56,338 nt of DNA from an uncultured Bacteroidota bacterium (lineage in GTDB: Bacteria; Bacteroidota; Bacteroidia; Flavobacteriales; Flavobacteriaceae): the NCBI GenBank assembly GCA_902608795.1, contig CACLPI010000007.1:1-56338 (forward strand). The letters run 5' to 3'. Below are positions 1 to 56,338 of this stretch, piece by piece. Numbering within the stretch: position 1 is the stretch's first letter; every line of letters begins with the position of its first letter. The notes under the pieces are model-generated. The model was not told the DNA's origin, searched no databases, and saw nothing but the letters and a program-made list of their open reading frames with translations. A program made the position numbers and the translations under genes.

Positions 1-3000
1 AAATCAGCAATATTACTGTCTACGGCAAAAGTTGCAGCCCAACCTCCTTCATTGTCCATATCAGAAAGTCTTAATTCATTAAACCAAACTTGACCACAAG
101 AATTCATATTATCCTGCCTTGGGTTTTTAACTCCAATCATTAGGGTTTTAATATCTCCAAAATTAGGATTTCCCTTAATAGCGATTCTTTGATTTCCAAT
201 TTCAATTGTGGAAAATTCTTGAACAGGGCTTGTAATAACCTCATCATTAATTAAATCATAAAATATAGGATTTTCAGAATTTAAGTTCCCGTTTAAAATA
301 GAAAGAGATTTGATAGTTTCTAATGCATTTACGGGTAGGTCGATTTGATTTGCAATTGGCCATACTAATTCAGGGTCTAATGATAAATTAGGAGATTCTT
401 GTAATGGGATTTCAATCTGATAATAGTTTTCCGTTAAGTCATTACCTAATCGAATAAAGCCAATTAAGTCTCCATCATAAAAACTGGATTCATCGGTTTC
501 CTCTGCATGCATGAACATTCTTAGTCTTTTAAACTGTCTCATGTCAACATTTATATTTTTATAAATAGCTCTTGAATCTTCGGGCTCAAGATCACACACA
601 TCAATAACCAGGGATTGCTCGTTTTGTCTAATAATTGTATTATTGTTGTTAAATTGCTCTCTCTCAACACCTGGAGGAGATACATATCTGCCTTCATTCT
701 CTTGAATTCCGATTACACCCACCGTAAAATCTGTTATGTCATTATTATTATCTAATTCCTGGTCAAGAGTCAATTTATACTTACGCCAATCACTTCTAAC
801 TAACTCTAAAGTACCAAATCTCATAATTGTATTTACCTCAAAATCACTTAAAAACATTCTTATGAATCTAATAGATCTGAAGTCGGTTAAACCACCAATG
901 ACAGAGCTTGGTTCATTTATTGGGATTCTAAACTGATACCATTTCACTAATTCTGAAGTTCCATTAGGTAAATTAACCAGTTTTTCTTTCCTGTCAACTA
1001 TTAAATTATTATTAATGTCCATAAGAGTTGTTGGACTAATATTGATTTTATATTGAAAATAACTGTCAATTGTATTCATTGTATTGTCTCTATTAATATC
1101 CTCCACATCAGGCAATGTACTGTAGCCCCTATCGGTATTGGAAATACCTTCGGGGGAATTACCCTCTGTACCGTTATACCCCTTATATCTTTCAAATATG
1201 TCACCATCCCTATTTAAAAAATATGTATAATTATCATTCATAGGGTCCTGAAGCTCTGAAAATGATGGAAATTTTATAGACTCCTCAGAATCATCATAAC
1301 CGTCTAAACCAACATCTTGATTATTTCTGGTTTCACCCTCAGAAGAAAAGGCATACACTAATGATTGATTTTGTGGCACCACAGTTCCCCATAATGTAGT
1401 TGGCAATAAACTTATGTCTCCATCTTCTGGTAATCCGTTTTCATATTGTTTTCTTCCATCTTTAATAATGTCTTCAGAGATATTACCAAGATTAAATGTA
1501 AGATTACCTCCTGAATTTTGATTATTATTTAAAAAAGGATCCATTAACCAAAACTCTAAATATTCAACATTAGATTGCTCAAAATCAGTTGTATTAATAA
1601 GTCTGGTAATACCAGCCCATGAATCATTGGGGTTGTCAATTACTCCGTCAGAAACAGTAGATTTCATATTATATGGTCCTCTTAGAGTTGGATAAAAATT
1701 GAGATCTAAAGAATTTATAACAGATGATTGTCCTTGAACAAGATCTCGCTCAGGAAATATCTCATTTATAAATATTCTTCTTGAATATAAATTTGAAGTT
1801 TCATCATCTGAGATGTCACTAGGTCTTTCTCCACTGTAAAAAATCGGATCTATTGAATACCAATTTAATAAAGCTCTGTCATATCCGTTTTGAATACCAC
1901 TATCATCCTCATTTCCATCATTATATATTCTGCCTAGTTGTTTAGGACGACTTGAAATAGACCATGATTGGGGGCTTAGTAAATCAATAACACTCTGGGT
2001 ACCTTCAAAATCATCAATGTAAGATGTGGCTTCACCGTCAAAATTATTACCCTTTGGAGTGCCAGGTAATAAATATGCAAATTCACCTCTCATTGAAATA
2101 TCGGAAGGGACTTCAGTCTCAATATTTGGCAACTTATTTAGAATTCTCGTCAAAAAAGGTATCTCTTTAGAAAAGTTTGCATCAAATCCAAAAATGGTAT
2201 TGTTTATCGGCTCAGTACCAAAGTTCGCTTTTTGAGTCAATGGTCTTTCATTTAGGTTCAATAAAGTAGCAGACATTATAAAATTTTCGTCAAATTTGTG
2301 CTCAACATTAAATCCAGAAAATCTTTTTGTTTGTTGACCGAACATGGCATTATTTTCTACACTGACATTTATAGGAATATTTGAGGCTTGAAGTCCTCCG
2401 TCCAATATTTGAACAGTTCCCATCTGATAATTAACCGTATAATCTACACCCTCAACAAGAACTCTACCGCCAGCTGTAACTGTGACAGAACCGCGAGGAA
2501 CATTAAATGCGCCGATGGGAATACCTCCGTTTGAAGAAGATTTATACTTACCTCTAATAATAAATTTATTTTTTTCAGACACCTGCTCAGCAGCAGTTTT
2601 TGTTGAATTATAAAGGGTGTGGTAAACATATTTTTTTTGATTACTATTATAATCAGATTCAATATTTTGATTACCATCATAATCTTCTGCTATATTTAAT
2701 CTTAATGATTCAAATAAAAATTCTCCAAAAGGTTCAATTTTTGTAAAAATAATTTTTCCATTTTGCTCAATAACCGTGGTGTTTGAAACAAAATCAAAAA
2801 AACCATCTCCGTTAATTTGAGGATCATTGTTGAAGTTTAGCCTATCAAAATTAAAAACTCTTAATAGTGGTTTCTCACTTAATGCAATATCTCCTGGAAT
2901 AGGGTCTGGAAATTGAGTACCATCAACTGGTGTTATATAGTTTAATTCGGCGGATTCATCATAAAAAATATTTAGTTTAAATCCGTCTCTTTCTAGTTGG

Positions 3001-4547
3001 TATGCTCCAGTATTGTAAATATTTTTCATCATTAGATTCCACAAAGGTTGACTAACATCAGTCACTGTACTCTTTAATAATTTCAGTATCAAATTATTTG
3101 AACTTACAATTTGGTTACTATCATTCTGAACAACCTCTGTAGCTTGAACACCATCATTAGCAAATTCACCAACCTGAAAAACCTGATCCCCGACAGCAAA
3201 CTGAAAAGCAACTGCTAAAATCTCATCATTTTCTAGCCTCTGATTCAGTGAAATATACCCCAACTGAGAATGTATTTTATAATCAATATTTTCACGAAGT
3301 TTTTTTGCATTTTCTAGCTTAACATAATCAATCCCTTCATTAACTTGAGGAACCAAAATTCCAGATGAAACTGAAGCGATATCTCTAACCAAAGAATTTA
3401 ACTGATAACCGGGATCGTCGATAGATTCAGGGTCATAAGCATTATTTGAATTGTCTGGATAAGAATCCGGCTGAGCCAAAATACTTACAGATGACGATAC
3501 AGAACTAGACTCGCCTAAGTCTTGAAATGCAACTATGTTACGCACATTATCAATTTGATTATTCCTGTTTGTAACCCAAACTTCAGCACGTGTTATTTGA
3601 ATATTAGAGTTTATAAAAGGGTAATTTAATAATGACTCATCATATTTATTTCTAAAAAAATGACTTAAGAAAAAATGGCGGTTTTCATCATAATTAAGGG
3701 GTCTGAATTCAAATTCTTGTATTGTACCCCCACCTTCAGAAACAACAGATCTAGACTCTGATTTTTGCTCTGAAAAAATTGCCTTTATTGTCGTATTACC
3801 AAATTTTAATTCTGTTTTTACACCAAATAGGCTTTGAGCTCCAGAAATTAAAGAGCTATTTAAAGGCATACTTACATTTCCAACTTCAATTTTTTGGATT
3901 ATATCATCCTCTGTAGGTTCATATTCTAATTTTAACAAGTTTTGAAAATCAAAGGAAGATTGTGTGTCAAAATTTGCATTTAATTCTACTCTAGTTCCTA
4001 CCTTTCCGATTAAACTTAATCCTATTCTTTGGTCAAAGTCAAAGGTTAAATTACTTTTATTTCTTGGGGAAAATGAGGGATTATCTTGTTTTGTATATAA
4101 TATTCCCATATCAACTTCTAAGGAGCCCTGTGGAACAACCTGAATTGTATTTCCTCCAAAAATTGATTCAAAAACCTCTGAATTTACATATATTTCTGGT
4201 ATTAAATTTTTTTGATCATCGGATGTGCCCTCTTTTTTTCCATCTGCTGCATCAATTTTTGTCTTGTAATAGTTTTTTAAATCCTCTTTTAAGATTAAGT
4301 TATTATACTCCTCTGGACTTAAAATAATTGGGTAATTAATATCATAGTTTCCAAATTTATCATTATAGTAGTAAATATTTAGAGTCGAGTCATATTCATA
4401 ATTTTCCAGGTAACTAGAACTACCAGGTGTTTCTATCTGACCCAAATCAAACTCAATTTGTTGAGAATATATATTTAGTAACGAAAGGGAACTAAATAAT
4501 AAAATATATACGAAGTCTTGTTTAAAAAAATGATACATTAAATTCAT
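1..4547 (-). CDS. sprA: SprA, type IX secretion outer-membrane translocon (partial, N-terminal part)
   Basis: SprA (Sov in Porphyromonas) is the giant outer-membrane beta-barrel through which type IX secretion substrates leave the cell; it is also needed for gliding. The frame stays open from the start to the window edge, giving 1515 codons; family members are about 2300-2400 residues, so the C-terminal third is outside. A hydrophobic signal-like stretch covers residues about 10-28. Family hallmarks read directly are TFDFDQ, a short run reading NFDTQSSFDFQN, then EYEPTEDDIIQ and VGNVSMPLNSSLISGAQSLFGVK, interrupted here for brevity, and near the window edge VWFNEL followed by DNEGGWAA. The ATG at 4547 overlaps the ruvA stop codon by one base; a second in-frame ATG at 4538 is an alternative start. 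It follows ruvB-queG-ruvA on the same strand and is probably co-transcribed with ruvA. The identification is firm; it appears intact as far as visible. Confidence 0.95.
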   Translation of the reverse strand, partial: MNLMYHFFKQDFVYILLFSSLSLLNIYSQQIEFDLGQIETPGSSSYLENYEYDSTLNIYYYNDKFGNYDINYPIILSPEEYNNLILKEDLKNYYKTKIDAADGKKEGTSDDQKNLIPEIYVNSEVFESIFGGNTIQVVPQGSLEVDMGILYTKQDNPSFSPRNKSNLTFDFDQRIGLSLIGKVGTRVELNANFDTQSSFDFQNLLKLEYEPTEDDIIQKIEVGNVSMPLNSSLISGAQSLFGVKTELKFGNTTIKAIFSEQKSESRSVVSEGGGTIQEFEFRPLNYDENRHFFLSHFFRNKYDESLLNYPFINSNIQITRAEVWVTNRNNQIDNVRNIVAFQDLGESSSVSSSVSILAQPDSYPDNSNNAYDPESIDDPGYQLNSLVRDIASVSSGILVPQVNEGIDYVKLENAKKLRENIDYKIHSQLGYISLNQRLENDEILAVAFQFAVGDQVFQVGEFANDGVQATEVVQNDSNQIVSSNNLILKLLKSTVTDVSQPLWNLMMKNIYNTGAYQLERDGFKLNIFYDESAELNYITPVDGTQFPDPIPGDIALSEKPLLRVFNFDRLNFNNDPQINGDGFFDFVSNTTVIEQNGKIIFTKIEPFGEFLFESLRLNIAEDYDGNQNIESDYNSNQKKYVYHTLYNSTKTAAEQVSEKNKFIIRGKYKSSSNGGIPIGAFNVPRGSVTVTAGGRVLVEGVDYTVNYQMGTVQILDGGLQASNIPINVSVENNAMFGQQTKRFSGFNVEHKFDENFIMSATLLNLNERPLTQKANFGTEPINNTIFGFDANFSKEIPFLTRILNKLPNIETEVPSDISMRGEFAYLLPGTPKGNNFDGEATSYIDDFEGTQSVIDLLSPQSWSISSRPKQLGRIYNDGNEDDSGIQNGYDRALLNWYSIDPIFYSGERPSDISDDETSNLYSRRIFINEIFPERDLVQGQSSVINSLDLNFYPTLRGPYNMKSTVSDGVIDNPNDSWAGITRLINTTDFEQSNVEYLEFWLMDPFLNNNQNSGGNLTFNLGNISEDIIKDGRKQYENGLPEDGDISLLPTTLWGTVVPQNQSLVYAFSSEGETRNNQDVGLDGYDDSEESIKFPSFSELQDPMNDNYTYFLNRDGDIFERYKGYNGTEGNSPEGISNTDRGYSTLPDVEDINRDNTMNTIDSYFQYKINISPTTLMDINNNLIVDRKEKLVNLPNGTSELVKWYQFRIPINEPSSVIGGLTDFRSIRFIRMFLSDFEVNTIMRFGTLELVRSDWRKYKLTLDQELDNNNDITDFTVGVIGIQENEGRYVSPPGVEREQFNNNNTIIRQNEQSLVIDVCDLEPEDSRAIYKNINVDMRQFKRLRMFMHAEETDESSFYDGDLIGFIRLGNDLTENYYQIEIPLQESPNLSLDPELVWPIANQIDLPVNALETIKSLSILNGNLNSENPIFYDLINDEVITSPVQEFSTIEIGNQRIAIKGNPNFGDIKTLMIGVKNPRQDNMNSCGQVWFNELRLSDMDNEGGWAATFAVDSNIAD

Positions 4548-5128
4548 TAAATATTTTTCAAAGTCTCCTTGATGATTTCCTCAACAGAGATATCAAAATT
4601 ATCTTTAATTATTTTGTCAACTAATCTCTCCGCAGATTTTTTATTTATACCAAGAACCTCTAAAGCAGATAACGCTTCTTGTCTTGTGGTATTGTTTGAA
4701 TCAACAAAAGCTTCATCAATATCATAGATTTTCAATACTTTGTCTCTTAATTCTATAATTAATCTCTGAGCTGTTTTACTTCCAATTCCCTTGACTGATT
4801 GTACAATTGAAACATTATTTGATGATATTGCGTCTATCACTTGTTCCGGGGAAAGTGAAGAAAGCATTGTTCTGGCTATACTTGTACCTACGCCACTGAC
4901 AGAAATTAAAAGTCTAAAAATTTCCCTTTCTTTTAGTGTGTAAAACCCATATAGAGAATGAGAATCCTCTTTTATTTGAAGGTGTGTAAATAACTTAATA
5001 TTTTCTTGATTTGGAATCTGAGAAAATGTGGTTAGAGAAATATTTATCCAGTATCCAATTCCATTTGTTTCAATGACAACATTAGTTGGTGATTTTTCGG
5101 ATAATCTTCCTTTTATATGAGTAATCAT
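4547..5128 (-). CDS. ruvA: Holliday junction branch migration protein RuvA
   Basis: RuvA binds four-way DNA junctions as a tetramer and loads the RuvB motor, driving branch migration in recombinational repair. The 193-residue length is normal. The N-terminal OB-fold (about 1-63) starts MITHIKGRL; two helix-hairpin-helix motifs follow (LISVSGVGTSIA near 90 and VKGIGSKTAQRLI near 113), and the C-terminal domain III (about 145-193) that contacts RuvB ends the protein. It lies 65 bases downstream of queG and overlaps sprA by one base. ruvB is one gene away on the same strand, so both subunits of the complex are probably made from one region. Confidence 0.97.
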   Translation of the reverse strand: MITHIKGRLSEKSPTNVVIETNGIGYWINISLTTFSQIPNQENIKLFTHLQIKEDSHSLYGFYTLKEREIFRLLISVSGVGTSIARTMLSSLSPEQVIDAISSNNVSIVQSVKGIGSKTAQRLIIELRDKVLKIYDIDEAFVDSNNTTRQEALSALEVLGINKKSAERLVDKIIKDNFDISVEEIIKETLKNI

Positions 5129-5193
5129 CTAGTCTTCTGTTGTTAAATTATTTAATTAGGCAAATTAATGTAAATAATCTTAAAATTTTAGAA

Positions 5194-6129
5194 TTATTTC
5201 CTTTTTATAAACTCGATATTACGTTTGATTCCATCAAAGCCTGCTCTTTTGATTGCAGAGTTTCTAAATACCTTATTAAAAGTTTCTTTAGTCATCTCAA
5301 TCCAATCATTTTTACTCATAGACAAAAACTCGCCATCAGAGTTAAATAAAGGCTCTTTATGAGATTTAGAAAACCTATTCCATGGACATACATCTTGACA
5401 AATATCACATCCAAAAATCCAATCGTCATAAGTATTTTTGGCATAATCTGGTATATTATTTTTAAGCTCAATTGTATAATAAGAAATACATCTGCTACCA
5501 TCAACTACATATGGTTCTACAATTGCATTTGTAGGACAAGCATCAATGCATGCAGTACAAGATCCACAATGATCTGTTTCAATATGATCATAATCTAGTT
5601 CTAAGTCTAAAATAATTTCACACAAGAAAAAAAAGGAGCCATTCTTTTTTGAAATAAGATTCGTATTCTTTCCAATCCATCCTAATCCACTTTTTTTAGC
5701 CCATGCCCTCTCCAAGACAGGAGCCGAGTCAACAAAAACTCGACCGTTTATATCACCTGTTTTTTCTTTAATGTATTCAAATAAATCCTTTAATTTATTT
5801 TTAATTACGAAGTGATAGTCATTTCCATAAGCATATTTTGAAATCTTAAAATTTGAATTTTCACCGTTTTTTTCTGAATAATAATTATATGTCAGTGATA
5901 TCACACTTTTTGCTCCTTCAACAATTTTTGTGGGGTCTAATCTCATATCAAAGTTTCTTTCCATATAAGACATTTCTCCATTCATATTTTTATTTAACCA
6001 GTTTTCAAGCTTAGGAGCTTCATCTTCCAAAAATCCAGCCTTACTAATACCACAAGACATAAAACCTAGAGTCTTTGCTTTGGTTTTAATATCAATTGTA
6101 AGACTTTCTATATTAGAATGATTATGCAT
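5194..6129 (-). CDS. queG: Epoxyqueuosine reductase QueG
   Basis: QueG is a cytosolic cobalamin- and iron-sulfur-dependent enzyme that reduces epoxyqueuosine to queuosine in the wobble position of tRNAs with GUN anticodons. The 311-residue protein has the DUF1730-type N-terminal domain (about 20-90, including SLTYNYY) and two ferredoxin-type cluster motifs, [12 protein letters not shown] near 188 and CDICQDVCP near 241. It ends just after the second cluster, so the HEAT-repeat tail found in longer homologues is absent or minimal. It is placed six bases downstream of ruvB, suggesting co-transcription although the functions are unrelated. Confidence 0.95.
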
Positions 6130-6135
6130 GTAAGT

Positions 6136-7158
6136 CTAAAAAAGTCCTTTTTGAGATGACTTAAATTCTTTGTTTAAATGTTTAAAAGCTAATTCAGTAG
6201 CTTGACGTCCACGAGGAGTTCTCATTATAAAACCCTGCTGAATTAAAAATGGTTCATAGACTTCCTCAATAGTTTCAGGATTTTCACTCACCGCTGTTGC
6301 CAAGGTTGTAATTCCAACTGGACCACCACCAAACTTATCAATAATTGTACTTAATATCTTGTTATCCATTTCGTCAAGACCACTTATATCAACGTTCAAT
6401 GCCTTTAGGCTTGATTTTGTAATATTAATATCAATTTTACCATCTCCCTTTATTTGAGCAAAATCCCTGACTCTTCTAAGCAGTGAATTAGCAATTCTTG
6501 GTGTACCTCTACTCCTCCCAGCAATTTCAATTGCAGCTTCCATTGAAATACCTATGTCTAATATCTTTGCACTCCTTTCAACTATGGTTGAAAGTAATTT
6601 GGAATCATAATATTTTAACCTATTTGTTATTCCAAACCTTGCTCTCATTGGGGCTGTAAGTAATCCTGATCTAGTTGTTGCACCAACTAGTGTAAAGGGT
6701 TCTAGATTTATTTCTACGGATCTAGCATTGGGACCCGACTCTATCATTATATCAATTTTATAATCCTCCATTGCCGAGTAAAGATATTCTTCAACTATAG
6801 GGCTAAGTCTGTGAATTTCGTCAATAAATAACACATCTCTTTCTTTAAGATTTGTTAATAGGCCTGCTAGGTCAGCAGGTTTATCTAATACAGGTCCTGA
6901 TGTTACTTTAATTTCAACATCTAGCTCTTTTGATAGAATATTAGCTAGTGTAGTTTTTCCAAGTCCTGGTGGGCCATGAAATAAAGTATGATCCAAAGCC
7001 TCATTTCGTTGATTTGCAGCTTCTACAAATATTTTAAGATTGTTTATAACATGCTCTTGGCCAGAAAAATCGTTAAATGAAATTGGTCTTAGGTTATTTT
7101 CAAATTCTCTCTCATTTTCGGAAAGATTTTCTGCAGAAGGGTCAAGGTTTTCATTCAT
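6136..7158 (-). CDS. ruvB: Holliday junction branch migration ATPase RuvB
   Basis: RuvB is the hexameric AAA+ motor that pumps DNA through the RuvA-bound Holliday junction. The 340 residues carry Walker A (GPPGLGKT near 62), Walker B (DEIHRLS near 114), the sensor region GATTRSGLL near 160 and arginine finger context MRARFG, followed by a winged-helix DNA-binding domain whose TPRGR is at the C-terminus. The ATG at 7158 is only five bases after a TATATTTG promoter element, which lies against the respiratory-operon terminator, so the transcript is probably leaderless (see findings). queG follows after six bases. Confidence 0.97.
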
Positions 7159-7163
7159 GAAAA

Positions 7164-7171
7164 CAAATATA
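7164..7171 (-). promoter_or_regulatory. Predicted promoter -7 element (TATATTTG) for ruvB
   Basis: The minus strand reads TATATTTG, matching the Bacteroidota -7 consensus TAnnTTTG. It ends five bases before the ruvB ATG, which places the expected transcription start on or next to the A of the start codon. It shares one base with the upstream terminator hairpin, and I see no good TTTG -33 box because that space is occupied by the hairpin. Confidence 0.5.
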
Positions 7172-7210
7172 AAGAAAAAGCCTTTCTAAAATTAGAAAGG
7201 CTTTTTCTTT
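7171..7210 (-). terminator. Intrinsic terminator of the act-cox respiratory operon
   Basis: A perfect 19-bp inverted repeat (7171-7189 and 7192-7210) with a two-base centre follows the cytochrome oxidase subunit I stop codon by 15 bases. In the minus direction the AAAGGCTTTTT-type stem is followed by a T-rich stretch. The near-perfect symmetry means it could also stop transcription from the other side. It separates the respiratory operon from ruvB. Confidence 0.9.
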
Positions 7211-7225
7211 ATTCTGATATGACAA

Positions 7226-9010
7226 TTAATATTCTTCTTCGCCTTTCTTCAAAGGTATATGTTGTGGAACAAAATCTTCTTTATAGCCTGGCTTACTGTA
7301 ATCATAGGGCCATCTATGTACCTCAGGAATTTTTCCTTGCCAATTTCCATGAATGTGTTTTTGAGATGCAGTCCACTCTAGAGTTGTCGACTTCCAAGGA
7401 TTTTGTGGAGCTTTTTTACCGTAAAAAATATTATACATAAAATTATATAGGAAAACAAGCTGTACTGCAGCACCCATTAAAGCAAACATAGTAATGATTT
7501 GATTAGTATCAGCAAGGTCATCGAACAGAGGGAAATTTGTATTAGAATAATATCTTCTTGGTAGGCCAGCCATTCCAATAAAATGCATTGGGAAAAAAAC
7601 ACCATATGCTGAAATAGCAGTTACCCAAAAATGTATGTAACCAAGATTTTTATTCATCATTTTTCCAAAAAGTATTGGATACCAATGATATATTCCTGCC
7701 AACATTCCATAAAGTGCCGATATACCCATTACTAAATGAAAATGTGCAACCACAAAATATGTATCATGAACATTTATGTCTAGAGCACTGTCACCTAAAA
7801 TAATTCCGGTTAAACCACCTGTAATAAATGTTGAAACAAATCCGATCGCAAAAAGCATTGGAGTATTAAATTGAATATTTCCTTTCCAAAGAGTTGTAAT
7901 ATAATTAAAGGCTTTTACAGCTGAAGGAATCGCAATTAATAGGGTAGTAAAGGTAAATACAGAACCTAAAAAAGGATTCATTCCTGTCACAAACATATGA
8001 TGACCCCATACGATTGTAGATAAAAATGCAATAGCCAAAATGGAAACGATCATTGCTTTATAACCAAAAATTGGTTTTCTAGCATGAGTTGCGATTACCT
8101 CGGAAGCTATTCCAAGTGCTGGTAATAATACAATATAAACTTCAGGGTGTCCTAAAAACCAAAATAGGTGCTCAAATAAGACAGGAGATCCTCCCTGATA
8201 GTGCAATACTTCTCCTTGTATAAAGATATCAGATAGGAAAAAGGAAGTTCCAAAGCTTCTATCCATAATTAATAGTAGGGCTGCTGATAGAAGTACTGGA
8301 AATGAAATCGCACCAATAATAGCAGTAACAAAAAATGCCCAGATTGTTAAAGGCATTCTTGTAAGTGACATACCTTTTGTCCTTAGATTTAGGACCGTGA
8401 CAATATAATTTAAAGAACCTAATAATGAGGATGCAATAAAAAATGCCATAGAAACCAACCACAAAGTCATTCCTAAGCCCGATCCAGGTTGTGCCATTTC
8501 AAGAGCACTTAACGGAGGGTAAATCGTCCAACCTGCAGCTGCTGGTCCAGCTTCAACAAAAATTGACGAAACCATCAAAACAGTGGATAAAAAGAATAGC
8601 CAGAACGCAATCATATTAAGAAAACCAGAAGCCATATCACGGGCACCTAACTGCAATGGAATAAGTAAATTACTAAAAGTTCCACTTAGGCCTGCTGTAA
8701 GGACAAAGAAAACCATAATAGTACCGTGCATAGTTACAAGTGCTAAATAGATATCTGCATCCATAACACCTTCTGGAGCCCATTTACCAAGTAAAAAATC
8801 GAAAAATATATTTGGTTCTTCTGGCCAGGCAATTTGCATTCGCATTAATGCTGACATAAGTATTCCAATTATACCCATGAAAAAAACACCGGTAAACAAA
8901 TATTGTTTAGCAATCATTTTATGATCTTGACTAAAAATATATTTGGTTATAAATGTTTCTTTGTGATGATGAGCGTGATGATCTTTATCAAATTCTATAT
9001 ATTCTGCCAT
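7226..9010 (-). CDS. ctaD: Cytochrome c oxidase subunit I
   Basis: This is the catalytic haem-copper subunit that reduces oxygen to water and pumps protons across the inner membrane. All ligands are visible: the low-spin haem histidine in MHGTIMVFF (about residue 95), the CuB histidine and cross-linked tyrosine in GHPEVY, the CuB pair in WGHHMF, and the haem a3/a histidines in VAHFHLVMG. The Glu in GHPEVY is as in A1-type oxidases. About twelve membrane segments fit the 594 residues. The N-terminus has a His cluster (HHAHHH, residues 11-16). I chose the ATG at 9010, four bases after the subunit II stop, because the longer frame begins with a TTG inside subunit II. It is the last gene of the act operon; subunit III is not in the window. 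Confidence 0.96.
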   Translation of the reverse strand: MAEYIEFDKDHHAHHHKETFITKYIFSQDHKMIAKQYLFTGVFFMGIIGILMSALMRMQIAWPEEPNIFFDFLLGKWAPEGVMDADIYLALVTMHGTIMVFFVLTAGLSGTFSNLLIPLQLGARDMASGFLNMIAFWLFFLSTVLMVSSIFVEAGPAAAGWTIYPPLSALEMAQPGSGLGMTLWLVSMAFFIASSLLGSLNYIVTVLNLRTKGMSLTRMPLTIWAFFVTAIIGAISFPVLLSAALLLIMDRSFGTSFFLSDIFIQGEVLHYQGGSPVLFEHLFWFLGHPEVYIVLLPALGIASEVIATHARKPIFGYKAMIVSILAIAFLSTIVWGHHMFVTGMNPFLGSVFTFTTLLIAIPSAVKAFNYITTLWKGNIQFNTPMLFAIGFVSTFITGGLTGIILGDSALDINVHDTYFVVAHFHLVMGISALYGMLAGIYHWYPILFGKMMNKNLGYIHFWVTAISAYGVFFPMHFIGMAGLPRRYYSNTNFPLFDDLADTNQIITMFALMGAAVQLVFLYNFMYNIFYGKKAPQNPWKSTTLEWTASQKHIHGNWQGKIPEVHRWPYDYSKPGYKEDFVPQHIPLKKGEEEY

Positions 9011-9014
9011 AGTT

Positions 9015-10100
9015 TTAATTTTGCGCAATTAGCGAATTCTTAAATAAAGTTTGTTGTTCATACCAGTTGTCAAATTCTTGCTGAGTTTCAACAATAATCT
9101 TCATTTGCATGTTATAGTGAGACTTCCCACAGATTTTATTACACAATAATAAATAATCAAATTCATATGGATCTAGTGGTTCTTCACCTTTCAAAGCTAA
9201 CTCTTTACTTTTTTCTTCCCTTATGTTATTGATGTTAATTACTTTATCAATCATAGATGGATTTTGCCTCATTTCTTCTGTAGTAACTGTTGGAGTAAAT
9301 GCAAACTTAGTAATCATTCCCGGAACACAATTCATTTGTGCCCTAAAGTGTGGCATATATGCCGAATGAAGAACATCCTGAGACCTCATGATGAATAATA
9401 TAGGTTTGTCAACCGGTAAATGAAGTTCTGTTGTAATTACATCATCCGCTGCATTAGGATCATTTTCATCAAGGCCCAATATATTAGCCCTGTCAATATC
9501 TATAAGTCTGACATTTGATTTTCCTAATACATTGTCCTCTCCAGCATATCTTGCTTTCCAATTAAATTGTTGGGCATAAAGTTCAATGACCATAGGATCA
9601 TTGTTTTTCTGCATATTCATAACATTTGACCACGTTAAAAGGCCATAGGTAATGAAACCGGTCAACACAATAGCAGGAATAGTAGTCCACAATAACTCCA
9701 GTTTATGATTATCAGTGTAAAATAATGCTTTAGATGTTTTACTTCCCTTGTATTTGTATGCAAAGAAATATAAAAGAAATTGAGTAATTGTTTGAACTAT
9801 AAAAATCAAAACCATAGTCCAAATCATCAATGTGTCTATTTGTTGACCATGCTCAGATGCAGCATTTGAGATTAAAGGGAATTTTCCATATTTAACCAGA
9901 GAAAATATTGTTATGGCGTATATAAAAACTAGGAAACCTAGCATTAACTTTGCTTGAGTAGAATTATCTTTATCATTAGCAATTTGAGAATCATCTATCT
10001 TTACTCCAGAGATTACCCTTGATAAGTCAAATATTTTAATCATTTGCCAAATGGCAATTGTAATGAATATTAGAATTAAAACTATAAATAGGGTTGTCAT
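9015..10100 (-). CDS. ctaC: Cytochrome c oxidase subunit II
   Basis: Subunit II receives electrons from cytochrome c or from complex III and passes them through the binuclear CuA centre to subunit I. The CuA ligands are present: an upstream histidine in VLHSAYMPHF and the C-x3-C-x3-H-x2-M pattern in CNKICGKSHYNM near the C-terminus. There is an N-terminal hydrophobic helix, then two or three further membrane segments (about 50-70, 90-115 and 140-160), and a periplasmic cupredoxin domain. No cytochrome c domain is fused at the C-terminus, unlike typical caa3 subunit II. The ATG at 10100 is preferred over a GTG two codons upstream. It sits 15 bases after actF. Confidence 0.94.
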   Translation of the reverse strand: MTTLFIVLILIFITIAIWQMIKIFDLSRVISGVKIDDSQIANDKDNSTQAKLMLGFLVFIYAITIFSLVKYGKFPLISNAASEHGQQIDTLMIWTMVLIFIVQTITQFLLYFFAYKYKGSKTSKALFYTDNHKLELLWTTIPAIVLTGFITYGLLTWSNVMNMQKNNDPMVIELYAQQFNWKARYAGEDNVLGKSNVRLIDIDRANILGLDENDPNAADDVITTELHLPVDKPILFIMRSQDVLHSAYMPHFRAQMNCVPGMITKFAFTPTVTTEEMRQNPSMIDKVININNIREEKSKELALKGEEPLDPYEFDYLLLCNKICGKSHYNMQMKIIVETQQEFDNWYEQQTLFKNSLIAQN

Positions 10101-10115
10101 ATTCACTTATTCAAA

Positions 10116-11468
10116 TTAGTAATGAAAGTTTTCACTTTCCTTAATCATCGGATTTCCTTTTGCTAATAATTCTTCTTTAGATAATGCATAAAAAACAAGC
10201 AGCAAAAATAAGCCTAAAAATATTAATATGGAACTAAATTCTGCAATTCCGAATCCATATCTGTCGATAACAGTTGCGGGCATAATCATCATGTAAACAT
10301 CCATGTAATGTCCGACTAAAATTATAACCCCAGCCATTATAATAAATATTGGAATCCTTTTGTAGTCACTATTCATAAGAACTAAAAATGGAAAAATAAA
10401 GTTTAAACAAAACATGGTGAAAAATGGAATTGGATACATTTCAATTCTAGTAACAAAATATGTAACCTCTTCTGGTATATTCGCATACCAAATTAACATG
10501 AACTGTGAGAACCATAGGTAAGCCCAAAAAACACTAAAACCAAACATGAATTTAGCTAAGTCATGTAAGTGACTATCATTCACATATTTCATTAATCCCT
10601 TGCTGTTCAAATAAATGGTAATTAAGGCAATTACCGTGATACCACTTACAACCATACTTGCAAAAACATACCAACCAAATAAGGTGCTAAACCAGTGTGG
10701 ATCAACACTCATAATCCAATCCCATGACATCATGGATTCTGTGTACATAAAGAAAACTAAAAACCCAGCAGAAATCTGAAAGTTTTTTTTAAAATTCTTA
10801 TTGTCATTTGCTTTATCTTGGGCCAAAGAAAATTTCCTAGAAAAATATCTATAAAGTGACCAACCACCTATATAGATTAAACCTCTTAAAATAAACGCAT
10901 TTTTATTAAGCCAACTTTCTTTTGCTTGAATGATTTTATCATGAGCAACAACTTCTGGGTCCATCCAAATAAAAATATGCTTATCTCCAATAATTGCAAT
11001 TAATAAAACCATTAAAGCTCCAGGAAGTAAATAATATGTTATAGCCTCCATCACCCTAAAAAGAACTGGAGACCATCCAGCCTGTGATGCATATTGAATA
11101 GCATAAAAGGCTAAAACTCCTAATGAAATCATCATAAAAAAGAATGCAGCAACATATAACGCAGCATAGGGTCTATTGTGAATCTGGTGCAAAACATGTT
11201 CAGCATGTTCATCTTCATGACTGTGAGCCTCATCATCATTTTCATGTTTTTCATCTTCGTATACCCCTTCATTATGATGTATTTCATTCTGATGATCCAT
11301 TGAATGAGTGTGGTCAGAATGTGATCCGTGATGAGATTCTTCAGCTAATAAAGTTTTAACTTCCTCAATTGTTAAATGAGATTTTGAATAAGAATAGAAC
11401 CATCCTAATGAACCTAAGATTATTAAGGACAATGAAAAAATTTTAAATCTATTTGATAAGGTGTACAT
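10116..11468 (-). CDS. actF: Alternative complex III subunit ActF (quinol:cytochrome c oxidoreductase membrane subunit)
   Basis: ActF is an NrfD-like integral membrane subunit of alternative complex III, which oxidises menaquinol and passes electrons to the oxidase. The 450 residues contain about ten hydrophobic helices, with conserved-looking stretches such as MMSWDWIMSVDPHWFSTLF around 235-250. After the first helix there is an unusual acidic and histidine-rich segment: 15 His between residues 46 and 97. Its topology is not certain from sequence alone, but it lies between helix 1 and helix 2. The gene follows actE by eight bases and precedes oxidase subunit II, so it marks the junction between the two complexes in the operon. 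Confidence 0.93.
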   Translation of the reverse strand: MYTLSNRFKIFSLSLIILGSLGWFYSYSKSHLTIEEVKTLLAEESHHGSHSDHTHSMDHQNEIHHNEGVYEDEKHENDDEAHSHEDEHAEHVLHQIHNRPYAALYVAAFFFMMISLGVLAFYAIQYASQAGWSPVLFRVMEAITYYLLPGALMVLLIAIIGDKHIFIWMDPEVVAHDKIIQAKESWLNKNAFILRGLIYIGGWSLYRYFSRKFSLAQDKANDNKNFKKNFQISAGFLVFFMYTESMMSWDWIMSVDPHWFSTLFGWYVFASMVVSGITVIALITIYLNSKGLMKYVNDSHLHDLAKFMFGFSVFWAYLWFSQFMLIWYANIPEEVTYFVTRIEMYPIPFFTMFCLNFIFPFLVLMNSDYKRIPIFIIMAGVIILVGHYMDVYMMIMPATVIDRYGFGIAEFSSILIFLGLFLLLVFYALSKEELLAKGNPMIKESENFHY

Positions 11469-11476
11469 AATAAATT

Positions 11477-12031
11477 CTATTTACTTAAATCCAATTTTAA
11501 TTTCATAACATAAGATGTAACCATCCATCTTTCTTTTTCATTTAGTTGATTAGCATAAGAACCCATTGAGTTCCTGCCATAGTATATGACATGATAGGTA
11601 CTACCAGATGTAATTGCTCTTCCTGGATCTGCATAACTAGGAACCCCAAGGATTTTTTCTCTTTTGACTAAAATTCCCTGCCCTGCTCCTTTTGCTCCAT
11701 GACATATACCACAGTGGACAGTATACAGTTCTTTTGCCTTCAAAATATCTTTTTGAACAAATGAAAAAGGATTTGATAATTCTTTTTTTGCTAAATCATA
11801 ACCTTCATTTGTATCTTCATACTCATATAGTGAATAACCCCTAGGGATTGTACCTTCAACCGGCAACCTGGCAGATAATTCATCTTCAAAAATTTCATTT
11901 TCAGTATATGTCTCATAGCTTAAGGATTCGTACATATTCGGCATATACTCATAATTTGGAATACCTTTATCCCCCCAACATGATTGAAGTAAGACAGCTA
12001 ATAAAATTGATATTTTTATATTAAATTTCAT
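11477..12031 (-). CDS. actE: Alternative complex III subunit ActE, monohaem cytochrome c lipoprotein
   Basis: ActE is the small periplasmic cytochrome c of alternative complex III, likely the exit point for electrons to the oxidase. The N-terminus has a lipoprotein signal with lipobox LQSC (Cys 18). A single haem c motif CGICH lies near residue 106, and the methionine in RNSMGSYA around residue 153 is a good sixth-ligand candidate. At 184 residues it has the usual size. It lies between actD (two-base gap) and actF (eight bases). Confidence 0.94.
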   Translation of the reverse strand: MKFNIKISILLAVLLQSCWGDKGIPNYEYMPNMYESLSYETYTENEIFEDELSARLPVEGTIPRGYSLYEYEDTNEGYDLAKKELSNPFSFVQKDILKAKELYTVHCGICHGAKGAGQGILVKREKILGVPSYADPGRAITSGSTYHVIYYGRNSMGSYANQLNEKERWMVTSYVMKLKLDLSK

Positions 12032-12033
12032 TG

Positions 12034-12567
12034 TTAGTGTTCGTTATTTTTTACCTCATTAATCTCAACTGCTCCAGATTCTCTTAGTAATTTTTTTAAT
12101 CCTGCTTCTGATTTATCAGTGTGGATCTCAACTAAAAAGTGGTCGTCAGTGGTTCTAGGATCAGGGTTCTCTGCCTTCTTTAGAGGCCACATCCTACTTC
12201 TTAAATAGAAAGTTATTACCATCAGGTGAGCTGCATGAAATACAGTCATTTCAAACATAATCGGTACAAAAGCAGGCATATTTTCTAAATAGCTAAAACT
12301 TGGTTTTCCACCAATATTTTGTGGCCAGTCAACAATCATGATATAGTTCATCATTAGAGTTGCAACAGTTATTCCGATACATCCATAAATAAATGCAGCA
12401 ATTGCAATTCTGGTCGGTTCAAGCCCCATAGCTTTATCCAGCCCATGTACAGGGAAAGGGGTATAAACCTCTTCAATATCATAATGCTTTTCTTTTATTT
12501 TTTTTACGGCAGATAATAAGATATCATCGTCATTGTATAAAGCATGAAATATTTTGACTGATCCCAT
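12034..12567 (-). CDS. actD: Alternative complex III subunit ActD (DUF3341)
   Basis: ActD is a small structural membrane subunit of alternative complex III of the DUF3341 family. The 177-residue protein has a cytosolic N-terminal part, two hydrophobic hairpin helices (about 60-85 and 100-125; the second contains VFHAAHLMVITFYLRSR), and a short soluble tail. I chose the ATG at 12567, one base after the actC stop; the longer open frame would start inside actC and add 13 residues that do not look like the family. The tight spacing suggests translational coupling with actC. Confidence 0.92.
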   Translation of the reverse strand: MGSVKIFHALYNDDDILLSAVKKIKEKHYDIEEVYTPFPVHGLDKAMGLEPTRIAIAAFIYGCIGITVATLMMNYIMIVDWPQNIGGKPSFSYLENMPAFVPIMFEMTVFHAAHLMVITFYLRSRMWPLKKAENPDPRTTDDHFLVEIHTDKSEAGLKKLLRESGAVEINEVKNNEH

Positions 12568-12568
12568 A

Positions 12569-14014
12569 TTACTTTTTAATTTTAATAATTTTTGAGGTTC
12601 TTTCATCAGCTCCAGTACCCACCAGTGATTTTCCGCTATCTCTCAATTTTTTATATTTTTCACCTGAGCTCTTTAATATTGTTTTTACTTCCGCTTGAGC
12701 AATAACTGGAAAAGTTCTGGCGTACAACAAGAATAAAACAAAAAAGAATCCAATAGTACCAATGAAAATACTGATATCAATAAATGTCGGAGAAAACATG
12801 GTCCAAGAAGATGGTAAGTAATCCCTGTGAAGAGAAGTTACAATAATAACAAATCTTTCAAACCACATTCCAATATTAACCACTATTGATATAAAAAATG
12901 AGAACATAATACTTGTCCTTAATTTTTTAAACCACATAAACTGTGGAGAAAATACATTACAACTCATCATTGCCCAATATGCCCACGCGTATGGACCTGT
13001 TGCTCTATTTAAAAATGCATACTGTTCATACTCAACCCCAGAATACCAGGCAATAAATAGTTCAGTTATATAAGCCACTCCAACGATGGAACCTGTAATC
13101 ATTATTACAATATTCATTAATTCGATGTGCTGAAGTGTTATATAAGCTTCCATATTGCATACTTTTCTCATTATAATCAATAATGTATTAACCATGGCAA
13201 ATCCTGAAAAAATTGCACCAGCGACAAAATAAGGAGGAAATATAGTTGTATGCCATCCTGGAATAACAGATGTCGCAAAATCAAATGATACGATTGTATG
13301 TACAGAAAGAACAAGTGGAGTTGCAAGGCCTGCAAGAACAAGTGATACTTCTTCGAATCTTTGCCAATCCTTAGCACGACCAGACCATCCAAAGCTTAAT
13401 ATGCTATAAATTCTTTTTTGAAATGGCTTTACTGCTCTATCCCTTATCATTGCAAAATCTGGTAATAAACCAGTCCACCAAAAAACAAGTGAAACAGATA
13501 GATAAGTTGAAATAGCAAATACATCCCAAAGCAGTGGAGAATTAAAATTAACCCATAATGAGCCAAATCCATTTGGTATCGGCAGCATCCAATATGCAAG
13601 CCAAGGTCTACCCATGTGAATAATTGGAAATAAACCGGCTTGTATTACAGAAAATATAGTCATTGCTTCAGCAGATCTATTAATAGCCATTCTCCATTTT
13701 TGTCTAAATAACAGTAATACCGCTGATATCAGAGTTCCAGCATGTCCGATTCCTACCCACCAAACAAAATTTGTTATATCCCATGCCCATCCAACGGTTT
13801 TATTTAATCCCCATACTCCTATTCCTGTAGAAACAGTATAAATAATACAACCAAGGCCCCATAGAAACATTGCAAGGGATATTAAAAATACAATCCACCA
13901 TTGCTTATTTGCTTTGGTTTCAATGGGCTTTGCAATATCGACCGTCACATCGTGGTAGGATTTCTCCCCAGCGACTAATGGTCTTCTAATAGGTGCTTCG
14001 TAGTGGGATCCCAT
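12569..14014 (-). CDS. actC: Alternative complex III subunit ActC (NrfD/PsrC-type quinol-binding membrane subunit)
   Basis: ActC is the main quinol-oxidising membrane subunit, built like the NrfD/PsrC anchors. The 481 residues contain about ten membrane helices; family-like stretches are FVWWVGIGHAGTLISAVLLL near 85, HMGRPWLAYWM near 130 and the helix FVAGAIFSGFAMV near 255. The cytosolic N-terminus begins MGSHYEAPIRRPL, as in other flavobacterial ActC proteins. It is 13 bases downstream of actB, its iron-sulfur electron-transfer partner. Confidence 0.95.
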   Translation of the reverse strand: MGSHYEAPIRRPLVAGEKSYHDVTVDIAKPIETKANKQWWIVFLISLAMFLWGLGCIIYTVSTGIGVWGLNKTVGWAWDITNFVWWVGIGHAGTLISAVLLLFRQKWRMAINRSAEAMTIFSVIQAGLFPIIHMGRPWLAYWMLPIPNGFGSLWVNFNSPLLWDVFAISTYLSVSLVFWWTGLLPDFAMIRDRAVKPFQKRIYSILSFGWSGRAKDWQRFEEVSLVLAGLATPLVLSVHTIVSFDFATSVIPGWHTTIFPPYFVAGAIFSGFAMVNTLLIIMRKVCNMEAYITLQHIELMNIVIMITGSIVGVAYITELFIAWYSGVEYEQYAFLNRATGPYAWAYWAMMSCNVFSPQFMWFKKLRTSIMFSFFISIVVNIGMWFERFVIIVTSLHRDYLPSSWTMFSPTFIDISIFIGTIGFFFVLFLLYARTFPVIAQAEVKTILKSSGEKYKKLRDSGKSLVGTGADERTSKIIKIKK

Positions 14015-14027
14015 ATTGTTTTAATTA

Positions 14028-17000
14028 TTAAACATTTTTTTTAGTATTTCTAACTTTTACTTGATAAACTACATTGGGTTTAGTTCCAACAGCATCAAGT
14101 AAATGATAAGCTCTTTTGTTGTTCTTGAGTTCTGCTATTTTGCTTCTCTCTTCATTTATATCTCCAAATCTCATTGCTCCACTAGAGCATGCTGATGCAC
14201 AAGCGCATGTATCATTAAACTCGCCAGCTGCAACAGGTCTTCCTTCATTTTTAGCTTTTAAAATAACTGCTTGTGTATTTTGAATGCAGAATGAACATTT
14301 TTCCATAACGCCTCTAGATCTTACTGTAACATCAGGGTTAATCACCATTCTACCTAAATCATTATTCATATGATAATCAAACTCATCATTACCATTATAC
14401 AAGAACCAATTAAACCTTCTCACTTTATATGGGCAGTTATTGGCACAATACCTTGTTCCTACACATCTATTATAAGCCATGTGATTTTGACCTTGCCTTC
14501 CATGACTAGTAGCAGCAACCGGACAAACCGTTTCACAAGGTGCATGATTACAATGTTGACACATAATGGGTTGGAATGCAACCTGAGGGTTTTCAGACGG
14601 ATTTTCTAATTCTCCAAAAGAACTTAATGAACTACCTAAACCACTTATGTTATCTTTTTTCATATCATCATCATAGAAAGAATCTTCAGATGAATAATAC
14701 CTATCAATTCTGAGCCAGTGCATATCTCTACTCTTTCTGATCTCTGTCTTTCCTACAACTGGAACATTATTTTCAGCATGGCATGCTATAACACAGGCTC
14801 CACATCCAGTACATGCATTTAGATCAATTGACAGGTTAAAATGATGACCAATTGATCGATCAAATTCTTGCCATAAATCAACATCAGGAGAGGAAACTGG
14901 AGTTTCAATATGATTTAACGATACAACCGCTTGACTATTCCAAACTTCAACTTTTTTAGTGTTAAATTCGTCAAGGGTGGTCTCCTTAATTATATCGCCT
15001 CTACCCATAAGAGTGTTTTGTAATTGAATCAAAGCAAACTCATGAATTTCATCAGTTGGAATAATTTCAACGGATTGAACAGGATTAAAATCATTATATA
15101 AAGTAAAAGCATTTACTCCAACCATCATTTCGGGCTTAATACCCTGATACCTTCCATATCCAATAGCTAAACCAAGGGTACCTCTTGCTTGTCCTGGCTG
15201 TATCAGCACAGGTGCTTTTATCTCTTTATCTCCTAATTTTATGATAGCACATTTACCATTAAGACCACCATTAGCATCATGACTAGACTGATTAAAAAAT
15301 GTACTTGGCTCTAAATACAAACCCATTTCTTTTGCATCAAATTCAGAAATAGTCAAATAGTTGTCCCAAGTTGCTCGGGTCAACGGATCTGGGAATTCCT
15401 GAAGCCAAGGGTTATTTGCATGTTTACCATCGCCCATTCCTGTTTTAGGGTAAATATTTAACTCAAAGGAACTAGGAGAGTTATTATCATTAATTGTAAA
15501 TATTTTACCATAATGCTTAAAGTTTTTAGTTCGCTTAGCTAAACCTGACGATGAAGTTTTATAATAAATTCCATCATGAAGTGCATTGTTCCAGGAATCT
15601 AAACCTAATATATTGGCTTTCCAATAGTTCTTTATGTAATCATGGATTGATATTTTATTTCCCGACCATATAAGCAATAAGTCTTGGAATTGTCTTGTAT
15701 CAAATAATGTTCTTATCACGGGCTGTGCTAAAGAAAACTCACCAGAAACTAACTCAAAATCTCCCCATGATTCTAAATAATGATTTGCAGCAGCTACATA
15801 TTTTGAAGCCAATGCCGTTTCATCATTTTTCATTGAAAAATATATTGACATCTCTACTTTACTTAAGCCTTCAGAGAACTTTTTGGAATCCGGTAGTGAG
15901 TAAATTGGATTCACACCAGACATAATTAAAGCACCCACATCTCCATTATTCATTCTAGAGATTAGTTTAGAAATATTTTCATCATCACTACTTCTTGTTA
16001 AAATCGTATCCAATGGTTTGAAAGAATAACTATTAAGCTTTTCGTTGATTTCTAAAACCAATGATTGGTAGTTCTCGTCCTTGATACCAGAAATAATGAC
16101 TGAACCATCAGCAGCTGATTTAATTTCTCTAATTAATAAGTCAACTATTTTCTTTGTTTTTTTATTTAAGGAAATGTCAGATTTGAGCTGAATTTTATTT
16201 CCGACAATAGACTTATAAATTTCAATAAGAACAAGTTTTTGCTCGTTTAATTTTAGAGGAACTCTAACGTCTGCATTCGCTCCAGAAAGTGTCATATTTG
16301 ATTCAAATTGAATATGTCTAGACATTGTTCCATTATCAGGGATTCTACCCTTTGCGTAAGAACAGTCAAATCCACCTCCTTGCCAATCGCCTAAGAAATC
16401 TGCACCAATTGAAACAATAACTCTAGATTTTGAAAAATCATAATTTGAAAGACCTCTGACACCATACCTCGATTCATAAGCATTTAGAGCCGATGATTCA
16501 GAGAATGAATCATAAGTTATATGTTTAACATTTTTATAATTTGATTTGAATTCTTCGATTAAGCTTTTTGTTGAAGGACTTCCAAATGTCTGAGTCAACA
16601 AAACAATTTCTTTATTACTTGCTGAAATTTTCTCAAGTTCAGACTTTGTTTCGTATTCAAATCCAAACCACGAAATAGGCATATTGTCCTTGGTTGGTTG
16701 TGCCAATCTAGCATTGTCATAAAGATCAAGTATAGATGCGTGTACTCTACCATTAGCCGATTTTGAATCTGGTGCTAACTTATTTTTTTCGACTTTTATC
16801 GGCCTTCCCTCTCTGCTTTTGATAAGAATATTAGCAAAATCGTAACCATTTCCTATAGTTGTTGCATAGTAGTTTGCAATTCCTGGGATAATTTCTTTTG
16901 GCTGTACAACATAAGGGATAGACTTAACCACCGGACCTTCGCATGCTGCTAGAGTTGCCGCTGCCGTACTAAAACCAATATATTTAAGAAAATCTCTTCT

Positions 17001-17156
17001 TGAGGTGGAACTATTAGCAAGATTATCTTTGTCAGATAAAAACTCATCAACTGGAATTTCTTGTATAAATTCCTTGTTTTGCAGATCATCAAATACATCG
17101 TTATTTGCAGAATTAAGTTCTGCTAAATTTTTCCAATATTTTTTATTATTTGGCAT
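14028..17156 (-). CDS. actB: Alternative complex III subunit ActB (iron-sulfur and molybdopterin-type domains, TAT signal)
   Basis: ActB carries electrons from quinol oxidation to the haem subunit. The 1042 residues comprise a long cytosolic leader with twin-arginine motif SRRDFLK (52-58), followed by LAAC (69-72) that could serve as a lipobox; a large domain related to molybdopterin oxidoreductases that in this family does not bind the cofactor; and a ferredoxin-like C-terminal domain with four cysteine clusters (CTGCGACVIAC, CQHCNHAPCETVC, CVGTRYCANNC and CSFCIQNT with later CACASAC). These are enough for one [3Fe-4S] and three [4Fe-4S] centres, as established for the family. It is 16 bases from actA. 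Confidence 0.96.
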   Translation of the reverse strand: MPNNKKYWKNLAELNSANNDVFDDLQNKEFIQEIPVDEFLSDKDNLANSSTSRRDFLKYIGFSTAAATLAACEGPVVKSIPYVVQPKEIIPGIANYYATTIGNGYDFANILIKSREGRPIKVEKNKLAPDSKSANGRVHASILDLYDNARLAQPTKDNMPISWFGFEYETKSELEKISASNKEIVLLTQTFGSPSTKSLIEEFKSNYKNVKHITYDSFSESSALNAYESRYGVRGLSNYDFSKSRVIVSIGADFLGDWQGGGFDCSYAKGRIPDNGTMSRHIQFESNMTLSGANADVRVPLKLNEQKLVLIEIYKSIVGNKIQLKSDISLNKKTKKIVDLLIREIKSAADGSVIISGIKDENYQSLVLEINEKLNSYSFKPLDTILTRSSDDENISKLISRMNNGDVGALIMSGVNPIYSLPDSKKFSEGLSKVEMSIYFSMKNDETALASKYVAAANHYLESWGDFELVSGEFSLAQPVIRTLFDTRQFQDLLLIWSGNKISIHDYIKNYWKANILGLDSWNNALHDGIYYKTSSSGLAKRTKNFKHYGKIFTINDNNSPSSFELNIYPKTGMGDGKHANNPWLQEFPDPLTRATWDNYLTISEFDAKEMGLYLEPSTFFNQSSHDANGGLNGKCAIIKLGDKEIKAPVLIQPGQARGTLGLAIGYGRYQGIKPEMMVGVNAFTLYNDFNPVQSVEIIPTDEIHEFALIQLQNTLMGRGDIIKETTLDEFNTKKVEVWNSQAVVSLNHIETPVSSPDVDLWQEFDRSIGHHFNLSIDLNACTGCGACVIACHAENNVPVVGKTEIRKSRDMHWLRIDRYYSSEDSFYDDDMKKDNISGLGSSLSSFGELENPSENPQVAFQPIMCQHCNHAPCETVCPVAATSHGRQGQNHMAYNRCVGTRYCANNCPYKVRRFNWFLYNGNDEFDYHMNNDLGRMVINPDVTVRSRGVMEKCSFCIQNTQAVILKAKNEGRPVAAGEFNDTCACASACSSGAMRFGDINEERSKIAELKNNKRAYHLLDAVGTKPNVVYQVKVRNTKKNV

Positions 17157-17172
17157 CTATAATTTTATCTAA

Positions 17173-18504
17173 TTAATAATGACATTTACCACATTCTAAT
17201 CCGCCCATTTGAGCAGCTGTTAACTCTTCAACACCATATTTTTTTGACAACTCTGCATGAATTCTATCATAATATTCATTGTCTTTGATTTTAACATTAG
17301 TTTCTCTATGACAATTTATACACCAACCCATTGTTAAGGGCGAGTGTTGATACATTATCTCCATTTCCTCTACAGGACCATGACAAGTCTGACATTCAAT
17401 ACCAGCTACATTCACATGTTGTGAATGATTAAAATAAGCGAAATCTGGTAAATTGTGAATTCTTACCCATTTCACGGGGTAAGTAACTCCAGTGTACTCT
17501 TGTGCCTCATCATCCCATCCTACTGCCTTGTATAATTTTTGAATTTCAGCGTCATAAAATTCTTTTGTGTATTCTTCAGTTGTTTCACCATTATACTCAT
17601 ATATACTTTTATGACAATTCATACATATGTTAAGTGATGGTATACCAGAATGCTTACTAACTCTGGCAGAAGAATGACAATAATTACAGTCAATTTTATT
17701 ATCTCCAGAGTGAATTTTGTGGGAATAATGAATTGGTTGCACAGGCATATATCCCTGATTTACACCGACCTGCATAGTCCACCCATAGAAACCATATGCA
17801 CTTACCAGTAAAAATAATATTGCTGTACATAACATCAAAAACTGATTCTCTATGTAAGCTTTCCATATTGGCTTAGTTTTTTTCTTTTCCTTTGGTTTAA
17901 CTCCTTTTAGTTCAGCAAGTGTCCTTAATGTTTTTGTAACAACTACAAGTGCAATGGAAAGTAACAAAAACAAAATAGTAAATACCCCTAATATAATTTC
18001 ATCTGAAAGACCAAGTCCGTTGGAAGGGCCTGCAGCAACATTTGTAGCAACTGCGGTTGGTTTTGGAACAGCTTTATCTTGTGCAGTGTAGGCTAAAATA
18101 TTATCGATATCTGCATTAGTAAGCTGAGGGTAGGCAGTCATTGCAGCTTTATTGTATTCTTCATAAATTCTTACAGCATAAGCATCACCAGATTTGATTA
18201 ATGAAGAACTGTTCCTGATCCATTTGTAGAGCCATTCTCTGTCGAGACCTTCATCTTCGGCTAAACGTTTTTCAACATACCGGAGGGCAGGACCCGTCAT
18301 TTTTCGGTCTAGCTTGTGACATGAAGCACAATTGGTATTAAATAAGGCTTTACCGGCAACAGGATCACCTTCTTGCCCATAACTAGTTGAAACAAAAGAG
18401 GTTATAAAAAATAGGTAAAAAGCGTAAGATTTTAAACTGTTTAATTTGGTTAATTTTTTAAACAATTTGAAAGTAATTTTAATACTAAATACTTTTGAAT
18501 CCAT
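17173..18504 (-). CDS. actA: Alternative complex III subunit ActA, multihaem cytochrome c
   Basis: ActA is the periplasmic multihaem cytochrome of alternative complex III. Six CxxCH motifs are visible: CASCH in a monohaem cytochrome c-like domain after the signal peptide (about residue 60), then, after two hydrophobic segments near 170-195 and 220-240, CNYCH, CMNCH, CQTCH, CINCH and CGKCH. The last motif is two residues from the C-terminus. The Rhodothermus protein was described as pentahaem, so the N-terminal extra haem domain is worth noting. The signal peptide has a long basic n-region (about 26 residues), so the true start may lie a little downstream of the ATG at 18504. It is the first gene of the act-cox operon. 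Confidence 0.93.
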   Translation of the reverse strand: MDSKVFSIKITFKLFKKLTKLNSLKSYAFYLFFITSFVSTSYGQEGDPVAGKALFNTNCASCHKLDRKMTGPALRYVEKRLAEDEGLDREWLYKWIRNSSSLIKSGDAYAVRIYEEYNKAAMTAYPQLTNADIDNILAYTAQDKAVPKPTAVATNVAAGPSNGLGLSDEIILGVFTILFLLLSIALVVVTKTLRTLAELKGVKPKEKKKTKPIWKAYIENQFLMLCTAILFLLVSAYGFYGWTMQVGVNQGYMPVQPIHYSHKIHSGDNKIDCNYCHSSARVSKHSGIPSLNICMNCHKSIYEYNGETTEEYTKEFYDAEIQKLYKAVGWDDEAQEYTGVTYPVKWVRIHNLPDFAYFNHSQHVNVAGIECQTCHGPVEEMEIMYQHSPLTMGWCINCHRETNVKIKDNEYYDRIHAELSKKYGVEELTAAQMGGLECGKCHY

Positions 18505-18533
18505 TCAAAAATAGCCTGTTATAAATAGAAGCA

Positions 18534-18541
18534 CAAAAATA
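18534..18541 (-). promoter_or_regulatory. Predicted promoter -7 element for the act-cox operon
   Basis: The minus strand reads TATTTTTG, matching TAnnTTTG, 29 bases before the actA ATG. The position 19 bases upstream holds TTTA, close to the TTTG -33 box. A second copy of the same ten-base context (GCTATTTTTG) lies at 18506-18513, one base before the ATG, which is too close for actA as annotated. The 18505-18725 intergenic region otherwise shows only AT-rich sequence and must also hold the divergent promoter of the SPOR gene. Confidence 0.5.
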
Positions 18542-18725
18542 GCATCTATTATGTTTATTTTAAACATAAATTATACAATATTTATGAAAAAAACTAATTT
18601 ATAATGGTTCTAAATAAAGTAAAAATATGAGCATCTATACTTAATTATATTTTATTAATTTATGTATAGAGTTTTTTATGTGTTTTATATAACTTATATT
18701 TAATTAAAAATTTTAGCGAAAATAG

Positions 18726-19151
18726 ATGCGAAAAATTATAATATTTTATACGATAATTTCATTGTCCTCAAATAGTTTATTTGGACAAAATGGAAATATA
18801 AAAATTAACCAAAGCAATAAACTTGATAGTATAATTAAATTAAAAAAAGAACTTAACTCGAAAATTCAAAACCTTAGAATTCAGATTTACAGTGGAGATA
18901 GAGATAATGCTGAACAAACAATACAAGAATTTATTGAGATATTTAATGGTACTTCAGCTGCCATAATATATGAAACTCCTAATTATAAAGTATGGGTTGG
19001 AAATTATTATACACAACTAGAAGCCGATAAAAGGCTTATTGAAATCAGAAAAAAATTTAGAAGTGCTTTTATTTTCAGACCTGAAATTCAAGAAATTTTT
19101 GAAGATGAAATTGACGAAAAATTAGATCAGGAAAAATTAATAATAAATTAG
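18726..19151 (+). CDS. SPOR domain-containing exported protein
   Basis: The 141-residue product has a cleavable signal peptide (MRKIIIF... ending FGQ near 21) and a C-terminal region with the pattern of flavobacterial SPOR-like proteins: [35 protein letters not shown] and [14 protein letters not shown] domains bind denuded peptidoglycan glycans, so a periplasmic cell-wall role is plausible, but the specific function is unknown. It is a single gene, divergent from actA, and its stop codon overlaps the infB stop codon on the other strand by four bases. Confidence 0.8.
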
Positions 19152-21712
19152 ATTTTTTTCTTTATTGCAACATTTATAAATCCTTCTATTTCATCTCCAA
19201 CTTTCACATCTTTGTAATCTGTAATTTGTAATCCACAATCATAGCCTTTAGTAACCTCTTTAACATCATCTTTAAACCTTTTTAAAGATGAGAGGGAACC
19301 TGTGTATATTACAACCCCTTCTCTTATTAGTCGGATTTCTGAATTCCTAACAATTTTTCCTTTGGTTACCATACATCCTGCAATAGTTCCAATCTTTGAA
19401 ATTTTATAAGTTTCTCTGACCTCGCATAGGCCAGTAATTTCTTCCTTAAAGTCGGGTGACAGCATACCTTCCATTGCATCTTTCACATCATTTATAGCAT
19501 CATAAATTATTGAATATGTTCTAATATCAATTTGTTCTTTTTCAGCAATTTGCCTTGCATTACCCATTGGTCGAACATTAAATCCTACAACAATAGCATC
19601 TGAGGCAGAAGCTAATAAAACATCACTTTCAGTAATTGCACCTACAGCCTTGTGAATAATATTAACTTGTATTTCTTCGGTTGATAATTTTTGTAATGAG
19701 TCTGTTAATGCTTCAACTGATCCATCAACATCTCCTTTTAAAATTATGTTTAATTCTTTAAATTCACCTAAAGCAATTCTTCTTCCAATTTCATCAAGGG
19801 TAATATGCTTTTGTGTTCTAACAGTTTGCTCGCGCTGAAGTTGCGTTCTTTTATTTGCGATTTGCTTAGCTTCTCTTTCGTCAGAAAAGACTGAAAATTT
19901 ATCTCCAGCTTGAGGAGCACCGTCTAAGCCCAAAATTGAAATTGGAGTAGATGGACCTGCTTCTTTAACCTCATTACCTCTTTCATCTTGCATAGCCTTA
20001 ACTTTTCCGCTATTTTTTCCAGCAAGTACAAAATCACCTATCTTAAGGGTGCCGGCCTGCACTAATACTGTTGAAATATATCCTCTGCCCTTATCTAAAA
20101 ATGCCTCAACTACAGTTCCAGTTGCATCCTTTTCTGGGTTCGCATTTAGTTCCAATAATTCTGCTTCTAAGAGGACTTTTTCCAGTAACTCATTTACACC
20201 ATCACCTTTCAAGGCAGATATATCATGAGATTGTATTTTTCCACCCCAGTCTTCAACAAGCAAATTCATATTTGAAAGAGACTCCTTAATCTTATCAGGA
20301 TTTGAATTTGGCTTATCAATCTTGTTAATTGCAAATACAATCGGAACAGATGCTGCCTGCGCGTGAGAAATAGCCTCCTTTGTTTGAGGCATTATATCAT
20401 CATCAGCTGCAATTACAATAATTACTAAATCCGTAACTTGAGCTCCTCTTGCTCTCATTGCAGTAAAAGCCTCATGGCCTGGAGTGTCTAAAAAGGTTAT
20501 TTTTTGACCGTCATGTAGAACAACTCCATAGGCGCCAATGTGCTGTGTTATACCACCAGACTCACCTGCAATTACATTTTCTTTTCTGATATAATCTAAT
20601 AGAGAGGTTTTTCCATGATCAACATGACCCATTACGGTTACAATCGGAGGTCTTGGTTTTAAATCTTCTGGAGAATCCTCAAGTTCAATATTTTCCTCCT
20701 CAATTTCTGCTGTTACAAAGTCGACCTTGAATCCAAATTCCTCAGCAACTATGGATAAAGTCTCTGCATCCAATCTTTGATTTAGCGTAACCATCATACC
20801 CAATGTCATACATGCTGAAATAATCTCGGTTGGAGAGATATCCATCATTGTAGCTATCTCATTTGCAGTTACAAATTCTGTTACTTTTAATATTTTACTT
20901 TCTTCTTCAAGAGCAGCTAATTCCTCTTCCGATTTTTGTTTATGCTGATCTCTTTTATCTTTTCTGTATTTAGCAGCTTTTCCCTTTGAAGTTTTACCTT
21001 GTAATTTTTCTAATGTCTCTTTAATCTGCTGCTGAACTTCTTCTTCACTGGGCTCTTCTTTTGAAGGTCTTTTGAATCTTTCTTTTTGTCTAGACTTTGT
21101 GCTTGATACATTATTTTGAAAAGAATCTTCCTGTTTAGAAACAATTCTTCTTCTTCTCTTCTTGGATTTAGTTGCTGGAGTTTCTGATTGTGTTTCTTTA
21201 AGCTTATTTAAATCAATTTTTTCACCTGTAGATGTTAGACCAGAAAGTTTTTTGTAATTATCCTTTTTTAAAGTTTCAGCAGTCTTATCATTTTTTTCTT
21301 GATTTGCTTTTTCAGAGTTGTTTCGATCTGCTTTTTCTGCAGCAACAGCTTTATCAACCTCTTTATCAGAACTGAGATCAATTTTACCAAGTTTTTTAAA
21401 TTGGACAACTTTTGAAGAAGCTTTAATGATTTCAGGCTTATTTTTATTAATATAATTTTCTTGTTCTTTTTCTTGCTTCTCTCTAATCTTTTCTTTCTCT
21501 TTATTTTTTGCTTCAACTACCTCTTTAGATGCAATTTTTTTATCTGCATCTATTTGGAATTCATCACATAATAAGTCAAATAAATCCTTAGAAATTTTAG
21601 TTGTGGGCCTTTTTTCAATTTTGTGACCCTTAGACTCTAAAAAATCTGCTACTCTATCAATCGATATATTTAACTCTCTAAGAACTTTATTTAATCTTAT
21701 TGTATCTGCCAT
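19148..21712 (-). CDS. infB: Translation initiation factor IF-2
   Basis: IF-2 is the GTPase that recruits initiator tRNA to the ribosome. The 854 residues start with an IF2_N domain ([17 protein letters not shown]), then a Lys/Glu-rich low-complexity linker (about 60-260), a second IF2_N-like segment, the GTPase domain with GHVDHGKTS (G1), [10 protein letters not shown] (G2), DTPGHEAF (G3) and NKIDKP (G4), and the C-terminal domains II-IV. It is the distal gene of the rimP-nusA-infB operon, 16 bases after nusA. Confidence 0.98.
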
Positions 21713-21728
21713 ATACAGCTATTAATTT

Positions 21729-22961
21729 TTAATCTTCAAATTCCTCTTTTAAAATTTTAAGAACATCATTGATGGTTTCCTCCTCCAAATCAGTTCTTTT
21801 TACCAAGTCTTCAGCATCTTGTTCTAAAACACTTTTAGCAGTATCAAGTCCAGCTTTTGCAAGCTCTTCAATAACCCATGCATCAATTTCATCAGAAAAT
21901 TCTGATAATTCAACATCTTCCTCAACACCTTCTCTAAATACATCAATTTCATAACCAGTTAGTTTTCCAGCCAATCGAATGTTATGCCCACCTCTTCCAA
22001 TAGCTTTGCTTACCTCTTCAGGATTAAGTATCACTTCAACCGTTTTATTATCTTCATTAATCTTCATTGAATTTAATCTTGCCGGATTTAGGGCTCTTGT
22101 GATGTACAATTGAAGATTATTTGTGTAGTTGATTACATCAATATTTTCATTTCCTAATTCCCTAACTATCCCATGAATTCTTGAACCTTTCATTCCAACA
22201 CATGCACCAACAGGATCAATTCTATCATCATATGAATCAACTGCCACTTTAGCCTTTTCACCAGGGATTCTAACAACTTTTTTAATTGTAATTAAACCAT
22301 CAAACACCTCTGGTATTTCCTGCTCAAATAATTTTTCTAAAAAAACTGGGGAAGTCCTAGACAAGATAATCGAAGGCTTTGTACCAATTAATTCAACGCT
22401 TTCAATTACCCCTCTTATATTATCTCCTTTTCTAAAAAAATCTGAGGGGATTTGTCTGTCTTTAGGCATAATAATTTCATTACCCTCGTCGTCTAACAAT
22501 ATTATAGCCTTGTGTCTAATATGATGAACTTCAGCAGTGTAAATTTCACCTTCTAGCTCTTTGAACTTTTTATATACATTAGTATTATCATGCTCATGAA
22601 TTTTAGAGGTTAGGTTTTGACGTAATGCTAATATAGCTCTTCTACCAAGATCGATTAATTTAACCTCCTCTGAAACATCTTCACCAACCTCAAAATCAGG
22701 TTCAATTTTTCTTGCTTCTGAAATTGCTATTTCAAGATTATCATCTTCAACATTATCATCTTCAACAACAATTCTGTTTCTCCAAATCTCTAAATCTCCC
22801 TTGTCAGGGTTAATGATTATATCAAAATTTTCATCATCCCCATACTTTCTTCTAAGGGCAGATCTAAATACTTCTTCTAAAATAGCCATAAGTGTTACCC
22901 TGTCAATAAACTTGTCATCCTTGAATTCCGAAAATGATTCAATAAGCGTTAAATTATCCAT
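21729..22961 (-). CDS. nusA: Transcription termination/antitermination factor NusA
   Basis: NusA binds RNA polymerase and nascent RNA and tunes pausing, intrinsic termination and antitermination. The 410 residues fit the Bacteroidota form: N-terminal polymerase-binding domain (about 1-130), S1 domain (about 135-200, GEIYTAEVHHI), and two KH domains (SRIHGIVRELGNENIDVI and GRGGHNIRLAGKLTGYEIDV), with a short helical tail instead of the two acidic repeats of E. coli. It starts three bases after rimP. Because the operon leader contains a terminator hairpin, NusA could act on its own transcript (inference). Confidence 0.97.
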   Translation of the reverse strand: MDNLTLIESFSEFKDDKFIDRVTLMAILEEVFRSALRRKYGDDENFDIIINPDKGDLEIWRNRIVVEDDNVEDDNLEIAISEARKIEPDFEVGEDVSEEVKLIDLGRRAILALRQNLTSKIHEHDNTNVYKKFKELEGEIYTAEVHHIRHKAIILLDDEGNEIIMPKDRQIPSDFFRKGDNIRGVIESVELIGTKPSIILSRTSPVFLEKLFEQEIPEVFDGLITIKKVVRIPGEKAKVAVDSYDDRIDPVGACVGMKGSRIHGIVRELGNENIDVINYTNNLQLYITRALNPARLNSMKINEDNKTVEVILNPEEVSKAIGRGGHNIRLAGKLTGYEIDVFREGVEEDVELSEFSDEIDAWVIEELAKAGLDTAKSVLEQDAEDLVKRTDLEEETINDVLKILKEEFED

Positions 22962-22964
22962 ATT

Positions 22965-23426
22965 TTAAAATTTTATTTTAACTTTTGCTTCTTTAATTTT
23001 ATCTAAATCAATATCCATTGATTTTTCCACAGTAATTTTACCTTTGCCAACCGGTTTTGGCTCCCTTACTTTCCAAACAATATTTATACACTTATCATTA
23101 GCTTCAGTTAATTTTCCTTCATATTTTTGATCAACAGTTTTAATTGTAAGGGTCCTTCCATAATGTTTAGAGTATTGGCGTGTATTTGTTAAAGGTGAAG
23201 AAGCTCCACATGAAGCTACCTGTAATGAAAAATCTATTTCATCACGGTCTATATTAGCTTCTATAGCTCTACTTATAAAAATGCAATCTTCAACTTTTAC
23301 ACCATTATCTCCATCAATAGTGACACTTATTTCATTGTTTTCAGTAATCGAAAAATCAATCAAAAAAAGGTCAGACCTTTGATCAAAACAATCGGCTAAT
23401 AATAAGTCTATTTTTTCTTTTAACAT
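22965..23426 (-). CDS. rimP: Ribosome maturation factor RimP
   Basis: RimP assists maturation of the 30S subunit. The 153-residue form starting at ATG 23426 (MLKEKIDLLL) has the family's usual length, with the N-terminal alpha/beta domain (LFLIDFSITENNEISVTIDG) and a C-terminal Sm-like domain. The open frame extends 33 codons upstream, including an in-frame ATG at 23462 whose codons would be made from the terminator-like hairpin; family length argues against these as the main start. rimP heads the rimP-nusA-infB operon. Confidence 0.93.
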   Translation of the reverse strand: MLKEKIDLLLADCFDQRSDLFLIDFSITENNEISVTIDGDNGVKVEDCIFISRAIEANIDRDEIDFSLQVASCGASSPLTNTRQYSKHYGRTLTIKTVDQKYEGKLTEANDKCINIVWKVREPKPVGKGKITVEKSMDIDLDKIKEAKVKIKF

Positions 23427-23432
23427 TTTTCT

Positions 23433-23460
23433 AAAAAAAGAGGGGACTCTTGGTCCCCTC
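23433..23460 (-). terminator. Terminator-like hairpin in the rimP leader (possible attenuator, or tRNA-Gln terminator)
   Basis: Read on the minus strand, GAGGGGAC and GTCCCCTC form a perfect 8-bp stem with loop CAAGA, directly followed by seven T residues (23439-23433). This is a textbook intrinsic terminator, very GC-rich for this genome. It lies six bases before the rimP start and downstream of a predicted promoter at 23486-23493, so it can act as an attenuator for rimP-nusA-infB; it also lies downstream of tRNA-Gln and may simply end that transcript. Confidence 0.85.
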
Positions 23461-23485
23461 ATAATATTATCATTAATCAGTTGCG

Positions 23486-23493
23486 CAAATATA
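23486..23493 (-). promoter_or_regulatory. Predicted promoter -7 element for rimP-nusA-infB
   Basis: The minus strand reads TATATTTG, a full match to TAnnTTTG, between the tRNA-Gln 3' end and the leader hairpin. The expected transcript start is about 23480, giving a leader of some 50 bases that contains the hairpin. No clear TTTG -33 box is visible at the usual distance. Confidence 0.5.
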
Positions 23494-23529
23494 CAATAAA
23501 ATATTTCATTAGCTAATATTTGCACCTAG

Positions 23530-23602
23530 TTGGCCTACTAGGGATCGAACCTAGACTCTTCTGGACCAAAACCAGACGTGTTGCCAGTTACACCATAGGC
23601 CA
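23530..23602 (-). tRNA. tRNA-Gln (anticodon UUG)
   Basis: The minus strand folds into a cloverleaf: acceptor stem TGGCCTA/TAGGCCA (7 bp), anticodon stem TCTGG/CCAGA with loop TTTTGGT, so the anticodon is TTG, and a T arm with GGTTCGATCC. Position 23530 is the discriminator A. The 3' CCA is not encoded. It stands alone, upstream of rimP on the same strand and divergent from the DUF2723 gene. Confidence 0.97.
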
Positions 23603-23694
23603 TTGAGGATGTAAATTTAAAATAAATTTTATTTCAATAATATATTTTCACTAATTATGTTTAATATTTAGACTTAAGAAGAATTTTTTATTAA

Positions 23695-23702
23695 TACATT
23701 TG
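23695..23702 (+). promoter_or_regulatory. Predicted promoter -7 element for the DUF2723 gene
   Basis: TACATTTG matches TAnnTTTG and ends 18 bases before the ATG at 23721. The last three bases are the TTG that opens the longest frame, which argues that this TTG is promoter sequence and not a start codon. Confidence 0.5.
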
Positions 23703-23720
23703 AGAAAATTTATTTTTGGG

Positions 23721-26700
23721 ATGAACGATAAAAAACTGAATTTAATTATTGGTTGGTTATGCTTTTTGATTTCATTTATCGTTTATTATCTAACCGCTGA
23801 GCCAACAGTTAGTTTTTGGGACACCGGTGAATATATAACCACATCCGCAAAACTACAGGTGGGACATCCGCCAGGAGCACCACTTTATCAAATGCTAGGT
23901 GCAATATTTTCGATTTTTGCTATCGAAAAAGAAAATATTGGTTTTACAATGAATTTAATGAGTGGCTTTGCAAGTGCATTGACAATTTCATTTATGTATT
24001 GGTCAATAGTACTGGTTTTAAAAAAACTTACCTCAGATATTAAAGACACAATTAAAAAACAATTGATGTTGTCTAGTTCTGCTTTTATTGGTTCAATTTC
24101 ATTTGCTTTTACTGACACGTTTTGGTTTAGTGCCGTTGAGACTGAGGTTTATGCTATGGCTACATTAATAATGGCAATTATGTTTTATTTAGGATTAAGG
24201 TGGGAAATTGATATGCATAAGGCCAGAGGGAATAAATGGTTGCTTTTGATCTGCTTTATTACAGGCCTGTCTTTTGGGGTTCATTTCATGGGGCTATTGG
24301 TAATCCCCACGATAGTAATGATTTACTACTTTAAAAATCAACAAGAAATTTTAAAATCGTTAAATCTAAAACCTTTTATTGGGTTTATAATTGCTAATGC
24401 CATTGGCATAGCAATCCTTATGGGCATCTTTAAGTTATTACTTCCAAATACCTTAAAATTTTTCAGTGCTACAGAACTTTTATTTGTAAATAATTTAGGG
24501 TTGCCATTTAATTCAGGAACACTGGCAGCTTTTATTTTCATTATCTATGTTTTTTATTTTTTGATAAATTACACAAGAAAAAAAGGTTTTGTTAATGCTA
24601 ATACGTTTACCCTTTGTTTTCTATTCATTTTTATTGGCTTTTCTTCATGGTTAATCTTACCAATACGTGCAAATGCAGATGTTGTAGTTAATGAAAACGA
24701 CCCTTCCAATGCAAGAGAACTTTTAGCTTACTATAATCTTGAACAATATCCAAAAACGTATCTTTTTTATGGCCCCTTATTTTCGGACCAATATTCAGGA
24801 TTGGATAAAAAGACACCTTACAAAGATGACAACCCTAAATATGAAAAAGATTTAATAAAAAAGAAATATGTTATTGTTAATGATTACAAGAACGCGGTCC
24901 AAAATTATAATTCTAAACATGCATCAATACTTCCAAGAATGTGGAGTACTGAACATGCTGAAAATTATTTGAACTACACTGGCTATCTTGATTTCAAAAT
25001 AAAACCTAGATACACGTCGGAGTCTGAACTGGTAGATTTTATAAAAGATTTTAAAGGAAAAATTAATAGTAATGAAATTGACTATGAGGACTTTCACAAT
25101 TTTCTAAGACAATATGGGCAATTTTTGGACATAGAAAAGCCATCTTTTATGAGCAATCTTAACTATTTATTTGATTATCAAATAGGATATATGTATTGGC
25201 GTTATTTTATGTGGAATTTTTCTGGACGCCAAGATGATATACAGGGTAAAATGGATATGCATGGCAATTGGATTAGTGGGATAAATTTTATTGACGAATG
25301 GAGTCTTGGAGTTTCACAAAAAAATCTACCAAAAGACGTAATTAATAACAAGGCTCGAAATACATATTTTTTGTTGCCTCTTTTGTTAGGTTTAATCGGA
25401 TTGTACTTTTTATATAACGCTGATAAAAAATATTTTTGGATACTAATCTTATTTTTTCTTTTTACTGGAATAGCAATTCAGGTTTACACTAATGTTAGGC
25501 CATTTGAACCAAGAGAAAGGGATTACTCAGTTGTTGGATCATTCTATGTTTTTTCAATAATTATTGGTTTGGGGGCATATTATATTGCAGATTTATTTGA
25601 AAAAATTAAAATCAAGGGGGCTGGAATTCTTTCTTTCATTTTATGTTTATTTTTTGTGCCTGTAAATTTAGCTATGAATAATTGGGATGACCATGACAGA
25701 AGTGATAGATATACAGCTTACGAAATGGCTGTAAATTATCTTGAGTCCTGTGATAAAAATGCAATATTATTTACTATTGGTGATAACGACACTTTCCCTC
25801 TATGGTATGCTCAAGAAATTGAAGGAATCCGAACCGACGTAAGGGTTGTTAATACAAGTCTTTTAAGTACTGACTGGTATATTAATCAAATGAAAAGAAA
25901 AGCTTATGAAAGTGATCCAATCCCTTCCAGTTTATCTGTTGACAAGTATAGGCATGGTACTAGGGATTACATCATTAAAGAAGAAATTAGTCAAGACACG
26001 GTTGATGTTAATGTGTTTATAGATTTTATTACTCAAGATGAAAAGGATTACAAATACGGAGAAATTCTTAAAAGGCAAGGTTATGATGTGGCGGGATTAA
26101 GAAGTCAAGACTATAATGCTAATTTCCTGCCAACAGAAAATGTTAGAATTCCTGTAAATATCGACAATGTTATTAATAATGGTATTGTTAGTGAAAAATA
26201 TTCAGAACTAATTGAAAAAGAAATATTTATCAAAATAAAATCACAGGCTTTATATAAGAACAGGCTTATTATGCTTGATATAATTGCAAATAATAATTGG
26301 GAAAGACCAATATACTTTACAGGTGGTGCTTTTGGTGATGAAGACTATTTGTGGATGAAAGATTTTCTGCAGCTTGATGGAATGTGCTACAAACTTGTTC
26401 CGATTAAAACCTTAGTCGATAGGTCAAACCCATACGAAATGGGAATGATAGATTCAGAAAAAATGTTTAGGATAGTTGATAAATGGAATTGGAATATTGA
26501 GAATGAAAAGAATATTTACTTTGACGTTGAGTCAAGAAAAAATAGCATCACATATAGAAGTAATATTTCAAGACTTACAAATCAATTGATTTTTGAAAAT
26601 AAACTACTTGAAGCAGAAAAAATTATAGATAATTGCATGAAAAAATTCCCAACAAATAAATTTGGGTATTATACTCTTTTAGAGCCATTTATTATTTCTT

Positions 26701-26945
26701 ATTACAAAATCGATAAAGAAGAAAAAGCTCGAAAATTATTCGATGAAATAGCTGAAAAATATCAGCAAAAACTGTTTTATTATAGCGGTTTAAATGATTC
26801 AAATAAAAATAGATACGCTGAGGAAATTTACACCGAAATTGAGAGATATAGATCTTTGGTTGATGTTATGATAAATTTTGAGCAAGGGGAATTTCTTGAG
26901 ACAAGAATGCAAGAATTTAACAACTATCTAGATTTATTTCTATAA
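23721..26945 (+). CDS. DUF2723 (TMEM260-like) multi-pass membrane protein, probable GT-C type glycosyltransferase
   Basis: This 1074-residue protein belongs to the DUF2723 family, which includes human TMEM260, reported to be a protein O-mannosyltransferase. The N-terminus carries the family signature EPTVSFWDTGEYI (about 27-39) in the loop after helix 1, with the acidic residues expected of a GT-C catalytic loop, followed by GHPPGAP. About eleven membrane helices alternate with loops, then a large soluble region with RDYSVVGSF and NAILFTIGDNDTFPLWY, and a helical TPR-like tail. The start is the ATG at 23721, since the TTG seven codons upstream overlaps a promoter element. A role in protein or surface glycosylation is inference. 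Confidence 0.85.
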   Translation: MNDKKLNLIIGWLCFLISFIVYYLTAEPTVSFWDTGEYITTSAKLQVGHPPGAPLYQMLGAIFSIFAIEKENIGFTMNLMSGFASALTISFMYWSIVLVLKKLTSDIKDTIKKQLMLSSSAFIGSISFAFTDTFWFSAVETEVYAMATLIMAIMFYLGLRWEIDMHKARGNKWLLLICFITGLSFGVHFMGLLVIPTIVMIYYFKNQQEILKSLNLKPFIGFIIANAIGIAILMGIFKLLLPNTLKFFSATELLFVNNLGLPFNSGTLAAFIFIIYVFYFLINYTRKKGFVNANTFTLCFLFIFIGFSSWLILPIRANADVVVNENDPSNARELLAYYNLEQYPKTYLFYGPLFSDQYSGLDKKTPYKDDNPKYEKDLIKKKYVIVNDYKNAVQNYNSKHASILPRMWSTEHAENYLNYTGYLDFKIKPRYTSESELVDFIKDFKGKINSNEIDYEDFHNFLRQYGQFLDIEKPSFMSNLNYLFDYQIGYMYWRYFMWNFSGRQDDIQGKMDMHGNWISGINFIDEWSLGVSQKNLPKDVINNKARNTYFLLPLLLGLIGLYFLYNADKKYFWILILFFLFTGIAIQVYTNVRPFEPRERDYSVVGSFYVFSIIIGLGAYYIADLFEKIKIKGAGILSFILCLFFVPVNLAMNNWDDHDRSDRYTAYEMAVNYLESCDKNAILFTIGDNDTFPLWYAQEIEGIRTDVRVVNTSLLSTDWYINQMKRKAYESDPIPSSLSVDKYRHGTRDYIIKEEISQDTVDVNVFIDFITQDEKDYKYGEILKRQGYDVAGLRSQDYNANFLPTENVRIPVNIDNVINNGIVSEKYSELIEKEIFIKIKSQALYKNRLIMLDIIANNNWERPIYFTGGAFGDEDYLWMKDFLQLDGMCYKLVPIKTLVDRSNPYEMGMIDSEKMFRIVDKWNWNIENEKNIYFDVESRKNSITYRSNISRLTNQLIFENKLLEAEKIIDNCMKKFPTNKFGYYTLLEPFIISYYKIDKEEKARKLFDEIAEKYQQKLFYYSGLNDSNKNRYAEEIYTEIERYRSLVDVMINFEQGEFLETRMQEFNNYLDLFL

Positions 26946-27006
26946 AGATAGAAAATTCATCTATTTTATTTATTTTAGAAAATATATTAACTAACCTAAT
27001 TTAATC

Positions 27007-28650
27007 ATGAAAAATCAAAATAATTCCGCATTATTTACATTAATAACCGTGTTTTTCTTTTGGGGGTTTTTTGGAGCATCAAACGGTGTTTTTATCCCAT
27101 TTTGTAAAACATATTTTCAAATTGATCAATTTCAAGCTCAGCTAGTCGAATTTGCATTTTATGGAGCGTATTTTATCGGTGCTTTGATATTATTTGTTTG
27201 GTCAAGCTATTCAAAAAAGGATATTCTCAATAATTGGGGGTACAAAAAAGGAATTATTTATGGATTGATTATTTCAATTTTTGGTGCATTGATAATGTAT
27301 CCTTCCGTAAATGGTGCTGAACAAGGAGATACACAAGTGTTTTATTATGTGCTAATTGCATTATTTATCATTGGATTAGGATTCTCTCTTCAGCAAACGG
27401 CTGCAAATCCATTTGCCGTATCACTTGGAGACCCTTCAACTGGTTCCAATAGGCTTAATTTAGCGGGTGGTGTTAATTCTTTTGGAACTGCAATAGGACC
27501 GATTTTAATTGCTTTTGTTTTATTTGGTTCGGCTTCAGAAGTAGATTGGGACATTATTGAATTGAGTTCAGTTCAAGGTTTGTATATTGCTGTTGCTATA
27601 GCATTTTTATTAGTTGCAGGATTTTTCTACGTTTCAAAGAATCTTCCTGATGCAAAAAATGATGAATCTTTTGAATCTGCCTCAAAAGCTAAAACAATGC
27701 TTATTATAATGACTGTTATAATGACATTATGCTTTGGTTGGATTTTTTATTCATACACACCTGCATTTGAAAATAGTCCCATTGAAGACTTAGAAATAAC
27801 TAGATTAATCTTAACCATTTTTTGTCTTTTATCTGTTTTTGCACTAATATTTATAGCAAATTCATCAGCAAATAAAAATTCTGTAGGTTGGGGAGCCTTA
27901 AAATACCCTCAACTAGCTTGGGGTATGCTTGCGATTTTTACTTATGTTGGGGTAGAAGTAACAATCCAAAGTAATCTTGGGGAGCTTTTAAAAGCTGATA
28001 TTGGTGAAGGACTAAATGCTATTGGACTGCCAGTTCTTGATGAAGCTCAAAGCGCAAAATATATTGCATTGTATTGGGGTGGATTAATGATAGGTAGATG
28101 GACTGGTTCGATTGGTGCTTTTGATATTTCTGAATCCTTAAAAAAAATACTATTATTCATAACACCATTTATCGCATTTGGAGTTGTAATAGCTGTAAAC
28201 GCGTTCAGCAATCCACTTACAATTTCTGAGATAGGTATATTTTCTCTTTTAATTGTAATACAAATTTTTGGTTTTTATTTGGCAAAAGATAATGCACTCA
28301 AAATTATGGCAATATTTAGTCTTCTTGGAGTTATTGCTATGCTTGTAGGAATATTTGGGTCTGGTGAAATTGCTCTTTTTGCGTTTTTAACAGGAGGTTT
28401 ATTTTGCTCAATTATGTGGCCATGTATTTTCTCATTAAGTATTACAGGACTAGGAAAGTATACTTCACAAGGTTCATCTTTTTTGGTAATGATGATATTA
28501 GGTGGTGCAATAATCCCTCCACTTCAGGGAAAACTTGCTGATATTTTTGGAATAATAACATCTTATTGGGTAGCTGTAATTTGCTTTGTTTTCCTATTGT
28601 TTTATTCTGTAACAACAAAACAAATTTTATCTAAACAAAAATTAATTTAA
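27007..28650 (+). CDS. Sugar MFS transporter (fucose/glucose/galactose/GlcNAc permease family)
   Basis: The 547-residue protein is a major facilitator of the FucP/GluP/NagP type, sugar:proton or sugar:sodium symporters of the inner membrane. Family features visible are FFFWGFFGASNGVFIPF in helix 1, QLVEFAFYGAYFIGAL in helix 2, and GFSLQQTAANPFAVSLGDPSTGSNRLNLAGGVNSFG, written here in full only as far as helix 4/5 landmarks. It is longer than E. coli FucP by about 100 residues, with extra segments in the C-terminal half. It is separated by three bases from a glycosylasparaginase gene, so GlcNAc released from glycopeptides is an attractive substrate (inference). No clear promoter or terminator is visible in the 61-base gap before it. 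Confidence 0.85.
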   Translation: MKNQNNSALFTLITVFFFWGFFGASNGVFIPFCKTYFQIDQFQAQLVEFAFYGAYFIGALILFVWSSYSKKDILNNWGYKKGIIYGLIISIFGALIMYPSVNGAEQGDTQVFYYVLIALFIIGLGFSLQQTAANPFAVSLGDPSTGSNRLNLAGGVNSFGTAIGPILIAFVLFGSASEVDWDIIELSSVQGLYIAVAIAFLLVAGFFYVSKNLPDAKNDESFESASKAKTMLIIMTVIMTLCFGWIFYSYTPAFENSPIEDLEITRLILTIFCLLSVFALIFIANSSANKNSVGWGALKYPQLAWGMLAIFTYVGVEVTIQSNLGELLKADIGEGLNAIGLPVLDEAQSAKYIALYWGGLMIGRWTGSIGAFDISESLKKILLFITPFIAFGVVIAVNAFSNPLTISEIGIFSLLIVIQIFGFYLAKDNALKIMAIFSLLGVIAMLVGIFGSGEIALFAFLTGGLFCSIMWPCIFSLSITGLGKYTSQGSSFLVMMILGGAIIPPLQGKLADIFGIITSYWVAVICFVFLLFYSVTTKQILSKQKLI

Positions 28651-28653
28651 AAA

Positions 28654-29625
28654 ATGAACAGAAGAAGTTTTATAAAAAGATCGGGGGTCGCTTCACTTGG
28701 AATTGGACTCAACATCAATAAAACTTTTTCTAATTCTGTAAAACAAACAAATAAACCAGTTGTAGTTGCAACATGGGATGTAAAAAATGCAACCAAAAAA
28801 GCATGGGAAATTTTATCCACTAATGGAAACTCCCTGGATGCGGTAGAACAAGGTTGCAGAATTGAAGAAGCAAATGAAGACGGCCAGTCAGTTGGAATCG
28901 GCGGACTTCCAGATCGTGAAGGAAATGTAACCCTTGATGCTTGTATTATGGATTACATGGGGAATTGCGGATCAGTTGTCTATTTAAAAGATATAAAGCA
29001 TGCAATTTCTGTTGCACGTTTGGTAATGGAGAAAACTCCACATGTAATGTTAGCAGGAGATGGGGCTAAAAAGTATGCTTTATCGATGGGTTTTAATGAG
29101 GAAAATCTTTTAACTGAAAAGTCCAAAAAAGATTGGATCAAGTGGAAAAAAGAAGAAGAATATAAGCCTATTATTAATATTGAAAATCATGATACAATTG
29201 GCATGTTGGCGATGGATGAAAAACAAAATATTAGTGGGGCGTGTACAACAAGTGGATTGGCTTATAAAATGCAGGGGCGAGTTGGTGATTCTCCAATTAT
29301 TGGCTCGGGTTTATTTATTGATAATGAAATCGGGGGGGCAGTAGCTACTGGTTTAGGTGAAGAAGTAATAAAAACAGTAGGTAGTTTTCTTGTTGTCGAA
29401 TTAATGAGGCAAGGATATTCTCCTGATGAAGCTTGTAAAATTGCAATTGAAAGAATTGTGAAAAAACCAAGAAGTAATTATAAAAATTTTCAAGTCGGAT
29501 ATGTTGCTATGAATAAAATGGGTCAAAGTGGATCATACTCAATTCAAAAAGGTTTTAGTATGACACGATTCGATAATAATGGAAATATAAATCTTGATTC
29601 CCAATACTACCATAAACAGGGATAA
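28654..29625 (+). CDS. N4-(beta-N-acetylglucosaminyl)-L-asparaginase (glycosylasparaginase)
   Basis: The enzyme hydrolyses the bond between GlcNAc and asparagine in the remains of N-glycoproteins. It is an Ntn hydrolase that self-cleaves to expose a threonine nucleophile; here the cleavage site is HD-T181 in NHDTIGML, and the substrate-binding Arg and Asp lie in GRVGDSPIIG (209-212). The 323-residue length is normal. The N-terminus has a twin-arginine-like signal (NRRSFIKR, then a short hydrophobic stretch), so export to the periplasm is likely. It follows the sugar transporter by three bases, and polA starts directly after its stop codon. Confidence 0.9.
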   Translation: MNRRSFIKRSGVASLGIGLNINKTFSNSVKQTNKPVVVATWDVKNATKKAWEILSTNGNSLDAVEQGCRIEEANEDGQSVGIGGLPDREGNVTLDACIMDYMGNCGSVVYLKDIKHAISVARLVMEKTPHVMLAGDGAKKYALSMGFNEENLLTEKSKKDWIKWKKEEEYKPIINIENHDTIGMLAMDEKQNISGACTTSGLAYKMQGRVGDSPIIGSGLFIDNEIGGAVATGLGEEVIKTVGSFLVVELMRQGYSPDEACKIAIERIVKKPRSNYKNFQVGYVAMNKMGQSGSYSIQKGFSMTRFDNNGNINLDSQYYHKQG

Positions 29626-32352
29626 ATGGATAAAAAAAAACGTTTATTTTTAATAGATGCATATGCTTTAATATTTCGTGGATATTATGCATTCATTAAA
29701 AACCCTAGGGTTAACTCAAAGGGTGTAGATACTTCAGCTATTTTAGGTTTTACTAATTCACTTTTTGATGTTATAAAAAGAGAGAAGCCTGATTATTTAG
29801 CCGTATGTTTTGATAAAGGTGGAAGTCAAGATAGAATCAAAATATTTGACCAATATAAAGCCAACAGAGATGAAACGCCTGAGGCCATCAAAATTGCAGT
29901 ACCAATTATTGAAAAGATCTTAAAATCACTCAATATTTCGATTTTGATAAAAGAGGGCTACGAGGCTGATGATATCATTGGTACTATTGCAAAAAAAGTA
30001 AAGTCTAAACAATTTGACACTTACATGGTTACCCCAGATAAAGATTTTGCACAACTAGTTGACGAATCAATTTTTATGTATAGACCTGTTTTTGGAGGTG
30101 GTTATGAAACATGGGGCATTAATGAAGTATTGGAAAAATTTGAGATTTCAAACACATCTCAGGTTATTGATTTTTTGGCAATGAAAGGTGATTCAGTAGA
30201 CAATATTCCTGGGCTTCCAGGTGTTGGGGATAAGACCGCCAAAAAATTTATTAAAGAATTTGGTTCTATTGAAGAGCTTTTAAGAAATACCTCTGTGTTG
30301 AAGGGCAAATTAAAAGAGAAAATTGAACAAAATAAAGATTTGGGAATTCTTTCAAAAAAATTAGCAACAATAATTACGGATGTCCCAATTGAATTTGAAA
30401 TAGAAGACTTAAAACTCAACGTCGATAAATTAGATGAAACGAAAAAAATATTTGAAGATTTAGAATTCAGAAGACTTTTTAATTCACTGGACACTATTTT
30501 TTCTAAAAATAACGTTGACATAAAAAATGAATCAGAAAATTTAACACAGGAGACAAAGGCTGAAGTTACTCCTGGTTTTGGTCAATTTAACTTATTTGAG
30601 GACAATGGTAACAGTCATAATATGGACAAATATGATATTATCTACCAAAATATTCAGTCCGACATGTCTGCAAAATTATTTCTACAGAAAATAGAAATGC
30701 GAAAAGAGATTAGTTATAATATTTCAATTGAAAAGTCAGAAAATTCTGATCTAATTTTAGAATCCATTTCTTTCTCTTGGGATAGTAATATTTCCTATGT
30801 GATCAAAAACGATTTTAAAAAATTTGAAGCTTTACTGAAGAAAATTTTTGAAAATCAGAATATTTCAAAAATATCTAATGACCTAAAGCAAGACATTAAA
30901 TTATTAGCTCAAAAAAATATAAGAATCTTAGGAGATATTTTTGATGTTAAGCTCGCTCATTATTTGATTAATCCTGATATTAGTCATGATTTTATAAGTA
31001 TTTCCAATAACTATCTGAATTTATCAATCATAAAGAAAATAAAAGAATTATTCAATTATGAAATTTCTTGTCTTGCCTACCGACTTAAACCACTCCTTAT
31101 GTCTGATTTGGTAAAATTTCATCAGCTAGAACTTTATAATAATATTGAAATCCCTCTGCTAAAAACTCTTGCTTTAATGGAAACAGAGGGAATTAACTTG
31201 GATGTAAAGTTTTTAAAGAATTTTTCAAAAAGAACAACAGAAGAATTAGGGAAGATAACAAAAAAAATATTTGAATTATCTGGTGAAGAATTTAATATTT
31301 CATCACCCAAACAATTAGGTGAAATTTTGTTTGAAAAAATGAAAATAAGTGACAAGCCAAAGAAGACCAAAACTGGCCAGTACTCAACATCTGAGGAAAC
31401 CTTAACAGAACTAGCATCAAAAAATGACATTGTAAAATTGGTTTTAGAGCATAGAAGTATTTCTAAATTACTTAATACTTACATTGATTCACTTCCTAAA
31501 CAGCTGGATAAATCAACGAATAGAATTCATACTGAATATGTCCAAACAGTTGCCTCAACCGGAAGACTAAGTAGTATAAATCCTAATCTTCAAAATATTC
31601 CAATTAGAACATCTAGAGGAAAAGAAATCAGAAAAGCATTCATAGCTAAGAACAAGGACTATTTTTTAATGGCTGCTGATTATTCACAAATAGAATTAAG
31701 GATCATAGCTTCATTGAGTGAAGAAGAGAATATGATAAATGCTTTTAAGAATAAAGAAGATATTCATTCATCAACAGCATCAGCTGTTTTTAATGTTCCC
31801 ATAAGTATGGTGACCAAAGAGCAAAGATCGAATGCTAAAGTTGTAAATTTTGGTATTATATATGGTGTATCTGCATTTGGGCTAAGTAATCAAACTAATC
31901 TGAACAGAAGGGAGTCTAAAGAATTAATTGAAAAGTATTTTGAAAAATACCCTAAGCTAAAGCATTACATGAATAATCAAATTTCATTTGCAAGAGATAA
32001 TGGGTATGTTGAAACAATTTTGGGAAGAAGGAGGTACTTAAAAGATATAAATTCACAAAATAGCATAGTTAGAGGTGCTGCAGAAAGAAATGCTATTAAT
32101 GCCCCAATTCAGGGTAGTGCTGCAGATATTATCAAAATAGCAATGATAAATATTCAAAATAAGTTAAGTAGCGGCAACTACAGAAGTAAAATGTTGTTAC
32201 AAGTACATGATGAATTAGTTTTTGACGTATTTAAACCAGAGCTAAATGAGATCATCAATTTGACCAGAAATGAAATGGAGCAAGCATATAAAATAAATGT
32301 ACCACTAACAGTTGACCTAAATTATGGTCTAAACTGGCTTGAAGCACACTAG
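29626..32352 (+). CDS. polA: DNA polymerase I (3'-5' exonuclease domain apparently inactive)
   Basis: PolA fills gaps and removes RNA primers. The 908 residues show an intact 5' nuclease domain (about 1-290: YKANRDETPE, EADDIIGT, TPDKDFAQL, GDSVDNIPG) and an intact polymerase domain (about 520-908: motif A DYSQIELR, motif B RSNAKVVNFGIIYG, motif C VHDE). The middle region (about 335-500) aligns with the proofreading domain but lacks the DxE of motif I (the matching stretch reads ISYNISIE) and the YxxxD of motif III; only an N/D pair resembling motif II (NDLKQD) remains. It abuts the glycosylasparaginase gene with no spacer. Confidence 0.96.
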   Translation: MDKKKRLFLIDAYALIFRGYYAFIKNPRVNSKGVDTSAILGFTNSLFDVIKREKPDYLAVCFDKGGSQDRIKIFDQYKANRDETPEAIKIAVPIIEKILKSLNISILIKEGYEADDIIGTIAKKVKSKQFDTYMVTPDKDFAQLVDESIFMYRPVFGGGYETWGINEVLEKFEISNTSQVIDFLAMKGDSVDNIPGLPGVGDKTAKKFIKEFGSIEELLRNTSVLKGKLKEKIEQNKDLGILSKKLATIITDVPIEFEIEDLKLNVDKLDETKKIFEDLEFRRLFNSLDTIFSKNNVDIKNESENLTQETKAEVTPGFGQFNLFEDNGNSHNMDKYDIIYQNIQSDMSAKLFLQKIEMRKEISYNISIEKSENSDLILESISFSWDSNISYVIKNDFKKFEALLKKIFENQNISKISNDLKQDIKLLAQKNIRILGDIFDVKLAHYLINPDISHDFISISNNYLNLSIIKKIKELFNYEISCLAYRLKPLLMSDLVKFHQLELYNNIEIPLLKTLALMETEGINLDVKFLKNFSKRTTEELGKITKKIFELSGEEFNISSPKQLGEILFEKMKISDKPKKTKTGQYSTSEETLTELASKNDIVKLVLEHRSISKLLNTYIDSLPKQLDKSTNRIHTEYVQTVASTGRLSSINPNLQNIPIRTSRGKEIRKAFIAKNKDYFLMAADYSQIELRIIASLSEEENMINAFKNKEDIHSSTASAVFNVPISMVTKEQRSNAKVVNFGIIYGVSAFGLSNQTNLNRRESKELIEKYFEKYPKLKHYMNNQISFARDNGYVETILGRRRYLKDINSQNSIVRGAAERNAINAPIQGSAADIIKIAMINIQNKLSSGNYRSKMLLQVHDELVFDVFKPELNEIINLTRNEMEQAYKINVPLTVDLNYGLNWLEAH

Positions 32353-32394
32353 TTTTAAAGAGGCTTACTTCAAGAAAAAAAAATTCTTTAACTA

Positions 32395-32425
32395 TTTGCT
32401 AATAAAATATATAATTGTAGATTTG
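32395..32425 (+). promoter_or_regulatory. Full Bacteroidota consensus promoter for rplM-rpsI
   Basis: TTTG at 32395-32398 and TAGATTTG at 32418-32425 are separated by exactly 19 bases, the published TTTG-N19-TAnnTTTG arrangement. The expected transcription start is near 32431, about 30 bases before the rplM start codon. It is the best promoter match in the window. Confidence 0.75.
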
Positions 32426-32445
32426 CAACCTCTTAAAAGAGATTG
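32426..32445 (+). promoter_or_regulatory. Hairpin at the 5' end of the rplM leader, candidate ribosomal-protein leader
   Basis: CAACCTCT and AGAGATTG pair with one C-A mismatch around a TAAA loop, forming a small hairpin between the promoter and the rplM start. Depending on the exact start site, the outer pairs may not be transcribed. L13 autoregulatory leaders have been proposed for Bacteroidia; I cannot test this one against such a model here. Confidence 0.35.
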
Positions 32446-32459
32446 AAAAAAATAGAATT

Positions 32460-32915
32460 TTGGATACATCAAGTTTTAAAACAATTTCAGCAAATAAAAA
32501 AACGGTTAAAAAAAACTGGGTATTAGTTGATGCTAATGGTCAGACTTTGGGTAGATTAGCATCAAAAGTTGCTATATTGTTAAGGGGTAAACACAAACCT
32601 AACTTTACTCCTCACGTTGATTGTGGTGATAATGTTATTGTGATAAACTCAAAAAAAATCAATCTCTCGGGAAATAAATGGGAACAGAAAAAATATATCA
32701 GATATACAGGATATCCTGGAGGTCAAAAATCTTTAAGTGCACTACTGCAGTTTAAAAAAGATCCTAATTCGATTATTGAAAAATCTATTAAAGGTATGCT
32801 ACCAAAAAATAAGTTAGGTGCAAATCTTTTCAGAAATCTTCATGTTTTTTCTGACGATATTCACAAATTTGAGGCTCAAAAGCCTTCCACAATAGACTTA
32901 AATAAAGTTAACTAA
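32460..32915 (+). CDS. rplM: Large ribosomal subunit protein uL13
   Basis: The 151-residue protein matches L13 throughout: GQTLGRLASKVA, HVDCGDNVIVINS and the C-terminal KGMLPKNKLG. The reading frame opens with TTG at 32460 followed directly by the usual flavobacterial N-terminus DTSSFKTISANK, and no in-frame ATG exists before the conserved part, so a TTG start is the only reasonable choice. The stop codon overlaps the rpsI ATG by one base (TAATG), implying coupled translation of L13 and S9, as in most bacteria. Confidence 0.97.
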   Translation: MDTSSFKTISANKKTVKKNWVLVDANGQTLGRLASKVAILLRGKHKPNFTPHVDCGDNVIVINSKKINLSGNKWEQKKYIRYTGYPGGQKSLSALLQFKKDPNSIIEKSIKGMLPKNKLGANLFRNLHVFSDDIHKFEAQKPSTIDLNKVN

Positions 32916-33301
32916 TGGAAACTGTACATAAAATTGGAAGAAGAAAGACATCCGTAGCAAGAATTTATTTGAAGAAAGGCAAAGGTAACTATACTATTAA
33001 TACAAAGGACTGGAAAGAGTATTTTCCAACCACAGCTCACCAATTCAAAATAAATCAACCTTTTGAGGTTTGTGATAATGTAAATAATTTCGATATTTAT
33101 GTAAATGTGTATGGTGGTGGTATGACAGGTCAAGCCGAAGCTATTCGTCTGGCTATCTCAAGAGCTCTTTGTGAAGTGGATGAAAAAAACCGTGAAATAT
33201 TGAAGCCTCTTGGTCTACTAACCAGAGATCCAAGAATGGTGGAAAGAAAGAAATTTGGTCAGAAAAAAGCAAGAAAAAAATTCCAATTCTCTAAGAGATA
33301 A
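32915..33301 (+). CDS. rpsI: Small ribosomal subunit protein uS9
   Basis: S9 reaches the decoding centre with its C-terminal tail. The 128 residues have the expected GRRKTSVARIYLKKGKG start, GGGMTGQAEAIRLAISRAL centre and the basic end KKARKKFQFSKR, with the final Lys-Arg that contacts P-site tRNA. It overlaps rplM by one base and is followed by a structured 95-base gap before rpsB. Confidence 0.98.
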   Translation: METVHKIGRRKTSVARIYLKKGKGNYTINTKDWKEYFPTTAHQFKINQPFEVCDNVNNFDIYVNVYGGGMTGQAEAIRLAISRALCEVDEKNREILKPLGLLTRDPRMVERKKFGQKKARKKFQFSKR

Positions 33302-33309
33302 TAAAACAA

Positions 33310-33391
33310 TTAGTTTAGCATCTAAATGCTTGAGGCTTTAAATAGAAATTTAAATCACTTGAGTATTGCTAATAAAAAGAAAGTAAACTAA
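33310..33391 (+). promoter_or_regulatory. Structured leader before rpsB-tsf, candidate S2 autoregulatory RNA
   Basis: In the 95-base gap, TTAGTTTA (33310-33317) pairs perfectly with TAAACTAA (33384-33391), enclosing a GCAT-CTAA-ATGC hairpin (33318-33329) and a TTTAAAT-AGAA-ATTTAAA hairpin (33337-33354). A competing stem TTAGCA (33315-33320) with TGCTAA (33367-33372) would break the outer helix and the first hairpin. The outer stem ends five bases before the rpsB ATG, so it could mask the start. No promoter element of the TAnnTTTG type is visible here, suggesting read-through from rplM-rpsI. S2 is known to repress rpsB-tsf in E. coli; the parallel is inference. Confidence 0.45.
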
Positions 33392-33396
33392 AATAA

Positions 33397-34293
33397 ATGA
33401 GAAAATTACAAATTTCAGAGTTAATCAAAGCTGGTGTACACTTTGGGCACTTGACTAGAAAATGGAACCCCAACATGTCTCCTTTTATTTATATGGAGAA
33501 AAACGGAATTCATATCATAAATTTATATAAAACGGTTGCAAAATTAGAAGATGCTTCAAACGCATTAAAAAAAATAGCAGCCTCCGGAAGAAAAATATTA
33601 TTTGTTGCTACAAAAAAACAAGCTAAAGATATTGTCTCAGAATCATCGAAAAAAGTAAATATGCCCTACATAACTGAAAGATGGCCAGGTGGAATGTTAA
33701 CAAACTTTGTAACAATTAGAAAAGCAGTGAAAAAAATGTCTTCAATCGATAGAATGAAACAAGACGGTACCTTCAATTCTTTATCAAAAAAAGAAAAACT
33801 TCAAATTTCAAGGCTTAGAGAGAAACTTGAAAAAAATCTAGGATCCATTTCAAATATGACAAGACTTCCAGGTGCAATTTTTGTTGTTGATGTTCTTAGA
33901 GAAAAAATTGCAGTTAAGGAAGCCAAAAAGCTTAACATACCAATTTTTGCTATGGTTGATACAAATTGTGACCCAACAGATATTGACTTCGTTATTCCCT
34001 CAAATGACGATGCTTCAAAGTCCATATCAAAAATTTTAGAATTTGTAGGATTAGCAATTCAAGATGGACTAGAAGAAAGAAACGCCGTTAAAGAACAAGA
34101 AGAGGCACCTGCTGAAGAGGCACCTGCTGAAGAGGCACCTGCTAAAGAAGCACCTGCTAAAGAAGCACCTGCTAAAGAAGCACCTGCTGAAGAAGCACCT
34201 GCTAAAGAAACAGCTGCTGAAGAAGCACCTGCTGAAGAAGCACCCGTCAAAAAGAAAAAAACCAAGACAAAAACCAAAAAAGATAAAAAATAA
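33397..34293 (+). CDS. rpsB: Small ribosomal subunit protein uS2 with Ala/Glu/Lys/Pro repeat tail
   Basis: Residues 1 to about 227 are a standard S2 ([60 protein letters not shown]). After this a low-complexity tail of about 65 residues is built from five-residue units of the type AEEAP or AKEAP and ends in a Lys/Thr-rich stretch. At 298 residues the protein is 50-70 residues longer than most S2 proteins. The tail is encoded by a 15-base tandem repeat annotated separately. tsf follows after five bases. Confidence 0.97.
34099..34248 (+). repeat. 15-bp tandem repeat (about 10 copies) inside rpsB
   Basis: The unit is close to GAAGAAGCACCTGCT, varying at few positions (GAA or AAA as first codon, GAG or GAA as second); copy 8 and copy 10 are degenerate. 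Because the unit is a multiple of three, copy-number change would alter S2 tail length without a frameshift. Confidence 0.95.
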
Positions 34294-34298
34294 ATAAC

Positions 34299-35123
34299 AT
34301 GGTTAAAGTTACTGCTGCTGACGTAAATAAATTAAGAAAAACAACTGGTGCTGGTATGATGGACTGTAAAAAGGCATTAGTTGAAGCGGAAGGTAATTTT
34401 GATTCTGCAATTGAAATTCTGAGGAAAAAAGGTCAAAAAGTTGCAGCGAAAAGGGCTGACAGAAAATCATCAGAAGGAGTCGCAATTGCAATTACAAATG
34501 ATGATAATACTTCTGGAGTTGGTATTGTATTAGCCTGTGAAACCGATTTTGTGGGTAAAAATGCTGATTTTATCGATTTAGCACATAAAATTGCCTCTAA
34601 CGGTTTAAGATATAATTCCAAAGATGAGTTGTTAAAATCAAAACTTGGTGATATAACAGTTGAGGAAAAACTTATTGAGCAGACGGGGATTATCGGAGAA
34701 AAAATCCAAATAAATGACTTTACTAAAATAGACGCTGCTTTTGTTGGAACCTATATACATGCTGGAAATAAAATATCTTCTCTTGTTGGGTTTTCTAAAA
34801 AATGTGAAAATATCGACGTAGCTGCTAAAGATATTTCAATGCAAATCGCAGCTATGAACCCTATTGCATTAGATGAAGATAGTGTTGACTCTAAGGTAAT
34901 TGAAAAAGAAATTGAAATTGCTAAAGACCAACTCAGATCAGAGGGTAAACCTGAAGATATGTTGGACAAAATTGCGCAAGGTAAACTAAAGAGATTCTTC
35001 AAGGATAACACTTTAATTAATCAAGCTTTTATCAAAGACAGTAAACAAAGTGTCTCACAATATTTATCATCATTTAGTAGTGAAACTAAAATTACTTCAT
35101 ACAGTAGAGTTTCTGTCGGCTAA
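34299..35123 (+). CDS. tsf: Translation elongation factor Ts
   Basis: EF-Ts is the guanine nucleotide exchange factor for EF-Tu. The 274 residues begin with the UBA-like domain (VNKLRKTTGAGMMDCKKAL), followed by the conserved EGVAIAI and CETDFVGKNADF of the first core subdomain and a second subdomain ending in SQYLSSFS. Five bases separate it from rpsB, giving the universal rpsB-tsf pair. No terminator hairpin is seen in the 64 bases after it. Confidence 0.98.
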   Translation: MVKVTAADVNKLRKTTGAGMMDCKKALVEAEGNFDSAIEILRKKGQKVAAKRADRKSSEGVAIAITNDDNTSGVGIVLACETDFVGKNADFIDLAHKIASNGLRYNSKDELLKSKLGDITVEEKLIEQTGIIGEKIQINDFTKIDAAFVGTYIHAGNKISSLVGFSKKCENIDVAAKDISMQIAAMNPIALDEDSVDSKVIEKEIEIAKDQLRSEGKPEDMLDKIAQGKLKRFFKDNTLINQAFIKDSKQSVSQYLSSFSSETKITSYSRVSVG

Positions 35124-35159
35124 ATATATTTCTTATTTTTTTTCATACTAAATCTGTAT

Positions 35160-35167
35160 TATATTTG
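35160..35167 (+). promoter_or_regulatory. Predicted promoter -7 element for pyrH-frr
   Basis: TATATTTG matches TAnnTTTG and ends 20 bases before the pyrH ATG. The sequence where the -33 box would lie is T-rich (TTTC) but not an exact TTTG. Confidence 0.5.
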
Positions 35168-35187
35168 TTTGAAATACATCATTTCAA

Positions 35188-35892
35188 ATGAAATACAATA
35201 GAATTCTACTGAAACTTTCTGGTGAGGCTTTAGTTGGAGATAAGGCAAGCGGAATAGACCCGGAAATCTTAATTAAATATTCCAATGAAATTAAAAAGAT
35301 TTATGAAAAAGGGGTTGAAATTGCTATTGTAATTGGAGGCGGAAATATTTATCGAGGATTTAATAACGAATATAAAATTGATAGGGTTCAAGGTGACTAT
35401 ATGGGAATGTTAGCTACTTTAATCAATGGCTTAGCTCTTCAAAATACTTTAGAAAACATAGGTATACCAACTAGATTACAGAGTGCAATTAATGTCAACA
35501 AAGTTGCCGAGCCATATATAAAAAGGAAAGCATTAAGACATTTAGATAAAAAAAGAATTGTGATTTTTAGTGCTGGTACGGGAAACCCATACTTCACAAC
35601 AGATTCTGCTGCTGTTCTCAGAGCTATTGAAATTGAAGCTGACGTTATTTTAAAAGGTACTAGAGTAGATGGTATTTATAATAAGGATCCTAACAAGAAT
35701 TCTGAGGCATTTAAATTTGAAAAAATTACCTTTAAAGAAGCAATTAGTCAGGGTCTGAAAATTATGGATACTACAGCATTTACATTAAGTCATGAAAATA
35801 AACTTCCAATTATTGTATTTGATATGAATCAAGATGATAATTTATTGAAAGTTCTAAATGGTGAAAATGTAGGAACACTGGTCAATTTATAA
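35188..35892 (+). CDS. pyrH: UMP kinase
   Basis: PyrH phosphorylates UMP to UDP in pyrimidine nucleotide synthesis and is a hexameric amino-acid-kinase-fold enzyme. The 234 residues contain LLKLSGEAL at the N-terminus, GGGNIYRG near 50, GTGNPYFTTDSAA near 132 and the acceptor-loop region KGTRVDGIYNKDP near 157. frr follows after nine bases, the standard pyrH-frr pair. Confidence 0.98.
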   Translation: MKYNRILLKLSGEALVGDKASGIDPEILIKYSNEIKKIYEKGVEIAIVIGGGNIYRGFNNEYKIDRVQGDYMGMLATLINGLALQNTLENIGIPTRLQSAINVNKVAEPYIKRKALRHLDKKRIVIFSAGTGNPYFTTDSAAVLRAIEIEADVILKGTRVDGIYNKDPNKNSEAFKFEKITFKEAISQGLKIMDTTAFTLSHENKLPIIVFDMNQDDNLLKVLNGENVGTLVNL

Positions 35893-35901
35893 AATTTAAC
35901 T

Positions 35902-36459
35902 ATGAATGAAGATTTAGAAATTATATTTGATTTAGCAAAGGACTCAATGTCTAATGCTATTTCTCATCTTGAAAAAAAACTTTTAAATATTAGAGCTGGA
36001 AAAGCAAATCCTAATATGCTTTCGAATGTATTTGTAGATTATTATGGAACAAGTACTCCAATTTCGCAGGTGGCTAATGTAAATACTCCTGACGGTCGAA
36101 CACTAATAATTCAACCATGGGACAAAACCATGCTGCCAGAAATTGAAAAAGGAATTGAAGTTGCAAATCTTGGTTTTAATCCCATGAATAATGGTGAAAA
36201 TATAATTATTAATATTCCCACTCTTACCGAAGAAAGGAGAAGAGAGCTAGTAAAGCAAGCAAAAAGTGAAATTGAAGAAGCTAAAATTGCTATCAGAAAT
36301 GCTAGAAAAGATGCTAATAATGAAATTAAAAAATCATCTGATTTTTCAGATGATCTCAAAAAGAACTCGGAACTTGATATACAAGAAATTACAGATAATA
36401 ATATAAAAAAAGCAGATCAAATCTTTGAGAAAAAACAGCAAGAAATAATGACCTTATAA
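35902..36459 (+). CDS. frr: Ribosome recycling factor
   Basis: RRF splits post-termination ribosomes together with EF-G. The 185-residue protein shows the family signature LLNIRAGKANPNML, QPWDKTMLPEIEKGI and TEERRRELVKQAKSE, and a long three-helix bundle. It is the second gene of the pyrH-frr operon. The 64 bases that follow hold a separate promoter-like element for the next gene and no clear terminator. Confidence 0.98.
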   Translation: MNEDLEIIFDLAKDSMSNAISHLEKKLLNIRAGKANPNMLSNVFVDYYGTSTPISQVANVNTPDGRTLIIQPWDKTMLPEIEKGIEVANLGFNPMNNGENIIINIPTLTEERRRELVKQAKSEIEEAKIAIRNARKDANNEIKKSSDFSDDLKKNSELDIQEITDNNIKKADQIFEKKQQEIMTL

Positions 36460-36496
36460 ATTTTCGTTTTTTCATTTTTTGACAGTTTGTAATTAG

Positions 36497-36504
36497 TATC
36501 TTTA
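36497..36504 (+). promoter_or_regulatory. Predicted promoter -7-like element for the RND-type exporter gene
   Basis: TATCTTTA followed by CACC resembles the common flavobacterial form of TAnnTTTG with the last G replaced by A. It ends 19 bases before the ATG. A TTTTG box lies about 16 bases upstream, slightly closer than the usual 19. Confidence 0.4.
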
Positions 36505-36523
36505 CACCCAGCAATTATAATAA

Positions 36524-38914
36524 ATGTTCAAGTCAGTTTTTTCTGGATTTTGGAAAAAAATCTCAAGGTTAATTTTAAATAATAGGATTCTTATTATTTT
36601 GTCTCTTGTACTGGCAACTTATTTTTTTAGTACAAACTGGGAAAATATAAGATTTACATATACCGAGGCTAACTTACTACCGGAAACGCATCCAGAAAAT
36701 ATCAAGTACAAAAAATTTACCGATAAATTTGGTGAAGAGGGTAATCTAATAGTTATTTCAGTAAAAGATTCAACACTTTTTACAATTGAAAAATTAAATG
36801 CTTGGAATAATTTGTCACATAGCTTCAAAGACCATCAAAATGTATCAACTGTAATTGCTTTTGGGGATCTTCAAAAACTAAAAAAAAATAAATCTTCACG
36901 ACAGTTTTACATTGAACCATTTATCACAGATTCAATTTCAAATAAATCTCAACTTGATTTACTTAAAGATGAGATTTTTAATAAATCTCCTTTTTATGAC
37001 AAATTTTTGATTAACTCTGAATCACAAGCTATTCGAACAGCAATTAATCTAAAAACAGATGTAGTAAATACTGTCAAAAGAGAAAACTTTGTTATAAATA
37101 TTTTGGAACCTAGGGTAAAGGCATTTGAAGAAAAATATAATCTTGATGTAAGAATTTCTGGGATGCCTTACGTTAGGACTAAATACTCTCAGACAATTAA
37201 AGCAGAATTAGGAAAGTTTCTGATTCTAGCTGCTTTAGTAACATCTATTATCTTCTTTTTGTTCTTTAGGTCATTTAGGGCAACTATTATTTCCATTTTT
37301 ACAGTCTTAATTGGGGTTATGTGGACCCTCGGGATTGTTGGAATATTGGAATATGAATTGACCGTATTAACAGCCATAATTCCTCCCCTGATTATTGTAA
37401 TTGGAATGCCTAACTGCATTTTTCTAATTAATAAATACCAGCGCGAACTAAATATTCATGGTAATAAGCAAATAGCACTAGAAAAGGTTATAACTAAGAT
37501 TGGAAATGCAACTTTGATGACTAACGTTACAACTGCCTCAGGATTTGCAACATTTATAACCACAAACAGCAAACTACTTTCCGAATTTGGACTAGTAGCC
37601 TCGCTTAGTATATTATCAATATTTATACTGTGTTTGTTAATTATTCCGATAGTATATAGCTTTTTACCTATACCCAAAGAGGAGCACTTAAAACATCAAA
37701 ATAGACAGTGGATAAATACACTATTAAATTGGATGGTTAGTGTGGTTAAAAATAAAAGGATTGAGGTTTATATTATTTCTGTTATAATGTTGGCCGTTAG
37801 TATAATTGGCATATATAAAATTGAAATTTCTGGAAGTTTTATAGATGATATGCCAAGAAACACTGAATTTTTTGACGATATAATGTATTATGAAAAGGAA
37901 TTTAATGGAATCCTTCCCCTAGAAATATATATTGACGGGGGCAGAAAAGAGTCCGTTCGAAGACTTTCAACAATAAGAAATTTAGAAAAAGTTCAAAATG
38001 CAATCTCTGATTTTCCAGAATTATCAACGCCTATTTCGTTGGTAAATGGTATAAAATATTCAAAACAGGCATTTTACAATGGTAATCCAAAATATTACCA
38101 AGTACCAACCAAACAAGAAGAATCATTTATTGCCTCATATGTTAAAAATTCTGAGGTTTCAGGTGATGTTGATCTTTTAAAACCATACATTGACAGTACG
38201 GCTCAATATACCAGGATAACTACGTTCATGAAAGATATGAAAATTGAAAGAATGGAGAGAATTGAAGAAGAATTAAATGAAAAAATAGACAAATTTCTAC
38301 CGCCTGATAGATATGAGGTATTTCTTACAGGTAAAGCTTATCTTTTCCAAAAAGGGACCTATTTTCTTGTAGATAATTTGGTTTGGTCACTGGGCTTGGC
38401 AATCTTTCTGATATCTTTATTTATGGCGTACTTATTTAGAAATTTCAGAATGATTATCATTTCTCTTATTCCTAATTTATTACCATTGTTGATTACAGCT
38501 GGACTCATGGGTTTCATTGGTATTCCTATCAAGCCTTCGACAATTCTGATTTTTAGTATTGCCTTTGGTATTTCTGTTGATGATACAATCCATTTTCTGG
38601 CAAAATATAGACAAGAACTTCAGGATAATAAATGGCAAATAAAAAGATCAGTTTATAATTCTGTAAAAGAAACTGGATTAAGTATGTTCTATACGTCAAT
38701 AGTATTATTTTTTGGATTCTCAGTTTTCATTGTTTCTAACTTTGGAGGAACTGTTGCTTTAGGGGCCTTAGTTTCTGGAACCCTTCTTCTTGCAATGCTT
38801 TCCAATTTATTATTATTACCGTCATTACTTTTATCGTTGGAAAGATCTATTGCAAATGAAAAGGTGCTAAAAGAACCAAAAATTAAAATTCTTTCAGATC
38901 AGGAGGAATTATAA
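36524..38914 (+). CDS. RND/MMPL-family membrane transporter
   Basis: The 796 residues show the duplicated RND layout: one N-terminal helix (about 20-35), a periplasmic loop domain to about 215, a bundle of five helices (about 220-375), a second single helix near 405, another periplasmic domain and a second helix bundle (about 610-770). Motifs such as GMPYVRTKYS, ASGFATF and FGISVDDTIHFLAKY in the second bundle are typical of the MMPL/Patched-like group; the DD pair is a likely proton relay. Substrate is unknown; lipids or hydrophobic compounds are common for the group. It lies between frr and asnS. Confidence 0.85.
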   Translation: MFKSVFSGFWKKISRLILNNRILIILSLVLATYFFSTNWENIRFTYTEANLLPETHPENIKYKKFTDKFGEEGNLIVISVKDSTLFTIEKLNAWNNLSHSFKDHQNVSTVIAFGDLQKLKKNKSSRQFYIEPFITDSISNKSQLDLLKDEIFNKSPFYDKFLINSESQAIRTAINLKTDVVNTVKRENFVINILEPRVKAFEEKYNLDVRISGMPYVRTKYSQTIKAELGKFLILAALVTSIIFFLFFRSFRATIISIFTVLIGVMWTLGIVGILEYELTVLTAIIPPLIIVIGMPNCIFLINKYQRELNIHGNKQIALEKVITKIGNATLMTNVTTASGFATFITTNSKLLSEFGLVASLSILSIFILCLLIIPIVYSFLPIPKEEHLKHQNRQWINTLLNWMVSVVKNKRIEVYIISVIMLAVSIIGIYKIEISGSFIDDMPRNTEFFDDIMYYEKEFNGILPLEIYIDGGRKESVRRLSTIRNLEKVQNAISDFPELSTPISLVNGIKYSKQAFYNGNPKYYQVPTKQEESFIASYVKNSEVSGDVDLLKPYIDSTAQYTRITTFMKDMKIERMERIEEELNEKIDKFLPPDRYEVFLTGKAYLFQKGTYFLVDNLVWSLGLAIFLISLFMAYLFRNFRMIIISLIPNLLPLLITAGLMGFIGIPIKPSTILIFSIAFGISVDDTIHFLAKYRQELQDNKWQIKRSVYNSVKETGLSMFYTSIVLFFGFSVFIVSNFGGTVALGALVSGTLLLAMLSNLLLLPSLLLSLERSIANEKVLKEPKIKILSDQEEL

Positions 38915-38932
38915 TATTAACTTTCAAAAACA

Positions 38933-38940
38933 TATATTTG
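38933..38940 (+). promoter_or_regulatory. Predicted promoter -7 element for asnS-rpoN
   Basis: TATATTTG, a full TAnnTTTG match, ends 15 bases before the asnS ATG. No clear TTTG box is seen at the -33 position. The leader would be under ten bases or so. Confidence 0.5.
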
Positions 38941-38955
38941 AATAAATAATTTGAA

Positions 38956-40392
38956 ATGAATAATATTTCGATAAATCATATATTAAATTTACATAAGCAC
39001 TTGAATAAAAATGTTTCTATTTCTGGATGGGTTAGAACTTTCAGAGCTAATCGATTTATTGCATTAAATGATGGATCTTGCTTAAATAGTATACAATGTA
39101 TCGTTGATTTTGAAAAAACAAATCAGGAAATTTTAAAAAAAATTACGACTGGAGCCGCTCTAAATATTAAGGGAAAAGTAATTAAAAGTCAAGGTTCCCA
39201 ACAAAGTGTTGAAATCATGGTTGATGAATGTGAAATATTAGGGGAATCTAATCCAGAGGTATATCCTATTCAGCCAAAAAAACATTCATTTGAATTTTTA
39301 AGGGAAAATGCACATTTAAGAACAAGAACAAATACCTTTAGTGCTGTGATGAGGATACGATCAAATTTGTCTTTTGCAATTCATGAGTATTTTAAAAAAA
39401 ATGGATTTTATTATGTTCATACTCCCATAATTACAGCCAGCGATGCTGAGGGAGCCGGAGAACAATTTAGGGTTTCAACATTAGATGTTAAAAATCCTCC
39501 ACTTGACAAACATGGACAGGTTGACTTTAATAAAGATTTTTTTGGGAAGGAAACAAATCTCACAGTTTCTGGTCAACTTGAAGCTGAAGCCTATGCAATG
39601 TCGATGGGTAAAGTTTACACTTTTGGGCCAACATTCAGAGCGGAAAATTCAAATACTTCGAGACATTTGTCCGAATTCTGGATGATTGAGCCTGAGGTTG
39701 CATTTATGGATATTGAAGGAAATATGAAACTTGCAGAGGATTTTTTAAAATATATTTTGTCATATTTGATTGACCATAATACTGATGATCTGAAATTTTT
39801 GGAAAGTAGGCTTATAGCTGAAGAAAAGCAAAAACCACAAAATGAAAGAAGTATGATGACCTTAATTGAGAAGCTCCATTTTGTAACCCAAAATGATTTC
39901 AAAATTATCACCTACAACCAAGCATTTGATACATTAAAAAATTGTAAACCTAACAAAAAGAAAAAATTCAAATATATAATTGATGAATGGGGAAGTGATT
40001 TACAAAGTGAACACGAGAGATATTTAGTTGAGAAAGAATTTAAATGCCCAGTTATAATTTATAATTATCCGGCAAAAATTAAATCTTTTTATATGAGACT
40101 AAATGAAGACGGTAAAACAGTTAGGGCAATGGATATTTTATTTCCAGGAATAGGAGAGATTGTAGGGGGCTCACAAAGAGAAGAAAGATTAGATTATTTA
40201 AAGAGAAAAATGAAAGATATAGGTATCAATGAAAAAGAATTATGGTGGTATACTGATCTGAGAAAATTTGGTACGGCTGTTCACTCTGGTTTTGGCCTAG
40301 GTTTTGAAAGACTAGTAATGTTTGCAACTGGAATGTCAAATATTCGTGATGTAATCCCTTTTCCAAGAACCCCTCATAACGCAGAGTTTTAA
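38956..40392 (+). CDS. asnS: Asparagine-tRNA ligase
   Basis: This class II synthetase charges tRNA-Asn. The 478 residues have an N-terminal OB-fold anticodon-binding domain (about 15-110, SGWVRTFR) and a catalytic domain with motif 2 (TFRAENSNTSRHLSEFWMIEPE region, split by family convention around 220-240) and motif 3 (GFGLGFERLVMF near 450). The insertion around 270-330 is normal for bacterial AsnRS. Five bases separate it from rpoN. Together with aspS in this window it indicates direct charging of Asn. Confidence 0.97.
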   Translation: MNNISINHILNLHKHLNKNVSISGWVRTFRANRFIALNDGSCLNSIQCIVDFEKTNQEILKKITTGAALNIKGKVIKSQGSQQSVEIMVDECEILGESNPEVYPIQPKKHSFEFLRENAHLRTRTNTFSAVMRIRSNLSFAIHEYFKKNGFYYVHTPIITASDAEGAGEQFRVSTLDVKNPPLDKHGQVDFNKDFFGKETNLTVSGQLEAEAYAMSMGKVYTFGPTFRAENSNTSRHLSEFWMIEPEVAFMDIEGNMKLAEDFLKYILSYLIDHNTDDLKFLESRLIAEEKQKPQNERSMMTLIEKLHFVTQNDFKIITYNQAFDTLKNCKPNKKKKFKYIIDEWGSDLQSEHERYLVEKEFKCPVIIYNYPAKIKSFYMRLNEDGKTVRAMDILFPGIGEIVGGSQREERLDYLKRKMKDIGINEKELWWYTDLRKFGTAVHSGFGLGFERLVMFATGMSNIRDVIPFPRTPHNAEF

Positions 40393-40397
40393 TTAAA

Positions 40398-41825
40398 ATG
40401 AAACAATATTTAAAATTAAAATTATCACAAAAATTATCTCCTCAGCAAATACAGCTGATGAAGTTGATTCAGCTTCCTACCTTAGATTTTGAACAAAAAA
40501 TACAAAGAGAAATTGAAGAGAATCCAGCTCTTGAGCAAGGTCAAAATTCAAGTGATGATAATAAGGAAGAAAATCAAGATGACTATTCTGAATCCGATGA
40601 TATTAATATTGATGATTATATAAACTATGATGATACTCCAGCATATAAATTAAATTCTAATAATTCTTCGGGTAAAGAAGAGAAAAATATTCCTTATTCG
40701 TCCGGAATATCCTTTACAGAACATCTTTTATCTCAGTTGAAGCCAATAAGCTTAAGCGAAAAAAAGATGAAAATTGCTGAATTCCTTGTTGGTAGTATTG
40801 ATGAATCAGGATACATTAGACTAGAAGTTGAGGAAATAATAGATGACCTTGCTTTTACACAAAATATTTTCATAGATCAGAAAGAATTAAAAGAAGTACT
40901 TAAGGTAGTTCAAGATTTTGATCCAGCTGGAGTGGGCGCTCTTTCTTTACAAGACTGCTTAATAATTCAATTAGAAAAAAAACACAAGACAAAGTATGTT
41001 GAATTGGCTATTGAAATAATTAAAAACTCATTTGAACAATTTTCAAAAAAACATTTTGAAAAATTAATGAATAAATATTCAATAGACGAACCAGAGTTAA
41101 AGGAAGTTATTTCTTTAATATCAAAGCTAAATCCAAAGCCAGGGGGCGCTTATTCAGGAGGAGGGAAACCCATCGAGCAAATAGTGCCAGACTTTAAGAT
41201 TTCGTTAGAAAATAATGAATTAAACCTAATTCTAAATTACAGAAATAGTCCATTTCTAAATATATCAAAAGACTATGATGAAATGTTAAGAGGATATAAA
41301 TTAGAAAAGAATAAGACTAAATCACAAAAAGAGGCAATACAATTTATTAAACAAAAACTTGACTCAGCAAAATGGTTTATTGATGCAGTGAAGCAGAGGC
41401 AACAAACTTTAATGATAACTATGCAAGCTATAATGAATTACCAGAGAGAATATTTTATTTCTGGTGATGAAAAGAAAATCAAGCCTATGATTTTAAAAGA
41501 TATTGCTAATGAAATAGAAATGGATATTTCGACAATTTCTAGAGTTGCAAACAGCAAATATGTTGACACACCTTATGGCACAAAACTTTTAAAGGAATTT
41601 TTCAGTGAATCAATGATGACAACTAGTGGTGAAGAAATCTCAACTATTGAAATTAAAAAAATACTTGAAAAAATTATTTCTGATGAAAATAAAAGAAAGC
41701 CTGAAACAGATGAAAAACTTGTAAAAATTTTAAACGATAAAGGTTATAAAATTGCTAGAAGAACAGTAGCAAAATACAGAGAACAGCTGAACATTCCTGT
41801 TGCAAGACTTAGAAAAGAAATTTAG
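40398..41825 (+). CDS. rpoN: RNA polymerase sigma-54 factor
   Basis: Sigma-54 directs RNA polymerase to -24/-12 promoters and needs an AAA+ activator. The 475 residues comprise the Gln-rich region I (KLSQKLSPQQIQLMKLIQLP), an acidic region II (about 50-90), the core-binding domain, a helix-turn-helix (IANEIEMDISTISRVANSKY near 370) and the C-terminal RpoN box, which reads ARRTVAKYRE here. Its stop codon directly abuts the stop of the convergent exbD gene with no spacer. Confidence 0.97.
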   Translation: MKQYLKLKLSQKLSPQQIQLMKLIQLPTLDFEQKIQREIEENPALEQGQNSSDDNKEENQDDYSESDDINIDDYINYDDTPAYKLNSNNSSGKEEKNIPYSSGISFTEHLLSQLKPISLSEKKMKIAEFLVGSIDESGYIRLEVEEIIDDLAFTQNIFIDQKELKEVLKVVQDFDPAGVGALSLQDCLIIQLEKKHKTKYVELAIEIIKNSFEQFSKKHFEKLMNKYSIDEPELKEVISLISKLNPKPGGAYSGGGKPIEQIVPDFKISLENNELNLILNYRNSPFLNISKDYDEMLRGYKLEKNKTKSQKEAIQFIKQKLDSAKWFIDAVKQRQQTLMITMQAIMNYQREYFISGDEKKIKPMILKDIANEIEMDISTISRVANSKYVDTPYGTKLLKEFFSESMMTTSGEEISTIEIKKILEKIISDENKRKPETDEKLVKILNDKGYKIARRTVAKYREQLNIPVARLRKEI

Positions 41826-42308
41826 TTATTGCATATTCAAAGAAACATCACCAATTCTCGTAGTATAATTTATTTTTAAGGCGTTAACTTTTCTCAATTC
41901 TTGTTTAATATCTCCAACTATTCCCATATTTGTTTCTTTATCAACCTTTAAAGCAGTGGTTAAAAATGGTCTTAATTCTTCTCTTTTAGATTCCCTTTCA
42001 GCATATATGAATGCAGGAATATCGGATACCTCTGAAAACTTATCATTAAGTTGTATTCTAGCCTCAGATCCAAATTTAGACTGATATCCAAAGTTTGGCT
42101 TACCTGCGTATATATACATAACCAATTCTTTTTTATCTAACTTCTCAACCTCATTTGCTGCTGGTAATTCATTTTTGATCTTTAGTTCATTGTCTCTCAT
42201 CACAGTTGCAACCATAAAAAAGAATAAGAGCATAAAAACGATATCAGGGAGCGAGGCAGTATTAACCGCAGGTAAATCACCTTTTTTCTTTTTATTAAAT
42301 TTTGACAT
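41826..42308 (-). CDS. exbD: ExbD/TolR-family biopolymer transport protein (second copy)
   Basis: ExbD subunits form the rotor-like core of the ExbB/ExbD proton channel that energises TonB-dependent outer-membrane transport. The 160 residues have a basic cytosolic N-terminus, one membrane helix with the essential aspartate (ASLPDIVFMLLFFFMV, Asp near 22), and a periplasmic domain. It is 15 bases downstream of the first ExbD gene. Two different ExbD genes after one ExbB gene is common in Bacteroidota. Confidence 0.92.
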   Translation of the reverse strand: MSKFNKKKKGDLPAVNTASLPDIVFMLLFFFMVATVMRDNELKIKNELPAANEVEKLDKKELVMYIYAGKPNFGYQSKFGSEARIQLNDKFSEVSDIPAFIYAERESKREELRPFLTTALKVDKETNMGIVGDIKQELRKVNALKINYTTRIGDVSLNMQ

Positions 42309-42323
42309 AATAGTTTATTAAAA

Positions 42324-42920
42324 TTATTGTACCTCAGAAAGCTTTTGTGGGTACTCCTTTCTTAATCTATTTATATTTTCCTTTAGCTTTTCTCTGTTTC
42401 CAGGCCAATTAACATCTTTATAGTTTTTCATCATTCCTGAATAACTTTCACCAAACAATTCATCGGCTCTTATATTTCTTAGATGTGTATAAGCGGCAAC
42501 CAATTCGTTTTGAACTGAAATATATGTTGCATAAGAGGTTTCTCTTTCATTTTTTAATGATATTATTGCTTTATCAGGGTTATCAGACGACTTTGGATCT
42601 TTATTACCCTTACAATAATTACATGCATCATCCCCAGTACCTCCGCCATTATCTAAAAATTCAATGGCAGATTCTCTTAGGTCTTCTAACACCATTAGTT
42701 CGTCCTCAACAAGAAGTTGATCTTTCCCATTTAATAAAACAGTAAAAATATTTTTTTGTTTTATTACAACATCTTCTTCAGACTCTTCCATGGGTGGAAG
42801 TTTTCTGCTTATACCTGAATCCGTTTCAATAGTTGTTGTGACCAAGAAAAAAATTAATAGCAAAAAGGCAATATCAGCCATTGATCCTGCATTAACTTCT
42901 GGTGATGATCTTCTAGCCAT
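42324..42920 (-). CDS. exbD: ExbD/TolR-family biopolymer transport protein (first copy, with CxxC insert)
   Basis: The 198-residue protein has the single helix with its aspartate (GSMADIAFLLLIFFLV, Asp near 15) and a periplasmic domain. Around residues 92-112 the periplasmic domain carries a Gly/Asp-rich loop with DDACNYCKGNKDP, a CxxC pair that could form a disulfide or bind metal. It is six bases downstream of the small membrane protein gene and 15 bases upstream of the second exbD. Confidence 0.92.
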   Translation of the reverse strand: MARRSSPEVNAGSMADIAFLLLIFFLVTTTIETDSGISRKLPPMEESEEDVVIKQKNIFTVLLNGKDQLLVEDELMVLEDLRESAIEFLDNGGGTGDDACNYCKGNKDPKSSDNPDKAIISLKNERETSYATYISVQNELVAAYTHLRNIRADELFGESYSGMMKNYKDVNWPGNREKLKENINRLRKEYPQKLSEVQ

Positions 42921-42926
42921 AATTAT

Positions 42927-43331
42927 TTATTTTCTGTTTTTATATCCAAAAAACAACATTGCCCCACTAGCTATTATTATAAGGGAATAAAACATAAATA
43001 ATGCAGCACCAATAAATTTAGAGCTTATTGCAGATAATATCTTTCCTTCTCTCATCATTGTCTCTTCCCCCGAGGCAATCAAAAAGCAAACAACAAATAG
43101 AGCTAAAAATGAGCCAATAACCTTTAAAGTGGTTATCAAATCTGACTTATTACTAATCATGTTTTTAATTCCAAAGTATAATACAGATGAAATAATGATG
43201 AAAAGAACAACATATGCATTATATAGAATCATATCAATACCAAACATATATTCTGAAAGAATGAGTAAAACAAAAAGAATACCAAGAGCAGATAATCCGA
43301 GGGCTATGTATTTAAATATATTATAGTTCAT
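42927..43331 (-). CDS. Hypothetical four-helix membrane protein in the exbB-exbD operon
   Basis: I do not recognise a named family. The 134 residues contain four hydrophobic segments (about 8-28, 35-55, 70-90 and 105-128) and little else, so it should be an inner-membrane protein. It sits four bases downstream of exbB and six bases upstream of exbD, which suggests a part in assembling or modulating the proton channel; this is inference from context only. Confidence 0.75.
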   Translation of the reverse strand: MNYNIFKYIALGLSALGILFVLLILSEYMFGIDMILYNAYVVLFIIISSVLYFGIKNMISNKSDLITTLKVIGSFLALFVVCFLIASGEETMMREGKILSAISSKFIGAALFMFYSLIIIASGAMLFFGYKNRK

Positions 43332-43335
43332 AAAA

Positions 43336-44139
43336 TTATTTATGATTATTTACCAAAATGTCCATTAAATCAATTGAGGCATTTTCCATATCATTTACAA
43401 TGCTATCAATTTTTGCGATTATGTAATTGTAAAAAATCTGAAGAATAATCGCCACAATTAATCCGAATACAGTTGTAAGAAGTGCTACTTTAATACCACC
43501 TGCAACCAATGAGGGTTGCATATCACCAGCAGCTTCAATTTTGTCAAATGCTTGAATCATACCAATTACAGTTCCCATGAAACCTAACATTGGCGCAAGA
43601 GCAATAAATAATGAAATCCAAGATACATTTTTCTCAAGCTGACCCATTTGTACTCCTCCATAGGCTATTACAGCTTTTTCTGCTGACTCAACTCCTTCAC
43701 TTGACCTGTCTAAACCCTGATAAAAAATTGATGCAACTGGTCCTGGAGTATTTCTACAAACTTCTTTGGCCGCACTTACCCCACCAGATTTCATGGCAGC
43801 CTCAACATCACTGGTAAGTTTACTTGAATCAGTAGTAGTTGAAAGATTTAAAAAAATGATTCTTTCAATCGCAATGGCCAATCCAAGAATTAGACATAGT
43901 AAAACAATTCCCATAAAACCAGGACCACCCTCGATAAATCTCTTTTTTAGTTCCTGGTGAAAGTTTAACTTCTCCTCTTCAAGAGGTTCTTGCATGACAG
44001 GTTCTTCCATTTCAACTACGTCAGTTGTATTAACTGAATCCTGCTCCATCATCTCCATTTCATCTTGTATTGGAAACGATTGAATTGATTGAACAAATAT
44101 TAAGGATAATATTGTCAATAAACTAAATGATCTTTTCAT
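43336..44139 (-). CDS. exbB: MotA/TolQ/ExbB proton channel family protein
   Basis: ExbB forms the pentameric stator around ExbD. The 267 residues start with a signal-like helix (to about 22), an acidic Glu/Met-rich periplasmic stretch (about 25-60), then three membrane helices; the last two contain ISLFIALAPMLGFMGTVIGMIQAF and the VALLTTVFGLIVAI region expected of the family. It is the first gene of the operon exbB, small membrane protein, exbD, exbD. The acidic N-terminal extension is usual in Bacteroidota ExbB. Confidence 0.94.
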   Translation of the reverse strand: MKRSFSLLTILSLIFVQSIQSFPIQDEMEMMEQDSVNTTDVVEMEEPVMQEPLEEEKLNFHQELKKRFIEGGPGFMGIVLLCLILGLAIAIERIIFLNLSTTTDSSKLTSDVEAAMKSGGVSAAKEVCRNTPGPVASIFYQGLDRSSEGVESAEKAVIAYGGVQMGQLEKNVSWISLFIALAPMLGFMGTVIGMIQAFDKIEAAGDMQPSLVAGGIKVALLTTVFGLIVAIILQIFYNYIIAKIDSIVNDMENASIDLMDILVNNHK

Positions 44140-44166
44140 CTTTTTTTATTTAATATTTTAGTGTGT

Positions 44167-44174
44167 TAAAGATA
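44167..44174 (-). promoter_or_regulatory. Possible promoter -7-like element for the exbB operon
   Basis: The minus strand reads TATCTTTA followed by ACAC, the same variant of TAnnTTTG seen before the RND-type gene. It lies 27 bases before the exbB ATG in an AT-rich 113-base gap. The evidence is only this motif and its position. Confidence 0.35.
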
Positions 44175-44252
44175 TAAAAATATATCACATAATTAAAATA
44201 ATCAGTAAAGGAGAAAAAGGACAGATATTTAAATATAAAATTTCAAATTAAA

Positions 44253-44696
44253 TTACAGCACCCCGAACTGTTTCAAATGAAAAGATGTGTGCCCCCTAAC
44301 AACTTCTTTAAAAGTATCTCTTTTAACTTTTCCATGCATAGTATTTACTATAAATTCTTGGTCATATTCATTTACCATTTTTAATCTTTTTATAAGTTCT
44401 TTTTTTTCATCTTCTAAATCTACATCGTTTGCCTTAGCCGGATCAAAAAATTTTAGTGTTGGTGTATTTTTCGGATATTTGTCATAGTCCCATTTTATAA
44501 TATGTCTTAAAAAAAACATATGCATATAACCTAATGTTTTAGTCCTTAAATTAGGAGGATAATTTTTTTCATTTTGATAAAAAATTATAAATTTTTTGCA
44601 ATGCCAAACCATCTGAGTAGCATTCATTTTTCCCCATTTTGGTTTTGTTTCAGGGGTTATCTTTTTAATTGCACGTATTAATTTGTCAATTTCCAT
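44253..44696 (-). CDS. DUF1569-like (DinB-fold) small protein
   Basis: The 147-residue cytosolic protein has the pattern of DUF1569 proteins: a start such as KKITPETKPKWGKMNATQMVWHCKK, with the His in MVWHCKK, and a C-terminal HTSFHLKQFGVL with two more His residues. In DinB-like four-helix bundles such histidines bind a metal. The biochemical function is unknown. It stands alone between the exbB operon and tRNA-Ser. Family assignment is by motif pattern, so moderately sure. Confidence 0.65.
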   Translation of the reverse strand: MEIDKLIRAIKKITPETKPKWGKMNATQMVWHCKKFIIFYQNEKNYPPNLRTKTLGYMHMFFLRHIIKWDYDKYPKNTPTLKFFDPAKANDVDLEDEKKELIKRLKMVNEYDQEFIVNTMHGKVKRDTFKEVVRGHTSFHLKQFGVL

Positions 44697-44759
44697 TTAT
44701 TTATAGAAACAATTAATTATCAATCCAATGAGTGAGTTTTAAGTTTGAATTAGGGTTAG

Positions 44760-44847
44760 CAGAGAGGAAGGGATTCGAACCCTCGATACACTTTTGATGT
44801 ATACACACTTTCCAGGCGTGCGCCTTCGACCACTCGGCCACCTCTCT
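44760..44847 (-). tRNA. tRNA-Ser (anticodon GGA)
   Basis: The minus strand folds with acceptor stem AGAGAGG/CCTCTCT plus discriminator G at 44760, anticodon stem CACGC/GTGTG with loop CTGGAAA (anticodon GGA), a long variable arm (ATACA...TGTAT type) typical of tRNA-Ser, and a T arm with GGTTCGAATCC. The 88-base length fits a class II tRNA. CCA is not encoded. Confidence 0.97.
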
Positions 44848-44915
44848 AAGCACGGCTAACAAATAAAATGAAAAAAATATTAATTATAAAATATAATTTA
44901 AGATTTTTGAATGAG

Positions 44916-45680
44916 TTAAACGCCAAATATATTTTTAGAATTTTCAGTGGTTATATCAGCGATTTCTTGAAAAGATAAGTTGTAAATATCGCATAGTTTT
45001 TCTGCAATATATTTAATATTAGCGCTCTCATTTCTTTTGCCTCTTAATGGGGACGGTGATAGATATGGGGAATCAGTCTCTAATACAATATTACTTATAT
45101 CGATTTGATTCAAAAATTTATCAATTTTACCATTTTTAAAAGTGACAACACCGCCAATTCCCAGTTTCATTCCTAGATCTAATATTTTTTTTGCTTCATC
45201 TAAATTTCCAGAGAAGCAATGGAAAATTCCACCATTTTTAACTTCATTTTTTATCAAAATATCATAAATCTCATCAAAGGATTCTCTGCAATGAATCACG
45301 ATTGGTAAATCGTGGTCATTGGCAATACCTATTTGTGCTTCAAAAGCTTTAATTTGAATGTCTAAATTTTTCTTTTCCCAGTAAAGGTCAATTCCGATCT
45401 CTCCAACAGCAATAATTTCATTAGAATTTATAATCTTTTCAACATGCTTAATTTCTTTAAGATAATTTGACGAAACATAGCAAGGGTGTAAGCCAGACAT
45501 TAAAAAAATATTTTCTGGGTATTTTTTTTTTAAATCAAGCATTAAATCAGTGTAATTAGAATTGATTGCAGGAAAAAACAATCTATTAACGCCACTAGAA
45601 ATAGCATTCTCTATTACAGTGTCTAAATCATCTTTAAATTGCTCAAGATATAAGTGGGTATGAGTGTCGGTAAAACTCAT
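44916..45680 (-). CDS. tatD: TatD-family metal-dependent hydrolase / DNase
   Basis: TatD proteins are TIM-barrel metal-dependent hydrolases, reported as 3'-5' exonucleases. The 254 residues show the metal ligands in THTHLY (residues 6-11), GEIGID near 93, IHCRES near 130, FHCFSG near 155 and ETDSPYLSP near 205. It starts seven bases after odhB, so it is likely read through from the odh operon. Confidence 0.93.
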   Translation of the reverse strand: MSFTDTHTHLYLEQFKDDLDTVIENAISSGVNRLFFPAINSNYTDLMLDLKKKYPENIFLMSGLHPCYVSSNYLKEIKHVEKIINSNEIIAVGEIGIDLYWEKKNLDIQIKAFEAQIGIANDHDLPIVIHCRESFDEIYDILIKNEVKNGGIFHCFSGNLDEAKKILDLGMKLGIGGVVTFKNGKIDKFLNQIDISNIVLETDSPYLSPSPLRGKRNESANIKYIAEKLCDIYNLSFQEIADITTENSKNIFGV

Positions 45681-45687
45681 TATTAAA

Positions 45688-46887
45688 TTAACTAAGCTCT
45701 AAAGCTTTTTCAATTTTATTATTCATTAGGATTTCTATTGGGTTTTCAAGAGCCTCTTTAATGTGAACTAAAAAACCTACACTTTCCCTACCATCAATTA
45801 TTCTGTGATCATATGAAAGAGCCAGGTACATTACTGGTCTGATTTCAACTTTTCCATTAACTGCAATAGGCCTCTCAACAATATTATGCATACCTAAAAT
45901 TGCACTCTGGGGAGGGTTGATAATTGGAGTTGAAAGCATACTGCCAAAAACACCCCCGTTAGAAATTGTAAAAGTACCTCCTGTCATTTCATCCACTGTT
46001 ATTTGACCATCTCTTGCTCTCTCAGCAAGTCTTTTAACTTCTAATTCAACTCCTTTGAATTTAAGTTCATCGGCACTTCTAATCACTGGCACCATTAATC
46101 CTTTGGGGCCAGAAACAGCAATACTTATATCACAATAATTGTAAGAAATCATCTCAGAGCCATCAATCATAGAATTAACAGCTGGAAATTCCTGAAGAGC
46201 TCGAACGCTAGCTAGGGTGAAAAAAGACATAAAACCAAGATTAACACCATGCTTTTCTTTAAACTTTTCTTTATATTTTTTTCTTAATTCAAATATTGCA
46301 GACATATCTACCTCGTTAAAGGTGGTAAGCATTGCAGTCTCATTCTTAACTGATACTAGTCGTTCAGCAACTTTTCTTCTCAGCATTGATAGTTTACTCC
46401 TATTATCTGCTCTATTTGAACTAGTTACATTACCCATAGCAGGCTTACCCAGAAGCACATCTTGCTTGGTGATTCTCCCATCCTTACCGGTACCTTTTAT
46501 TTCATTTAGATTAATATTTTTTTCATCTGCAATTTTTCTCGCAGCAGGACTTAGTAAATCTGATTTAGAATTATCTACTTCAACTTCTACTTCAACATTT
46601 TCTTGTGGTTTTTTTTCATTTTTTAAGGGCTTATCTTTAGAAATACCTTCAACTGATGTGTCAATATGACATACAACCTGGCCTACCTGAACCACATCTC
46701 CTTCCTCAGCTTTTAATGTGATAGAACCAGACTGTTCGGCTGGTAATTCAAGAGTCGCTTTATCACTGTCTATTTCGGCAATAATTTGATCTTTTTCGAC
46801 ATACTCACCATCTGTTACCAACCACTCTGCAATTTCAACTTCTGAAATTGATTCACCAGGGGATGGTATTTTCATTTCTAAAATCAT
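45688..46887 (-). CDS. odhB: 2-oxoglutarate dehydrogenase E2 (dihydrolipoyl succinyltransferase)
   Basis: E2 is the core of the 2-oxoglutarate dehydrogenase complex and transfers the succinyl group to CoA. The 399 residues contain a lipoyl domain with the lipoylated lysine in [11 protein letters not shown] (near 44), a peripheral-subunit-binding domain ([22 protein letters not shown] near 112), and the catalytic acyltransferase domain ending in [10 protein letters not shown], with the active His-Asp. The start [13 protein letters not shown] is the family's. It begins ten bases after a serine hydrolase gene that separates it from odhA. Confidence 0.95.
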
Positions 46888-46897
46888 ATGTCGACTA

Positions 46898-48268
46898 TTA
46901 TTTTCTTTTTTTAAACTTATGTTCTTCTCCGTCTCCTAATATAGCAATTAGATTACTATTTTCTATGTCAAATACAACTTCAATTCCTAAAATTTCACTA
47001 ATGAATCTGTTTTTTGATATTGCATGTATTCCAAATTCCATTTCATCAATTCCGTTACCAAAGACCTTAATTCTCAATGTTTTATTTTCTTTATTAATGA
47101 TTTGAATTTTTGCTGAGGAAAATAATTTTCTTTTGAAATAATGACCTGAAAAGCTCTTTAAATCATCATAATTAATTTCATGTTTTTCATAGGAACTTAT
47201 ATCAGAGTAGTCTAGCTTATAGTAATTTGAAAGAATTCTGATTAACAAATTATTTATATCATTTCTATATATGTTTGATAAATAAGTTAGTGACAGGTTG
47301 CCCTGTTCAAAATAATAAGAATATGATAAAAAAGCATCAATTCTGCCATCATGACCAACTCCAATAATATTAAAAAACGGAATAGGATCTAAACCTAATC
47401 CATATTCAAAATTTAACGTGTTCAACTTCATTAAGTTTACACTTTTTTTACTCAGAATTTGATTTGAAAATAATAAGCTTAAAAATCTATTGACATCGTA
47501 TCCATTTGATGTAATTCCACCAGCACCACTAGCTATTTCCAAATTACTATTCTCAGCATCTATCCAATTATTCTTTACAAAATAATATGATTTTGCATCA
47601 TCATCTAGGTATTTATTATCACAACAGTAAGTATTATTAAGCTGATAGGGTTCTAATATTTTTTTCTTTAAAATATTTCCGTAATTATCTTGTTCAATTT
47701 GCTCTAAAATTAGGGTTAACAAAACATAATTGGAATTTGAATATTGATATTTTTTTCCAGGTTTAAATTTTCTTCTTTTAATATTAAATTTATCTACTAT
47801 TTCTTGTAGATTAAGCGTGTCTTGATGAAAATTATAATAATCTTTTAGTTCTGTATAATTAAAAATACCACTTTTGTGTGACAAGAGTTGTTCAATTGTA
47901 ATTTGATCTGATAATTTAACACGTGGAATAAATTCAGACAAACTTGATTCTAAATCGAGCTTGTTTTCCTCAATCAATTGCATAATCATCACAGCTGTAA
48001 AAATTTTGGAGATTGAACCAATCCTAAATCTTGTTTTTTCGTCTATAAGGGTTTCATTTTTTCTGTCTTTGTATCCCGTCGAATTGTTATAAATTTGATT
48101 TCCATTTTCAAAGAGTGATATATTACCCATAAAATTATTTTCTCCAAAACTCGATATAATTTTATCCATTTGGTCCTTATCAAAATCAATCTCTTTTTCA
48201 ACAGATTGAGCTTGAGGAAAGAAATACAAAAACAAAAATATTATAAAAGGGATATACGTGCTTTTCAT
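46898..48268 (-). CDS. Exported serine hydrolase (beta-lactamase/D-Ala-D-Ala carboxypeptidase family)
   Basis: The 456 residues have a signal peptide (hydrophobic to about 20, ending AQS) and a class C beta-lactamase-like fold (PF00144 type): SxxK as S85-I-S-K88 in [17 protein letters not shown], and YxN in QYSNSNY near 175. A C-terminal extension of about 100 residues follows. Substrate is unknown; peptidases, esterases and cell-wall enzymes occur in this family, and true beta-lactamase activity should not be assumed. The gene lies 80 bases after odhA and ten before odhB, an unusual place, since odhA and odhB are commonly adjacent. Its base composition looks slightly more AT-rich than its neighbours. 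Confidence 0.88.
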
Positions 48269-48348
48269 TTTATACTTTTAATTAATAAACCCATTTAAAT
48301 CATAATGAGAAAAATAATATTTTAGAAAATTTATTAATCAAAATGCTA

Positions 48349-51126
48349 CTATTGTGGGATTTGATTGTGTTTGTTTTTATCAAAAACATTATCAATAACC
48401 TCCTTATGTCTTTTTGAATATCTTGCAGAACTACCGGCGGCGGTTGCTGAATAAAATCTTCTGGCTGCAACTCTGAAATCTCTTGCTTCTTTTAAGTTTA
48501 TTAATAAGTGTGAATACGAACCCATATTAATTGGTTCTTCTTGAGCCCATACAATATCATCAGCATTTTTATATTTTTTAATAATTGACTTAATGTGTTC
48601 TTTTGGCAACGGAAATAATTGTTCTAGTCTTACGATTGCTACATCATTTCTTCCAAGTTTTTCCCTTTCTTCTAAAATATCGTAATAGAATTTACCCGAA
48701 ACAAAAACCAAGCTATTAACATTTTCAGAATCAACAATATCATCATCAATTAATAAATTAAATTCTCCATTGACAAATTCATCAACAGTTGAGTGAACCT
48801 TTGGGTGTCTTAATAAACTTTTAGGAGTAAAAATAATTAATGGTTTTCTATAATTTGCTTTTAATTGTCTTCTCAAAATATGAAACATATTTGCAGGTGT
48901 TGTACAATTTGCTACAAAGACATTATCCTTTGCACAAAGCTGTAAATATCTTTCCATTCGAGCAGATGAGTGCTCAGCACCTTGACCTTCATAACCATGA
49001 GGTAAAAATAAAACTAAACCGTTTTGAGTTTTCCATTTAGCCTCACCAGAAAAAAGATATTGATCAATAATAATTTGAGCTCCATTACTAAAATCTCCAA
49101 ATTGAGCTTCCCATATTGTTAAAGACTTTGGGTCCGCCATAGCATATCCATATTCAAAACCAAGAACTCCGTATTCTGATAACAAAGAGTTGTAGATTGT
49201 AAATTTTCCTTGCGTATCATTTATATTATTTAAAAGTGAAATCTCCTCTTCACTTTCTTCAACCTTAACTATTGCATGTCTGTGGGAAAAGGTTCCTCTC
49301 TCTACATCTTGACCAGAAATCCTGACACTATAGCCCTCCTCTAATAAACTCCCGTACGCCAAATGCTCTGCCATTGACCAGTCAAGCATGTCATTATCAT
49401 ACATCACCTTTCTGTTATTTACAAGTTTTTTTATTTTATTGATAAATTTTTTATCTGAGGGTAAGTTTGAAATTACCTCTGTTATTTTATCAAGTTTAAG
49501 TCTGGGGTACGTGGTGTCCACTGGCTTAACCATTATCTCCCCCCAATTCATCTGCAGGTTTTTGATACTTTCATAATCAGACCACTCATCACTCATAAAA
49601 TCTGTGATTCTTGTTTTTTCGCTCTTCTTCGAGTCTTGTAATTGATCTTCCAACTTAAGCTTATAATCAGATTCTACTTTTTTAATTTCTTCATCAGTCA
49701 TCAATGACTTGGCTATCAATTTAGAGGCATATATATTTTTAGGATTTGGATGTTTTGAAATCAGCTTGTAAAGCTTAGGCTGAGTAAATCTTGGTTCATC
49801 CCCCTCATTATGACCATATTTTCTATATCCTAACAGGTCTATAAAAACATCTCTTTTAAACTCAAGCCTAAAGTCTAATGCAAATAATACAGCATGAACA
49901 ACCGCCTCAACATCATCTGCATTAACATGTAAAACTGGTGAAAGAGTAACTTTTCCGACATCAGTACAATAGGTGCTAGACCTTCCATCTAAGTAATTAG
50001 TTGTAAAGCCAACTTGATTATTTACAACAATATGAATTGTACCGCCTGTTTCATATCCTTCCAACCTAGCCATTTGAACTAATTCATAAACTAATCCTTG
50101 GCCTGCAATTGCTGCATCTCCGTGAACAATAATCGGTAGTACCTTGGAAGAGTCATTTTCATAATACTTATCAAGTTTAGATCTTGATATTCCTTGGACA
50201 ACAGAGCCAACTGTTTCTAGGTGAGAAGGATTCGGAGCAATATTTAAGTTTATTTTTTTATTATTTGCTGTGACCCTTTTACTAGTCCATCCAAGATGAT
50301 ATTTGACATCACCATCAAAGATTATCTCTTCATAATCTTTTCCCTCAAATTCACTAAAAACACTTTTTGCTGATTTGCCAAAAATATTTACAAGTGTACT
50401 TAGTCTTCCCCTATGAGCCATACCCATTACAAACTCCTCTACACCCTTTACAGCAGCCTCTTCAATTAAGATATCTAGGGCAGGAATTAATGATTCGCCT
50501 CCCTCCAATGAAAATCTTTTTTGACCCACATACTTTGTGTGGAGAAAGTTTTCAAAAGAAACTGCTTCAACAAGTTTTATCATTAATTTTTTCTTTTGAA
50601 AGGCAGAAAACTTTGGCTGATTATTATTAATATTAAGTTTTTGTTGAATCCATGAAATGATTTCGGGTTTTCTAATGTACATATATTCAACCCCAATACT
50701 TTGGCAATATATATCTTCAATGTGTGAAATAATTACACTTAATGGTTGAGGCCCCAGCCCTATTATTTCACCTGCGTTAAATGTAGTTTTTAAATCATCC
50801 TCACTTAAACCAAAATTTTCGATCGAAAGAGTGGGTGTATATGTTCTCCTTTCTCTTACAGGATTGGTGTTTGTAAATAGATGTCCCCTTGACCTATATC
50901 CATTAATTAAATTTATCACCTTAAATTCTTTTTGAACGTGATCCGGAATTTGAGGACTTATACCATCTAAAATTTCATCTTTAAGGAAGTCGCTGTTGGC
51001 AAAGTCGTAACCCTGAAAAAAAGCTTTCCAACTTGGTTCTAACGAATCAGGATCTTTTAGATATTGATCATAAAGGTCAGAAAAGTATCCTGCATGAGCA
51101 GCATTTAAAAAAGAAAAATTGTCCAC
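48349..51126 (-). CDS. odhA: 2-oxoglutarate dehydrogenase E1
   Basis: E1 is the thiamine diphosphate-dependent decarboxylase of the 2-oxoglutarate dehydrogenase complex in the TCA cycle. The 925 residues start with the family N-terminus (NFSFLNAAHAGYFSDLYDQY), then MGMAHRGRLSTLVN near 238, the ThDP/Mg region GDAAIAGQGLVYE near 335 and NNQVGFTT, and the C-terminal half with FLPHGYEGQGAEHSSARMERY. The start codon is GTG at 51126, since no ATG precedes the conserved N-terminus. The gene ends in tandem TAG stop codons and has its own promoter-like element. Confidence 0.96.
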   Translation of the reverse strand: MDNFSFLNAAHAGYFSDLYDQYLKDPDSLEPSWKAFFQGYDFANSDFLKDEILDGISPQIPDHVQKEFKVINLINGYRSRGHLFTNTNPVRERRTYTPTLSIENFGLSEDDLKTTFNAGEIIGLGPQPLSVIISHIEDIYCQSIGVEYMYIRKPEIISWIQQKLNINNNQPKFSAFQKKKLMIKLVEAVSFENFLHTKYVGQKRFSLEGGESLIPALDILIEEAAVKGVEEFVMGMAHRGRLSTLVNIFGKSAKSVFSEFEGKDYEEIIFDGDVKYHLGWTSKRVTANNKKINLNIAPNPSHLETVGSVVQGISRSKLDKYYENDSSKVLPIIVHGDAAIAGQGLVYELVQMARLEGYETGGTIHIVVNNQVGFTTNYLDGRSSTYCTDVGKVTLSPVLHVNADDVEAVVHAVLFALDFRLEFKRDVFIDLLGYRKYGHNEGDEPRFTQPKLYKLISKHPNPKNIYASKLIAKSLMTDEEIKKVESDYKLKLEDQLQDSKKSEKTRITDFMSDEWSDYESIKNLQMNWGEIMVKPVDTTYPRLKLDKITEVISNLPSDKKFINKIKKLVNNRKVMYDNDMLDWSMAEHLAYGSLLEEGYSVRISGQDVERGTFSHRHAIVKVEESEEEISLLNNINDTQGKFTIYNSLLSEYGVLGFEYGYAMADPKSLTIWEAQFGDFSNGAQIIIDQYLFSGEAKWKTQNGLVLFLPHGYEGQGAEHSSARMERYLQLCAKDNVFVANCTTPANMFHILRRQLKANYRKPLIIFTPKSLLRHPKVHSTVDEFVNGEFNLLIDDDIVDSENVNSLVFVSGKFYYDILEEREKLGRNDVAIVRLEQLFPLPKEHIKSIIKKYKNADDIVWAQEEPINMGSYSHLLINLKEARDFRVAARRFYSATAAGSSARYSKRHKEVIDNVFDKNKHNQIPQ

Positions 51127-51144
51127 TTAGTTTAATTTACTTAA

Positions 51145-51152
51145 CAAATGTA
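51145..51152 (-). promoter_or_regulatory. Predicted promoter -7 element for odhA
   Basis: The minus strand reads TACATTTG, a full TAnnTTTG match, ending 18 bases before the GTG start of odhA. It lies in the 41-base gap after the polyprenyl synthetase gene and would start the odhA, serine hydrolase, odhB, tatD transcript. Confidence 0.5.
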
Positions 51153-51167
51153 AATAATATATATATT

Positions 51168-52142
51168 TTAAATGTTCCTTTTCATCAGAGAATTAGCAAA
51201 ATCACGTAAAAAATCTTTCTTTTCACGACTTATTTCTAATTCGTCTAATGTTTTTAATGAAATATTAGTAAAATTCTCTATTTCGGCGGATATTATTTCA
51301 GGAATATTACATTTTTCAAATAATCTTCTAACCTCAGAAATTTTATTTAAATCATCAGTAAATTTTGAAGAATATAATTTTTTTAGATTTTCGCTGTCAA
51401 TAGGGTTTAGTAATTGTTTAGCTCTGATAAAAAGTAAGGTTTTTTTATTTTCAAGAATATCTCCGCCTATTTTTTTTCCAAACTTTTCTTCTTCTCCATA
51501 GGTATCTAAAAAATCATCTTGAATTTGAAAAGCTAAACCTAAATTTTTTCCAAATTCATAAATATTATTTTGATCTTTTTCAGAAGCTCCTGCTACAATT
51601 GCTCCCATCTTCATTGATGCACCGATTAAAACAGCAGTTTTGTGTTCAATCATCGTTAAATATTCTTCTGCTGATACATCTACCTTTTTAGAAAAATCAA
51701 TATCCATTTGTTGCCCCTCACATACCTCAATGGCCGTTTTACTAAATAGCTCTGCTAAAGAAACAAATGTATCACCTGAATAATTTTCAAAAAGTTGATA
51801 AGCTAGAATTAACATTACATCTCCAGATAATATCGCGGTACTTAAATCCCATTTCTTATGTACGGTTTGATTACCCCTTCTGATTGGAGCCTCATCCATA
51901 ATATCATCATGAACCAATGAAAAATTATGAAAAACCTCAACTGCTAGTGCAGCATCAAGGGCAGATTTATGATTATCGTTAAAAATATCACATGTAAGTA
52001 ATGTAAGAATTGGTCTAATTCTTTTTCCCTTTAACCCCAGAATATAAGTAACAGGTTCATATAAATTTTCGGGATTTGTTGGTGACTTAAAATTCTCTAA
52101 GTATAATAAAAATCCTGAGCGATATTCCTCTACGGTTAACAT
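51168..52142 (-). CDS. Polyprenyl synthetase family protein (short-chain isoprenyl diphosphate synthase)
   Basis: These enzymes add isopentenyl diphosphate units to allylic primers for quinones, carotenoids and lipid carriers. The 324 residues have both aspartate-rich motifs, DDIMD in VHDDIMDEAPIRRG (near 86) and DDFLD in QIQDDFLDTYG (near 212). There is no two-residue insertion in the first motif, and a Phe lies five residues before it, a pattern linked with geranylgeranyl or similar short-chain products; product length is not proven by this. The promoter-like TATTTTTG sits four bases before the ATG (see findings). It is divergent from aspS. Confidence 0.92.
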   Translation of the reverse strand: MLTVEEYRSGFLLYLENFKSPTNPENLYEPVTYILGLKGKRIRPILTLLTCDIFNDNHKSALDAALAVEVFHNFSLVHDDIMDEAPIRRGNQTVHKKWDLSTAILSGDVMLILAYQLFENYSGDTFVSLAELFSKTAIEVCEGQQMDIDFSKKVDVSAEEYLTMIEHKTAVLIGASMKMGAIVAGASEKDQNNIYEFGKNLGLAFQIQDDFLDTYGEEEKFGKKIGGDILENKKTLLFIRAKQLLNPIDSENLKKLYSSKFTDDLNKISEVRRLFEKCNIPEIISAEIENFTNISLKTLDELEISREKKDFLRDFANSLMKRNI

Positions 52143-52146
52143 TTTA

Positions 52147-52154
52147 CAAAAATA
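52147..52154 (-). promoter_or_regulatory. Predicted promoter -7 element for the polyprenyl synthetase gene, leaderless arrangement
   Basis: The minus strand reads TATTTTTG, matching TAnnTTTG, and only four bases (TAAA) separate it from the ATG, so transcription should begin at or within the start codon. Confidence 0.5.
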
Positions 52155-52238
52155 CTAGATATATGATAATTGAAAGCTACTTTTTTAAAATTTGTATCAA
52201 TTAATTCACTGTAGAAGAAAATTATAATAATATCTTAC

Positions 52239-52246
52239 TAAATTTG
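52239..52246 (+). promoter_or_regulatory. Predicted promoter -7 element for aspS
   Basis: TAAATTTG matches TAnnTTTG and ends 18 bases before the aspS ATG. The 122-base gap between the divergent polyprenyl synthetase gene and aspS holds both promoters and nothing else that I can recognise. Confidence 0.5.
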
Positions 52247-52264
52247 TGAGCAGAAGCGATTGCA

Positions 52265-54013
52265 ATGTATAGATCTCATAATTGTGGTGAATTAAGGATT
52301 AATGATTTAACGAAACAAGTTGAACTTTCAGGATGGATTCAAAAAATCCGTGATAAAGGTTTTATTATGTGGGTTGATCTTAGAGATCGTTATGGTATTA
52401 CCCAGCTAATTTTTGATCAAGAAAGAACACCAGCTGATGTTATAGAGCTAGCAAAAACTTTGGGTAGAGAATTTGTAATAAATATCAAAGGAAATGTTAT
52501 TGAAAGAGCCTCAAAAAATTCTTTAATAGATACTGGTGAGATTGAGGTTTTAGTCACAGATTTAAAAATATTAAATACATCCATTACACCTCCATTTACA
52601 ATCGAAGATGAATCAGACGGTGGTGAAGAATTAAGAATGAAGTATAGGTATTTGGATATTAGAAGAAATCCGGTAAAAAATAATTTAATCCTTAGACATG
52701 AAATAACTCAAGAGGTCAGAAAATATTTGTCGGACAATTCTTTTATCGAAATCGAAACTCCATATTTAATAAAATCAACACCAGAAGGTGCTAGAGATTT
52801 TGTTGTTCCATCAAGGATGAATCCAGGGCAATTTTATGCACTTCCACAATCGCCACAAACCTTCAAACAACTTTTGATGGTTGCTGGTATGGATAAATAT
52901 TTCCAAATCGTCAAGTGTTTTAGAGATGAAGATTTAAGAGCAGATCGACAGCCTGAATTTACTCAGATTGATTGTGAAATGGCATTTGTTGACCAAGATG
53001 AAATCCTAACCACTTTTGAAAATTTAGTTAAATATATATTCAAAGCGGTTAAGAAAATTAATCTTGATAAATTTCCTGTAATGACATATGATGATGCCAT
53101 TCAAAAATATGGGACAGATAAACCTGACCTTAGGTATGATATGACTTTCGTAGAATTAAATGATGTTACCCAACATAAAGACTTTAATGTATTTAATAAT
53201 GCTGAGTTAGTTGTTGGTTTTGTTATTAAAGGAGGAAATAGTTTTACGAGAAAAGATATTGATAAATATACCGAATGGGTTAAGAGACCGCAAATTGGAG
53301 CTGGTGGACTTGCGTACATGAGAATTCAAGATGATGGATCTTTTAAATCATCAGTGGATAAATTTTATGATCAATCAGATTTGAAAAGTTGGTCAGAAAA
53401 ATCAGGCGGTAATAAAGGAGATATTTTATTTATTCTAAGTGGGGATAAAGAAAAAGTTAGAACTCAGCTTGGGGCTTTAAGGGTTCATTTAGCTGATGAA
53501 TTAAACCTAAAAGATCCTGAAGAGTTTAAACCACTTTGGGTTGTTGACTTCCCATTACTTCATTGGGATGAAGAAACAAAAACATATCACGCAATGCACC
53601 ATCCTTTCACATCTCCAAAATCCGATCAAATTGATCTGATTGGTTCTGATCCATCTGCCGTTCGTGCAGATGCATATGATTTGGTGTTAAATGGAAATGA
53701 GATTGGCGGTGGATCTATTAGAATACATGACAAGAAAATTCAACAAAAAATGTTTGATTGTCTTGGCTTTACAAAAGAAGAAGCTGATAAACAATTTGGC
53801 TTTTTAATGAATGCATTTGAATATGGTGCGCCACCTCATGGAGGAATTGCATTTGGACTAGATAGACTAGTTGCGATTATGGGTGGAAATGAAATTATTC
53901 GTGATTTCATTGCTTTTCCAAAAAACAATTCAGGTAGAGATATAATGATAGACTCTCCATCCTCAATTTCAGATGAGCAGTTAAAAGAAATTAATCTAAA
54001 GAAGAGATCATAG
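52265..54013 (+). CDS. aspS: Aspartate-tRNA ligase
   Basis: This class II synthetase charges tRNA-Asp. The 582 residues form the bacterial type: OB-fold anticodon domain ([20 protein letters not shown]), motif 2 in [18 protein letters not shown] (near 218), a GAD insertion domain (about 290-420), and motif 3 in [16 protein letters not shown] (near 535). The start [11 protein letters not shown] is standard. A small membrane protein gene follows after four bases. Confidence 0.98.
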
Positions 54014-54017
54014 AAAA

Positions 54018-54245
54018 GTGAACAAAATAATATTTATATTTTTCACAATTTCAGTGTCATTAATTCTTTTTGGATTACTTACCGAATCTGAAAATTTTCA
54101 AAAGTATATTGGCTTTGGAGTTCTAATTTTATTTTTTATTGTTTTCCCTTTATTCTCGTATCATCGATGGAAAGATAAAAAGATGGATGACTACTACTTG
54201 AATAGTGAGAACCTTAAAAGATTTAGGGAGAATAGTGATCTCTAA
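54018..54245 (+). CDS. Small hypothetical membrane protein (75 aa)
   Basis: I recognise no named family. The 75 residues contain two hydrophobic segments (about 2-20 and 28-48) and a charged C-terminal tail (YHRWKDKKMDDYYLNSENLKRF), so it is a small two-helix membrane protein. It starts with GTG at 54018, four bases after aspS, and is probably co-transcribed. Its stop codon overlaps the tadA stop on the other strand by four bases. The close coupling to aspS supports it being real. Confidence 0.7.
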   Translation: MNKIIFIFFTISVSLILFGLLTESENFQKYIGFGVLILFFIVFPLFSYHRWKDKKMDDYYLNSENLKRFRENSDL

Positions 54246-54691
54246 TTTAAATTTCTTCTTGAAATAAAAAACTTTTCAAGCATCTCTTTACATTCATTTT
54301 GAAGTATTCCACCATATACTTTAGTCTTTGGATGAAGTTTGGTTCCTAATTTTTTGAAGCCTCTTTTGGGATCGTCGGCGCCGAAATAAATTTTTGAAAT
54401 TCTGCTCCAGTATAATGCACCTGCACACATTTGACATGGCTCCAAGGTAACATAGATAGAGCAGTTTTCTAAATACTTTCCGCCTATGTAATTGGATGCT
54501 GAAGTTATTGCTAATATTTCTGCGTGGGCAGTAACATCGTTTAAAGCTTCAACCATGTTGTGGGCTCTTGCTATAATTTTATTGTCAGCCACAATTACCG
54601 CACCTACAGGCACCTCCCCTTTTGATAAAGCAATTTTTGCCTCATCAATTGCTTTGCTCATAAAATAATTGTCATCAAATTCAATTTTCAT
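54242..54691 (-). CDS. tadA: tRNA-specific adenosine deaminase TadA
   Basis: TadA deaminates the wobble adenosine to inosine in tRNA-Arg(ACG). The 149 residues have the zinc and catalytic motifs HAEILA (His-Ala-Glu near 57) and PCQMCAGAL (PCxxC near 87), with the N-terminal MSKAIDEAKIALSKGEVPVGAV typical of the family. It starts six bases after dgt and is the last gene of a TSUP-dgt-tadA run. A guanine or cytidine deaminase is a less likely alternative. Confidence 0.92.
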   Translation of the reverse strand: MKIEFDDNYFMSKAIDEAKIALSKGEVPVGAVIVADNKIIARAHNMVEALNDVTAHAEILAITSASNYIGGKYLENCSIYVTLEPCQMCAGALYWSRISKIYFGADDPKRGFKKLGTKLHPKTKVYGGILQNECKEMLEKFFISRRNLN

Positions 54692-54697
54692 AGACTT

Positions 54698-56032
54698 CTA
54701 TTGGTATTCAACACCGGTAATTTTATTATAAATATTTAAAGCTTTTCTGTCAGAAAGTGAAGCCACATAATGACAAATCTCAAGTAATCGAGAATAAAGA
54801 TTATCATGATTTAAATTCGTAGTTGAAGGTAATAATTTTAAAATTAGATCATCATAACTAGTTTGATTTCCCTCATAATATCGATTCACTGATGAAATAA
54901 AAGTGTCTAAAAGTTTATTAATAATATTGTAACCAGCTACCTCCTTTTCAATTACTTCCTTTGATTCATAAATTTTCTCAACACTGATTTTAATTATGTC
55001 TGAAATTTGAGGTTTATACTTGCTTTTTTTCAATAGAGATACGTGAAAATTACCACTCAAAATATCATCTTCATTTTCTATAAATATTTGTACTGCCTCA
55101 TTTATTAATGTGTTAATCGATAACGCTCTGAGATAACTTACTCGGTCAATTGTATTATTTAAAGTATTGTACTTTTCAGTATTAATCGAATCCCTTACAA
55201 GATTTATCAAATATTCTAAAGCATAATCCTCTTGCACCAACCCGAGATTAATACCATCTTCAAAGTCAATTATAGTGTAACATATATCATCAGCGGCTTC
55301 TACCAAAAAAGTTAACGGATGTCGATTATATCCTCCATCATCTTTTAATAATCCAAGCTCATTGGCAATGTCAACATATGTATTTTTTTCGTTTTGGAAA
55401 AAGCCATATTTCTTATCGGAAATATTTGAGGAAGGCTTTACTGGAAGTGATTCTTTGGGGTATTTTACAAATGTTCCAAGAGTTGCATAACTTAGTCTTA
55501 GGCCTCCTTCTCTTCCAGGACGAGATTGTGTTAAAATTTTAAATCCATTTGCATTACCTTCAAAATCACATAAATCTTGAAATTCCTTTTCATTTAAAAT
55601 ATTCTTGAATTTTTTTCCAGGGCCAGAAATGAAATACTGACCAATTGATTTTTCACCTGAATGACCAAAAGGAGGATTACCAATATCATGTGCCAATGAA
55701 GCTGAGGCTACTATAGCACCAAAATCATTTGATTGGTATCCAAATTTATTTTTTAAATGTGGGTATTTTTTTAAAATCTCTACTCCAACTTTTCTCCCCA
55801 GTGATCTTCCCACTACACTAGTTTCCAAACTATGTGTAAGCCTTGTATGCACAAAATCTCCCTGTGAAAATGGAACTACTTGAGTCTTATCCTGTAGACT
55901 TCTAAACTCAGAAGAAAAAATAATTCGATCATAGTCAACCTCGAATCCAAGTCTTGTTTCATCCTGTTCAATTCTTTTTCTTTTAAATTCATCTCCATGT
56001 CTTTTCAAAGACAATAATTTTTCCCATTCCAT
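54698..56032 (-). CDS. dgt: Deoxyguanosinetriphosphate triphosphohydrolase (dGTPase, HD family)
   Basis: Dgt-type enzymes cleave dNTPs to the nucleoside and triphosphate, balancing dNTP pools. The 444 residues include the metal site of the HD fold: RLTHSLE (His near 65), SLAHDIGNPPFGHSGE (His-Asp near 114) and a distal Asp in VEAADDICYTIIDFEDGI (near 246). The N-terminus SSEFRSLQDKTQV is typical. It starts six bases after the partial exporter gene. Preference for dGTP is by family name, not proven from sequence. Confidence 0.93.
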   Translation of the reverse strand: MEWEKLLSLKRHGDEFKRKRIEQDETRLGFEVDYDRIIFSSEFRSLQDKTQVVPFSQGDFVHTRLTHSLETSVVGRSLGRKVGVEILKKYPHLKNKFGYQSNDFGAIVASASLAHDIGNPPFGHSGEKSIGQYFISGPGKKFKNILNEKEFQDLCDFEGNANGFKILTQSRPGREGGLRLSYATLGTFVKYPKESLPVKPSSNISDKKYGFFQNEKNTYVDIANELGLLKDDGGYNRHPLTFLVEAADDICYTIIDFEDGINLGLVQEDYALEYLINLVRDSINTEKYNTLNNTIDRVSYLRALSINTLINEAVQIFIENEDDILSGNFHVSLLKKSKYKPQISDIIKISVEKIYESKEVIEKEVAGYNIINKLLDTFISSVNRYYEGNQTSYDDLILKLLPSTTNLNHDNLYSRLLEICHYVASLSDRKALNIYNKITGVEYQ

Positions 56033-56038
56033 AAAAGA

Positions 56039-56338
56039 CTATAATATCCCCAATAATAATAAAAATGCAATTAATAAAATCATAATTGCAACTAAATTTC
56101 TAATGTAATTTAGAGTAACCTTTTTTAAAGATTTGAAACCTAAAAATGACCCTGCTACTGCAGAAAGGATTGCCACAAGACCAAGTACTATATAATTTGA
56201 TATTTCAAAACCCTTTATGTTGGAAAAATATACCCCAATTCTGGTTAGATCAACAAAAAATGAAATTACTACAGTAGTTGCTATAAAGACTGTCTTATCT
56301 AAATCTAACTTAATTAAAAAAGCACTTCTTAGTGCACC
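56039..56338 (-). CDS. TSUP (TauE/SafE) family sulfite exporter-like membrane protein (partial, C-terminal part)
   Basis: The last 99 residues before the stop are visible; the 5' end is beyond the window. The repeat-type signature GALRSAFLIKLDLDKTVFIATTVVISF, in which the GALR-type start and VDLTRIGVYF are characteristic of TSUP proteins, is followed by two further hydrophobic helices (IVLGLVAILSAVAGSFLG and a C-terminal NLVAIMILLIAFLLLLG helix). The family exports small sulfur or organic anions, but the substrate here cannot be told. It is directly upstream of dgt. Confidence 0.85.
   Translation of the reverse strand, partial: GALRSAFLIKLDLDKTVFIATTVVISFFVDLTRIGVYFSNIKGFEISNYIVLGLVAILSAVAGSFLGFKSLKKVTLNYIRNLVAIMILLIAFLLLLGIL

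Follow-up and report, generated by a model that had tools for sequence, protein, structure and literature searches.

In the genome of an uncultured member of the Flavobacteriaceae, a short hairpin followed by U residues lies between a tRNA-Gln gene and the rimP-nusA-infB operon. This locus raises the question whether the hairpin simply ends the tRNA transcript or belongs to the operon as a regulatory leader and, if so, which factor it responds to. The stretch analysed (56,338 nt of contig CACLPI010000007.1, assembly GCA_902608795.1; hereafter the window) carries all the features concerned on the minus strand. A promoter -7 box, TATATTTG, of the TAnnTTTG type (23486-23493) places the expected transcription start at 23479-23482. 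The terminator stem-loop GAGGGGAC-CAAGA-GTCCCCTC (23440-23460), supported by terminator scan, fold, covariance model and covariation, lies 25 nt from the box. Its perfect 8-bp GC-rich stem is followed by a U7 tract (23433-23439), where termination would be predicted around +47 to +50. The six bases AGAAAA separate this tract from the rimP ATG (23426), which is 13 nt from the stem. rimP (22965-23426) matches PF02576 over the cut-off. It is followed by nusA (21729-22961), assigned from its open reading frame and from comparison with relatives and apparently the gene that the element tracks, and downstream of nusA by the frame 19148-21712, which from its resemblance we take to be infB. The tRNA-Gln(ttg) gene (23529-23602, identified by a tRNA match) ends 68 nt upstream of the hairpin and probably shares it as its terminator. 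An earlier note on this DNA had described the box, the 8-bp stem, the U7 tract and the six-base gap to the rimP ATG, all of which are confirmed. The ATG that it placed at 23462 is also present (23460-23462), at the stem, in frame and 12 codons upstream of the rimP start.

The expected leader, 49 nt long, has a folding energy of -15.5 kcal/mol (z -3.1), a value equalled by one of 200 dinucleotide shuffles. A plain scan of positions 20000-30000 found 6 terminator-like sites for 4.9 expected. Since this number is not above chance, the hairpin was tested by comparison with relatives, and the strength of the case comes from its conserved position relative to control windows, its uniqueness and its covariation. 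Elsewhere in the window, a strong two-way terminator, AAAAGCCTTTCTA/TAGAAAGGCTTTT, occurs at 7175-7205. It is of an A-tract type that differs from the rimP leader and is common among the listed gene-end terminators.

Leaders were compared at 190 loci: 66 from the same class, 25 from other classes of the phylum, 20 from held-out genomes of the order (chosen for genus diversity among the matches listed, before the leaders were inspected) and 79 from named Flavobacteriaceae. Two loci whose contig ends within rimP (L004 and L175) and two copies of the window (L031 and L032) were dropped. Under a strict criterion, a leader terminator precedes rimP in 182 of the 190 loci, counting in four pairs that share a leader (L002/L174, L005/L006, L017/L180 and L018/L228), against 5/186 control windows located 715-900 nt upstream and 12/187 located 415-600 nt upstream. 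By set, in the order given above, the leader counts are 63/66, 22/25, 19/20 and 78/79, against 0/64, 0/25, 1/20 and 4/77 for the distant controls and 3/65, 4/25, 1/20 and 4/77 for the nearer ones. The place of the hairpin relative to rimP, on which the earlier note proposed that its reading be checked, is kept, and these 182 loci support its view that the rimP-nusA-infB operon has a terminator in its leader, a candidate premature-termination attenuator. Among the strict misses, three have a long-loop AAGGC...GCCTT form (L063, L065 and L160), one has a ten-base loop (L070) and in one (L204) 180 nt separate hairpin and start; no clear terminator match was found at three other-class loci (L046, L053 and L058). 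With a looser criterion the leader terminator is present in 66/66 class loci. nusA is present in 61 of the 62 loci L001-L062 (two of them the window copies), the exception, L034, being at a contig end. As read from these sequences, the element appears to occupy the leader position of a NusA-encoding operon.

Among 60 relatives, 46 of which have a detected RimP, the pattern GGGGACN{3,7}GTCCCCTCTTT occurs in 32 genomes, in single copy each, and all 32 copies adjoin rimP, on the same strand and 9-60 nt 5' of the RimP match. A covariance model seeded with 25 loci chosen for their 5-nt loop, the window itself included, scores 48.3 bits at the window hairpin and at most 18.7 bits elsewhere in 456 kb of its own genome.

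Covariation of the stem was counted on a model-fitted alignment because MAFFT alignments misplaced stems with unequal loops. Model searches took 65 of the 66 class loci (L006, whose leader is the same as that of L005, was left out), and 48 of these 65 were kept at E<=0.0009, a cut set to keep reverse-strand palindrome matches out. In these 48 leaders (43 distinct), 99.7% of the cells are paired and two-sided changes occur in 5 of the 8 pairs, on an alignment that favours the structure, while pairing falls to 56-77% in partner-slid controls. The compensatory changes that had been suggested as a check are therefore found, and they include a flip from G-C to C-G. In the 79 named loci, stem pair 4 is GC in 64, AU in 6, CG in 6 and GU in 3, as counted on ungapped stems with a search pattern presupposing most of the core. 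Within the class the 5' arm carries GGG in 62/66 loci and CCC in one (L082), and the core is mostly GGGGAC/GTCCCC. Among the other-class loci (L033-L062), C exceeds G in the 5' arm of 12 of 24 picked hairpins, a few of which may not be the leader hairpin; examples of such C-rich 5' arms are TCGCCC...GGGCGA and AAAGTCCCGC...GCGGGACTTT. Across the phylum sample, the place of the terminator is therefore kept, but not the polarity of its stem. Such unfixed polarity does not appear to fit a single sequence-reading protein acting phylum-wide, though the GGGGAC core is strongly kept within the class.

TAnnTTTG, which was mapped as the -7 box in F. psychrophilum (PMC9723704), is located 9-31 nt 5' of the hairpin in 66/66 class loci and 20-30 nt 5' of it in 78 of the 79 named loci (median 28, sd 1.4 nt), the tight spacing in the latter partly reflecting the kinship of close Flavobacteriaceae. 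In the named loci the distance from hairpin to start ranges from 10 to 180 nt (sd 31.9). In the class set, the sd is 4.7 nt for the promoter-hairpin distance (66 loci) versus 16.9 for the hairpin-ATG distance (62 loci with an assigned start). Promoter and terminator would therefore seem to move as one unit. Six leaders (L199, L204, L206, L207, L223 and L224), four of them from Arenibacter records, have the hairpin 110-180 nt from the start (132 nt in L207) and a promoter-hairpin distance still of 27-29 nt.

Genomes in which rimP is undetected indicate which gene of the operon the element follows. PF02576 gave nothing, even at E<=1, in G024, G041, G045, G047, G051 and G054, and nothing at E<=0.1 in G254 and G269; in G166, G217 and G252 it gave only matches below the cut-off, in open frames of 229, 1082 and 487 amino acids. 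With the exception of G051, these genomes (ten, from six families and of 1.4-4.6 Mb) carry a hairpin and U tract 20-148 nt 5' of nusA. Several of them are incomplete (86-95%), and rimP might lie elsewhere in these, not between hairpin and nusA. The hairpin thus precedes nusA in 10/10 readable genomes without detectable rimP. The strict criterion retrieves 9/10, versus 0/18 full-length upstream controls (the control windows of L169, empty or short, are excluded from the 18); the exception, G166 (locus L140), has a shorter stem spotted by eye. TAnnTTTG is found 9-32 nt before the hairpin in nine of these loci and TATATTCG, one letter off, in G024. infB lies downstream of nusA in these genomes too, and nusA can therefore not be separated from infB. 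Since the hairpin stands before nusA where rimP is undetected, the element follows nusA(-infB) rather than rimP. Two genomes as small as those of endosymbionts, G051 and G290, have nusA without the hairpin; the loci concerned are L131 (0.3 Mb) and L170 (0.6 Mb), and no rimP match was found in either genome.

The ten genomes come from the matches listed, which leaves out 46 other genomes without RimP and several of those listed. Set aside among RimP-less genomes were G004, G008, G009, G014, G017, G019, G020, G023, G039, G206 and G278, together with seven genomes with nusA at contig base 1, on the grounds that nusA is missing, its start is cut or upstream sequence is lacking; in G017 the contig end truncates rimP, and in G301 rimP is full of N. 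In one rimP-less family (L139, L140 and L141), NusA seems to carry a short basic stretch, e.g. MARRKAKHKI, ahead of its usual N-terminus.

The simplest reading, and the one to which the earlier note gave its due, is that the hairpin is an ordinary intrinsic terminator of the tRNA-Gln transcript. In the genus of the window no other terminator lies between tRNA-Gln and rimP (14/14 loci), and the tRNA may well use the hairpin; 5 of the 10 rimP-less loci likewise have tRNA-Gln upstream. However, a TAnnTTTG box stands between the tRNA and the hairpin in all 14 genus loci, and the restriction to tRNA neighbourhoods that the earlier note named as the mark of an ordinary tRNA terminator is not seen: a tRNA lies within 300 nt at 17/66 class loci, while the other 49 have none and keep both hairpin and promoter box. 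Where tRNA-Gln is more distant (105-285 nt 5' of the hairpin), 12 of 14 loci, L018 and L228 being the same, have a separate terminator 0-10 nt behind the tRNA, besides the promoter box and the leader hairpin, the exceptions being L210 and L248. Moreover, of 14 further tRNAs encoded in the window or in 400 kb of its own genome, three are directly followed by a hairpin that passes the criterion, all at 5-6 nt. As a sole function across relatives, tRNA termination is refuted by these sequence comparisons, and we regard it as highly improbable for the hairpin in general. What may stand is a second use in the genus of the window: given the short spacing and the leader hairpin being the only terminator found (14/14 loci), this hairpin probably terminates the upstream tRNA-Gln transcript as well. 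In the rimP-less loci, tRNA-Gln lies 72-88 nt before the hairpin in G024, G041, G054, G254 and G269, where the tRNA-terminator reading remains open, and no tRNA was found in those of G045, G047, G166, G217 and G252 (three families). The presence of tRNA-Gln before the nusA leader in five genomes without detectable rimP (L126, L128, L129, L162 and L169) indicates that this neighbourhood is old within the order. The element could alternatively respond to translation, through the ATG at 23462, in frame and starting at the stem, or through a leader peptide. Such coupling to translation of the 12-codon extension, as had been suggested, is not borne out: an ATG in frame with rimP, within the hairpin or 5' of it, occurs in just 7/14 genus loci, 13/62 class loci (those with an assignable start, four of the 66 being unscored) and 9/73 named loci scored, and it is missing, out of frame or interrupted by a stop in the remaining 7/14 genus and 49/62 class loci. 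In addition, the expected start and the hairpin are only ~20 nt apart, which leaves no room for a leader peptide, and none was found in the leaders. Pairing between the upstream leader and the 5' arm, as an antiterminator would require, has a mean score of 5.7, against 6.4 for shuffled sequences and 23.2 for the terminator stem, and reaches p<=0.05 in only 2/66 class leaders, which is not above shuffles. A leader-peptide attenuator was rejected on these three counts, and translation-coupled attenuation in either form is extremely unlikely.

Two further explanations retain the leader terminator and do without NusA sensing. That the leader responds to RimP, or to 30S assembly, rather than to NusA would agree with the position of the element directly before rimP in most genomes, and RimP feedback was raised as a possibility by Naville and Gautheret (PMC2965389). 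The ten genomes from six families that carry the element before nusA without a detectable rimP argue against it, and we hold this reading to be very unlikely. Alternatively, the hairpin could be a fixed, unregulated partial terminator that gives a constant low level of the operon relative to the promoter. The lack of a sensor domain and of an antiterminator, a leader of merely ~20 nt before the hairpin and the steady promoter-terminator spacing would all be expected in this case. However, a weaker promoter would give the same result, fixed attenuation leaves unexplained why the hairpin tracks the gene for a termination factor, and NusA feedback has precedents in B. subtilis (PMC12288461) and E. 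coli (PMC6511841). A fixed terminator is accordingly rather unlikely, though it deserves to be kept in mind.

We thus favour NusA feedback. With a terminator-like hairpin that is conserved, covaries, keeps its distance from the promoter and stands before nusA where rimP is undetected, the element is probably a promoter-linked attenuator of the (rimP-)nusA-infB operon, through which we infer that NusA regulates its own synthesis by stimulating premature termination. A conserved stop before nusA, with or without rimP, suggests that the cell measures its own NusA. With no antiterminator found, no room for a peptide and no conserved ATG, the leader is left as a bare terminator whose efficiency in vivo may be set by a factor, for which NusA appears to be the best candidate. 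NusA stimulates intrinsic termination, and Mondal et al. in 2016 reportedly described an attenuator without antiterminator in the B. subtilis nusA leader. Transcription would start at TATATTTG and within ~50 nt cross a strong hairpin and U tract before the first gene, where part of the RNA polymerase would terminate. When plentiful, NusA would join the polymerase, aid hairpin formation and raise termination; when it is scarce, more readthrough would occur and more NusA be made. In B. subtilis, nusA is autoregulated via NusA-stimulated termination in its own leader, and NusA dependence is tied to weak hairpins and interrupted U tracts (PMC12288461). The window stem is strong and its own U tract unbroken, which speaks against NusA dependence, whereas all 58 named leaders with a canonical stem carry a base other than U among the first six of the tract (UUUUUAUA in 45 of them), which speaks for it. 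With the element standing before nusA in genomes without detectable rimP, the earlier suggestion that NusA is the factor sensed now has stronger support than before. A bolder version would be a minimal NusA sensor controlling the nusA operon throughout the phylum: promoter and terminator would make up a single unit following nusA and not rimP, the terminator at ~+47 would read free NusA early in elongation, during the sigma/NusA exchange, and all that counts would be the presence and position of the hairpin, whatever its sequence or G/C polarity. We put this forward as speculation that has some chance of being right but more of being wrong.

Comparison with databases places the element near a known family. 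Rfam at gathering score returned only two tRNAs over the window. RF01770 (rimP; cut-off 47 bits) gave no match in the window, nor at E<=10 in 23300-23650, and scored over the cut-off in 0/21 relatives, with sub-cut-off matches only among those listed. A STnc290 candidate, at 25 bits for a cut-off of 60, looks like chance. In 2010, Naville and Gautheret ranked the rimP-leader first among transcription attenuators in ubiquity, weighed RimP and NusA as regulators and favoured NusA (PMC2965389). The rimP-leader shares with the present element a terminator hairpin with a U stretch and, within the class of the window, mostly a G-rich 5' arm and a C-rich 3' arm, a location 4-130 nt before the rimP start, and the lack of a visible antiterminator in its general form (PMC2965389). 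The window falls within this range (13 nt), while L204 (180) and L207 (132) exceed it. The core of the rimP-leader is GGGc/gCCC, whereas here it is mostly GGGGAC/GTCCCC, with reversed polarity in half of the out-of-class picks; moreover, the present element also stands before nusA where rimP is undetected. The main text of that paper does not name Bacteroidetes, Bacteroides, Flavobacterium, Porphyromonas, Gramella or Cytophaga. A structured 5' element upstream of rimP was described in F. psychrophilum in 2021; it is reported to recur in further genera of the Flavobacteriaceae and to have no Rfam match (PMC9723704). By our reading it concerns the same family and the same gene, and it is very probably the present element. 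It has one mention in the main text, which gives no mechanism, nusA link or reach beyond the family (PMC9723704).

The same operon in B. subtilis likewise has an intrinsic terminator in its 5' nusA leader (PMC12288461), which is 180 nt long (quoted in PMC2965389) versus the ~50 nt expected here. In E. coli, where NusA regulates its own expression, the metY-rimP-nusA-infB operon resembles the window in having a tRNA, an internal promoter P2 and two terminators, t1 and t2, upstream of rimP, and differs from it by another tRNA and by several promoters (PMC6511841). Unlike that of the window, its leader is processed by RNase III (site in PMC5371410).

The kind of attenuator is therefore already known, from the rimP-leader of 2010 and from the F. 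psychrophilum rimP 5' element of 2021. New here are its reach over the phylum, the fixed promoter distance and the evidence from rimP loss; the parts of the literature covered by the search hold no report of the element before nusA without rimP, of a fixed promoter distance or of such reach. The choice between RimP and NusA as effector was left to be shown in 2010, and the rimP-less genomes speak for NusA (or IF2). It is a very small element, single-copy in the genomes searched and closely linked to its promoter. If the NusA reading is true, the feedback of B. subtilis and E. coli would extend to a phylum whose promoters and translation signals differ from theirs. A further leader-type terminator, GGTCTCGA-aatt-TCGAGACT followed by U8, is located in the same genome (L120, contig 17, around 1459, plus strand) directly 5' of a gene. 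This gene presumably encodes a prephenate dehydratase (pheA), as its sequence reads. In F. psychrophilum, a 5' element before pheA appears in the list of PMC9723704.
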